A stretch of DNA of 39,276 nucleotides from positions 65,007 through 104,282 of the forward strand of contig PLES01000176.1 in NCBI GenBank assembly GCA_003137075.1, given 5' to 3'. Positions 1-39,276 of the stretch are shown piece after piece (positions within the stretch are counted from its first letter, which is position 1; each line of letters begins with the position of its first letter). The position numbers were made by a program, and so were the translations under genes. The notes below the pieces were generated by a model. The model was not told where the DNA came from, made no database searches, and saw only the letters and a program-made list of their open reading frames with translations. This DNA is from Solirubrobacterales bacterium. GTDB taxonomy: Bacteria > Actinomycetota > Thermoleophilia > Solirubrobacterales > Solirubrobacteraceae.

Positions 1-1083
1 GCCGAGCACATGCTGATCCTGAAGCTGACCTCGCCCGCGGACGAGGTCAAGTATGTGGCCGCCGCGTTCCCGAGCGCCTGCGGCAAGACCAACCTCGCAA
101 TGCTGATCCCGACCCTGCCCGGCTGGAAGGTCGAGACGATCGGGGACGACATCGCCTGGATGAAGTTCGGTGAGGACGGACGTCTCTATGCGGTCAATCC
201 CGAGTACGGCTTCTTTGGCGTGGCCCCGGGCACTGGCGCGTTGACGAACCCGAACGCGATCGACTCGATCGGCCACGACTCGATCTTCACCAACTGTGCG
301 ATGACCGATGACGGCGATGTCTGGTGGGAGGGCCTCACCGGAGAGCCCCCGGCCCATGCGATCGACTGGAGGGGCAACGACTGGACCCCGGGATCTGAAG
401 GCCCGGCTGCGCACCCGAACGCCCGCTTCACGACGCCCGCCTCGCAGTGCCCATCGATCGCCCCGGAGTGGGAGGATCCAGCCGGCGTCCCGATCGACGC
501 CTTTCTGTTCGGCGGTCGCCGCGCCAGCGTCGTGCCGCTCGTGCACGAGGCTCGGGATTGGGCCCACGGTGTCTTCCTTGGTTCGATCATGTCCTCCGAG
601 ACCACAGCGGCGGCGACCGGCGCCGTCGGGGCGCTGCGCTTCGACCCGATGGCGATGCTGCCGTTCTGCGGATACAACATGGGCGACTACTGGGCGCATT
701 GGCTCAAACTCGGCCAGCGGTCCGGCGCGCAGCTGCCGAAGGTCTTCTACGTCAACTGGTTCCGTAAGAACGAGAACGGCAAGTTCCTCTGGCCCGGATA
801 CGGAGAGAACTCGCGAGTGCTCGCCTGGATCTTTGACCGCTGTGACGGCGATGCTGCCGCGCGCGAGAGCCAGATCGGTTTGCTGCCGCTGGTCGGTGAG
901 GGCGGCATCGATACAGACGGCCTCGATGTGAGCCGCGCCGACATGGAGCAGTTGCTCGCGGTGGACGTTGAGGGCTGGAAGCAGCAGATCCCACAGATCC
1001 GCGAGCACTACGCCAAATTCGGTGCAACGCTGCCGCCGGAACTCGCCGAGCAGCTGACCGCGCTCGAGCAGCGCCTGAGCTGA
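1..1083 (+). CDS. pckG: Phosphoenolpyruvate carboxykinase (GTP), C-terminal part
   Basis: Cytosolic GTP-dependent PEPCK interconverts oxaloacetate + GTP with phosphoenolpyruvate + GDP + CO2, the entry step of gluconeogenesis. The reading frame is open from base 1 (Ala-Glu-His-Met...), so the N-terminal part lies outside the window; about 360 codons remain. Visible family motifs are the P-loop FPSACGKTN, the metal-binding [20 protein letters not shown], and the nucleotide-pocket stretch [16 protein letters not shown] near the C-terminus. These are characteristic of the GTP family rather than the ATP family. The stop at 1081-1083 is followed within four bases by a perfect hairpin (1087-1116) that overlaps the start of the next gene. 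The identity is secure; only the left boundary is missing. Confidence 0.96.
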
Positions 1084-1086
1084 TTT

Positions 1087-1116
1087 GATCGGGAGAGTCT
1101 TATGGCTCTCCCGATC
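1087..1116 (+). promoter_or_regulatory. Perfect 11-bp hairpin enclosing the start codon of the next gene
   Basis: GATCGGGAGAG (1087-1097) and CTCTCCCGATC (1106-1116) are perfect reverse complements. The 8-nt loop contains the ATG at 1102. The left arm carries the only Shine-Dalgarno-like stretch, GGGAGAG. As RNA it would sequester the ribosome binding site. It could also end pckG transcription, though there is no U-tract. The pairing is seen directly; function is inferred. Confidence 0.6.
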
Positions 1117-1911
1117 GTCCCGTCCGACGCCGGCATGCTTGCTTTGCAGGCCGGCGTCGTCGCGGCTCCACGCGCACTAGACCCGCGTTGGGCGCTGCGG
1201 CTGCGGCGGCTACGTGGCCGTGGCTGGGCGGTTGTCCCGATCGCCTCGATCGTCGGGGTGATCTTCATGATCCGTTACGCGTCGGGCACGGCCTCGTGGC
1301 TGACCTATCTGGCGCTGATCGCGGTGCCGCTGCTGTCGATCGCGGCGCTCGGCTGGCTGGCTCGCGGCTCGCGACCCTGGCTCGCGCTGCTGGTGCCGCC
1401 GCTGTTCGTGCTCGCCTGGCGAATACCGCATTCGCTTGAAGGGGAGGCGGCGGCGGCGCTGCTGTCCGGATTGAGCTGCGTGACCCTCGGGGTCCTGCTC
1501 TCGGCTGTGACTCCCGCCAACTGGCTCAAAGCCGGGATCGTCGCGATGGCCTGCGCTGACGTCTGGCTGGTGTCATCCAACCTCCTGCAGGCACCCAACA
1601 ACGAGTTGGTTGCGGCCGCGCCGAGCGGCGGCTGGCCGCAACTCCAGAGTGAGCAGTTCGGCACGATCACGATGGGCTACGGCGACCTCTTCGTCGCCGC
1701 CCTGCTGGGCGGCGCCTTCGCCGACCGGCGAAGGTTGCAGTGGACTGCGGCGATCACGACGTTTGTGCTCGCGTGTCTCTTCGACCTGCTCTTCTTCGTG
1801 GTCGACAATCTGCCCGCGACCGTGCCGGTCGCGGTTGCGCTCTTGCTTGTCGAGATAGGGTTACGCCGTGGAAGACGTAAGGGACAGCTCAGTGCGCGCT
1901 ACGGCCCGTAG
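1102..1911 (+). CDS. Multi-pass membrane protein of unknown function
   Basis: The 269-residue product is strongly hydrophobic, with about seven or eight predicted membrane segments, for example around residues 50-65, 70-90, 95-110, 115-135, 145-165, 190-205, 215-235 and 240-255. A basic, Arg-rich stretch near residues 28-40 precedes the first segment and another basic stretch ends the protein. I do not recognise the family. The ATG at 1102 has an SD-like GGGAGAG four bases upstream, but both lie in a hairpin. Alternative starts are ATG 1135 or ATG 1267. The 3' end overlaps the convergent zinc-ribbon gene by 23 bp. The GC-rich codon pattern and consistent hydrophobicity support a real gene. 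Confidence 0.75.
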   Translation: MALPIVPSDAGMLALQAGVVAAPRALDPRWALRLRRLRGRGWAVVPIASIVGVIFMIRYASGTASWLTYLALIAVPLLSIAALGWLARGSRPWLALLVPPLFVLAWRIPHSLEGEAAAALLSGLSCVTLGVLLSAVTPANWLKAGIVAMACADVWLVSSNLLQAPNNELVAAAPSGGWPQLQSEQFGTITMGYGDLFVAALLGGAFADRRRLQWTAAITTFVLACLFDLLFFVVDNLPATVPVAVALLLVEIGLRRGRRKGQLSARYGP

Positions 1912-2452
1912 AGGCCGGGGGCCTGGACTCTTCCGCCAACGACGTGATCGTCAGCGTGCCGCGGGCAGCGTCTTCCAGAACTTCGGCGGCTTCTTCCGGG
2001 GTACGGGCGTAGAGCTCGACCAGCAGGTGCACGACGATGCGATCGTCTTCATGCTTATGGAAGCGGACGTGCGTGAAGAACTCGCGGGTCCCGTGGTCTC
2101 CGAATGCGGCGTAGGAGAGCGAGTCGCCGGCATCGGGCCCGGAGCAGGTCTCGACGTCGTCGGCGTCGACCGTGACGGTGCACGATGCGATCCATGGGGT
2201 ACCGGTGATCATTCGCTCCCAGCGGTCCTCAATCGGTTCAACTCGCCCGTTGTGGAAGCCCAGGTGCGGCTGGTCGTGCATGCACTCGAGGCACTGGACC
2301 ACAGCCTCCTGCATCTCGTCCACTACTTCCGTGCGCTCACCGCTCTCGGGATCGATCCGGTGGATGCCCTCGTAGTGAAGCTGAACCTCGAGGTTTTGGG
2401 ACCAGCACCGGTAACAACGCAACCAGCTCCGAACCTCGGTTGAACCCTCCAT
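1889..2452 (-). CDS. Conserved hypothetical zinc-ribbon-like protein
   Basis: This 187-residue acidic protein begins with a probable zinc ribbon: Cys13-x2-Cys16 and Cys54-x2-Cys57 (CYRC ... CLEC). A mixed alpha/beta C-terminal half follows, with alternating charged strands. I do not recognise a named family, and the antisense frame has no comparable motif. Its ATG (2450-2452) is only four bases from a possible GTG start of divergent mobA, so the two genes share an extremely short 5' region or use slightly internal starts. The C-terminal codons overlap the convergent membrane-protein gene. Metal binding is inferred from the two CxxC pairs only. Confidence 0.72.
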   Translation of the reverse strand: MEGSTEVRSWLRCYRCWSQNLEVQLHYEGIHRIDPESGERTEVVDEMQEAVVQCLECMHDQPHLGFHNGRVEPIEDRWERMITGTPWIASCTVTVDADDVETCSGPDAGDSLSYAAFGDHGTREFFTHVRFHKHEDDRIVVHLLVELYARTPEEAAEVLEDAARGTLTITSLAEESRPPASTGRSAH

Positions 2453-2465
2453 CGGGGTGATTCTA

Positions 2466-3089
2466 GTGGCCGAATCTCAGCGACCCATCGGTGTGATCTT
2501 GGCTGGCGGTTCCGGCCGCCGGATCGGAGGCGGGAAGCCCACCGTCGCTCTGCTCGGTAGGCCGCTGTTGCGCTACTCCCTCGACGCTATGCGAGCAGCC
2601 CTGCCGGAGGTCGCGGTGATCACCAAGGCTGACGCGGTGATGCCGACTCTTGACGGGGCGATGGTCTGGATCGAACCCGACCGGCCGACTCACCCGCTGG
2701 TGGGGGTGATAGAGGCGCTTTCACTAGCAGGAGGCAGGTCTGTGTTGGTCTGCCCGGTGGACTATCCGTTCGTCACGCGCGAGCTCTTGATGCGGTTGGC
2801 GCAGACGCCCTTCGAAGGTCGCTCCGTGGTGCTGGCCGCCTGTGGTGGAGTGGCCAGGCCGCTCCTGGGTTGCTATCAGCCTGCCGCGGTTCCGCTGCTT
2901 TGGCAGGCGATGCAGCGCGAGCGCGGTCTTGATGACGTCGTCGTGGCGCTCAAACCGGTGTTGGTCGAAGTTGCCGACGAGCTTGAACTGTTCGACGTCG
3001 ACACACCCGACGATCTCCTGCAGGCGACGGCGATGCTTGACCAGCGTCACCGCGAGAGCCGTTTGGATCAGCCGAAAGTGAAGTCGTAG
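2466..3089 (+). CDS. mobA: Molybdenum cofactor guanylyltransferase (MobA-like)
   Basis: MobA transfers GMP from GTP to molybdopterin to give the guanine dinucleotide cofactor used by DMSO-reductase-family enzymes. The N-terminus shows the nucleotidyltransferase signature ILAGGSGRRIGGGKP. PVDYPF matches the metal-binding Asp region of the fold, and DVDTPDDL near the C-terminus is typical of the family. At about 207 residues the length is normal. I prefer the GTG at 2466 because GGGGTGA lies five bases upstream; an in-frame GTG at 2457 would be almost flush with the divergent zinc-ribbon gene. The end overlaps the convergent dipZ-like gene by 22 bp. Together with moaA at 6.2-7.2 kb it indicates molybdenum cofactor use. 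A related nucleotidyltransferase such as MocA is the main alternative. Confidence 0.85.
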   Translation: MAESQRPIGVILAGGSGRRIGGGKPTVALLGRPLLRYSLDAMRAALPEVAVITKADAVMPTLDGAMVWIEPDRPTHPLVGVIEALSLAGGRSVLVCPVDYPFVTRELLMRLAQTPFEGRSVVLAACGGVARPLLGCYQPAAVPLLWQAMQRERGLDDVVVALKPVLVEVADELELFDVDTPDDLLQATAMLDQRHRESRLDQPKVKS

Positions 3090-4888
3090 GCGTTGATGCC
3101 CTTGCTGAGCTGCACGGTAATCGTGAACTGCCCGTCCTGCGTGAGCTTCACAAGGTTGTAGAGCCGCTCTCCCACGACCGTGAAGTAGCCGCCCGCGCGC
3201 ACGTCGGTGCCACGCTCGGCGGCAGTCGGCGGCTTGCCGTTGATGAGCAGCCGGCCGGTGCGTGGAGTGCCATCGCCGGAGGTCATGACCAGATAGACGT
3301 CGCGCGCCTGAACGCTGCCCGAGATCGACGAGATGTGTGCGGTCGACGTGCTGGAGGCCGAGATCTCGGATGCGGCTGGGCCGGGGCTGATCGATTGGCT
3401 CTTGACGGTCCAACTGCCGCTCAACGCCCACTGGTTCAGCGGCAGCGTCTTGGTGCCCACGTAGTTGTTGGTCCCAGCGGAGAACGGCTCGACGAAGCCG
3501 GACTCGCGCTGCGGGTTCAGATAGGTCTCGGGCGTGCCGAGATCGTTGGAGGGCGTGATCGCGTGTGCGGTCATCCGTGCCGGCAGGTCTTTGGCGCCGG
3601 CCGCGGTGAGCAGTTCGCGGACGATCGTCTCGTCCTTGTCGTAGTCACCCTCGCCGAACTGGGTGTGGCGGACCTCACCGGTGGCGTCGATGAAGTAGTC
3701 GGCCGGCCAATACTCGTTTTGGTAGGCGTCCCAGGTGCCGTAGCGGTTGTCCTGGACCACGGGGTAGGTGATCCCATCGCTCTTGATCGCCGCGCGAACG
3801 TTGCTTGCTTCCTGCTCAAACGTGAACTCCGGCGTCTCGACGCCAACGATCTCCAGCCCATAGCGGTGGTAGTGCGCGTAGAGGCCTTCCACGAATGGCA
3901 GCGTGCGGATGCAGTTGATGCAGGTGTAGGTCCAGAAGTCGACGATCACCACCTTGCCACGGAGCTTCGTGATCGAGAGTGGCTTGTCACCCGGGGTGTT
4001 GAACCAGTCCTCGGTGTTCTTGAAGTTTGGCGCGGCGCCTAGCTTCGGTAGCGACGCCGCGGTGGCGACGGCGACGGTCTTGCTCGCGGCAGCCTTCTGG
4101 TCAGCCTGCTGTTGTTTCTTCAGGAAGACCGATTCGGGCCGCAGAGCCACGAGGCTCCTCTGGCCGGCGTTCGAGTTTTCAAGTGCGCGTGTTGGGTCGG
4201 TGAGGAACCCGGGGAGGCTGTTCGTGTGTTTGGCGAGGAAGTTCTCGAAGTTCACGTCGAGGTTAAACGCCATCGCTACGCCGGTGACGATCAGCACGGT
4301 CGCGAGGGTTCGCTCTACCAGATGGCCGCGCGCGGAGCGCTTGATGCGCGCGATCAGCTTGCGCCCGCCCAGTGCGTAGACCAGCAGCACGGCGGAGAGT
4401 CCCAATACGTATGCGATTGCCACAACCAGGACCCGCAACGTTGGGCCCGTCGCTGCGCTCACGCCGACGACTGCTCCCAGGATCGGTCCGGCACAGGGAG
4501 CGCAGACGAAGCCGAGTGCTCCTCCGACGCCCAGGCCACTCCAGAATCCGTCACCCCTAGTCTTCGGCCCGAACCTTGCAAGGCGCGAAAGTGGAGCCTG
4601 AACGCGTTGGGCAAGCGCGGGGACGAGCATCACGATGCCGAACCCGATCAGCAGCACGATCGCGATCGTCCGGGTCGCGCTTGCACCGAGGCCGACGCCG
4701 TTCACAAGCTTGGCCAGCAGCACGATCGTGATCGTGAACGTGACCGCCAGCCCGAGCACGATGCCCAGCGGTCGCCGTCGTCCGCCAATTGCGCTCGCCG
4801 AGAGCAGTGCGGGCAACACCGGCAGCACGCAGGGCGTGATCGCCGTGCCGGCGCCGGCGATGATTGCGAAGAGCAGTAAGAGCAGCAT
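3068..4888 (-). CDS. dipZ: DipZ-like fusion: CcdA/DsbD-type membrane domain, thioredoxin domain and C-terminal beta domain
   Basis: The 606-residue protein should carry reducing equivalents across the membrane to extracytoplasmic thioredoxin-like targets. Residues 1-215 form a CcdA/DsbD-type membrane domain with the expected cysteines at Cys20 (TPCVLPVLP) and Cys129/Cys132 (CAPC). After a linker (about 216-285), a TlpA/thioredoxin-like domain carries the active site Cys323-Ile-Asn-Cys326 (YTCINCIRTLP). Residues from about 470 to the end resemble the extra C-terminal domain of mycobacterial DipZ, rich in beta strands. The order matches DipZ (Rv2874-like). A divergent XRE regulator lies 158 bp upstream, with two inverted repeats between them. 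The 3' end overlaps mobA on the other strand. Confidence 0.88.
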   Translation of the reverse strand: MLLLLLFAIIAGAGTAITPCVLPVLPALLSASAIGGRRRPLGIVLGLAVTFTITIVLLAKLVNGVGLGASATRTIAIVLLIGFGIVMLVPALAQRVQAPLSRLARFGPKTRGDGFWSGLGVGGALGFVCAPCAGPILGAVVGVSAATGPTLRVLVVAIAYVLGLSAVLLVYALGGRKLIARIKRSARGHLVERTLATVLIVTGVAMAFNLDVNFENFLAKHTNSLPGFLTDPTRALENSNAGQRSLVALRPESVFLKKQQQADQKAAASKTVAVATAASLPKLGAAPNFKNTEDWFNTPGDKPLSITKLRGKVVIVDFWTYTCINCIRTLPFVEGLYAHYHRYGLEIVGVETPEFTFEQEASNVRAAIKSDGITYPVVQDNRYGTWDAYQNEYWPADYFIDATGEVRHTQFGEGDYDKDETIVRELLTAAGAKDLPARMTAHAITPSNDLGTPETYLNPQRESGFVEPFSAGTNNYVGTKTLPLNQWALSGSWTVKSQSISPGPAASEISASSTSTAHISSISGSVQARDVYLVMTSGDGTPRTGRLLINGKPPTAAERGTDVRAGGYFTVVGERLYNLVKLTQDGQFTITVQLSKGINAYDFTFG

Positions 4889-4948
4889 GGTTAAGCGAGT
4901 GGGAGACCCTCGTCAGGAGTTGAGTCTCCGTTACTGCACTGAGCGTTG

Positions 4949-4974
4949 CGTAAGAAACTGAAAGATTTCTTACG
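4949..4974. promoter_or_regulatory. Perfect 9-bp inverted repeat in the dipZ/xre divergent promoter region
   Basis: CGTAAGAAA (4949-4957) and TTTCTTACG (4966-4974) form a perfect inverted repeat with an 8-nt spacer in the spacer between dipZ and the XRE gene. It is distinctly AT-richer than its surroundings. A second, shorter palindrome GGTCT-GT-AGACC lies at 5005-5016. Either could be an operator for the neighbouring HTH protein, or the first could form an RNA hairpin. Confidence 0.5.
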
Positions 4975-5046
4975 GCGAATCAACAGTTGCCGCAGATACT
5001 CATAGGTCTGTAGACCGTTAGGTAGCGGCCCGTCAGCGTTCCCGGC

Positions 5047-5310
5047 ATGGAGGGAGAGCTGCAGGTGCGAGTCGGGAAGAATCTTCGCGCTTATCGTCTC
5101 AAACTGGGGCTGAGCCAGGAGGCGTTCGCTGACCAGCTCGTGTTCCACAGAACCTACATGGGCGGAATCGAGCGCGGTGAACGCAACCTGACGCTCAGAA
5201 GCGTCGAACGAATCGCCGAGCGCCTTGGTATCGACGCCATCTCTCTGTTGCTGGCGCCGAGCGCTACCGCCGACGACGGCCGCCCAGCAGGGCAGGGCCT
5301 CAGCACTTAG
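5047..5310 (+). CDS. XRE-family helix-turn-helix regulator
   Basis: This 87-residue protein is essentially one Cro/C1-type HTH domain (residues 8-68). It shows the pattern VGKNLRAYRLKLGLSQEAFA, then HRTYMGGIERGERNLTL (recognition helix and following turn), and a final helix RIAERLGIDAISLL. The tail is short and polar. Such small XRE proteins usually act as dimeric DNA-binding repressors. A later GTG at 5065 would remove the first six residues and is possible. It is divergent from the dipZ-like gene, and the inverted repeats between them are candidate operators, so autoregulation or control of dipZ is a reasonable inference. It ends one base before a small convergent ORF. Confidence 0.82.
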   Translation: MEGELQVRVGKNLRAYRLKLGLSQEAFADQLVFHRTYMGGIERGERNLTLRSVERIAERLGIDAISLLLAPSATADDGRPAGQGLST

Positions 5311-5311
5311 C

Positions 5312-5512
5312 TCAGCCACGCCTGTCTCCATAGCGCTCGACCATCAATGAGGTCACGGCGTGGACGCCCTCGGCCTGTCCGTGGAGGGCTGTCCAGTCGT
5401 GTTCCGGCCGGCTGATCATGTCCAGGAGCGCCTCCGCCATGTCCGCGATCAGAGAGGTCGCGTTGGCGTCATCCGCTGCCCAGCCCTCCGATGGGAACAG
5501 GTGTTCGTCCAT
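5312..5512 (-). CDS. Small hypothetical protein (66 residues)
   Basis: The product has a balanced, acidic, helix-prone sequence (SLIADMAEALLDMI, then HDWTALHGQAEGVHAVTSLM) ending in a basic tail. It is predicted soluble, with no signal peptide or membrane segment. I recognise no family. It converges on the XRE gene with one base between the stops. No strong Shine-Dalgarno is seen before the ATG at 5510-5512. The amino-acid composition looks more protein-like than the shadow frames nearby, but evidence is modest. Confidence 0.42.
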   Translation of the reverse strand: MDEHLFPSEGWAADDANATSLIADMAEALLDMISRPEHDWTALHGQAEGVHAVTSLMVERYGDRRG

Positions 5513-5609
5513 GTCTGGGCGACGCTAAGTCTCAGCGCGGTCGGACACCGGCCGCCGTGACCAATTGCGTGCCACTGTTGGCACACGGCGTCACATAGTT
5601 GGCACGAAC

Positions 5610-5643
5610 GGCTCTACCGCCCGTAGTGTCGAGCGGTAGAGCC
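5610..5643 (+). promoter_or_regulatory. Perfect 11-bp hairpin in the GNAT gene leader
   Basis: GGCTCTACCGC (5610-5620) and GCGGTAGAGCC (5633-5643) are perfect complements around a 12-nt loop. The hairpin ends 14 bases before the ATG at 5658. Just upstream, GTTGGCAC occurs twice (5577-5584 and 5598-5605), exactly 21 bp apart, and the first copy is part of a small palindrome GTGCCA-CTGT-TGGCAC (5569-5584). These look like regulatory sites, but no regulator can be named. Confidence 0.45.
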
Positions 5644-5657
5644 GGTGGGGTCGCGAG

Positions 5658-6215
5658 ATGCCCGAGATCCGTTTCCCCGACCCGCCACTGCGAGCCGGCG
5701 GCGTTTGGTTGCGTCCGTGGATGCGGGCCGACGTGCCCGCCATAGTCCTCGGATGTTCCGACCCGGCGGTAGCGAAGTTCATGCCTGCGATTCCCTCGCC
5801 GTACACCGAGGACGATGCGCTCACGTGGCTCGATACGCAGGAACCGAAGCGGCTGGCCGGCACGAGCGTGGATCTGGCAATTGCCGCAGGCGAGAGCGGG
5901 GGAGTTCTGGGGGCTGTGGGCGCGGTACTGAACGACCGGGCCATGTCGGCCCACGTCGGCTACTGGATCACAGCCGACGCTCGAGGGCACGGCCATGCGA
6001 CGGCAGCGCTCCGGTTGCTCTGCGGCTGGCTGTTCGATGCGTTCGAACTGGGCCGTATCGAGCTGACCACGGACCCGGAGAACTTCGCCTCACAGCAGGT
6101 CGCGAAACGCTCCGGGTTTCAACAGGAAGGCCGGCTGCGCTCCCACCTGCGGCGTATCGAAACGGGCGAGCGCCGCGACTCTCGCTCGTCTGGGGCCTGC
6201 TGCCCGGCGAGCTGA
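5658..6215 (+). CDS. GNAT-family N-acetyltransferase (RimJ/RimL-like), likely 3' frameshift
   Basis: The protein resembles RimJ/RimL-type acetyltransferases, which move an acetyl group from acetyl-CoA to protein N-termini or small amines. The N-terminal strand WLRPWMRADVPAI and the acetyl-CoA loop ARGHGHATAALRLL (about residues 111-124) fit the family, as does the helix NFASQQVAKRSGFQQEGRLRS near the end. The last 11 or so residues after RRIETGERRDS do not fit. The +2 frame from about 6180 instead reads SLVWGLLPGEL and stops at 6226, which is the usual family ending. A one-base loss or two-base gain near 6180-6182 therefore seems likely, either a real mutation or a sequencing error. The start has a GGTGGGG ribosome site nine bases upstream. 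Confidence 0.85.
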   Translation: MPEIRFPDPPLRAGGVWLRPWMRADVPAIVLGCSDPAVAKFMPAIPSPYTEDDALTWLDTQEPKRLAGTSVDLAIAAGESGGVLGAVGAVLNDRAMSAHVGYWITADARGHGHATAALRLLCGWLFDAFELGRIELTTDPENFASQQVAKRSGFQQEGRLRSHLRRIETGERRDSRSSGACCPAS

Positions 6216-6239
6216 CTACAGGCTGAGCCCGCAGGGGCG

Positions 6240-7235
6240 TCAGCCGCCGATCGCGGACATCGTGCGCGCCGGTTGGATGAAGCCCGGCTCGCCGATGTGG
6301 TGCTTGAGTTCCTTGCGCCACACCGCGTCGCGGACGATCTGCTCAAGCTCATCGTCATCCGCGCCGGCTCGTAGAGGTTCCCGAAGGTCGGTCTCATGAA
6401 GCGAGAAGAGACAGGTCCGTAGGCGACCGTCGGCGGTCAGGCGGATGCGGTTGCAATCTCCGCAGAACGGCTCTGACACCGAGTTGATGAAGCCGATCTG
6501 ACCTTGCCCGTCGGCGAAGCGATAGACCCGTGCCGTCGCGCTCGCTTCGCGCTCGAGCGGCACAAGTGGGTGTAGGGAGTCGATCATCGCGTGCAGTTCG
6601 GCCCCCCTGAGCACCTGATCCCGGGTCCACGCGTGATCGGCGTCGAGCGGCATGAACTCGATGAAGCGGACTTGGTAGCCACTCGTGCGCGCGAGCGCGA
6701 CGAACGCGGGCAGCTCCTCCTCGGTGAAGCCGCGCAGCGCCACCGCGTTCACCTTGACCGGACCGACCCCCGGGACCGCGGCAAGCTTTGCGAGACCCGC
6801 GAGCACCTGATCGAGTGAGTCGCGGCGCGTGAGTTCGTGAAAACGGTGGCGCTGCAGCGAATCGATTGACACGTTGAAGCGGGTCGCGCCTGCTGCCACC
6901 AGCGCGTCCGCGTCGCGTTCCAGCAGAAAGCCATTGGTCGTGATCGCCAGGTCGCGCAGATCCTGAATCGTGCTCAGCATCCCGACGAGGCGTGGAAAGT
7001 CTTTACGCACCAGTGGTTCACCGCCGGTCAGCCTGACGTGATGAACACCCATCGTGCTGAGCAGGGCCACCACTCTGGTGATCTCGTCAAAACCCAGCAC
7101 GGCATCGCGTTCGAGCCAGGGCAGCCCCTCGGCGGGCATGCAGTACTGGCAGCGGAAGTTGCAGCGATCGGTCACAGAGACCCGCAGGTCGGCGATCAGC
7201 CGCCCGTGCCCATCGACCAGCGGCTCGCGCTCCAT
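6240..7235 (-). CDS. moaA: GTP 3',8-cyclase MoaA (radical SAM, molybdenum cofactor biosynthesis)
   Basis: MoaA catalyses the first step of molybdenum cofactor synthesis, converting GTP to 3',8-cyclo-7,8-dihydro-GTP with two 4Fe-4S clusters. From the ATG at 7235 the 331-residue protein has the radical SAM motif Cys25-x3-Cys29-x2-Cys32 (CNFRCQYC). The C-terminal cluster motif CGDCNRIRLTADGRLRTC and the essential terminal Gly-Gly are also present. RLTGGEPLVRKD is the SAM-binding GGEP region. An upstream TTG at 7277 is possible but would add 14 residues outside the family. The gene stands alone; moaC, moaE and moeA are not in the window. About 1.4 kb of gene-poor sequence lies upstream. Confidence 0.96.
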   Translation of the reverse strand: MEREPLVDGHGRLIADLRVSVTDRCNFRCQYCMPAEGLPWLERDAVLGFDEITRVVALLSTMGVHHVRLTGGEPLVRKDFPRLVGMLSTIQDLRDLAITTNGFLLERDADALVAAGATRFNVSIDSLQRHRFHELTRRDSLDQVLAGLAKLAAVPGVGPVKVNAVALRGFTEEELPAFVALARTSGYQVRFIEFMPLDADHAWTRDQVLRGAELHAMIDSLHPLVPLEREASATARVYRFADGQGQIGFINSVSEPFCGDCNRIRLTADGRLRTCLFSLHETDLREPLRAGADDDELEQIVRDAVWRKELKHHIGEPGFIQPARTMSAIGG

Positions 7236-8653
7236 GTATCTCAGCCTAGCGCCGGCGGTGGCTCGTCGAGCGCTCAATCATCGTCGGCGCTCGACATACC
7301 TCGGGCTTTCGCGGGTTGCGACTTCGGTGAACCGCGTCGTACTCGCGGCGCTATCAGGGTATGGCGTCGTACATAGATTCCGGCTCGCCATCGGACGCTG
7401 AGGTCGCGAACCCGGCGTTGCGAATCAAGCGGTAGGTCTCGTGTGCGCGGACGCAGGGCTCGGCGGAGCAAAGGTGAGAGGTCAAACGCCGTCGAAGTAC
7501 CCAACTCGAGTGTGTTCGACCTGGCGGCGAAGCCGGTTGACGCTGCCTGTCGCGTACCAGGGAAGCACGGGCTTGCGGCAGCGGCGCCACGTCCCACAAC
7601 CGCCTAACCCTCAAGCAAGACTCGATGGTAACCGTCAGTCTGACGGTTAGTAAGCGGCCTCTGGCCTTCACTAACAATCGGCTTTGTAGACGTTCGACAT
7701 AAACGCAAGGACTCCTGCTCAAGTCCACAAGCGCGAAGCGAAATCGCCCGTACGCGCTGGAGATACAAGGCCGAAGTGGCGTCCCAGCCAACTCGGCACC
7801 GGCGCGGTGCCCTCGCCTCCGTCACTACGCGGACCGCTCGCCCGAGCTGCGCGCCGCAACCGCTGACCAAACCCTCGATGCCTGCTCGACTGTTCCCGCT
7901 AGACCGACGGAGGTCTCGTCGATTCGGAGCTTCCGTGATGTCTGGCCGGCGCCATGCGGGCTCTCCTGGCAGCCCGTTGGCAGAAAGCTGACCCGGGACG
8001 TTGGAGTGGGCCCCGCACGGCGCTAGACGATCGCGAGCGAGCCTCTCAAGCGGCCCGAAAGTTGGCTCCGAATGAGAGGCATACTGTCCTCGATAAGAGT
8101 ACGGGTAAGTTTATAAAAGCGGCCTCGCTTCCCTCCCTGGCCGTCAGCAAGACGCTTGGAGACGCTGTTAGTTGTCTGAGCTGGGTCGCCGATCCGTTTG
8201 GCCGACGTGTCGACCGGGGAACTCGGGTTGAAGGTCGATTGGAGGTCGCCGAGCTCCCGTTCAACCGAGCAGCACCTCCGCTCTCGCTTGTGAACACCGG
8301 TGAAGCGCTGTCGCGGTCTGCTGGACGAGCGCTGGCCGGCCATCGGCCAGCACGCCGAATGCCCAAGCCGATGCACGCGTACGCGTTGGTACGCAAACGC
8401 GAAAGGCGGCCGGAAGACGCGGTCGGCTGCCTGGAGGCGTCCTGTCCAGGCGGCGGAGCGAGATAGCCCCGAATTGGCGCCCGGAAAGTCGCCTCGCGGT
8501 GAGCTCCGCTCACCTCAGCGCGAGAGCCGGCGTACATCACCCGACGCTTGCGGGCCGGCGCAAGCGGTCGGCGTCAAGTCCTATCTTTGGCTACGTGACC
8601 TTGCAGACGCGCCGCGAACCTCATTCCGGGGACTTACCGGATAGCCTACGCGC
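7236..8653. other. Gene-poor region with nested inverted repeats
   Basis: About 1.4 kb between moaA and the DivIVA-like gene contains only short open frames on both strands, all rich in Arg, Ser and Pro with no recognisable motif. The base composition seems less coding-like than in the flanks, with AT-richer patches such as the stretch around 8095-8120. I see no tRNA, rRNA or CRISPR repeats. Two overlapping inverted repeats occur at 7629-7675. It may be a decayed gene or island, or a long regulatory leader for moaA. Confidence 0.6.
7629..7675. repeat. Two overlapping, mutually exclusive inverted repeats
   Basis: TAACCGTCA (7629-7637) and TGACGGTTA (7641-7649) are perfect complements around GTC. 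The right arm overlaps a second structure: GTTAGT (7646-7651) pairs with ACTAAC (7670-7675), with an inner GGCC/GGCC stem (7656-7659 with 7663-7666). Because 7646-7649 is shared, only one hairpin can form at a time. That is the geometry of attenuators and some operators, but no adjacent gene explains it. Confidence 0.5.
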
Positions 8654-9148
8654 ATGAGCGAAGAGCTGACGAGGAGCGGAGAGGGCATTTTCAAGCCCTC
8701 GCGGCGCGGCTACGACCGTGAAGAGGTCGATGCCTACGTCGCGCAGTTGCACCGCCAGATCCACGATTTGCAGGCCCAGGTGTCCAGCCCCGACGTCGCG
8801 GTCCGCAACGCGCTTGAGCGCGTAGGCGTTGAGGTTTCAGGGATCTTGCAGCAGGCACACGATGCGGCCGGAGACATCGTCGCCGGGGCCGAGGCTGACG
8901 CTGCGGCGCATCGTGCAGCCGCAGCCAAGAACGCAGCTGAAGTCACGGCTGCGGCTGAGCAGCGGGTACATGAACTGGATCTTGATACCGACCGGATCTG
9001 GTCTGAGCGTGAGCGCATCGTTGAAGACGCGCGCGATCTGTCAAGGCAGCTGCAGGCAGTTGCAGATCTCGCCGCCGAGCGCTTCCCGCAGGACGAGCAC
9101 ACCGGTGCCGGCGGGCGCAGCCTCGACCAAGTGAATGCGGGCAATTGA
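8654..9148 (+). CDS. DivIVA-domain coiled-coil protein
   Basis: The N-terminus carries the DivIVA signature: a phenylalanine-containing FKPSRRGYDREEVDAYVAQL (residues 13-32), as in Wag31/DivIVA/GpsB proteins that bind membranes and organise division or polar growth. Residues 33-150 are Ala/Glu-rich with helical heptad character, so a parallel coiled coil is likely; Ala-rich stretches (about 75-105) resemble ATP synthase b-type helices. At 164 residues it is shorter than classical Wag31. The final 14 bp overlap the start of the MBL-fold gene, suggesting translational coupling. It may be a DivIVA paralogue rather than the main pole-organising protein. Confidence 0.82.
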   Translation: MSEELTRSGEGIFKPSRRGYDREEVDAYVAQLHRQIHDLQAQVSSPDVAVRNALERVGVEVSGILQQAHDAAGDIVAGAEADAAAHRAAAAKNAAEVTAAAEQRVHELDLDTDRIWSERERIVEDARDLSRQLQAVADLAAERFPQDEHTGAGGRSLDQVNAGN

Positions 9149-9986
9149 CACACTTCACCTAGGCCAGCAGAGAGCGATCTGTTGCTGGCAGGTTGGTGAA
9201 GTACTAGTCGATCCAGGGCCGACCACATCGCTGGACAACGTCCTGGTGGCACTGGATGGATGGCGCCCGCAGGCGATCCTGCTGACTCACATCCACTTCG
9301 ATCACGCGGCCTCGACCGGCACGCTGGCGCGCATGTGGCCCGATGTTCAGGTGTACGTGCACGAGCGGGGCGCACGGCACATGGTCAACCCCGAACGGCT
9401 GTGGGCTAGCGCTTCGCGGCTCTACGGTGAGGAGAACATGCTCGCGCTGTGGGGACGGTTCGAGCCGGTCCCTGAGGATCGGCTAAATGTCCTGGTCGGC
9501 GGCGAAACGCTGCAGATCGGCGATGGCACCTACGAGGTCGCTTACACGCCCGGTCACGCTCAGCACCACGTCTCCTACCTGCATGACGGCACAGCCTTCG
9601 TCGGTGATGTCGGTGGCGTGCGAATCGGAGCGGGGGCGCCAACGCTGCCACCGACGCCGCCGCCGGACATAGACGTCGAGGCGTGGCACAGCTCGATAGA
9701 AACCATCTTGGCCTGGGAGCCCGAGCGCCTTGCAATCACGCACTTCGGCTTGAGCGAGACTCCAGCGGCGCAGCTGGCGGAGCTCGGCTCGCGCCTGGAC
9801 GTTTGGGCTGCATCAGCCCGTGAACGAGACCAAGAAGGCTGGGTAGAGGACATCAAGGCTGAGCTTCGCGCCGTCACCACGCCCGACACCTTCGACGCCT
9901 TCATGCACGCGATCCCGGTTGACCAGTCCTACGCCGGCCTGCGGCGTTATTGGGAGAAGCGCGCCGAGTCGGAGAGCCAGGCGTAG
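9135..9986 (+). CDS. MBL-fold metallo-hydrolase
   Basis: The 283-residue protein has the metallo-beta-lactamase fold metal motif THIHFDHAAS (His52, His54, Asp56, His57). TPGHAQHH (about residue 147), the Asp of FVGDVGG (about 160) and a late His in ITHFG (about 204) complete a binuclear zinc site. The extended C-terminal helical region (residues 215-283) resembles hydrolases of the glyoxalase II/lactonase type. The substrate cannot be told from sequence. The ATG lies inside the end of the DivIVA-like gene in another frame, so co-translation is likely. The gene ends 65 bp before clpS. Confidence 0.87.
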   Translation: MRAIDTLHLGQQRAICCWQVGEVLVDPGPTTSLDNVLVALDGWRPQAILLTHIHFDHAASTGTLARMWPDVQVYVHERGARHMVNPERLWASASRLYGEENMLALWGRFEPVPEDRLNVLVGGETLQIGDGTYEVAYTPGHAQHHVSYLHDGTAFVGDVGGVRIGAGAPTLPPTPPPDIDVEAWHSSIETILAWEPERLAITHFGLSETPAAQLAELGSRLDVWAASARERDQEGWVEDIKAELRAVTTPDTFDAFMHAIPVDQSYAGLRRYWEKRAESESQA

Positions 9987-10051
9987 CCGCTCGCGCAATC
10001 GGGCTTGCCTCGTGTAACCCGTTTGTAGTCAGTGGGTATTCTCCCAACGAG

Positions 10052-10339
10052 ATGTCGCTGACCGTTGAACTCCCGCGCCTCGCGGGACCCGGCAGCGGGC
10101 TTGGTGGGCTATGGAACGTTGTGGTTCTGAATGACAACCACAACACGTTCGATAGCGTCGCTGAGGCGCTGGCCGCTCACATCCCTGGTGTCACCCTCGC
10201 TGAGGGTTACCGCCTGGCTGCCAAAATCCACCGGACCGGCTGCGCCATTGTCTGGAGCGGAGCCCGTGAGGACGCCGAGGTCTACTGGGGCAATCTTGAG
10301 GGCGCGGGGCTGACGATGGCCCCACTTGAAACTGCCTGA
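10052..10339 (+). CDS. clpS: ATP-dependent Clp protease adaptor ClpS
   Basis: ClpS recognises N-degron substrates and delivers them to the Clp ATPase (ClpC/ClpA) for ClpP degradation. The 95-residue product has the core WNVVVLNDNHNTFDSVAEAL, matching the conserved NDxxxTxxxV region, and EGYRLAAKIHRTGCAIVWSG, matching the helix and strand that form the N-degron pocket and Clp contact. Family length is about 85-105 residues. I chose the ATG at 10052 because upstream in-frame residues do not fit the family. Its last 58 bp overlap the convergent desaturase gene, an unusually long antisense overlap. Confidence 0.87.
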   Translation: MSLTVELPRLAGPGSGLGGLWNVVVLNDNHNTFDSVAEALAAHIPGVTLAEGYRLAAKIHRTGCAIVWSGAREDAEVYWGNLEGAGLTMAPLETA

Positions 10340-11241
10340 GAAGCGCCCGACGCCACCGCCTTCAGCTTGGCTGCCTGACGCTCGGGGCTGATCCGCACGA
10401 CGTTCCAGACCAGGCCGCACTTCTCGAGCATCAGGATCAGCAGGCCGGTTGGGTCGGTGATGCGTTCCCAGAGACGTAGGCCGTGGAAGGCCGAGGTCGG
10501 GAAGGCGTGGTGGTTGTGGTGCCAGGCCTCGCCGAACGAGAACGGCGCGAGCCAGCCGACGTTGGTCGACTCGTCGTCTATGTCGAAGCGGCGCTTCCCG
10601 AAGAAGTGACAGACGGAGTTGATCGACCAGGTCACGTGGTGGAGCAGGAAGACCCGCACCAGCCCGGCCCACAACAGTGCCGTGGACGCGGCGCCGAGCG
10701 TGCCGCCAATCGCCCAGCCAACGCCGAACGGGATCAACAGGCCGAGCGCAACCCAAAGGAAGAACAGCCGGTCGATCATGCGCAGAACCGGATCCTTGAC
10801 CAAGTCAGGGGCGAAGCGCTCCCGATCTGCCTGACCGACGCTCTCAAACAGCCAGCCGATGTGGGCGTGCCAGAGACCCTTCAAGGCGCCGCTGAGGCCG
10901 GGGCCGCTGAGGTGCGGTGAGTGGGGGTCGCCGTCGATGTCGGTAAAGGCGTGGTGCTTGCGGTGATCTGCCACCCACGTGATGACCGAACCCTCGACCG
11001 CCATCGAGCCCAGCACTGCAAGGATCGCGCGCAGCGTGGCGGAACTCTCGAACGCGCGGTGCGTGAACATCCGGTGGAAGCCAAGTGTCACGCCGAAACC
11101 GGTGATGAAGTAGAGAACCATCATCAGGATCAGTTCCCGTGGACCGATGGCGCGGTGCCAGAGCAGCACGATCGCGGCGATCAGGGCGGTGGGCGGGACG
11201 GCTACCCCCAGCAGGTTGACGAACTTGTGTAGGCGGGTCAC
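10282..11241 (-). CDS. Membrane fatty acid (acyl-CoA) desaturase
   Basis: This integral-membrane di-iron desaturase should introduce a double bond (delta-9 type) into acyl chains using O2 and electrons from a reductase. All three histidine boxes are present: HRMFTH (residues 56-61), HRKHH (93-97) and HHNHH in GEAWHHNHHAFP near residue 260. Hydrophobic pairs lie around residues 8-28, 36-55, 165-185 and 190-210. The size (319 residues) matches bacterial stearoyl-CoA desaturase-like proteins. The start is GTG at 11241. The C-terminal Ala/Ser-rich tail is the part that overlaps clpS antisense. No reductase gene is adjacent. Confidence 0.92.
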   Translation of the reverse strand: MTRLHKFVNLLGVAVPPTALIAAIVLLWHRAIGPRELILMMVLYFITGFGVTLGFHRMFTHRAFESSATLRAILAVLGSMAVEGSVITWVADHRKHHAFTDIDGDPHSPHLSGPGLSGALKGLWHAHIGWLFESVGQADRERFAPDLVKDPVLRMIDRLFFLWVALGLLIPFGVGWAIGGTLGAASTALLWAGLVRVFLLHHVTWSINSVCHFFGKRRFDIDDESTNVGWLAPFSFGEAWHHNHHAFPTSAFHGLRLWERITDPTGLLILMLEKCGLVWNVVRISPERQAAKLKAVASGASQAVSSGAIVSPAPSRLPQ

Positions 11242-11327
11242 AAGGGCGATCCTACGTCGTGCCGTGACGAGTTTCTTGACCTCGTGGCACTAGTCAGCGG
11301 GGAATACTTGTAAGTTTGGTATGAACC

Positions 11328-12482
11328 ATGGCCGAGCAACCCTGGCATGAGCTACCCCCGCAGGTCGCCGCGATGCTGCTGCCGCTGCTGCCCGAGCTCT
11401 CTGCGGAGATCATCGAAGCGGTCGGTACCGTCCCGGCCTATGCACGCCCGATCGAAGGTGACTTCGGGGTTGGGGTGCGGGCCGGCGTCGAGCAGGCGCT
11501 GGCGCACCTCGTCCGAGAGATTCAGGCCGCCGGGCCCGTACCGCGCTCAGATGTGTACCACCGGCTCGGGCGTGGCGAGATGCGCGCCGGGCGCAGCCTC
11601 GACGCGCTGCTTAGCGCCTACCGGCTGGGAGCGCGCGTCGCTTGGCGCCGTGTCGTCGCCGCTGGAGAGGAGGCCGGGCTCGAGCCAGCGACGCTGTACC
11701 AGCTGGCTGAGGCGATCTTTGCCTACATCGACGTGCTCTCAGCCGAGTCGGCCGAGGGTTACGCGATGGAACAGACGGCGACTGCGGGCCAGGCGGAGCT
11801 GGCACGCCGCCGGCTGGTGCGCTTACTGGTCCGCGAGCCGGCATCCGAGAGCGACCTGGTCGTCTTGGCCGCCCGCGAGGCCGGCTGGGAGCTGCCGCGT
11901 GCGTTGGCCGCGGTCGCTATCGCGGCGCCGGTTGGGCGCGCCGCGGCGCCGGCGCTGCGACTGCCGATCGGCTGCTTGGCCGACCAGATCGGCGATCTGA
12001 CCTGCGCGATCGTGCCGGATCCCGAGGCGCCCGGGCGCCGCGCCGAGCTTGAGCACGCGGTTAGCGCCGCTGCTGCCCGCGCGGCCCTCGGCACCACGGT
12101 CGGCTGGCCGGAAGCGGCGCTGAGCTTCGCGCGAGCGCGAGCTGCGCTCGCGCTCGGCACGCCAGCCGAACCGCTGATAGCAGCCCGCGACCTCTCCGGT
12201 GAGCTGCTTTTGGCCTCAGACCTGCCACTTGCGTCAGAGTTCGCAGCGGATCGCTTGGCCCCACTGGCAGGGCTCTCGCCCGGTGCGCGGGCGCGCATGA
12301 CAGCTACGTTGGCGGCATGGCTCGCAGAGCAGGGAAGGCTCGGAGCCGTAGCCCAGCGTCTGGAGATTCACCCGCAGACGGCTCGCTACCGTCTGGCTCG
12401 CATGCGGGAGCTGTTCGGTGATCGACTCGATGACGCCGACGAGCGCTTCTGGCTTGAGCTGGCGCTGCGGGTGAGCAGTTGA
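11328..12482 (+). CDS. PucR/CdaR-type transcriptional regulator
   Basis: The 384-residue protein ends with a PucR-type helix-turn-helix: LAAWLAEQGRLGAVAQRLEI, then HPQTARYRLARMRELFGD and a final helix ERFWLELALR (about residues 326-384). The middle contains a GGDEF-like sensor region typical of CdaR proteins, and the N-terminal 170 residues are helical with the pattern SLDALLSAYRLGARVAWRR seen in related actinobacterial regulators. It is probably a ligand-responsive activator. The stop overlaps the TTG start of an MFS transporter, so the two are probably co-transcribed and the regulator may control export or uptake of its own ligand. Confidence 0.88.
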   Translation: MAEQPWHELPPQVAAMLLPLLPELSAEIIEAVGTVPAYARPIEGDFGVGVRAGVEQALAHLVREIQAAGPVPRSDVYHRLGRGEMRAGRSLDALLSAYRLGARVAWRRVVAAGEEAGLEPATLYQLAEAIFAYIDVLSAESAEGYAMEQTATAGQAELARRRLVRLLVREPASESDLVVLAAREAGWELPRALAAVAIAAPVGRAAAPALRLPIGCLADQIGDLTCAIVPDPEAPGRRAELEHAVSAAAARAALGTTVGWPEAALSFARARAALALGTPAEPLIAARDLSGELLLASDLPLASEFAADRLAPLAGLSPGARARMTATLAAWLAEQGRLGAVAQRLEIHPQTARYRLARMRELFGDRLDDADERFWLELALRVSS

Positions 12483-13636
12483 GCCAGAGGTCCGCGGTGG
12501 AACGGCTCGTGCTGGTGGTCAGCGCGGCCGTCTTCATCGACACGATGTTTTACGCGGTGATCTCACCGCTGCTGCCTGATCTGAGCCACCAGTTGGGGCT
12601 TTCGAAGCTCTCGGCCGGCGTGATGACCGCCAGCTATCCGGCCGGCATGCTGATCGGCTCGTTCCCAGGCGGTGTGCTGGCGGTACGGCGCGGACCTCGG
12701 TTCACGGTCTGCGTCGGGCTACTGATGCTGGTCGCCTCGACGGTCGCGTTCGGCTGGCTGGACTCGGCTCCAGCCTTGGACGTCGCGCGCTTCGCGGAGG
12801 GGTTCGGCGGCGCCTGTTCCTGGGCCGGCGGGATCGCCTGGCTGGTGGCGGCGACCCCCCTCGAACGGCGCGGGGCGGTGATCGGCAAGGCGCTGGCGAT
12901 GGCGATCGGCGGGTCGCTGTTCGGTCCGGCGATCGGCGCGGTCGCGAGCGCCATCGGACGCGGGCCGCTGTTCACGGTGCTGGCGATGTCGGGGCTGGTT
13001 CTCACCACGTTCGTCCGGAGCGTTCCGGATCAGACCGAGTCCTCGCAGCAGAGCGTCACCGTGGTGATCAAGATGATGGGGCGACCGGCGATGATGCGAG
13101 GACTGTGGCTGATGGCGCTGCCCGCGGTGGTCTCCGGCACGCTCAACGTGCTGGCTCCATTGCAGATCCACAAGTTCGGTGGAGGCGCAGCGGTGATCGG
13201 CGCGACCTTCCTTGTCGGTGCCGGGCTTGAGGCGATCGTCTCACCGTGGGTCGGACACCTCTCCGACCGTCACGGTCGGCTGCTGCCGCTGCGGCTCGGG
13301 CTGGTAGGCACAGCAATCACATTGGGCTGCTTCACGCTCCCCACCACAACGCTTGAGCTGAGCATGCTGGTGATCCTGGTCTGCATCGTGCTGGGAGGGT
13401 TCTGGGCGCCGGCGATGGCGCTGCTGTCCGACGTCTCCGAGCGCTACGGCATCGACCAAGCCCATGCGGCCGCGCTGATGAACCTCGCCTGGGCGGCAGG
13501 CCAGATAGTCGGCGCGGCCGGCGGCGGTGCTACCGCCAAAGCCTTCGGCGACAGCTTCCCGGCGGTGGTCACGGCCGGGGTTTGCGTGTTGTCGATCGCC
13601 GCTACGCGGCGGTCGACGGTTCCGGATCGGGGTTGA
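12479..13636 (+). CDS. Major facilitator superfamily transporter
   Basis: The 385-residue hydrophobic protein has the MFS layout of about 12 helices. The loop 2-3 motif appears as GVLAVRRGPRFT, and the equivalent loop in the second half reads GHLSDRHGRLLPLRLG. The first helix contains FIDTMFYAVISPLLPDL, as in drug- or sugar-efflux type MFS proteins. The start is a TTG (12479) overlapping the TGA of the PucR gene; a GTG at 12497 is an alternative. Substrate is unknown. The 3' end overlaps a convergent small gene by 35 bp. Confidence 0.88.
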   Translation: MSQRSAVERLVLVVSAAVFIDTMFYAVISPLLPDLSHQLGLSKLSAGVMTASYPAGMLIGSFPGGVLAVRRGPRFTVCVGLLMLVASTVAFGWLDSAPALDVARFAEGFGGACSWAGGIAWLVAATPLERRGAVIGKALAMAIGGSLFGPAIGAVASAIGRGPLFTVLAMSGLVLTTFVRSVPDQTESSQQSVTVVIKMMGRPAMMRGLWLMALPAVVSGTLNVLAPLQIHKFGGGAAVIGATFLVGAGLEAIVSPWVGHLSDRHGRLLPLRLGLVGTAITLGCFTLPTTTLELSMLVILVCIVLGGFWAPAMALLSDVSERYGIDQAHAAALMNLAWAAGQIVGAAGGGATAKAFGDSFPAVVTAGVCVLSIAATRRSTVPDRG

Positions 13637-13967
13637 GGTCCGCGGGGGTCACGGTCGTCGCCGCGGCGCCGCCGGCGGCGTACTCCTCATGCCAGACGTA
13701 GGTGATCGGGATCTGGTACTTGCCTGAGTACCGGGCGCGGAACTCCTTCATCTCCGGGCCTTCCCAATAGCGATACCAGTCGTCCTTGTCGTCAAACCAG
13801 ATCTGCTGAAGGATGTTGTACTGGTCATCCAGCGAGCGCTGGACGGTGTAGCGCGTGGCGCCGTATTCGAGCGAAACCGGCCCAGCCCATTCCGATACGG
13901 CATCAACGAACAGGTCGCCCCGAAAGAGGGTCGCATACCACTTGATGTGCACTACGCCTTTGGCCAC
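13602..13967 (-). CDS. Conserved hypothetical protein, possible dimeric alpha/beta-barrel fold
   Basis: The 121-residue protein begins MAKGVVHIKWYATLFRGDLF and has Tyr/Trp-rich alternating strands and helices (YNILQQIWFDDKDDWYRYWE). This pattern resembles small alpha/beta-barrel monooxygenase-like proteins, but no catalytic residue can be assigned. The last 25 residues are Ala/Pro-rich and probably disordered. The start is GTG at 13967, with GGGAG nine to ten bases upstream. It converges with the MFS gene. I recall similar unnamed proteins in actinobacteria, but give no function. Confidence 0.75.
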   Translation of the reverse strand: MAKGVVHIKWYATLFRGDLFVDAVSEWAGPVSLEYGATRYTVQRSLDDQYNILQQIWFDDKDDWYRYWEGPEMKEFRARYSGKYQIPITYVWHEEYAAGGAAATTVTPADLNPDPEPSTAA

Positions 13968-14109
13968 TTGATCAGGCTCCCACTTATGCTCGGATTGCTC
14001 CTGGACCCTCAGCTATTTTGCCTGAGCCCTCGGCGCACTCGCCGACAAGAACCGCGATCTTACCGAGATGCCCGCTGTCCCCAGCCGCCGCCGCGTCGCG
14101 TGCTTGCGC

Positions 14110-14547
14110 TCACGGCTGCAGGAGCGCGTCCTCTCCGTCCTTCCGAGGCGCGCCAACCTTCAATGCAGCCGCCTTGATTGCGTCTGCGCCAGGGGAGCCA
14201 TCAGGGGTGCACGGCCCGACGGTATAGCCGCCGGCCGCGAGCTCAAGCGTCACCTGCGCGGTTGTGTCGGGCGCCATCGGGCCGCTACCGGGCGAGGTGC
14301 AGTTGGCGCCTTTCGCGGCGACGTCGATCGTCAGGCTCTTGGAAGCCTGATTGGTGACGTTCAGCGTGACCAGCCCCGCGCCGAGGGCGGCGGGGGAGAC
14401 CAGCACGCGCTGGTTGCTGACGTAGACGCTCACGTCCACCGTTGCAGACGGACGTGTCTTGCCTTTGAAGTCCAGCGGCGTCGTCGAGCCGCACCCGGCG
14501 ACGAACAGCGCGCCGAGCGCGATTACGACAACAGCTAGCCGGCGCAT
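14110..14547 (-). CDS. Small secreted lipoprotein
   Basis: A lipoprotein signal peptide is clear: MRRL, a hydrophobic stretch and the lipobox VAGC with the lipidated Cys at residue 19. The mature part (about 126 residues) is Thr/Val/Ala-rich with beta-strand character (TVDVSVYVSN, LVTLNVTNQASKSLTIDV) and two further Cys residues that could form a disulfide (Cys98 region and VGPC). This resembles a cupredoxin- or immunoglobulin-like beta sandwich, but no metal ligands are evident. Its ATG directly abuts the stop of the upstream 72-residue gene, so both are likely one operon. Confidence 0.82.
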   Translation of the reverse strand: MRRLAVVVIALGALFVAGCGSTTPLDFKGKTRPSATVDVSVYVSNQRVLVSPAALGAGLVTLNVTNQASKSLTIDVAAKGANCTSPGSGPMAPDTTAQVTLELAAGGYTVGPCTPDGSPGADAIKAAALKVGAPRKDGEDALLQP

Positions 14548-14766
14548 CTACTCCGGAATTGACTCAGGCACAGCGCCGCTCAGAATCGCCCGGCGGTGCT
14601 CGATGTCCTGAAGCTCATCCTGCAGCAGCTCCCAGGCCTCCGGCTCCGCGTCGGTGTACTCCTGACCGGTCAAATCGTGGAGATACTCGTGGTACTCCTG
14701 CCACGCGCGACGAACGTTGGCGTCGATCTCATTCAGCTTGTCGGTACCGGCGATCATGGTGCTCAC
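14548..14766 (-). CDS. Small acidic protein (72 residues) upstream of a lipoprotein gene
   Basis: The product is highly acidic and helical (KLNEIDANVRRAWQEYHEYL, then EPEAWELLQDELQDIEHRRA), with no signal peptide. The GTG at 14766 has a good AAGGAG site six bases upstream; the in-frame ATG at 14757 is an alternative. Its TAG is immediately followed by the ATG of the lipoprotein gene, so translation is probably coupled. No family is recognised. Confidence 0.72.
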   Translation of the reverse strand: MSTMIAGTDKLNEIDANVRRAWQEYHEYLHDLTGQEYTDAEPEAWELLQDELQDIEHRRAILSGAVPESIPE

Positions 14767-14844
14767 GAACGGCTCCTTCCACGGCTGAGAATGCCTTGCA
14801 TAAACGATCGTACGCCGGAAAGCGGCGGATAGATCACTATCGCG

Positions 14845-15798
14845 TTAGGAAAAAGGTAAGGCGCTCACAACACTCGTCTGACCCTCGCCTGAGCTGACGA
14901 CTGAATCGATCGGCGCTTCGCGCCGCACCAGAGCCAGCGCCAGCGGTCCCAGGCGCGGTGAGACGGTGGAACTGGTGACCGTCGCGACCTCTCGGTCGGC
15001 GAAGCTCAGAACGGTGCCGACGGGCAGCCGCTCGTCGCTGCGCAACCCGCGCAGCTCGCGGTTGGGCTTGCCCTTGTAGAAGAGCCGGGCGACCGTCTCC
15101 TGGCCGACGTAGCAGCCCTTGGTGAACGACACGGCACGCTGGTTGAGGCCGGCCTCCTGGGGGATCACGCTGTCGTCCAGATCGACTCCGTAGCGTGGGC
15201 GCCCCGACTCGATCCGCAGACATTCAGCTGCTTCATCACCGACCGGGACCGCACCGGCCGCGAGTGCCGCGCTGATCACGGTCGCTTGGTCGCCGGACGC
15301 GAACAGCAGGTCGGTGCCGAGGTCCGTGCGTATCGCACGGACCTCGGCACCGCCAACCGTCAAGCTCACATGCGAATGCTCGGCCTCAGGAAGTTCAACG
15401 CCCGCCTCACGCAGCAGCGAGTCGGACTCAGGCCCGATCAGGGAGAGCAGGCCAGACTCGAGCGTGCGCTTGTGCACCTGCACATCGTGCCCGAGCGAGA
15501 AGCTGCGGATCATGTTGAAGAGGGCTTGCAGTGCCACTCGCTCGGTGTCGAGCAGCAGTTCCGCATTGGCGTCGAGCACGCGCAGGTCACCCTGCATCTT
15601 GCCCTTCTGTGTGAGGAACGCCGCATACAAACCGGTTCCCGCAGCCAACAGCGCGGTGTCGTTTGTCAGCTGGCCCTGCAGAAAACTCTTCGCGTCGGCC
15701 CCGGTCAGCGCGAGCTTGCCGCGCTCGGAGCGGTCGACCAGCCCGGCGGCGGTCTTGAGCGCCTCATAGTCCTGCGCAAAGGTGGATGTCGCGGTCAC
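14845..15798 (-). CDS. ygfZ: YgfZ/GcvT-like folate-binding protein
   Basis: YgfZ proteins are tetrahydrofolate-binding relatives of the glycine-cleavage T protein that help maintain or repair certain Fe-S enzymes. The diagnostic motif KGCYVGQE (Lys227-Glu234, with Cys229) followed by TVAR is present. The N-terminus shows GLVDRSERGKLALTGADAKSFL and QGQLTND, as in the family. The length of 317 residues is normal. The start is a GTG (15798), with 85 bp to the divergent 120-residue gene. The window contains several Fe-S radical SAM enzymes (MoaA, FbiC), which gives the gene a plausible cellular role, but no operon link exists. Confidence 0.92.
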   Translation of the reverse strand: MTATSTFAQDYEALKTAAGLVDRSERGKLALTGADAKSFLQGQLTNDTALLAAGTGLYAAFLTQKGKMQGDLRVLDANAELLLDTERVALQALFNMIRSFSLGHDVQVHKRTLESGLLSLIGPESDSLLREAGVELPEAEHSHVSLTVGGAEVRAIRTDLGTDLLFASGDQATVISAALAAGAVPVGDEAAECLRIESGRPRYGVDLDDSVIPQEAGLNQRAVSFTKGCYVGQETVARLFYKGKPNRELRGLRSDERLPVGTVLSFADREVATVTSSTVSPRLGPLALALVRREAPIDSVVSSGEGQTSVVSALPFS

Positions 15799-15883
15799 AT
15801 ATCCAAGGTTGACATACGCGAACGCTCGACCGCAGGAGGGCGCGAAGCTGTCCGGCGTTGCGTCTCGCTAGTGTTCGCCAGCG

Positions 15884-16246
15884 ATGGCCCTGGCAGACAC
15901 CTTCACAGCGATCGTTGAATCGCTGCCGGACGACTGGACCGACCTCGAGCTCGATCTTCGAATCCTTGAGGAACGTCGGTATGTCGAGGCCTCGACGCTG
16001 CTGGTCATCTGCAATCCGCATCCGTACTCGAAGTACGACTGGCATTGGCGCCTGCAGGTCGCGCATCGCTTCGGACACGCCGCCTCGGTTGAGGCGGTAC
16101 ACACCGGACTCAAGCTGCTCGACGACGCCGGCATCGCCGGTGAGCTGGTGGTACGCGAGACCCGCACCGGTCGCGTGGAGACCGTCCAGATGTGGGGCCG
16201 CCCAGAGTCGGTCCGCGAAGAGTTCCGCCTGCGCCGCGCGCAGTAG
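15884..16246 (+). CDS. Conserved hypothetical protein (120 residues)
   Basis: A soluble mixed alpha/beta protein with no signal peptide. It begins with an acidic helix (DTFTAIVESLPDDWTDLELD) and contains the unusual stretch NPHPYSKYDWHWRLQVAHRF, rich in His, Tyr and Trp, then GLKLLDDAGIAGELVVRETR. I do not recognise a family. The composition, GC-rich third positions and lack of a competing frame support a real gene. It is divergent from ygfZ and converges on a binding-lipoprotein gene, with an inverted repeat at the junction. Confidence 0.75.
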   Translation: MALADTFTAIVESLPDDWTDLELDLRILEERRYVEASTLLVICNPHPYSKYDWHWRLQVAHRFGHAASVEAVHTGLKLLDDAGIAGELVVRETRTGRVETVQMWGRPESVREEFRLRRAQ

Positions 16247-16275
16247 GAGCGCGCCTCGCGGGGTCTCCGCTCCTA
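16244..16275. terminator. Convergent-junction inverted repeat
   Basis: TAGGAGCG (16244-16251, containing the stop codon of the 120-residue gene) and CGCTCCTA (16268-16275) are perfect complements with a 16-nt loop. It lies between two convergent genes, so it may act on both strands. There is no T-run. Confidence 0.45.
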
Positions 16276-16286
16276 TCGAGCGGGGA

Positions 16287-17321
16287 TCACTTCGGCAAGA
16301 ACGCCGGGTCGAACATCGTCGCCACGTCGGGCTTGTGCGTCACGATCTTGAACTTGGCCTCCCACTGCGCCCAGGCGTTGAGGATCGACGGCTTGAGCGC
16401 GCCGTAGCTGCCGCCACCTGCCGGCAAAAACGCTGGGAGCTCTGCGTGGAGCTGTTCGCTGACCGCTGTGTCGGAGAGGCCGCTGACCTGTGACTCCAGT
16501 GCCTGCTCGCCGACCTTAGGGTCCTTGAGCACAGCGTCATAGCCCTCCACGAGGGCGTGCACCAGACCGCGAGCGAGGCTCGGGTCCTTGCGGAGCTCAG
16601 AACGGGTTGCGCTGACGATCAGCTCGGGGTAGGGGGGAGCGCCGTAGTCCTCGACACGGAAGACGTGAAAGCCGCCTGGCTTCTGATGGCTGAGCTGGAC
16701 TCCCTCGTCGTTCCAGAACGCGGTCGCCGCCGCCACACGGCCATCGACCAGATCGGGAACGGCGTTGTAGCCGATCGTGATCGTCTTGATCTTGCTCGGA
16801 TCTCCGCCTGAGCCGGCGACGATCGAGCGCAGTACCGCCAGATCACTCGGATCGCCGGTAACACCGACTCTCTGGCCCGCGAGGTCACGTGGGCTCGGGA
16901 ACTGCTTCTGGGCGATCACTGAAGCCAGCGGGCGTTCGACGATCGCCATGATCCCGACCAGGTTGCGGCCCTGCGCGTCGGCTATGGCCAGGTCGTGAAT
17001 GTCGAGGATCGCGAAGTTGACCTTGCCCTCGGCCAGCAGATCGATCGCGTCGGTGCTCTCGCCCGGGATGATCACGTGCAGCTTGACGCCGTTGGCGGCG
17101 TCGTAATGACGCGCCAGGGCGGTATAGATACCCGAATGGATCGCGTTGGGCGTGAAATCAAGCACCAGCGACGCGGATTGCGTCACCGAACTCTTGGCCG
17201 ACGCGATCGTGGCGGTGAAGGTCTTGGTCGGCCTGCTGGAGCCGCAGGCGCTGACGACGCCAACGACCGCTAGGGCCGCGGCGATCAGCGTCGCGGCCCT
17301 GCGCGATCGGGACGATCCCAC
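16287..17321 (-). CDS. ABC-type substrate-binding lipoprotein, NMT1/THI5-like
   Basis: A lipoprotein signal ends in VSAC with the lipidated Cys at residue 26. The mature protein has the NMT1/THI5 (ThiY-like) start LVLDFTPNAIHSGIYTALA, then GESTDAIDLLAEGKVNFAI and GVTGDPSDLAVLRSIV. These proteins bind pyrimidine or thiamine precursors or related heteroaromatic ligands for ABC uptake. No permease or ATPase gene is adjacent, so it is an orphan component here. The GTG start shares a base with the TAG of the upstream secreted-protein gene (TAGTG), implying translational coupling. Ligand identity is not determinable from sequence. Confidence 0.88.
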   Translation of the reverse strand: MGSSRSRRAATLIAAALAVVGVVSACGSSRPTKTFTATIASAKSSVTQSASLVLDFTPNAIHSGIYTALARHYDAANGVKLHVIIPGESTDAIDLLAEGKVNFAILDIHDLAIADAQGRNLVGIMAIVERPLASVIAQKQFPSPRDLAGQRVGVTGDPSDLAVLRSIVAGSGGDPSKIKTITIGYNAVPDLVDGRVAAATAFWNDEGVQLSHQKPGGFHVFRVEDYGAPPYPELIVSATRSELRKDPSLARGLVHALVEGYDAVLKDPKVGEQALESQVSGLSDTAVSEQLHAELPAFLPAGGGSYGALKPSILNAWAQWEAKFKIVTHKPDVATMFDPAFLPK

Positions 17322-19153
17322 TACTTCTTGTGCTTCTTCAACGGGGTGATCTTCAGCTTATGGGTGACGCTGAAGCTGCCAAACGCGTCCTTGGTGCCAA
17401 CCAACAACGATGCCTTGAGCTTGTCATGGTCGCGCAGCAACAGGCTCTTGCCGGCCTTGGTCAGCTTGATCTTGAGGCTGTGCTTGCCGCTGGAGAACGC
17501 GAACTTGCCGGCGCCGAGCTTGAGCAGCTTGGCTCCCTTGGACTTCAATGCGCCAACATCGGCTGCGCTGGCTGATGCCGCCGGCACGTCGATCGTGATC
17601 GTCACCGAGCAGGCCGCACTGCACGTGATCGTCAGCGTCACCGTTGAGCCCGTTGTCGTTGCCGCGGGCGGAGTTGAGGCCGCTGCCTGCGCGGCGACAA
17701 TCGCATCGGCGGAGTCGAACTGCTGTGCGAAGACCGAACCGTTATCGGTCCACACCGCCCAGCCCTTGCCGTCAGCACCGACGGCGCTGGTGGCATCCGA
17801 GATGCCGCCGCCGGAGTTGGTCTGAAGCGCAGCTGAGCTCCAGGCACCGCCGGCCGGGGAGGCCGGAACCGAGTAGTCGAACGTCCCGGTATGGGTGTTG
17901 AACTGGTACGCAATCGGGCTGTACGACAGCTCCAGGGGGCCACCGCCGCCGCCCAGCAGGTACGTGGCGTAGATATTGCCATCGGCATCCTGTGAGAGGG
18001 CGCCCTGCTGTTCACCGTGCCCGGAGTAGATCGTCACCGGGCTGGTGTCGAAGTTCTGGTGAGCCGCGTCAAAGGCGTGATAGACGACCGCCGCCTTGTT
18101 CTCGTTGTCCTCCAGCACGCCGAAGCCGCTCGTACCCCCGGCCACAGCCGGGTAGTCGTATCCGCAGTCCGCGAGCGTAACCGGCTTGTCCCAGGCGCTT
18201 CCGGCGGTCCCCGGTGAGAGGTTGTAGTTGTTGGCGGAAGATTGCGCTCCGGTTCCGTAGACGAAGTCGAGCCCGTACGCATCGGACCCTGAGCAACCCA
18301 GGTTGCCGTTCGAGAAAAGCGTGCTGAATATGCCCATCACGCCGCCGGTCGGCGCTGTGGGCGCCGGTACCCCTGGTCCGGTACCTGGCTGCGAGACGAA
18401 CTCGCCAGAGACGTTGCTGACCTGATCCTGATCGGTGTTTGGCTGCAGGATCGCGAAGGGCAACGGCAGGCTGCTGTCATTCACCGTGACGCCGTTGCAC
18501 TTGTCGGTCGAGCACTCAGCCGGTGAGGTCAGCGGGAAGGCGTTGAACGTCGGTGGCGCTCCGCCTCCGGGAAGGAAGCTCGCCGCGCTATCCCAGCCGT
18601 AACCGAGATCCCCACCTGGCAGCACCAAGGCGCTGACCGGGCCGGTGTCGGCGCTGAGGATTCCGTCCGCGACCGAGAGACCGCCGTCAACGATGCCGAA
18701 GCTGGCGCCACCGTCGGTGGACTGCCACTCCTGCTCTGGCTCGTAATCTCCCGAGCTGCTGCCGGCGGCGCCGTATACGTCCGCCAGGATGGCCACGGTC
18801 GTGCCGTCGAGCACAATCTGGACGCCGTCAATGTGGCCGGCTGAGTCAGCTGCGTAAAGGTCGCCACTGTGCAAGCAGCTGGTCGCGCCCTGCGGAAGGA
18901 CGCAGTACTGGACAAAGTCAGGGGCGTCGGCCAGGTCGTCGGTGTCTGCCCAGGCGATGTAAGCGGTTCCGCTGCCGTCGACCGTGACCGCCGGCTGTCC
19001 CGCTTCGTACGGAGTGCCGATGTTCACCGCGGTGCCACTGAGCGCCGACGCGGATCCGGTCGCGAGCGTCGCCAGGCCGATCGAGGCGATGACCGCTGTC
19101 ACGAGCGTGAGACCAAATAGTCGCCTGCTCAAGTTGTTCCAGACATATGCCAT
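17321..19153 (-). CDS. Large secreted protein of unknown function, propeller-like
   Basis: A Sec signal peptide is clear: Arg-rich start, hydrophobic core LTLVTAVIASIGLATLATG, and a likely cut after SASA near residue 38. The 610-residue protein has repeated short strands with Asp/Gly turns (VTVDGSGTAYIAWADTDD, AVGADGKGWAVWTDNG, LSQDADGNIYATYLLGG), suggesting a beta-propeller or sialidase-like fold. A Ser/Thr/Ala-rich segment with Cys pairs (LTITCSAACSVTITIDV, about residue 510) leads to a basic C-terminal domain ending KKHKK. I recall similar tails in secreted Thermoleophilia proteins. It is coupled to the binding lipoprotein downstream, so it may be a cell-surface partner. No enzyme motif was found. 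Confidence 0.8.
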   Translation of the reverse strand: MAYVWNNLSRRLFGLTLVTAVIASIGLATLATGSASALSGTAVNIGTPYEAGQPAVTVDGSGTAYIAWADTDDLADAPDFVQYCVLPQGATSCLHSGDLYAADSAGHIDGVQIVLDGTTVAILADVYGAAGSSSGDYEPEQEWQSTDGGASFGIVDGGLSVADGILSADTGPVSALVLPGGDLGYGWDSAASFLPGGGAPPTFNAFPLTSPAECSTDKCNGVTVNDSSLPLPFAILQPNTDQDQVSNVSGEFVSQPGTGPGVPAPTAPTGGVMGIFSTLFSNGNLGCSGSDAYGLDFVYGTGAQSSANNYNLSPGTAGSAWDKPVTLADCGYDYPAVAGGTSGFGVLEDNENKAAVVYHAFDAAHQNFDTSPVTIYSGHGEQQGALSQDADGNIYATYLLGGGGGPLELSYSPIAYQFNTHTGTFDYSVPASPAGGAWSSAALQTNSGGGISDATSAVGADGKGWAVWTDNGSVFAQQFDSADAIVAAQAAASTPPAATTTGSTVTLTITCSAACSVTITIDVPAASASAADVGALKSKGAKLLKLGAGKFAFSSGKHSLKIKLTKAGKSLLLRDHDKLKASLLVGTKDAFGSFSVTHKLKITPLKKHKK

Positions 19154-19215
19154 AACGCCCCCCGGCGGTTGTTTGACGAGGCCGACCGGCCCCGCTCATT
19201 AACATAACCAAGTGA

Positions 19216-21438
19216 ATGCGCCGTCGCGTCACCTTTAGCCGCAACTTAACGCTCTCGCTCTCCCGGACCTGCCAGTGCTACTGCAAGTACTGCTCGTTCG
19301 CGACTCACCAGGCCCATCTGCACGAGCCTGAGGAGGTGCTGGCGCTGCTCGACACCGCCGTCAAGCGCCACCGCGCCAAGGAGCTGCTGGTGCTGACCGG
19401 GGAGCGGCCGGAGGTCAACGCAGGCGTCAAGGCCAAGCTCGCCGCGCTCGGTTTTGACGACTTCGTCGGATATGTCGTCTGGGTCTGTGAGCAGGCACTG
19501 CAACGCGGTCTGCTGCCGCACACAAACCTCGGTGTCCTGGCCGAAGCGGACCTCGCGCGTCTGCGCGAAGTGACCGCGTCGCAGGGCCTGATGCTGGAGT
19601 CGGTAAACCCGGATCTGGTCGCGCACCAGGGCTCACCGACGAAGCACCCGCTGGCCCGGATGGAGACGATCCGCGCCGCCGGCAAGCTGAAGATCCCGTT
19701 CACCAGCGGCATCCTCGTCGGCATCGGCGAGAGCCGCGAAGAGCGGCTCGGTGCGCTCGACGCGCTCGCCGAGGTGCATGCGCAGTACGGGCACCTGCAA
19801 GAGGTGATCATCCAGAACTTCGTTCCTCACCAGAGCTATTACGGCCAGGAGCCGGCCGAGATCGCGACCGAAGCCGCTGCTGACTACTGGCGTACGGGCA
19901 TCGGCCACGGCCCGCAGCTCGCGACGCCGGGCTGGGCCTGCGAGGTCACGATCGACGACCTCAAGGAGCTGATCGGCTACGCCCGTCAGCTGATGCCCGA
20001 CATCGGCATTCAGGTGCCGCCGAACCTCTCAGACTGGTGGCCGGAGCTCGTCGCCGCCGGCGCTACGGACCTCGGCGGTCTGAGCGCCAACGGCGACCAC
20101 ATCAGCCCCGAGCATCCCTTCCCATCGCCCGCACATGTGCGCAAACGCCTCGCGCAGGACGGCTACGCGCTCTCCGAGCGGCTCTGCGTATACCCCGAGT
20201 TCATCGATCCCGACTGGATCTCACGCGGCGTCATGGATCTGATCAAGACCGACTACTGGTCATTCATCCCGCGGCGAGGCAGCGGCCGGCGCGGCGAGGT
20301 CACGGTCTCGCCGGACGTGGCAGGACGCGCGATCGACCGTGCCGCCGGCGGCCATGAGCTCACCCCGGAGGAGCTGACGGCGCTGTTCTCCGAGCAGCGG
20401 CCCGAGGTGATCGAGGAGATGCGCGCGGCCGCCGACGCTTTGCGGTCGGAACTGGCGGGCGACACCGTCACGTTCGTCGTCAACCGCAACATCAACGTCT
20501 CCAACGTCTGCACTGTCGGCTGTGCGTTCTGCGGGTTCGGTCAGAGCAAGCGCTCACCCGACGCCTACGAGCACTCCGAGGCGGAGTTCGCGGCGCGGAT
20601 CGCAGACGCCATCAGCTTTGGCGCAACCGAGCTCTGCATCCAGTCGGGCATCCACCCGGACTGGACCCTCGAGACCTATCTGCAATGGCTGCGGTTCGCC
20701 AAGCAAGAGGCGCCGCAGCTACACCTTCACGCCTACTCGCCGATGGAGATCGCGCACATGTGCGACATCTCTGGGCTGCCGCCAGCAGAGGTCTTCGAGC
20801 AGCTGCGCGAAGCCGGCCTCGGCTCAACGCCGGGGACCGCCGCCGAAGTGCTGCACGACGGCGTGCGCGAGCGCATCTCTCCCAACAAGCTCCCGGTCGC
20901 CCGCTGGGTCGAGATCATCGAGGCCTCGCACCGCGCGGGCCTTCGGTCCACAGCGACCGTGATGTTCGGACACATCGAGGAACCCTGGGAACTGGCCGAG
21001 CACATGCGGGTGATCCGCGGGCTGCAGGAGCGCACCGGCGGCATCACTGAGTTCGTACCGCTCTCCTTCATCCCGTTCCAGACGCTGCTGGGCCGCACCC
21101 ACGGGATCGACGAGATCACGCCGGAGGAGAACCTCAAGCACACCGCCGTCTTCCGGCTGGCGCTGGGACGCACGATCCCGAACGTTCAAGCGAGCTGGGT
21201 GAAGATGGGGCTTGAGTCGGCCACCGAGGCGTTGCGCTGGGGCGTTAACGACCTGGGCGGGACCTTGATGGAGGAGTCGATCAGCCGTCTGGCGGGCTCC
21301 TACCACGGGGTCAAGCTCGAACCCGCGGACCTGATCGCCGCCGCCCACAGTGCCGGGCGCCCGGCTGCCGAACGCACGACGCTGTACGGCATCCGCAAGC
21401 AGTATCCCCTGCCTTCCGGGACGGTCCTACCGGCCTGA
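19216..21438 (+). CDS. fbiC: FO synthase FbiC (fused CofG/CofH, radical SAM)
   Basis: FbiC makes FO, the deazaflavin of coenzyme F420, from 5-amino-6-ribitylamino-uracil and tyrosine. Two radical SAM halves are visible. The N-terminal (CofG-like) half has Cys19-x3-Cys23-x2-Cys26, with an extra Cys21 in the loop (TCQCYCKYCSFA). The C-terminal (CofH-like) half has Cys432-x3-Cys436-x2-Cys439 (CTVGCAFCGF). VVNRNINVSNVC, HAYSPMEIAH and NDLGGTLMEESISRLAG are family stretches. At 740 residues it lacks most of the N-terminal extension of mycobacterial FbiC. No clear ribosome site precedes the ATG. The other F420 genes lie about 13 kb away (34.5-37 kb). Confidence 0.96.
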   Translation: MRRRVTFSRNLTLSLSRTCQCYCKYCSFATHQAHLHEPEEVLALLDTAVKRHRAKELLVLTGERPEVNAGVKAKLAALGFDDFVGYVVWVCEQALQRGLLPHTNLGVLAEADLARLREVTASQGLMLESVNPDLVAHQGSPTKHPLARMETIRAAGKLKIPFTSGILVGIGESREERLGALDALAEVHAQYGHLQEVIIQNFVPHQSYYGQEPAEIATEAAADYWRTGIGHGPQLATPGWACEVTIDDLKELIGYARQLMPDIGIQVPPNLSDWWPELVAAGATDLGGLSANGDHISPEHPFPSPAHVRKRLAQDGYALSERLCVYPEFIDPDWISRGVMDLIKTDYWSFIPRRGSGRRGEVTVSPDVAGRAIDRAAGGHELTPEELTALFSEQRPEVIEEMRAAADALRSELAGDTVTFVVNRNINVSNVCTVGCAFCGFGQSKRSPDAYEHSEAEFAARIADAISFGATELCIQSGIHPDWTLETYLQWLRFAKQEAPQLHLHAYSPMEIAHMCDISGLPPAEVFEQLREAGLGSTPGTAAEVLHDGVRERISPNKLPVARWVEIIEASHRAGLRSTATVMFGHIEEPWELAEHMRVIRGLQERTGGITEFVPLSFIPFQTLLGRTHGIDEITPEENLKHTAVFRLALGRTIPNVQASWVKMGLESATEALRWGVNDLGGTLMEESISRLAGSYHGVKLEPADLIAAAHSAGRPAAERTTLYGIRKQYPLPSGTVLPA

Positions 21439-21540
21439 CGGTTTGGCAGGACGCGCGCCCGGACAGTCTCTTTCCGGTCAATCATTAGACGCGCGTTAGG
21501 CGCCGTAATGCACCGGCATTTGACCGTTTGCAGTACTAAT

Positions 21541-21555
21541 CTTGTTTGTAACAAG
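21541..21555. promoter_or_regulatory. Inverted repeat upstream of the lipase-like gene
   Basis: CTTGTT-TGT-AACAAG is a perfect 6-bp inverted repeat with a 3-nt centre in the 177-bp spacer between fbiC and the hydrolase gene. It lies about 60 bp before the start codon, in AT-rich sequence, so an operator is plausible. No regulator is linked. Confidence 0.4.
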
Positions 21556-21615
21556 CCTCACTTAGTTGCACCCGTTGGTCGATAACAGAGGCATCACGAG
21601 GTAGGGAGGCTCACC

Positions 21616-22911
21616 GTGAGTGTCTTTGATGTAGCCAGGACGACTGGTTCCCAGATCCGTAGTACCGGGGCCCAGGTATGGACAACCGGAGGGCACCTGC
21701 GGACCACCGGTTCGCATCTGACGGTGATTTCGACGCCGCGCCGGCGCCGGCCTTGGAGCGAGGACTTCTACCAGTCGCCACTGACGCCCAAGCAGCTCGC
21801 CAATCTGTCACCGGGCGCGGTTCTGCGCTGCGAACCGATGGACGCATATCTGATCCCCGGGGTGCGCCTGCGCGCCCGCGCCCAGCGTCTGCTCTACCGC
21901 TCGACCGGCGCGCTCGGAGAGCCGACCGCGGTCTCCGGAACTCTGCTGTTGCCCGAGCGCGGCAAGCAGGACCGGATCCGGCCGCTGATCGGCTTCGCGG
22001 TCGGCACGCACGGCATCGGCGACCACGCCGCTCCCTCACGACTGCTTTCAACCGGGCGCGACTGGGAGGCAAGCCTGATCGCGCACGTGCTGGCGCGCGG
22101 TTACGCCGTCGCGGTCACCGATTACCAGGGGCTCGGCACTCCCGGAGACCACGTCTACATGGTCGGCCAGGCGCTCGGCAAGAACGTGATTGATGTGATG
22201 CGCGCAGCCGCTGAGCTCGCGCCCGATGAGGTCCGGACCGACGGGCCGTGCGGTGTCGTCGGCTACTCCGAAGGCGGCGCCGCCGCGGCCTGGGCGGCAC
22301 AGCTGCAGCCGACTTACGCGCCCGAATTGGCGCTCGCGGGTGTCGCCGCCGGCGCTGCCGCGGCCGACATGGAGCTGGCCGGCCCGGTGCTCGACGGCAG
22401 CTTCTTCTCCTTCTTCGTCGCCTACGGGGCGATCGGCTACTCAGCCGCATACCCCGAGCTGGAGCTCGACCGCTACCTGACCCCGAAGGCCAAAGCTCCG
22501 ATTGAGATGCTGCGCAACTCGAACGTGTTCCAGGCCGCGATCCACGGACCGCGATTCGCCAAGGCCAGCGAGCTCACCGAGCCGAACGTGATGGATCTGC
22601 CGGAGTGGCGCGCGCGGCTGCGCGAGAACCGTCTCGGCGCGATCGCCCCGGCTGTGCCGGTGCTGCTGCACCACGCCAAGCACGATCAGATCGTGGCGTT
22701 CGAACACAGCCAGCGGCTGCTGGACGACTGGCTGACACTGGGTGTCGATGTGAAGCTGCACGTCACGCGCGGTGGGCTCGACCACATCAGCGGCGGCGTG
22801 GCCGGCTCGCCGGTCGCGCTCGAATGGCTCTCCAAGCGGCTCGAGCGTCGCTCGCTGGCGACGCCCTCCAACGTCGTTCAGCTCACGCCGGTCAGAGCTC
22901 GCGCTGCCTGA
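21616..22911 (+). CDS. Lipase-like alpha/beta hydrolase with N-terminal heptad repeats
   Basis: The 431-residue protein has the nucleophile elbow GYSEGG (Ser218), a probable acid Asp in HHAKHDQIV and a catalytic His in GGLDHISGG. The arrangement and the stretch THGIGDHAAPS match the secretory-lipase (LIP) family, which hydrolyses esters. No signal peptide is visible. Instead, residues 8-35 form four tandem heptads: RTTGSQI, RSTGAQV, WTTGGHL, RTTGSHL. The GTG start at 21616 is supported by GGGAGG seven bases upstream. The C-terminus is basic. It ends before a strong hairpin (22929-22948). Substrate unknown; cell-wall or storage lipid is a guess. Confidence 0.85.
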   Translation: MSVFDVARTTGSQIRSTGAQVWTTGGHLRTTGSHLTVISTPRRRRPWSEDFYQSPLTPKQLANLSPGAVLRCEPMDAYLIPGVRLRARAQRLLYRSTGALGEPTAVSGTLLLPERGKQDRIRPLIGFAVGTHGIGDHAAPSRLLSTGRDWEASLIAHVLARGYAVAVTDYQGLGTPGDHVYMVGQALGKNVIDVMRAAAELAPDEVRTDGPCGVVGYSEGGAAAAWAAQLQPTYAPELALAGVAAGAAAADMELAGPVLDGSFFSFFVAYGAIGYSAAYPELELDRYLTPKAKAPIEMLRNSNVFQAAIHGPRFAKASELTEPNVMDLPEWRARLRENRLGAIAPAVPVLLHHAKHDQIVAFEHSQRLLDDWLTLGVDVKLHVTRGGLDHISGGVAGSPVALEWLSKRLERRSLATPSNVVQLTPVRARAA

Positions 22912-22928
22912 GCCGGCTTGGCGCATAA

Positions 22929-22948
22929 GTCCCCCCGAACGGGGGGAC
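22929..22948 (+). terminator. GC hairpin between lipase gene and fabD
   Basis: GTCCCCCC (22929-22936), loop GAAC and GGGGGGAC (22941-22948) make a perfect 8-bp stem 17 bases after the lipase stop. There is no following T-run, as is common for actinobacterial terminators. It separates the lipase from the fatty acid synthesis operon. Confidence 0.6.
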
Positions 22949-23001
22949 CCTCAAAGCGGTCGGCACACGCCTGTCGGCGCGGACGCGTAGGGTAAGGTCC
23001 G

Positions 23002-23844
23002 ATGACCACAGCCGTTCTTTTCCCCGGACAGGGCAGCCAAACCCCGGAGATGCGTGAAACGGTCGCGCAGCTGCGCCCTGACCTGCTCGCGCTCGCCGTC
23101 GAGGTAGTCGGCGAAGACCCCTTCTTACGCGTCGACGACGGCACCAGGTTCGCCCAGCCGGCGATCTTCTGCGCGAGCCTCGCGGGCTGGGCCGGACTCG
23201 ACGAGGAGACCAGGCAGCAGGCGCAGTACATGGCCGGCCACTCACTCGGTGAGCTCGGCGCGCTGGTCGCAGCTGGAGTGCTGTCCGAACGCGACGGCTT
23301 GGAGCTCGTCGCTCTGCGCGGACGACTCATGCAGGAAGCCGGCGAGACGGCGGGCGACGGCGGCATGATCGCGTTGCTCGGCGCTGACGCGGCGGAACGC
23401 GCGAACGAGGTGGCGCAGCCGCATGGGCTTTCGATCGCGAACGACAACTCGCCCCAGCAGGTCGTGCTCTCGGGGCTGCGCTCGGCGCTGCCCGACGCTG
23501 AGCGAACCGCCAAGGAGATCGGCCTGCGGGCGATGATCCTCCCGGTGACGGGCGCGTTCCACTCACCGCTGATGGCCTCAGCGGTACCCGAGTTTGAGGC
23601 GGCACTGGCCGCGGTTGAGGTCAACGAACCGCATGTGACCGTGATCTCGGCCGTGACCGCCGAGCCGTTCGACGATGTCAGAGTCCGGTTGGCACAGGCC
23701 CTGACCGGCGCCGTTCGCTGGCGCGAGCTGTTGCTTGAGCTGCACGCACGCGGCGTGCAGCGATACGTCGAGGTCGGGCCCGGCAAGGTCCTGACCGGCC
23801 TCGCCAAGCGCACACTCAAAGACGTGGAGCTGGTGAATGTCTGA
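23002..23844 (+). CDS. fabD: Malonyl-CoA:ACP transacylase FabD
   Basis: FabD loads malonyl from CoA onto acyl carrier protein for type II fatty acid synthesis. The N-terminal FPGQGSQ and the active-site GHSLGE (Ser near residue 81) are diagnostic; PVTGAFHSPLM contains the catalytic His. The length of 280 residues is a little short of the usual 300-310. The ATG has TAAGGT a few bases upstream. It is the first gene of a five-gene operon and overlaps fabG by eight bases. A FabH gene, often adjacent, is not present here. Confidence 0.95.
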   Translation: MTTAVLFPGQGSQTPEMRETVAQLRPDLLALAVEVVGEDPFLRVDDGTRFAQPAIFCASLAGWAGLDEETRQQAQYMAGHSLGELGALVAAGVLSERDGLELVALRGRLMQEAGETAGDGGMIALLGADAAERANEVAQPHGLSIANDNSPQQVVLSGLRSALPDAERTAKEIGLRAMILPVTGAFHSPLMASAVPEFEAALAAVEVNEPHVTVISAVTAEPFDDVRVRLAQALTGAVRWRELLLELHARGVQRYVEVGPGKVLTGLAKRTLKDVELVNV

Positions 23845-24583
23845 AGCTTCATGGCCGCCGGCGGGCTGTGCGCTCGTGACCGGCGGCTCTCGCGGGATTG
23901 GTGCGGCCATCGCAAAGCAGTTGGCGGCCGACGGCTGGGCGGTCGGGGTCAACTACCGCTCTGAGAGCGCGGCCGCTGAAGCGGTCGTGGCTGAGATCGA
24001 GGCGGCCGGCGGACGCGCCTTCGCGATCGCCGCCGACGTCACCGACCCGGCCGCCCCCGCGAGTACGTTTGAAGCAGTTGAGCAGCATTTCGGCGTGCCG
24101 GTGCTGGCGTTGGTCAACAACGCCGGGATCAGCCGTGACAACCTCTCGCCGTCACTCACCGACGATGAGTGGAACGCCGTGATCGATACCAACCTGACCG
24201 CTGCGTTCCGCTTCACCAGGCAGGCGCTGAAGGCGATGATGCGAGCGCGTACGGGCAGGATCGTCAACATCGCCTCGGTGGTCGGTCTACGCGCCAACGC
24301 CGGGCAGAGCAACTATGGTGCCGCCAAGGCGGGGCTGATCCAGTTCACCCGCACGGCGGCGATTGAGGTCGCGCGCCGCGGCGTTACGATCAACGCGGTC
24401 GCGCCGGGATGGATTGAGACAGACATGACCGCGGACGTGAATAAGGATCTGCTTGACGCAGTTCCCGCCCGACGGGCGGGAACACCGGCCGAAGTGGCGG
24501 CTTGCGTAGGCTTTCTGGTCTCACAGCAGGCCAGCTATGTGACCGGGGCGGTGCTCACAGTCGATGGCGGACTGGGCGCCTAA
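23837..24583 (+). CDS. fabG: 3-oxoacyl-ACP reductase FabG
   Basis: FabG reduces 3-oxoacyl-ACP with NADPH. The 248-residue short-chain dehydrogenase shows the cofactor motif TGGSRGIG (residues 15-22), NNAG (94-97) and the catalytic triad Ser147, Tyr160 and Lys164 (SNYGAAKAG). The C-terminal VTGAVLTVDGGLGA fits the FabG clade. The start overlaps the fabD stop by eight bases, and acpP begins 22 bp after its stop, so operon membership supports FabG over other SDR activities. Confidence 0.93.
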   Translation: MSEASWPPAGCALVTGGSRGIGAAIAKQLAADGWAVGVNYRSESAAAEAVVAEIEAAGGRAFAIAADVTDPAAPASTFEAVEQHFGVPVLALVNNAGISRDNLSPSLTDDEWNAVIDTNLTAAFRFTRQALKAMMRARTGRIVNIASVVGLRANAGQSNYGAAKAGLIQFTRTAAIEVARRGVTINAVAPGWIETDMTADVNKDLLDAVPARRAGTPAEVAACVGFLVSQQASYVTGAVLTVDGGLGA

Positions 24584-24605
24584 CAACAACGAAAGAAGGA
24601 AGTAG

Positions 24606-24848
24606 ATGAGCGTTACCAAGGAGCAGGTCCAAGAGCGTGTCGTAGAGGCACTCGCGAGCTTCGGACCGGATGCCGACACGATCACGCCGTCGGCTACGTT
24701 TGAAGAGCTGGATATCGACTCGCTGGACCTGGTTGAGCTGGCCCAGATCGTTGAGGACGAGTACGGCGTCGTGCTCAAGGGTGAGGACATGAAGGAGCTC
24801 AAGACCGTCGGTGACGTGGTTGAGCTGATCAGCACGCGCGCGGCCTAG
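24606..24848 (+). CDS. acpP: Acyl carrier protein
   Basis: The 80-residue acidic helical protein contains the phosphopantetheine site DIDSLDLVEL, with the modified Ser at residue 39. It carries growing acyl chains between the Fab enzymes encoded on either side. A strong AAGGAAG ribosome site lies a few bases before the ATG, the best in this operon, consistent with the high amounts of ACP usually needed. Confidence 0.95.
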   Translation: MSVTKEQVQERVVEALASFGPDADTITPSATFEELDIDSLDLVELAQIVEDEYGVVLKGEDMKELKTVGDVVELISTRAA

Positions 24849-24874
24849 CCGTACGCCTACGCGAGGGGTTTGTG

Positions 24875-26086
24875 ATGGGCGATAAGCGTCGAGTTGTCAT
24901 TACCGGTATGGGCGCGGTCACGCCTTTGGGCATGGGCACCCTGCCTCTATATGAGCGCTGGGCTGCCGGCGTGGTCGGCATTGAGGACGGGATGGGTGCG
25001 TGCTTGGACTTCAACCCGAGTGACCACTTCTCGGTCAAGGAAGCACGCCGTCTCGACCGCTTCTCGCAGTTCGGTGTGGTTGCGTCCGATGAGGCGATCG
25101 CGAGCGCCGGCTGGAATGGCGAGAAGCCGTACGACCCGATGCGAATCTCGACGATCCTGGCCACCGGTATCGGTGGAATCAGCACCGTGGAGACAAACCA
25201 CGACCTGATGCGCCAGAAGGGCGCCAACCGGATCTCACCGCTCGGCATCCCGATGTACATGCCGAACGCCGGTGCCGCCGCGGTTTCGATGCGTCACGGC
25301 CTACAGGGGCAGTCGTTCGGGATCGTCTCGGCCTGCACCAGCGGTGCCCACGCGATCGGGATCGCAGCTCGCATGATCCAGTACGGGGACGCTGACGCGG
25401 TCCTCGCGGGCGGCGCCGAGGCGACGCTCACGGAGTTCGGCTTTGCCTGCTTCCGTGCGGTTCAGGCGCTCTCCGAGATCGGCATCTCGCGCCCGTTCGA
25501 CGAGCGCCGTGACGGCTTCGTGATGGGCGAGGGTGCCGGCGTGCTGATGCTCGAGGAGGCCGAGGCCGCCAAGGCCCGCGGCGCCAACATCATCGGTGAG
25601 ATCGCCGGCTACGGCTCCACCTCCGACGCCGGCCACCTGACCGCGCCGGACCCCACCGGCCGTCCCGCCTCGATGGCGCTGACCTTGGCGATGCAGGACG
25701 CCGGTGTAACGCCGGAGGGCATCAGCTACGTCAACGCTCACGGCACCTCGACCGATCTCAACGACGCCTCGGAGACGCTTGCGCTGAAACTGGCGCTCGG
25801 CGAGTACGCCTACAAGATCCCGATCTCCTCAACCAAGTCCACCATCGGCCACCTGCTAGGTGCCGCCGGGGCGGTCGAGGCGATCGCGACCGTGCAGGCA
25901 CTCAACGCCCGCGTGGTCCCGCCGACGCTCGGCCTCGAGAGGCCAGGCGAAGGCTTGGATCTGGACTACGTGCCAGGTCAGTCGCGTGAGATGGTTGTGG
26001 TCGGGGATGGGCCTCCGGTCGCGCTTTCCAACTCGTTTGCCTTCGGTGGTCACAACGTCGGCCTGGTCATCAAGGGCCGCGGCTGA
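24875..26086 (+). CDS. fabF: Beta-ketoacyl-ACP synthase II (FabF)
   Basis: FabF elongates acyl-ACP by condensation with malonyl-ACP. The catalytic Cys lies in VSACTSGAHAIG (Cys154 from the ATG at 24875), with the two His residues in NAHGTSTDLND and STIGHLLGAAG. RRVVITGMGAVTPLG is the standard N-terminus and the 403-residue length is normal. A GAGGGG ribosome site precedes the ATG; a GTG three bases earlier is an alternative start. The TGA overlaps the ATG of fabI by one base, so translation is coupled. Confidence 0.95.
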   Translation: MGDKRRVVITGMGAVTPLGMGTLPLYERWAAGVVGIEDGMGACLDFNPSDHFSVKEARRLDRFSQFGVVASDEAIASAGWNGEKPYDPMRISTILATGIGGISTVETNHDLMRQKGANRISPLGIPMYMPNAGAAAVSMRHGLQGQSFGIVSACTSGAHAIGIAARMIQYGDADAVLAGGAEATLTEFGFACFRAVQALSEIGISRPFDERRDGFVMGEGAGVLMLEEAEAAKARGANIIGEIAGYGSTSDAGHLTAPDPTGRPASMALTLAMQDAGVTPEGISYVNAHGTSTDLNDASETLALKLALGEYAYKIPISSTKSTIGHLLGAAGAVEAIATVQALNARVVPPTLGLERPGEGLDLDYVPGQSREMVVVGDGPPVALSNSFAFGGHNVGLVIKGRG

Positions 26087-26874
26087 TGCCAGAGCTGCTG
26101 GCCGGCAAGCGCCTGCTGATCACCGGCGTCATCACCAAGGACTCGATCGCGTTCCACGTCGCTCAACGGGCTCAGGCCGAGGGCGCCGAGGTCCTGCTGA
26201 CGAGTTTTGGGCGGATCCGCCGGATGACCGAGCGCACCGCCCAGCGGCTCGAGCCGCCGGTCGACGTGCTGGAACTCGACGTCAACAACACTGAAGACCT
26301 CGAGGCGCTCGCCGCCGAGCTCCAGCAGCGTTGGGGTCGGGTGGATGGCGTCCTGCACGCGATCGCCTTCGCGCCCGAGGACGCCCTCGGGGGCAAGTTC
26401 CTGACGGCCCCGGCTGAGAGCGCGATCGCCGCATTCCAAACCAGCGCGTTCTCACTGAAGGCGCTGGCAGCAACCCTGGCACCGCTGATGCCGAGTGGCG
26501 GGAGCGTCGTCGGTCTCGACTTCGATGCCACTGTCGCCTGGCCGCTTTACGACTGGATGGGCGTCGCCAAGGCGGCGCTCGAGTCGGTCTCGCGCTATCT
26601 GGCGCGTGACCTCGGTCCCCAGGGCATCCGCGTCAACCTGGTCAGCGCGGGTCCGCTCGGCACCGTCGCCGCACGCGGGATCCCCGGCTTTGACAAGCTC
26701 GCGGCGCTCTGGGAACAGGCGCCGCTCGGCTGGGACATCGAGGACCCGAGCATCGTCGCCGGGCCGGTCTGTTTCCTGCTGTCGGACCTCGCCAACGGCA
26801 TTTCAGGTGAGATCCTGCATGTGGACGGCGGCCTGCACGCGATCGGCGCCCCGAGCGATCCCGGACGGCCCTGA
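26086..26874 (+). CDS. fabI: Enoyl-ACP reductase, InhA-like FabI
   Basis: FabI performs the last reduction of each fatty acid synthesis cycle with NADH. The 262-residue protein has the divergent SDR cofactor loop ITGVITKDSIAFHVAQ, HAIAFAP in the middle, and the Tyr155-x6-Lys162 active site (YDWMGVAKAALESVSRY). The surrounding sequence is closer to mycobacterial InhA than to E. coli FabI (GPLGTVAARGIPGF is also InhA-like). Coupled to fabF by a one-base overlap and last in the operon. Whether it prefers long-chain substrates as InhA does is not knowable here. Confidence 0.93.
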   Translation: MPELLAGKRLLITGVITKDSIAFHVAQRAQAEGAEVLLTSFGRIRRMTERTAQRLEPPVDVLELDVNNTEDLEALAAELQQRWGRVDGVLHAIAFAPEDALGGKFLTAPAESAIAAFQTSAFSLKALAATLAPLMPSGGSVVGLDFDATVAWPLYDWMGVAKAALESVSRYLARDLGPQGIRVNLVSAGPLGTVAARGIPGFDKLAALWEQAPLGWDIEDPSIVAGPVCFLLSDLANGISGEILHVDGGLHAIGAPSDPGRP

Positions 26875-26913
26875 GCCAGATCCGCTAGTTCCGGTTTGTT
26901 GTGCCGGGGAAGC

Positions 26914-27285
26914 TCAGGCGAGCGCCACCGAGTGGCCGTCCTCATCGACGGCCACGAACACAAAGCGGCCGGTCCCGCAGCGCCTGCGCTCACCTGAGAG
27001 CAGGACCTCAGCGTGCATCTCAACCTCAACGGTCACCGAGGTCCGGCCGGTGTTCACCACCGAGGCGTCGATCTCAACCACCTCGCCATGGCGGACCGGG
27101 GCTTCGTAGTCGATCTTCTCGACCGCGACGGTGACCATCGTCTTGCGCGACTGCCGAGTCGCCGCCACAAATGCGGCGGTGTCCATCAGCCGCAGCGCCT
27201 CACCGCCAAAGAGGTTGCCCTGGTGGTTGAGGTGCTGCGGATAGACGACCTGCATCATGCGGGTCTTGCCGGCGGCGTCGCTCAC
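26914..27285 (-). CDS. Acyl-CoA thioesterase, hotdog fold (YciA-like)
   Basis: The 123-residue protein (from GTG 27285) has the hotdog thioesterase signature HLNHQGNLFGGEALRLMDTA, with the catalytic Asp in the LMDTAAF helix, followed by VAVEKIDYEAPVRHGEVVEI. This fits cytosolic YciA/BACH-type enzymes that hydrolyse acyl-CoA to free acid and CoA. Its GTG overlaps the nrdA TGA (GTGA), so it is translated with the reductase operon, an unexpected pairing. It converges on fabI with 39 bp between the stops. Substrate length is unknown. Confidence 0.88.
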   Translation of the reverse strand: MSDAAGKTRMMQVVYPQHLNHQGNLFGGEALRLMDTAAFVAATRQSRKTMVTVAVEKIDYEAPVRHGEVVEIDASVVNTGRTSVTVEVEMHAEVLLSGERRRCGTGRFVFVAVDEDGHSVALA

Positions 27286-30200
27286 TGGCACGCCTCGCAC
27301 TCCTCACCGTTGAGCCTCGCGTTGATCGAGCAGGCGATCGCTTCAGCGGAGAGCGTGAAGTCCTCATCGGTCTCCGGCGTCGCAAGTGGCGCCGGCGCGG
27401 CTGTTGGGGCCGCTGCAGGGACTGGCGCTGGTGCGGGGACCGAGGCCACCGCGAGCGGCTCGGGAGCCGCTGTCGGCACCGGCTCGGAGACAGCGGACGC
27501 GCCGCTGATCGTCGCCTTCTCAATCGAGGAGGCACCGAGCGTGCGTAGGTAGTACGTGGTCTTCAGACCGGCGCGCCACGCGTGCCGGTACATGTGGCTC
27601 ATCGCCTTCATGTCGGGCGAGGGCAGGAACAGGTTCAGCGACTGTGACTGGTCGATCCACTTCTGTCGTTGTGCCGCTGCCTTGATCAGCCAGCTGCTGT
27701 CGATCTGGAAGGCCGTGCGGTAGCGATCGCGGATCTCTGTCGGGATCGTCGGGATCTCGCTGATGTCACCGTCACGCCGCTTGATCTCCTCTGCCAGCCC
27801 TGAGTTCCAGAGGCTGATCGCCTTGAGGTCCCTCACCAGGAACGGGTTCAGCACGACGAAGTCCCCGGAGATGTTGGATTTGGCAAAGAGGTTCTTGTAA
27901 AGCGGCTCGATGCAGGGCGAGGTGCCCATGATGTTGGAGATCGTCGCCGTCGGCGCGATCGCCAGCACGTTCGAGTTGCGCATGCCCTGGGCCGCGATCT
28001 TGGCTCGCAGCGGCTCCCAGTCGAGCTTGCCGCCACGCTTTACCTCGATCTCGACGCCACGCTCTGACTGCAGCAGCTCGACGGTGTCGTGCGGCAGCAT
28101 CCCGCGGTCCCATTTGGAGCCCTTGTAGGAGGAGTAGACGCCGCGCTCAGCGGCCAGGTCGCTCGACGCCTCGTAGGCGTAGTAAGCGACCGCCTCCATC
28201 ATCTCGTCGCTGAACGCGACCGCCTCCTCAGAGCCGAACGCCAGTCCCTTGCGATAGAGCGCGTACTGCAGGCCCATGACGCCGAGCCCGGTCGGGCGGT
28301 GACGGGTGTTGGCCGTGCGCGTCGGCTCGGTCGGGTAGAAGGTCACGTCGATCACGCAGTCGAGTGCCCGCACGGCGATCCGCACGGTCTCACGCAACTT
28401 GGCGTGGTCGATCTCACCGTCGGGCGTCAGGTGCTGGTCGATCACCACCGACCCGAGGTTGCAGACGGCGCTCTCATCCGGTCCGGTGTTGAGCGTGATC
28501 TCGGTGCAGAGGTTCGAAGAATGCACGACGCCGGCGTGGTCCTGGGGGCTACGCACGTTTGACGGATCTTTGAAGGTGATCCACGGGTGTCCGGTCTCGA
28601 ACAGCATCCTCAGCATCTGCTTCCACAGATCGATCGCCTCGATCTGCTCGCCGTAAAGCTCGCCGGCCAGCACGCGCGCCTCGTACTCGTGGTAGCGGGC
28701 CTCGAACGCGGCGCCGTAGAGCTCATGCAGGTCCGGAACGTCGGAGCTGCGGAAGAGCGTCCATGGCTGCCGCGCCTCCATCCGCTTCATGAACAGGTCC
28801 GGCACCCAGCAGGCAGTGTTCATGTCGTGCGTGCGGCGGCGGTCGTCGCCGGTGTTGCGCCGCAGCTCCAGGAACTCGCGGATGTCGTTGTGCCAGACCT
28901 CGAGGTAGGCGCAGCCGGCTCCGGCGCGCTTGCCGCCCTGGTTCACGGCGACCAGCTGGTCGTTGTGCATCTTCAGGAACGGCACAACGCCCTGGCTCTC
29001 ACCGTTGGTCGACTCGATGTGGGCGCCGGTGCCACGCACCGCCGTCCACGAACCACCAAGGCCGCCCGCCCACTTGGAGCACATCGCGTTTTCGGCGATT
29101 CCGCGTCCGACAATCGAGGTCAGCGTGTCCTCGATGTGGTACAGGAAGCAAGATGAGAGCTGGGGATGGTTGGTGCCTGCGTTGAACAGCGTCGGTGTCG
29201 AGGAGCAGAAGCGGCGCTCCTTGTACATCCCGTAGAGGTTGAGCACGTGGGTCTCACGCCCGTCCTGCGCCTCAGCCAGGCAGACGCCCATCGCGACCCG
29301 CAGCCAGAAGAGCTGTGGCGCCTCGATCCGGCGCGGCTTGGCGCCGGTCTTGTCGATGATCAGATAGCGGTCGTAGAGCGTCTGGATGCCGAGCACGTCG
29401 AAGTCCAGATCGGACATCGGGTCGAGCGCAGCCCCGAGCTTCTCGAGGTCGTAGGCGAGCAACCGCTGATCCATCCGCTTGATCTCGATGCCGCGCTCCA
29501 GCATCGGCCGCAGCGCCCGGCGGTGCGCATCACGCAGACCGCCGATACCGTCGCGCACGACGTCCCACTCGAGTGTCTCTTCGTAGACATAGGTGAGCAG
29601 GATCCGTCCGGCGAACGCGGCGTAGTCACTGTCACGTTCCACCAGTGACTTGGCGTTCATCACCACCAGCCGCTGCAGGTCCGCGCGCGGCACGCCCGGG
29701 CGGATCGCGCGGCGCAGCTCGCGCTCTATCGCATCCGCTTCGAGTGCCAGCTCGAGCCCGATCGAGGCGAACCCGATGCGAGCCTTGAGGTCGGCGCCGT
29801 CCCACAGCGTCTCACGGCCGTCGGCTTCGATCACCGGGATCGCGGGCAGCGTCTCCGGTGTCGGTGCCTGTGCGCGCTGCTGCGCGCGCAACAGCGCCCG
29901 CTCGGCCCGGTAGACGATGTAGCGCTCGGCGACGCGCATGTGCCCGGCGAGCACCAGCTCCTCCTGGACGATGTCCTGGATCGTCTCGATCGCGACGTAG
30001 GCGGTGCCGAGCGACTGCGCCCGCTCCGCGACCCGTGCGGCGAGGTTGGTGGCCGGCTCCGGATCGTGCTGCAGCGAGATGAAGGCCTTGCGAACCGCAT
30101 TCTCGATCTTGGCTGTGCTCCACGGCACGACTTCGCCGCTGCGGCGGATCAGGCGCAGCGTGCCGGTGGAGGCGCCGCTCGGCTCCCCGGGCAGCGTGCG

Positions 30201-30638
30201 CGTTACGACCAGCGCCTTGGCGACCTCGTAGTGCCCTGCGTCGATCAGTGCCGCCTCGACCAGGGCCGAGAGGTCAGCGCTGGTGATCACGGTTGGGCGC
30301 AGGTCGGCAAGCCGGGCAACGACGGTGGTTGTGGTTGCCCGCAGGATTTCCCGGCCGACGGCGGTGTCGGCCTGGTGCTCGTTACGTGCCGCGGCGAGCG
30401 TGCTCAGCGCGTCCGCTACCAGCTGTCCCGCCAGGGCAGGCGTGAACGCGTACTCCTCGCCTGACTCCTCACGCACGCGCATGTCGCCGGCGGCGGCCGA
30501 GTCGCCTGGTGCAACCTCGCCGATCACAGCCTCGGCCAGTGCCGCCCGCACGTCGATGCGTGGGCGCTGCGAGGGCTCGAGCGCGGCCGCTCGCTTGAGC
30601 TCCAGATCGCCCAGGATTTCTTCGAATTCGATCAGCAT
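27282..30638 (-). CDS. nrdA: Ribonucleotide reductase class I, large (alpha) subunit
   Basis: NrdA reduces ribonucleoside diphosphates to deoxy forms using a radical delivered by NrdB. The 1118-residue protein has a degenerate ATP-cone (about residues 50-147) and a full ATP-cone (about 160-252, TLRLIRRSGEVVPWSTAKIE), then the catalytic barrel. Active-site cysteines appear in QLSSCFLYH and ESAVCNLGSV (redox pair) and SSNLCTEI (thiyl site). The last 80 residues form a Pro/Ala-rich linker to a helix ending CEACQ, the shuttle Cys pair. The length and doubled cone resemble class Ic chlamydial NrdA. It starts two bases after the nrdB stop and is controlled by the upstream cobalamin riboswitch. Confidence 0.95.
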   Translation of the reverse strand: MLIEFEEILGDLELKRAAALEPSQRPRIDVRAALAEAVIGEVAPGDSAAAGDMRVREESGEEYAFTPALAGQLVADALSTLAAARNEHQADTAVGREILRATTTTVVARLADLRPTVITSADLSALVEAALIDAGHYEVAKALVVTRTLPGEPSGASTGTLRLIRRSGEVVPWSTAKIENAVRKAFISLQHDPEPATNLAARVAERAQSLGTAYVAIETIQDIVQEELVLAGHMRVAERYIVYRAERALLRAQQRAQAPTPETLPAIPVIEADGRETLWDGADLKARIGFASIGLELALEADAIERELRRAIRPGVPRADLQRLVVMNAKSLVERDSDYAAFAGRILLTYVYEETLEWDVVRDGIGGLRDAHRRALRPMLERGIEIKRMDQRLLAYDLEKLGAALDPMSDLDFDVLGIQTLYDRYLIIDKTGAKPRRIEAPQLFWLRVAMGVCLAEAQDGRETHVLNLYGMYKERRFCSSTPTLFNAGTNHPQLSSCFLYHIEDTLTSIVGRGIAENAMCSKWAGGLGGSWTAVRGTGAHIESTNGESQGVVPFLKMHNDQLVAVNQGGKRAGAGCAYLEVWHNDIREFLELRRNTGDDRRRTHDMNTACWVPDLFMKRMEARQPWTLFRSSDVPDLHELYGAAFEARYHEYEARVLAGELYGEQIEAIDLWKQMLRMLFETGHPWITFKDPSNVRSPQDHAGVVHSSNLCTEITLNTGPDESAVCNLGSVVIDQHLTPDGEIDHAKLRETVRIAVRALDCVIDVTFYPTEPTRTANTRHRPTGLGVMGLQYALYRKGLAFGSEEAVAFSDEMMEAVAYYAYEASSDLAAERGVYSSYKGSKWDRGMLPHDTVELLQSERGVEIEVKRGGKLDWEPLRAKIAAQGMRNSNVLAIAPTATISNIMGTSPCIEPLYKNLFAKSNISGDFVVLNPFLVRDLKAISLWNSGLAEEIKRRDGDISEIPTIPTEIRDRYRTAFQIDSSWLIKAAAQRQKWIDQSQSLNLFLPSPDMKAMSHMYRHAWRAGLKTTYYLRTLGASSIEKATISGASAVSEPVPTAAPEPLAVASVPAPAPVPAAAPTAAPAPLATPETDEDFTLSAEAIACSINARLNGEECEACQ

Positions 30639-30640
30639 CT

Positions 30641-31735
30641 CTAAAGCTCCTCGTCCGCGACAGCGGTCAACGCCGATGTCTTTGAATATTCGGTAACGCG
30701 CCCTTCAAAGAAGTTCTGCTCCTTGCGCACGTCCATCAGCTCGGCCAGCCAGGGCAGCGGGTTCTCGACCGGTTCACCGCCGGCGCTCAGCGGCGCCAAG
30801 CCGACACCCTCCAGGCGCCGGTCGGCGATGTGGTCGATGTACACCGAAAACTCTTCGCGCGAGAGGCCCACCGCCTCGACCGGCAGGCAGTCGGCGATGA
30901 ACTCCTGTTCCAGCCGCACGGCCTCGCGCATCGTCTCGCGCAGCTCGTTGCGGAAGCTCGACGTCCAGATCTCCGGTTGCTCCGTGATCAGCTCCAGGAA
31001 GAGGCGGCGGAAGAGTTCGATGTGGTTTGACTCGTCGCGCAGCGTGTAGCGGAACATCGTGCCGATTCCCGGCAGCTTGCCCTGGCGGTAGAGCGAGAGG
31101 ATCATTCCGAAGAGCCCGTAGAACTGGGTGCCCTCCATGCACTGGCCGAAGATGAAGATGTTGCGCGCGAGCAACGCGATCTCCTCCGGGTCCTGCATGT
31201 CGAGATCACGCCGCAGGCCCCATGAGGCGTCGGTCACGAAGGCGTTCTTGGCGACGATCGTCGGGATGTCTTCGAACATCGCCTCGCACTCGTGAGGGTC
31301 GATGCCAAGCGAGGAGATCATGTACAGCAGCGAGTCGGCGTGGATGTTCTCCTCATGCGCGTGGCGCCCGAGCACCATCTTCAGCTCGGAAGCGGTGACG
31401 AGCTCGCGGACCACGTGGATCACGTTGTCGCCGACGATGCCCTCGGCGGCGGAGAAGTAGCCGACGCCCATCCGCACGATCCAGCGGTCGATGTCGGAGA
31501 GCACGACGTCCGAGCGCCACTGCTCGATGTCCTTGGCCATCTGGACGTCCTCAGGCTCCCAGTGGTTGGCCTTCATCGTGCGATAAAGGTCGTACGCCCA
31601 CCCGTAGCGCAGCGGCATCAGGTTGAACGTCATCGTCTCCCTGCCGCCGACGACACGCTTGGCGGCAAGTGCCGCTTCTGCCTTGGTCTGGTCCAGAACG
31701 AAGGTCCTGGTTCCGAGCGTGTAGGTCTTCTGCAT
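30641..31735 (-). CDS. nrdB: Ribonucleotide reductase class I, small (beta) subunit lacking the radical Tyr
   Basis: NrdB houses the dimetal cofactor that starts the radical chain. From the ATG at 31735 (ribosome site AGAGGAAG) it has 364 residues. Metal ligands are Glu98, Glu129 and His132 (EENIH), Glu201 (CMEGTQF), Glu235 and His238 (DESNH). The position four after His132, Tyr122 in E. coli and Phe127 in Chlamydia trachomatis, is Leu136 (codon CTG at 31330-31328). The ligand spacings 31-3-72-34-3 match chlamydial class Ic almost exactly, and the first ligand is Glu rather than Asp. A Mn/Fe cofactor is therefore likely by family analogy. The C-terminal FFEGRVTEY carries the conserved radical-transfer Tyr. 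Confidence 0.94.
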   Translation of the reverse strand: MQKTYTLGTRTFVLDQTKAEAALAAKRVVGGRETMTFNLMPLRYGWAYDLYRTMKANHWEPEDVQMAKDIEQWRSDVVLSDIDRWIVRMGVGYFSAAEGIVGDNVIHVVRELVTASELKMVLGRHAHEENIHADSLLYMISSLGIDPHECEAMFEDIPTIVAKNAFVTDASWGLRRDLDMQDPEEIALLARNIFIFGQCMEGTQFYGLFGMILSLYRQGKLPGIGTMFRYTLRDESNHIELFRRLFLELITEQPEIWTSSFRNELRETMREAVRLEQEFIADCLPVEAVGLSREEFSVYIDHIADRRLEGVGLAPLSAGGEPVENPLPWLAELMDVRKEQNFFEGRVTEYSKTSALTAVADEEL

Positions 31736-31737
31736 GT

Positions 31738-31764
31738 CTTCCTCTACGAATTGGGTGGAGGAAG
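31738..31764 (-). promoter_or_regulatory. Ribosome-site-sequestering hairpin of nrdB (riboswitch expression platform)
   Basis: On the transcript, CUUCCUC (31764-31758) is perfectly complementary to GAGGAAG (31744-31738), which is the nrdB Shine-Dalgarno, with a 13-nt loop. The pairing would block initiation at the ATG 31735. It lies between the cobalamin aptamer and the gene, the expected place of the off-state structure. Pairing is seen; switching is inferred. Confidence 0.75.
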
Positions 31765-31829
31765 GTGCCAAGCGTCACCGGGTCGGGCGGCGCCGATTGG
31801 GTGGTCCTTCTTCCGAGGACTTACCAACG

Positions 31830-31986
31830 ACGAGCCGGCAGGCGACCGGGCTTGTCCCTCCGCGCGTCGTGTGTCCCGCACGAGAGGGCCTTACCGTTGC
31901 GGGACAGCGCCGGAATCGCACCGGACTTCGCTGGCCTGCTCATCTCCCCGGTATTCCGAGGAGGTCGAAACGTACGCCTGCCCTCG
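31830..31986 (-). promoter_or_regulatory. Cobalamin (B12) riboswitch aptamer upstream of nrdB
   Basis: Read on the minus strand, the segment contains the aptamer core AGTCCGGTGCGATTCCGG, then CGCTGTCCCGCAACGGTAA (31929-31891), closely matching the conserved cobalamin riboswitch core. The B12 box follows as AAGCCCGGTCGCCTGCC (31852-31836). The ends can pair to form P1: CGAGGGCAGGCG (31986-31975) with CGCCTGCCGGCTCG (31843-31830). B12 riboswitches before class I reductase genes are known in Streptomyces (nrdABS). When B12 binds, nrdB-nrdA expression should fall. The aptamer begins only about 28 bp from the divergent decarboxylase start, so the two promoters must overlap. Confidence 0.93.
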
Positions 31987-32013
31987 GACAGACCAAGGAC
32001 TAGTCTCGAAGGC

Positions 32014-33414
32014 ATGGAGAAGCCGCAAACCCACCCGCTCGATTTCATCGATCGTGAACAGGTGCTGGAGCTGCTTTCAGAGCAGCTGGCCGCCGCCTGG
32101 AGCTCATTCGACCGCCCGCGGCCACACGAGGCAAAGCTCAGTTCGGCGCTGAGGCAGCGCCTTTCCGTGGCACTGCCGCAAGCTCCTGGGAACCCGCAGG
32201 AATCCCTGGCCGACGCGGCGCAGGTGCTCGACGCCAGCGTCTCACCCTCGCGGCCGCTTTACGCCGCCTACATCGGCTCCACCGGCCTTGAGGCCGGTGT
32301 TCTGGCAGGCGCGCTAGCCAACGCGTATGACGTCAACCTCGCATCCTCAGCCGGCGCGGCTGAGCTGCTTGAGGAGCAGGCGCTGCGTTGGATGGCGGAG
32401 TTCATCGGCTATCCGCTGCTCGACGGGACCTTCACCAGTGGCGGCATGACTTCCAACATGACGGCGCTCACGGTGGCGCGTGAGGCGGCGCTTCCCGGAA
32501 CCCGCGCGAGCGGTGTCGGCGGCAGGCCGGCGGCGGTCTACTGCTCGGCCGAGGCGCATCACTCCGTGGTCCGCGCCGTCGAGGTGATCGGGCTGGGGGC
32601 CGCCGCGATCAGGCGGATACCAATCGACGATCACCGGCGCATACGGGTCGACGCCCTCGGTGACGCGCTCACGCAGGACCGGCGCGACGGCGTCATCCCT
32701 GTGGCTGTGGTCGCGACCGCTGGAACCACCCTGACCGGCGCTGTGGACCCGCTTGCGCAGATCGCTGATCTCTGCGCTGAGCACGACGTCTGGATGCACG
32801 TGGACGCCGCCTACGGCGGCCCTGCGGCCTCGGTGCCCGCGGTGGCGGCGCTGTTCAACGGTCTCGAGCGCGCGGACTCGGTCACGGTCGACGCCCACAA
32901 ATGGATGGGTGTGCAGAAGAGCTGCAGCGTCGTGATGCTCTCGCGACGCGGCGCTCTGGAGAGCGCCTTCGCGCATGAGGAGGGCTACATGCCGCACGCC
33001 GAGCGTGCCGCCAACGCGGTTGACGGCACATTCGAGTACTCGCGGCCGGTGCGCTCACTCAAGCTCTGGATGGCGTTCCGGATCTACGGTGCCGCAACGC
33101 TGCGCAGCTGGATCGCGCGCACGCTCGAGCATGCTGAGACGGTCGCTGGAGCGGTGCGGGCGCACCCGCGCTTCGAGCTCGCGGCCGAACCGTCACTCTC
33201 GGTTGTCTGCTTCCGGCATCTGGGGGAGGGCGACCTAGACGAGCACAACATGCGCCTGGCGCGCGCCGTGGGGGAGGACGGGCGTGTCTACTTGGCGCCC
33301 GCGCTCGTCGACGGCCGCACCTGTCTGCGGGTCTGCTTCACGAACTTTCGGACCACCGCGGACGACGTCAGCGAGTTGCTGGCGGTGGTCGAAGAGATCG
33401 CCGACACGCTCTAG
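32014..33414 (+). CDS. PLP-dependent amino acid decarboxylase (group II)
   Basis: A 466-residue pyridoxal-phosphate enzyme of the glutamate/aromatic amino acid decarboxylase family. Lys296 in TVDAHKWMGVQKS should bind PLP; the preceding HVDAAYGGP supplies the cofactor Asp. GGMTSNMTALTVAREA and SAEAHHSVVRAVEVIGLG (His stacking on PLP) are family motifs. The substrate may be an aromatic amino acid, glutamate or another; sequence alone does not decide. I chose the ATG at 32014 since upstream in-frame sequence is the riboswitch region. A long inverted repeat starts seven bases after its stop. Confidence 0.88.
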   Translation: MEKPQTHPLDFIDREQVLELLSEQLAAAWSSFDRPRPHEAKLSSALRQRLSVALPQAPGNPQESLADAAQVLDASVSPSRPLYAAYIGSTGLEAGVLAGALANAYDVNLASSAGAAELLEEQALRWMAEFIGYPLLDGTFTSGGMTSNMTALTVAREAALPGTRASGVGGRPAAVYCSAEAHHSVVRAVEVIGLGAAAIRRIPIDDHRRIRVDALGDALTQDRRDGVIPVAVVATAGTTLTGAVDPLAQIADLCAEHDVWMHVDAAYGGPAASVPAVAALFNGLERADSVTVDAHKWMGVQKSCSVVMLSRRGALESAFAHEEGYMPHAERAANAVDGTFEYSRPVRSLKLWMAFRIYGAATLRSWIARTLEHAETVAGAVRAHPRFELAAEPSLSVVCFRHLGEGDLDEHNMRLARAVGEDGRVYLAPALVDGRTCLRVCFTNFRTTADDVSELLAVVEEIADTL

Positions 33415-33420
33415 TCGCGC

Positions 33421-33471
33421 CGAACGTTGTTGATGCACCTCCGGAATCCGGACGTGCATCAACAACGTTCG
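33421..33471 (+). terminator. Long inverted repeat after the decarboxylase gene
   Basis: CGAACGTTGTTGATGCAC (33421-33438) and its exact reverse complement (33454-33471) form an 18-bp stem, with an inner CCGG/CCGG stem around AAT. It begins seven bases after the decarboxylase stop, so a terminator is likely, although no T-run follows. Confidence 0.65.
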
Positions 33472-33514
33472 TGGAGTCAGCCAGGAGCCTGGGAGGAGAC
33501 CCGGGGTGGAGACA

Positions 33515-33561
33515 CGCCGGGGCGGATTGGACAACCGGCGGTTGTCCAATCCGCCCCGGCG
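33515..33561. repeat. 47-nt near-perfect palindrome upstream of the EamA gene
   Basis: Two 23-base arms (33515-33537 and 33539-33561) are exact reverse complements with a single central base, G33538. The arms begin CGCCGGGGCGGATTGG. It ends 30 bp before the transporter ATG and 43 bp after the previous hairpin. It may be a terminator, an attenuator, or a dimeric-protein binding site; a one-base loop would force opening of the centre as RNA, or cruciform extrusion as DNA. Confidence 0.7.
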
Positions 33562-33591
33562 GCCCGTCGCCCACCAACTAGGCTCGGGACC

Positions 33592-34560
33592 ATGGAGAAA
33601 TGGCTCGCTAACCCGCGCAACGCACGCATCTGCGCCGGCCTCGGGGCGGCCACCATCGCCTGGTCCAGCATCCTCGTCAAGCTCAGCCACGCCTCGCCTG
33701 AGACGGCAGCGATCTTCCGCTGCGCCTATGCACTACCGCTGCTCGCGCTGCTGGCATTTCTGGAGGACCGCCGCTTAGGTGCGCGCGCCTGGGCCGACCG
33801 GCGCCCGGCGATATACGGCGGCGTTTTCATGGCGGTCGACCTGATCCTCTGGCACCACTCGATCGACGACGTCGGCGCCGGCTTGGCGACCGTGCTCGCC
33901 AACATCCAGGTGGGGCTGGTGCCGCTCGTCGCCTGGGCGGTGCTCTCCGAACATCCAGGTCGCCGGGTTCTGCTGGCGCTGCCGGTGACGCTTGCCGGGG
34001 TGCTGCTGATCTCGGGCGTGGTCGAGAACGGCGCCTACGGCAAAGACCCCGGCGCGGGCGCGCTCTACGGAGTCGGTGCCGGGATCTCGTACGTAGGCGT
34101 GTTGCTGTTGCTGAGGCGTGGCGGAGTCGACCTGCGCCGCCCCGCGGGACCGCTCTTCGACCTGACCCTGACCGCGGCGGTAACAGCCTGCGTGGTAGGC
34201 GCGGTCACCGGCGCGGCGAACTTCGTTCCGGTCTGGCCCGGCGCGGCCTGGCTGATCGTGCTGGCACTGACCTCGCAGGTCGCCGGCTGGCTGCTGATCA
34301 CGATGTCACTACCGCGGCTGCCGGCCGCGATGACATCGCTGCTGCTGATGATCCAGCCGATCGGCTCGCTGATCCTGGGAGCGCTGCTCTTCAGTGAGAA
34401 CCCGAGCGCGCTGCAGCTGCTGGGCGTTGGGCTGGTGATCGGCGCGGTGATCTTCGCGACTCGCGCCTTACCTGGGCCGGCTGCGCCTGACTCTGGGGGA
34501 GAAACCCGGCCGTGCGACGAGGTTCTCCCCCAGAGTCGAGCAAACGCCACAGCCGGCTAG
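33592..34560 (+). CDS. EamA/DMT-superfamily transporter
   Basis: The 322-residue protein has about ten hydrophobic helices in two EamA repeats, each starting with a GLGAATIAWSSILVKLS-like or GALYGVGAGISYVGVLLLL-like helix. The second repeat ends SLILGALLFSENPSALQLLG, as in RhaT/EamA exporters of metabolites and amino acids. Start ATG at 33592; upstream in-frame sequence is the palindrome, not protein. The polar tail after residue 300 is encoded by a hairpin (34489-34537) and ends four bases into the convergent cofE stop. Substrate unknown. Confidence 0.87.
   Translation: MEKWLANPRNARICAGLGAATIAWSSILVKLSHASPETAAIFRCAYALPLLALLAFLEDRRLGARAWADRRPAIYGGVFMAVDLILWHHSIDDVGAGLATVLANIQVGLVPLVAWAVLSEHPGRRVLLALPVTLAGVLLISGVVENGAYGKDPGAGALYGVGAGISYVGVLLLLRRGGVDLRRPAGPLFDLTLTAAVTACVVGAVTGAANFVPVWPGAAWLIVLALTSQVAGWLLITMSLPRLPAAMTSLLLMIQPIGSLILGALLFSENPSALQLLGVGLVIGAVIFATRALPGPAAPDSGGETRPCDEVLPQSRANATAG
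34489..34537. terminator. Bidirectional terminator-like hairpin at eamA/cofE junction
   Basis: GACTCTGGGGGAGAA (34489-34503) and TTCTCCCCCAGAGTC (34523-34537) are perfect 15-bp complements around a 19-nt loop. The structure lies within the last codons of the EamA gene and 20 bases beyond the stop of convergent cofE, so it could terminate both transcripts. Confidence 0.65.
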
Positions 34561-35318
34561 CGAAATAGATCCTGTTCCTGCGCCCTGATCAGCGTCACCG
34601 CGCCGGGACCGTCCTCATCGACCACATGCCGGTCGGCGCCGCGCACCAGGATCACCGGCTGCTGACCGTCTTTGCGCCGCGCGAGGTCGGCGGTCGCCGC
34701 CAGTTCGTCCGCGATCGCGATCACGGTCGCCTGCAGCTCGCGCCCGTGCGCGTCAGTACCGCCGCGCCAATCCTCGACCGCCGCGAGTCCCGCACAGCCG
34801 ATCGCAACATCACATTGACCGACTCGCCAGGCGCGGCCGAACGAGTCGGTGATCACCACGGCCGGTGCGACTCCGCAGAGCTCCAGCAGGCGGGCGCGCA
34901 GGGCCCGCGCCGAGGCGTCGGGATCGAGCGGCAGCATCAGCACCACGTCGTCGCCGGGCACGTTCGAGGCGTCGACCCCAGAATTCGCGCAGATGAACCC
35001 GTGCCGGGTCTCAGTGATCAGTACGCCCGCGACCGCGCGGATCACCGAGCGCGACTCATCAAGGATCACCTGCACCTGCCGCGGGTCCTTGTCGACCTCC
35101 TGGGCGAGCTCAAGCGCCCGCGCACTGGGCTTGACGTCGCCCAGCGCCGCGATCCGGCCCTCGCTCTTGGAGACGACCTTGTGCGCGAACACCAGCACGT
35201 CACCCGCAACCAGCTCTTCGGGCACCGGCCCGCTGGCCAGTGCCCTCACCACCGCCTGCGCCAGGTCGAACCCCGGCGTGACCTCAGGCAGTCCCTCGAG
35301 CGCCAGCGCCGAGATCAT
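34557..35318 (-). CDS. cofE: Coenzyme F420-0:L-glutamate ligase (CofE/FbiB N-domain)
   Basis: CofE adds gamma-linked glutamates to F420-0 with GTP. The 253-residue protein shows VFAHKVVSKSEGRIA (nucleotide/Mg region), RHGFICANSGVDASNVPGDD and VVITDSFGRAWRVGQCDVAIG, all conserved in CofE. Unlike mycobacterial FbiB (about 450 residues) it lacks the C-terminal nitroreductase-like domain that reduces dehydro-F420-0, so that step needs a separate protein or a different route. Its ATG overlaps the cofC stop by four bases. It is the last gene of the cofD-cofC-cofE operon. Confidence 0.93.
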   Translation of the reverse strand: MISALALEGLPEVTPGFDLAQAVVRALASGPVPEELVAGDVLVFAHKVVSKSEGRIAALGDVKPSARALELAQEVDKDPRQVQVILDESRSVIRAVAGVLITETRHGFICANSGVDASNVPGDDVVLMLPLDPDASARALRARLLELCGVAPAVVITDSFGRAWRVGQCDVAIGCAGLAAVEDWRGGTDAHGRELQATVIAIADELAATADLARRKDGQQPVILVRGADRHVVDEDGPGAVTLIRAQEQDLFR

Positions 35319-35977
35319 ATAGCCGCGCTGCGGGCCAGCTGGTTCAGCAGACCGCGCGTGTTCGCTGCGCCTCCACGCGTCGAAGCGAGCGTCGTCTGCA
35401 GCAGCGCAAAGTCCTCGCCGGTGTCGATATCGAGCGCCAGCGAGGGAACCTCGACCACCTCGGCCGTCGAACCCTGCGCCTGCGCGAGTTCGAAGTGGCG
35501 CTGGCGGCTGCCCTCGCCGAAAGACGGCGTCAGTGCGTCCGGGGGTGAGAGCAGCAGCGCGTTGGTGCCCGCGCCGTGCCGGTCCGGGATGATCATCGCC
35601 GTGGGGCCTGAGACCGGCAGCGCCAGCAGGGTGTCGATCTCAGTCGGATCGAGCAGCGGGCAGTCACCCGGGATCAGCAGCACCCGCGTGGCGCCCTGGG
35701 CGACCGCCCGTGAGATCCCCAGCATCGTCGCTTCGCTGTGACTCGAAGCCGTGTCGTCGACGACGGCGGCGCCGTAGCCTCCGGCGATCCTCGCCGCCGC
35801 GCGGTCTGACGTGACGACGATCACGCCGTCCAGCTCTTTGGCGCGGCGCGTGGCGACCAGGACGTCCGTGAACATCGCCTCGGCTATCGCGCGGCGGTGA
35901 CCGAAGTCGACAGCCTCGGCAAGTCGTGACTTGGCCTTGTCGAACTGCTTCATCGGCAGGATCGCGATCGTGCTCAT
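35315..35977 (-). CDS. cofC: Phospholactate/PEP guanylyltransferase CofC (FbiD)
   Basis: CofC/FbiD activates 2-phospholactate or phosphoenolpyruvate with GTP to give the precursor attached to FO. Residues 5-20 (ILPMKQFDKAKSRLAE) form the nucleotide-binding start of the family; LIPGDCPLLDPTEI contains the metal-binding Asp; NALLLSPPDALTPSFGEGSR and DIDTGED are also characteristic. The length of 220 residues is usual. It overlaps both cofD and cofE by four bases (ATGA), so the three genes are one translationally coupled unit. Actinobacterial enzymes mostly use PEP, so the product here may be dehydro-F420-0, but this is by family only. Confidence 0.93.
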   Translation of the reverse strand: MSTIAILPMKQFDKAKSRLAEAVDFGHRRAIAEAMFTDVLVATRRAKELDGVIVVTSDRAAARIAGGYGAAVVDDTASSHSEATMLGISRAVAQGATRVLLIPGDCPLLDPTEIDTLLALPVSGPTAMIIPDRHGAGTNALLLSPPDALTPSFGEGSRQRHFELAQAQGSTAEVVEVPSLALDIDTGEDFALLQTTLASTRGGAANTRGLLNQLARSAAI

Positions 35978-36951
35978 CTGCGCGGAACGCTACTTGAGGA
36001 CGCTGCCGGGGCGAGTTTGGTCGCGAAGTCGAGCGTTGTCGCGGCCAGCTCCCGGCGAGCTTGCGGCGTGTCCATCAGCGTCGGCGAGACCAAAACCACG
36101 GGTCCGGCGGTAGTACCAAGGGCGTCGTCGAGTGCTGCCGGCTCGTCGCAGATCAGCCCATCCGGGAGTCCGGTGTAGAGCTCGGCCAAGCCCGCGGCCG
36201 AGACAGGCACGCCAGCCCACGTCATGCATGCGGCGGTAGGGCCCTTGAGCACGGTGCCGCCGACGAGCGGGCTCACCGCCACCACCGGCGCGGGGCTGTT
36301 CACGATCGCGTCCCGCAGCCCGGGAACCGCGAGGATCGGGCCGATCGAGAGGATCGGGTTCGATGGGCCGATCACGATCGTGGCGGCGCCGGCAAGCGCC
36401 GCCAACACCTCGGGTGTAGGAGTCGCCGCGTCGGCGCCCCGGAACTGGATGTCCTCGATCGCGCCCTGGCCGCGGGCCTGGATCAGGAACTCCTGCAGTG
36501 TCCACCAGCGGCCATCGGCGAGCACGCGCGTGCGGACCGGCTGGTCGCTCATCGGCAGGACCTTCGCGCCTACGCCGAGGCTGGTGTTGATCGCCGCGTG
36601 TGCGAGCGTCAGGCGCTCGCCGTGAGCGAGGCCGGCGGCGCGCTGCACGCCGATCGCCAGGTCGCGATCGCCGAGGTTGAACCAGATCTCCTGACCGAGT
36701 TCGCGCAGGCCTTCCATCACGTTGAAGGTGTCGCCATCGAGGCCCCAGCCGCGGGCGTCGATCCGGTCGGCGAGCCAGAAGCTGATCAGGTCAGGGTCGG
36801 GGGAGACGTGAGCGCCGTAAAGCTCGACGTCATCACCGGTGTTCGCGATCACCGTCAGGCGCTCCGGGCCGACGACGTCCAGCATCCCGCGTGCGAGCTT
36901 CGCTCCGCCGGTGCCACCCGCCAACACAACCACTGGCCCACTCGTAGACAA
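35974..36951 (-). CDS. cofD: 2-phospho-L-lactate/PEP transferase CofD (FbiA)
   Basis: CofD (FbiA) couples the activated phospholactyl or PEP moiety to FO, forming F420-0 or its dehydro form. Motifs are LAGGTGGAKLARGM at the N-terminus, IANTGDDVELYGAHVSPDPD and GPSNPILSIGPIL. The open frame extends to an ATG at 37008, but that codon overlaps the divergent inositol-phosphatase ATG and adds about 20 residues foreign to the family. A TTG at 36951 or GTG at 36933 is more likely; I use 36951. First gene of the cofD-cofC-cofE operon. Confidence 0.92.
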   Translation of the reverse strand: MSTSGPVVVLAGGTGGAKLARGMLDVVGPERLTVIANTGDDVELYGAHVSPDPDLISFWLADRIDARGWGLDGDTFNVMEGLRELGQEIWFNLGDRDLAIGVQRAAGLAHGERLTLAHAAINTSLGVGAKVLPMSDQPVRTRVLADGRWWTLQEFLIQARGQGAIEDIQFRGADAATPTPEVLAALAGAATIVIGPSNPILSIGPILAVPGLRDAIVNSPAPVVAVSPLVGGTVLKGPTAACMTWAGVPVSAAGLAELYTGLPDGLICDEPAALDDALGTTAGPVVLVSPTLMDTPQARRELAATTLDFATKLAPAASSSSVPRR

Positions 36952-37006
36952 GGTGCGAGAGTCTAAGAGACAGGCTCTGAGATGACAGTCCCCTAAGGTT
37001 CTTGTC

Positions 37007-37855
37007 ATGGCCGACCTAGCGAGTAGTGACCCGATCCCTGACGCCGCGTTTGAGGATCAGTTGCTCGATGTCGCGGAGCGAGCCGCGCGAGCCGCGGGCG
37101 CGGAGTTGATCTCGCGCTGGGGCGGGCCGCTCAAGGTGCAGACCAAGAGCACCGACACGGACCCCGTATCCGAGGCTGATCTTGCGGCCGAACGCGCGAT
37201 CCGCGAGATCCTTGCGAGCGAGCGTCCCGACGACGCGATCCTTGGTGAGGAGGGAGGGGAGACCGGCGCCGGCAGCGAGCTCAGGTGGGTCGTTGACCCG
37301 CTCGACGGAACCGTCAACTACCTCTACGGTCTGCCTACGTTCGTCGTCAGCGTCGCCTGTGAGGACGAGCGCGGCGGTTTGGCGGCCGTCGTCTACGACC
37401 CGGTCCGCGATCTGCCGTACCGCGCGACCCGCTCTGGTCGGCCGCGCTGCGGCGGCGAGACGATTGTCTGCTCCGACGTCGGTGAACTGAGCCAGGCGCT
37501 GGTCGCGACCGGCTTCGCCTACGACCCAGGTGTGCGGGCCGTACAGGGCGGAACCGTGGCGCGGCTGCTGCCGCTGGTGCGGGATGTGCGCCGGGCCGGC
37601 GCCGCGGCGCTGGATATGTGCTGGTGCGCGTCGGGCCGGGTCGACGCTTACTACGAGCGCGGCGTCAAGCCGTGGGACATAGCCGCCGGGACGCTGATCT
37701 GCGAACGCGCCGGCTTGGTCGTGCGGCGGTTGGAAACCGTGCCGGCCCAACCTGGGCAGGCAGAGCTACCGAGTGGAATCGTCGTCGCGCCGCCGGGGCT
37801 GATCGACGAGCTCTACGAACTGGTCAAGCTGACCAGCCGGGGCCGCCGCCCCTAA
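37007..37855 (+). CDS. Inositol monophosphatase family phosphatase
   Basis: A Mg-dependent, Li-sensitive-type phosphatase. Metal-binding motifs are GEEGGE (about residue 79), DPLDGTVNY (about 97-105) and KPWDIAAGTLICERAG near residue 220. The length of 282 residues fits SuhB/inositol-1-phosphatase proteins, but related members act on histidinol phosphate, NADP or fructose bisphosphate, so the substrate is open. TAAGGT lies eight bases before the ATG. It is divergent from cofD and followed 16 bases after its stop by tRNA-Leu. Confidence 0.9.
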   Translation: MADLASSDPIPDAAFEDQLLDVAERAARAAGAELISRWGGPLKVQTKSTDTDPVSEADLAAERAIREILASERPDDAILGEEGGETGAGSELRWVVDPLDGTVNYLYGLPTFVVSVACEDERGGLAAVVYDPVRDLPYRATRSGRPRCGGETIVCSDVGELSQALVATGFAYDPGVRAVQGGTVARLLPLVRDVRRAGAAALDMCWCASGRVDAYYERGVKPWDIAAGTLICERAGLVVRRLETVPAQPGQAELPSGIVVAPPGLIDELYELVKLTSRGRRP

Positions 37856-37871
37856 ACTCGTCGCCAACCAC

Positions 37872-37954
37872 GCCGCGGTGGTGGAACGGTAGACACGGCG
37901 GACTCAAAATCCGCTGCCTGAAAGGGTGTGGGGGTTCGAATCCCCCCCGCGGTA
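37872..37954 (+). tRNA. tRNA-Leu (anticodon CAA)
   Basis: The 83-nt gene folds as a class II tRNA: acceptor GCCGCGG with CCGCGGT (one G-U), anticodon stem GCGGA/TCCGC around loop CTCAAAA (anticodon CAA, reads UUG), a long variable arm about CCTGAAAGG, and T-arm GGGGGTTCGAATCCCCC. CCA is not encoded. Such 3' ends are common integration sites, and the sequence beyond is gene-poor. Confidence 0.96.
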
Positions 37955-38625
37955 TTTGAGAAATCCCTGGTAAAAGGCAGGTTTCTGACATGCCCGCGCT
38001 CGTCACCACCTGGCCCTACGGGCGGGGACACGTTGGGAACACGTTCTGCTAGTTCACGCAACAGGCTTGCCGACGCGCGCCCGTGAGGGTGCGGGATCTG
38101 CTGGGATCGCCCCCGCTGCAACCTCATCGTCACCGCTTCGGAGGGCCCTCCAACGTAGTGCGGAGCCGTTCTAGGCTGCGCAGGCGCTCTCGCCTCCTTC
38201 TGAAATTAGACCTCGGTAGGCGTGAAGCGTCAGCGGCGGGAGGCTTCTGGTTTTGTTGCGGTGCCGCGCGTACATCCGGCGCCGGGTCCGGACGCCGACG
38301 CTAAACGTGCACAACTCCTACCGCAACCACTCGCGGGAGCGGGGTGTCGCGTTTGGGTCGCTCAGGCCGGCACAACTGCGACTCACCGACTCAGAGCAAC
38401 ACACAGGTGCTGGTCAGTCCACAGATAACCTCATCCGGCCATGGTCGAAGGGGTCGTTAAGAGCTGGGACGACGGTGCGGGATGGGGCGTCCCCACGTCT
38501 CCGGAGGTCTCTGGAGGACGCTTCGCGCAGTTGCCGGCGTTGAGGTGCCAAAGCGGCGAGGGTCACGAGATGCCAGCGTCCAGCCGAACGAGTCGGGATT
38601 GGTAGTTCGCGACCGGTCGCTGATC
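37955..38625. other. Gene-poor region downstream of tRNA-Leu
   Basis: I see no convincing gene. Short open frames are Arg/Ser/Pro-rich, unlike the neighbouring proteins. An imperfect hairpin AGAAATCCCTG ... CAGGTTTCT (37961-37985) may end the tRNA transcript. Composition and the broken toxin gene further right suggest remains of an inserted element, but no integrase motif was found. Confidence 0.5.
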
Positions 38626-38937
38626 TCAGCGATATAGACATCCGGAGCGGCGCCGCGATGGGCCGCGGTGAAGCGAGCGCCAAGGCAGAGGTCGCCGATC
38701 ATGGGCTCCATACCGCGGTCCGACACCGCGTGGCTGGGGTGGGGCGCGGTGAGGGCTCGGCTGAGGACGTCTGGCGCGGTGGGTACGGCTGTGCCACAGC
38801 AGCGCGATCACCGCGAGTAGGTAGTAGGCAATGCCTGGCACACTGCGTAGCGAAAGTACGACTGCCAGGCTGACCAGCGCGATCGACACGATCCCGCTTA
38901 TACGCGTGTTCTGTGGCGCTTGTGAAAGGTGGCGCAT
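38626..38937 (-). CDS. Small membrane protein, possibly frame-disrupted
   Basis: From the ATG at 38937, preceded by AGGAG seven bases upstream, the first 50 residues are convincing: two hydrophobic helices (SGIVSIALVSLAVVLSL and GIAYYLLAVIALLW) separated by a short turn, then HSRTHRAR. The remaining 50 or so residues are Arg/Pro-rich and look like read-through of the wrong frame. In another frame from 38726 to 38457 a protein-like stretch appears (MIGDLCLGARFTAAHRGAAP). A frameshift near 38730-38790 joining the two is possible. No family is recognised. Treat as tentative. Confidence 0.45.
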   Translation of the reverse strand: MRHLSQAPQNTRISGIVSIALVSLAVVLSLRSVPGIAYYLLAVIALLWHSRTHRARRPQPSPHRAPPQPRGVGPRYGAHDRRPLPWRSLHRGPSRRRSGCLYR

Positions 38938-39105
38938 GACCCGGCTCCTGACGCGTTTGGAGTGGCGCTGACCCTTTGGGTCGTTGCGCGTAAGCCGGCC
39001 GCGTCGTAAAGCCGGGAGAGCAGGGTCGCCGAAGCTTTGAGCGAACCTGACACAAAGGCTACACCGAGTGGCGGCCGTGTAAAAAATGGGAGCCGACCGT
39101 GAGCG

Positions 39106-39276
39106 TCAGAGGTTTCTATCGACGCTGTTCCGGTGGGCTACCCGTAGTGCGAGGACCACGAGCTCAGCGTCCTTGACCGTGCACACGAGCTGTAGTAGCA
39201 CACGCGGACACGCCATAGGCCGGGATGGTCGGCGCGCTGCCGGGCCCCGGGCAGCCGTGGTTACTCGGGCAGTGCG
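39106..39276 (-). pseudogene. Broken RelE/ParE-type toxin relic, partial
   Basis: On the minus strand the frame ending at the TGA 39108-39106 reads LVCTVKDAELVVLALRVAHR, then NSVDRN. This matches the C-terminal strand and VxHRxxVYR-like end of RelE/ParE mRNA-interferase or gyrase-type toxins. The preceding conserved segment DHPGLWRVRV lies in a different frame, so one base seems lost around 39195-39199. A further in-frame TAA occurs at 39263-39261 (ALPE*PRLPG). The N-terminal part lies beyond the window. With a frameshift and a stop it should be non-functional. Any antitoxin gene would be further right. Confidence 0.72.

What the first reader, a model, noticed from the sequence alone, without database searches (positions are those of the whole stretch)
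31300..31360. NrdB has Leu at the tyrosyl-radical position: class Ic-type signature
In EENIHADSL the residue four after the metal-ligand His is Leu136, where E. coli has radical Tyr122 and Chlamydia has Phe127. The ligand set E-E-H-E-E-H and spacings 31-3-72-34-3 match the chlamydial Mn/Fe enzyme. A Leu variant cannot form a stable tyrosyl radical, so a metal-based oxidant is expected.
Basis: partly seen in the sequence, partly recalled or inferred. Interest (0 to 1): 0.78.

Follow-up and report, generated by a model that had tools for sequence, protein, structure and literature searches.

The report
Leucine-type class Ic ribonucleotide reductase
This bacterium carries a DNA-building-block enzyme that lacks the usual radical-carrying tyrosine and most likely uses a manganese/iron metal centre instead, as a known group of such enzymes does; it is a further member of that group rather than something new.

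Summary
The window encodes an NrdB (minus strand 30641-31735, 364 aa) with Leu136 (codon 31328-31330) aligned with E. coli Tyr122 and chlamydial Phe127. It is not an error: of 201 other NrdBs compared, all 144 that are at least 45% identical to it have Leu; the other 57 (at most 39%) have Phe or Tyr. The class Ic reading is supported. Ligands E-E-H-E-E-H with second-sphere E/D equal the published subclass Ic (NrdBzc) pattern, relay residues are present, and NrdA keeps its catalytic cysteines and Tyr pair. Glu stands at ligand 1 in 171 of 171 non-Tyr but 1 of 31 Tyr proteins. In 37 of 54 relatives' genomes it is the only RNR detected, so it very probably works. But Leu is already a published subclass Ic residue (PMC6370689, PMC12918982; also PMC3824934). 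The Leu branch is a lineage of its own (nrdB-nrdA order; NrdA tree 100/99) next to the Phe-type branch. The Mn/Fe cofactor itself cannot be shown by sequence. Verdict: new member of a known kind; I found no biochemistry on a Leu-type member.

The parts
30641..31735 (-). nrdB: class I RNR beta (radical-generating) subunit, 364 aa, Leu-type, subclass Ic-like
   Evidence: ORF; PF00268 E 1.5e-61; best PDB sequence match Chlamydia trachomatis R2c; fold
31328..31330 (-). codon CTG of Leu136, at the position of the radical Tyr (E. coli Tyr122, Ct Phe127)
31442..31444 (-). Glu98, metal ligand 1 (Asp in 30 of 31 Tyr-type enzymes compared)
31349..31351 (-). Glu129, metal ligand 2
31340..31342 (-). His132, metal ligand 3
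31133..31135 (-). Glu201, metal ligand 4
31031..31033 (-). Glu235, metal ligand 5
31022..31024 (-). His238, metal ligand 6
31559..31561 (-). Trp59 (Ct W51, E. coli W48), electron-relay / radical-transfer residue
31046..31048 (-). Tyr230 (Ct Y222, relay Tyr of R2c)
   Evidence: role from PMC4118035 passage
31034..31036 (-). Asp234 (Ct D226, E. coli D237)
31322..31324 (-). Tyr138 (H+6, Ct Y129), near but not at the radical site
30686..30688 (-). Tyr350, C-terminal tail Tyr (Ct Y338, E. coli Y356; role in transfer to NrdA recalled)
27282..30638 (-). nrdA: catalytic alpha subunit, 1118 aa, one Pfam ATP-cone, catalytic Cys497/711/726, Tyr1029-Tyr1030, C-terminal CEAC

Best explanation
A functional subclass Ic-type class I ribonucleotide reductase. 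NrdB holds a dinuclear metal centre (E98, E129, H132, E201, E235, H238) with the radical Tyr replaced by inert Leu136. Most likely a Mn(II)/Fe(II) pair reacts with O2 (Mn at site 1), an electron delivered through Tyr230/Trp59 leaves Mn(IV)/Fe(III), and this metal oxidant, in place of a tyrosyl radical, draws an electron from NrdA Cys711 along Trp59/Tyr350 (NrdB) and Tyr1030/Tyr1029 (NrdA). Shown here: residues, ligands, partner gene, conservation of Leu among relatives, and that the enzyme is the only RNR detected in many relatives' genomes. Inferred from the chlamydial and E. coli enzymes: metal identity, oxidation states and electron route.
For: Leu in all 144 of 201 compared NrdBs that are at least 45% identical to the window. 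Signature EEHEEH/ED in 144 of 145 Leu rows (window included; one row truncated) and 26 of 26 Phe rows; it equals the NrdBzc row of PMC6370689 Table 4. Best PDB sequence match is Ct R2c; an AlphaFold model (mean pLDDT 86.5) has Ct NrdB at ranks 1-13. W59 in 145 of 145 Leu rows, D234 in 144 and Y350 in 143 (the rest gaps), Y230 in 142 (2 Asn, 1 gap). NrdA catalytic Cys, Asn, Glu and Tyr pair present. Sole RNR detected in 37 of 54 Leu-type genomes and in G418 (IMCC26134, complete) and G419 (a Fimbriimonadaceae chromosome). NrdA tree: Leu rows one branch 100/99, united at 91/88 with the partners of most Phe NrdBs.
Against: No sequence result identifies the metals. In the NrdB tree Leu and Phe rows are not one clade (AU p 0.0135; 0.041 with the Pseudomonas-type Tyr rows not counted; long branches). 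In the NrdA tree the same test, Pseudomonas-type rows outside, gives p 0.000865. 41 positions differ between the branches by the criterion, so the cofactor could be tuned differently. Gene order differs from Chlamydia. Score to the nearest NCBIfam model is just below its cut-off (295.6 v. 309). The genomes in which it is the only RNR detected may be incomplete (no completeness was given).
Confidence: 0.8

Rival explanations
1. Metal-based oxidant, but not Mn(IV)/Fe(III): the Leu branch uses another pair (for example Mn2 as in class Id, or a high-valent Fe2) in a remodelled pocket.
For: Positions kept in at least 95% of the Leu rows differ from the Phe rows, e.g. H125 (Ct Q116), G197 (Ct Y189), Q198 (Ct I190), T203 (Ct I195), Q204 (Ct F196), T231 (Ct I223). 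Class Id also has Glu at ligand 1 (PMC6370689 Table 4).
Against: Class Id keeps Tyr at the site (Tyr/Glu pairing, PMC8463856), and its studied members have Lys three residues before the Trp (PMC6754362); here A, N, S or T stands there in 145 of 145 Leu rows. Ligands and the Y222 equivalent are those of Ic.
Confidence: 0.13
2. A displaced tyrosyl radical: Tyr138 (H+6) or another nearby Tyr carries the radical.
For: Y138 is present in 142 of 145 Leu and 26 of 26 Phe rows.
Against: The same Tyr exists in the chlamydial enzyme (Ct Y129), whose active oxidant is metal-centred (PMC8463856). L187 has His there and sits beside its own nrdA; the second copies L185b and L186b also have His.
Confidence: 0.04
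3. An inactive or regulatory beta subunit, with real dNTP synthesis by another RNR.
For: The window's own genome also carries a class II NrdJ (PF02867; TIGR02504 433.8 bits over its cut-off of 399.95). PMC6544083 names a B12-dependent RNR marker for all Thermoleophilia (one table passage).
Against: All six ligands kept in 144 of 145 Leu rows (the other is truncated); sole RNR detected in 37 of 54 relatives' genomes and in G418 and G419.
Confidence: 0.03

Closest known systems
Chlamydia trachomatis class Ic NrdB / R2c (1SYY, 4M1I)
   Same: EEHEEH ligands with Glu at ligand 1, E/D second sphere, inert residue at the radical site, W51, Y222, Y338, D226 and Y129 equivalents; 129 of 340 aligned residues identical; ranks 1-13 of the fold list
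   Different: Leu, not Phe; nrdB lies before nrdA (nrdA before nrdB in Chlamydia, PMC3019208 table passage); one Pfam ATP-cone against 3 reported for Ct (PMC9669993 passage); a separate branch in the NrdB tree
Subclass Ic group NrdBzc of RNRdb (Phe, Leu or Val; PMC6370689, PMC12918982)
   Same: meets the published residue and ligand definition, Leu included
   Different: RNRdb profiles were not available, so placement in NrdABz or in the neighbouring NrdAq-type group (PMC9669993) is not settled
Haloarchaeal and Verrucomicrobiota Phe-type NrdB (L115, L116, L188-L195)
   Same: Glu at ligand 1 and the Y222 equivalent
   Different: Phe at the site; nrdA-nrdB order in all 13 of 14 Phe loci examined whose NrdA lies on the piece (the 14th, L229, is a short contig)
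Marine viral Ic-like clade with Val or Ile (PMC12918982)
   Same: inert residue; 67 of 93 viral relatives read here have Val with Glu at ligand 1
   Different: Val; viral; mostly 34-38% identity; that my Val group is the clade of that paper is inferred
Class O / Cyano SP RNR
   Same: Phe or Leu at the site (PMC9531940 passage) and Glu at ligand 1 (PMC6370689)
   Different: second-sphere Asp where the window has Glu128; C-termini described as unusually short

Membership tests
Class I RNR subclass Ic (NrdBzc) | Phe, Leu or Val at the Tyr-radical site (PMC6370689) | tested here: met
   Leu136; definition read
Class I RNR subclass Ic (NrdBzc) | first sphere E E H E E H, second sphere E D | tested here: met
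   EEHEEHED in the window and 144 of 145 Leu rows in all (one truncated)
Class I RNR subclass Ic (NrdBzc) | Y222 and W51 equivalents for the one-electron relay | tested here: met
   Y230 and W59; Y230 in 142 of 145, W59 in 145 of 145 Leu rows
Class I RNR subclass Ic (NrdBzc) | lineage NrdABz shared with Chlamydia | tested here: inconclusive
   NrdA tree: a 91/88 branch unites Leu rows with partners of most Phe NrdBs and of Pseudomonas-type Tyr NrdBs (no chlamydial NrdA in it; midpoint root); as one clade not rejected (p 0.253), Leu and Phe alone rejected (p 0.000865); NrdB trees unsure, long branches; no RNRdb profile
Class I RNR subclass Ic (NrdBzc) | active Mn(IV)/Fe(III) cofactor | not testable with these tools
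   needs protein
Class Ia | Tyr at the radical site and Asp at ligand 1 | tested here: not met
   Leu and Glu
Class Ib (NrdF) | radical Tyr and NrdF family score | tested here: not met
   Leu at the site; TIGR04171 48.7 v. cut-off 355
Class Ib (NrdF) | NrdI partner | not tested
   NrdI was not searched for
Class Id (NrdBi) | Tyr/Glu pairing; Lys three before the Trp in the studied members | tested here: not met
   Leu136; no Lys at W-3 in 145 of 145 Leu rows
Class Ie (NrdFe) | metal-ligand carboxylates replaced | tested here: not met
   all six ligands present
R2lox | no C-terminal radical-transfer Tyr (PMC3824934 passage) | tested here: not met
   Tyr350 present; nrdA adjacent
Class O (Cyano SP) | second-sphere Asp at position 7 | tested here: not met
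   Glu128 in the window; feature read

The most novel reading that the evidence does not exclude
The Leu branch is a separately evolved metal-oxidant RNR: Tyr was lost and ligand 1 became Glu independently of the chlamydial Phe branch, with a different second sphere, and its active cofactor differs from chlamydial Mn(IV)/Fe(III) in metal pair or assembly.
Probability: 0.15. Interest if true: 0.6.

Novelty: new member of a known kind. Interest (0 to 1): 0.3.

Why it matters
It shows a large set of tyrosine-free RNRs beyond chlamydiae and haloarchaea, in at least three bacterial phyla by record titles and phylum searches, and in 37 of 54 such genomes with no other RNR detected. Together with Phe, Val and Tyr relatives it gives a natural series, each inert state seen with Glu at ligand 1, for testing what makes a metal-only oxidant possible. 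The listings (open-access library only) showed me no biochemical study of a Leu-type member.

Tried and rejected
Ideas rejected. Sequencing error or frameshift behind the Leu: excluded by its relatives. Broken NrdJ in the own genome: the two ORFs on C133 meet at a 2-base run of N, so it says nothing about loss. Tyr138 as radical site, class Id, class Ie, R2lox and dead subunit: see rivals and membership test. NrdR boxes: the recalled consensus ACACWATATATWGTGT gave 0 matches at up to 3 mismatches, with 0.00 expected by chance; no conclusion drawn. First AlphaFold model (24 close relatives, mean pLDDT 58.7) was too poor and not used; the second (40 rows, 86.5) was used for fold comparison only, as no coordinates are given out and no distances could be measured. 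Independent-pairs test of Tyr with Asp at ligand 1: both well-supported pairs agree, but two pairs cannot reach significance. A viral scan with the Leu alignment found one distant relative. A paper search on Tyr129/F127Y found nothing.

Rows dropped or set by hand before counts: the 202-protein NrdB set keeps phmmer hits of at least 60 bits and drops exact duplicates, so low-scoring PF00268 hits of Thermoleophilia, and L085, a Tyr-motif NrdB of G122, are not in it. The viral set holds 93 readable ORFs of 99 loci fetched and is not dereplicated. NrdA tree: L002, L037, L254, L247, L248, L250, L251 and L114 left out, and the label of L235 set to Leu by hand because the script read a wrong motif (its motif is seen as L187). 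No chlamydial NrdA was available for that tree. The 54 genomes are genomes with a Leu-type NrdB; left out were G542, G630, G551, G638, G601, G474 and G803, while G418, G426 and G419 were examined.

Full report
What is there. The window's minus strand carries nrdB (30641-31735, ATG start, 364 aa) followed by nrdA (27282-30638, 1118 aa). NrdB matches PF00268 (E 1.5e-61) and NrdA the RNR barrel, all-alpha and one ATP-cone model. H132+4 is Leu136, codon CTG at 31328-31330. In an alignment with E. coli NrdB (NC_000913 record) and chlamydial R2c (1SYY residues 5-345), Leu136 falls in the column of Tyr122 and Phe127; the six ligands, W59, D234 and Y350 fall on their counterparts, and Y230 on Ct Y222 (E. 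coli has Leu there). Its spacing list needs one correction: ligand to ligand it is 31-3-69-34-3, against 31-3-70-34-3 in Chlamydia and 31-3-86-34-3 in E. coli.

It is not a private mutation. All 80 nearest loci in genome contigs have Leu in an ENIHADSL-type motif (ENVHADSL in L034) (the script's first-motif tally printed one D, for L041, where an earlier unrelated ExxH was read first; one search kept the best 80 of at least 585 confirmed relatives). After adding genomes of the window's phylum, of the phyla of G418 and G419 and plasmid records, 202 distinct NrdB proteins split into 145 Leu, 31 Tyr and 26 Phe at this site. The split follows similarity: all 144 proteins at least 45% identical to the window have Leu, and the other 57, at most 38.7% identical, have Phe (26) or Tyr (31). 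By record titles the Leu loci are mostly Solirubrobacterales and other actinobacteria, Verrucomicrobia/Opitutae and Fimbriimonadaceae; single records are titled Kiritimatiellaeota (L057) and, as a metagenome bin, Rubrivivax (L028).

The residue goes with the metal ligand. Ligand 1 is Glu in 145 of 145 Leu and 26 of 26 Phe proteins and Asp in 30 of 31 Tyr proteins; the exception is a Blattabacterium plasmid protein, L123. Among 93 viral relatives, not dereplicated, 67 have Val and 7 Phe, all with Glu; 18 have Tyr, all with Asp; one could not be read. This is clustered by descent: on the tree only two well-supported independent pairs exist, both agreeing, so the coupling is striking but not statistically independent evidence.

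It very probably works as an enzyme. NrdA keeps the equivalents of E. coli C225, N437, C439, E441, C462, Y730 and Y731 (C497, N709, C711, E713, C726, Y1029, Y1030) and a C-terminal CEAC (E. coli roles recalled). Of 54 genomes with a Leu-type NrdB, 40 have a single PF02867 match, and 37 of the 54 have that and no class III NrdD; how complete those genomes are was not told. IMCC26134 (G418, titled complete genome) and a Fimbriimonadaceae chromosome (G419) have one NrdA, one NrdB and no NrdD. Against this, some relatives do have a second RNR, and so has the window's own genome: a class II NrdJ (TIGR02504 over its cut-off) and no NrdD. Within its class the Leu-type NrdB is sporadic, 7 of 149 genomes including its own. 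Its one sampled congener, G139, has one PF02867 match and no NrdB, which fits gain by transfer onto an NrdJ background (inference). PMC6544083 lists a B12-dependent RNR marker for all Thermoleophilia (one passage seen).

Relation to the chlamydial enzyme. Ct R2c is the best PDB match by sequence (E 9.3e-71) and fills ranks 1-13 by fold for an AlphaFold model of mean pLDDT 86.5. In NrdB trees with the radical-site and ligand-1 columns removed, Leu proteins form one branch (98/96; 91/78 in a smaller set), apart from the group that holds Ct and the Phe rows (and, on long branches, Tyr rows). In the NrdA tree (39 rows, midpoint root, no chlamydial NrdA in it) the partners of Leu NrdBs form a branch of 100/99, and a 91/88 branch unites them with the partners of 11 of 13 Phe NrdBs and of two Pseudomonas-type Tyr NrdBs, which lie among the Phe rows. 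Holding Leu and Phe rows together without those Tyr rows is rejected (p 0.000865), with them it is not (p 0.253). So Tyr was either lost early and regained in the Pseudomonas type, or lost more than once; this is open. A second Phe group (L230, L234) sits elsewhere. Gene order separates the branches: nrdB-nrdA in 65 of the 80 Leu loci, 13 without NrdA on the piece and 2 scored the other way by the script because of a long read-through frame (L005, put right, and L042, not re-examined); nrdA-nrdB in the 13 Phe loci where NrdA was found, of 14 examined. Chlamydia is nrdA-nrdB (PMC3019208 table passage).

Mechanism. From passages of PMC4118035 and PMC8463856: in Ct R2c, Mn(II)/Fe(II) reacts with O2, Mn at site 1, and an electron passed via Y222 and W51 leaves Mn(IV)/Fe(III), which replaces the tyrosyl radical. 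The residues named there are present here. The same route is the best explanation for the window protein; the metals are inferred. By one criterion (at least 95% in Leu rows, at least 70% another residue in Phe rows) 41 positions differ between the branches, Leu136 and one tail position that Phe rows lack included; among them are H125, G197, Q198, T203, Q204 and T231. That some of these lie near the metals is recalled from E. coli numbering, not measured.

What is known. Leu here is not new. PMC6370689 (passages) assigns NrdBz proteins with Phe, Leu or Val at the Tyr site to subclass Ic, citing Lundin 2009, and gives ligands E E H E E H with second sphere E, D, which the window matches. PMC12918982 (section 26 and passages) calls Phe or Leu the subclass Ic reference residues and describes a viral Ile/Val Ic-like clade. 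PMC3824934 (passage) cites Hogbom 2010 (not read) for Leu, Ile and Val in R2c. [quoted passage not shown] The search listings (an open-access library only; most listed papers were not opened) showed no biochemical work on a Leu-type member.

Verdict. Interest is moderate to low: a specialist would expect Leu in subclass Ic, but a large, apparently uncharacterised branch that is often a genome's only detected RNR is a good test case.

Noticed in passing
L185 (G542:C11) and L186 (G630:C42): Tandem nrdB-nrdB'-nrdA operons in two genomes of the G418 phylum; the second copy (52-53% identical to the window) keeps the ligands and Leu but has Asn at the Tyr230 position and His at Tyr138: a possible beta/beta' heterodimer.
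   Followed up: partly
viral loci L275-L373: 67 of 93 viral NrdB relatives have Val at the radical site with Glu at ligand 1 (motif ESLHNLTVVY in those printed); resembles the Ic-like viral clade of PMC12918982.
   Followed up: partly
G463 and G484 (L200, L199): Genomes of about 0.9 Mb keep the Leu-type RNR as the only one detected.
   Followed up: no
L123 (Blattabacterium plasmid pMADAR_001): Tyr at the radical site with Glu at ligand 1, the pairing reported for class Id, on a 3-kb plasmid.
   Followed up: no
L230 (G344), L234 (G690), L136-L139: A second Phe-type group (motifs EANHCMSFEY, EVNHTMAFEY, EMNHTVTFDY) far from the other Phe rows: L230 and L234 in the NrdA tree, L136, L138 and L140 on long branches in the NrdB trees.
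   Followed up: no
window 34557-37008 (-): Coenzyme F420 genes cofE, cofC and cofD in a row.
   Followed up: no
window 24872-26874 (+): fabF and fabI lie next to the RNR operon on the other strand, convergent with it.
   Followed up: no
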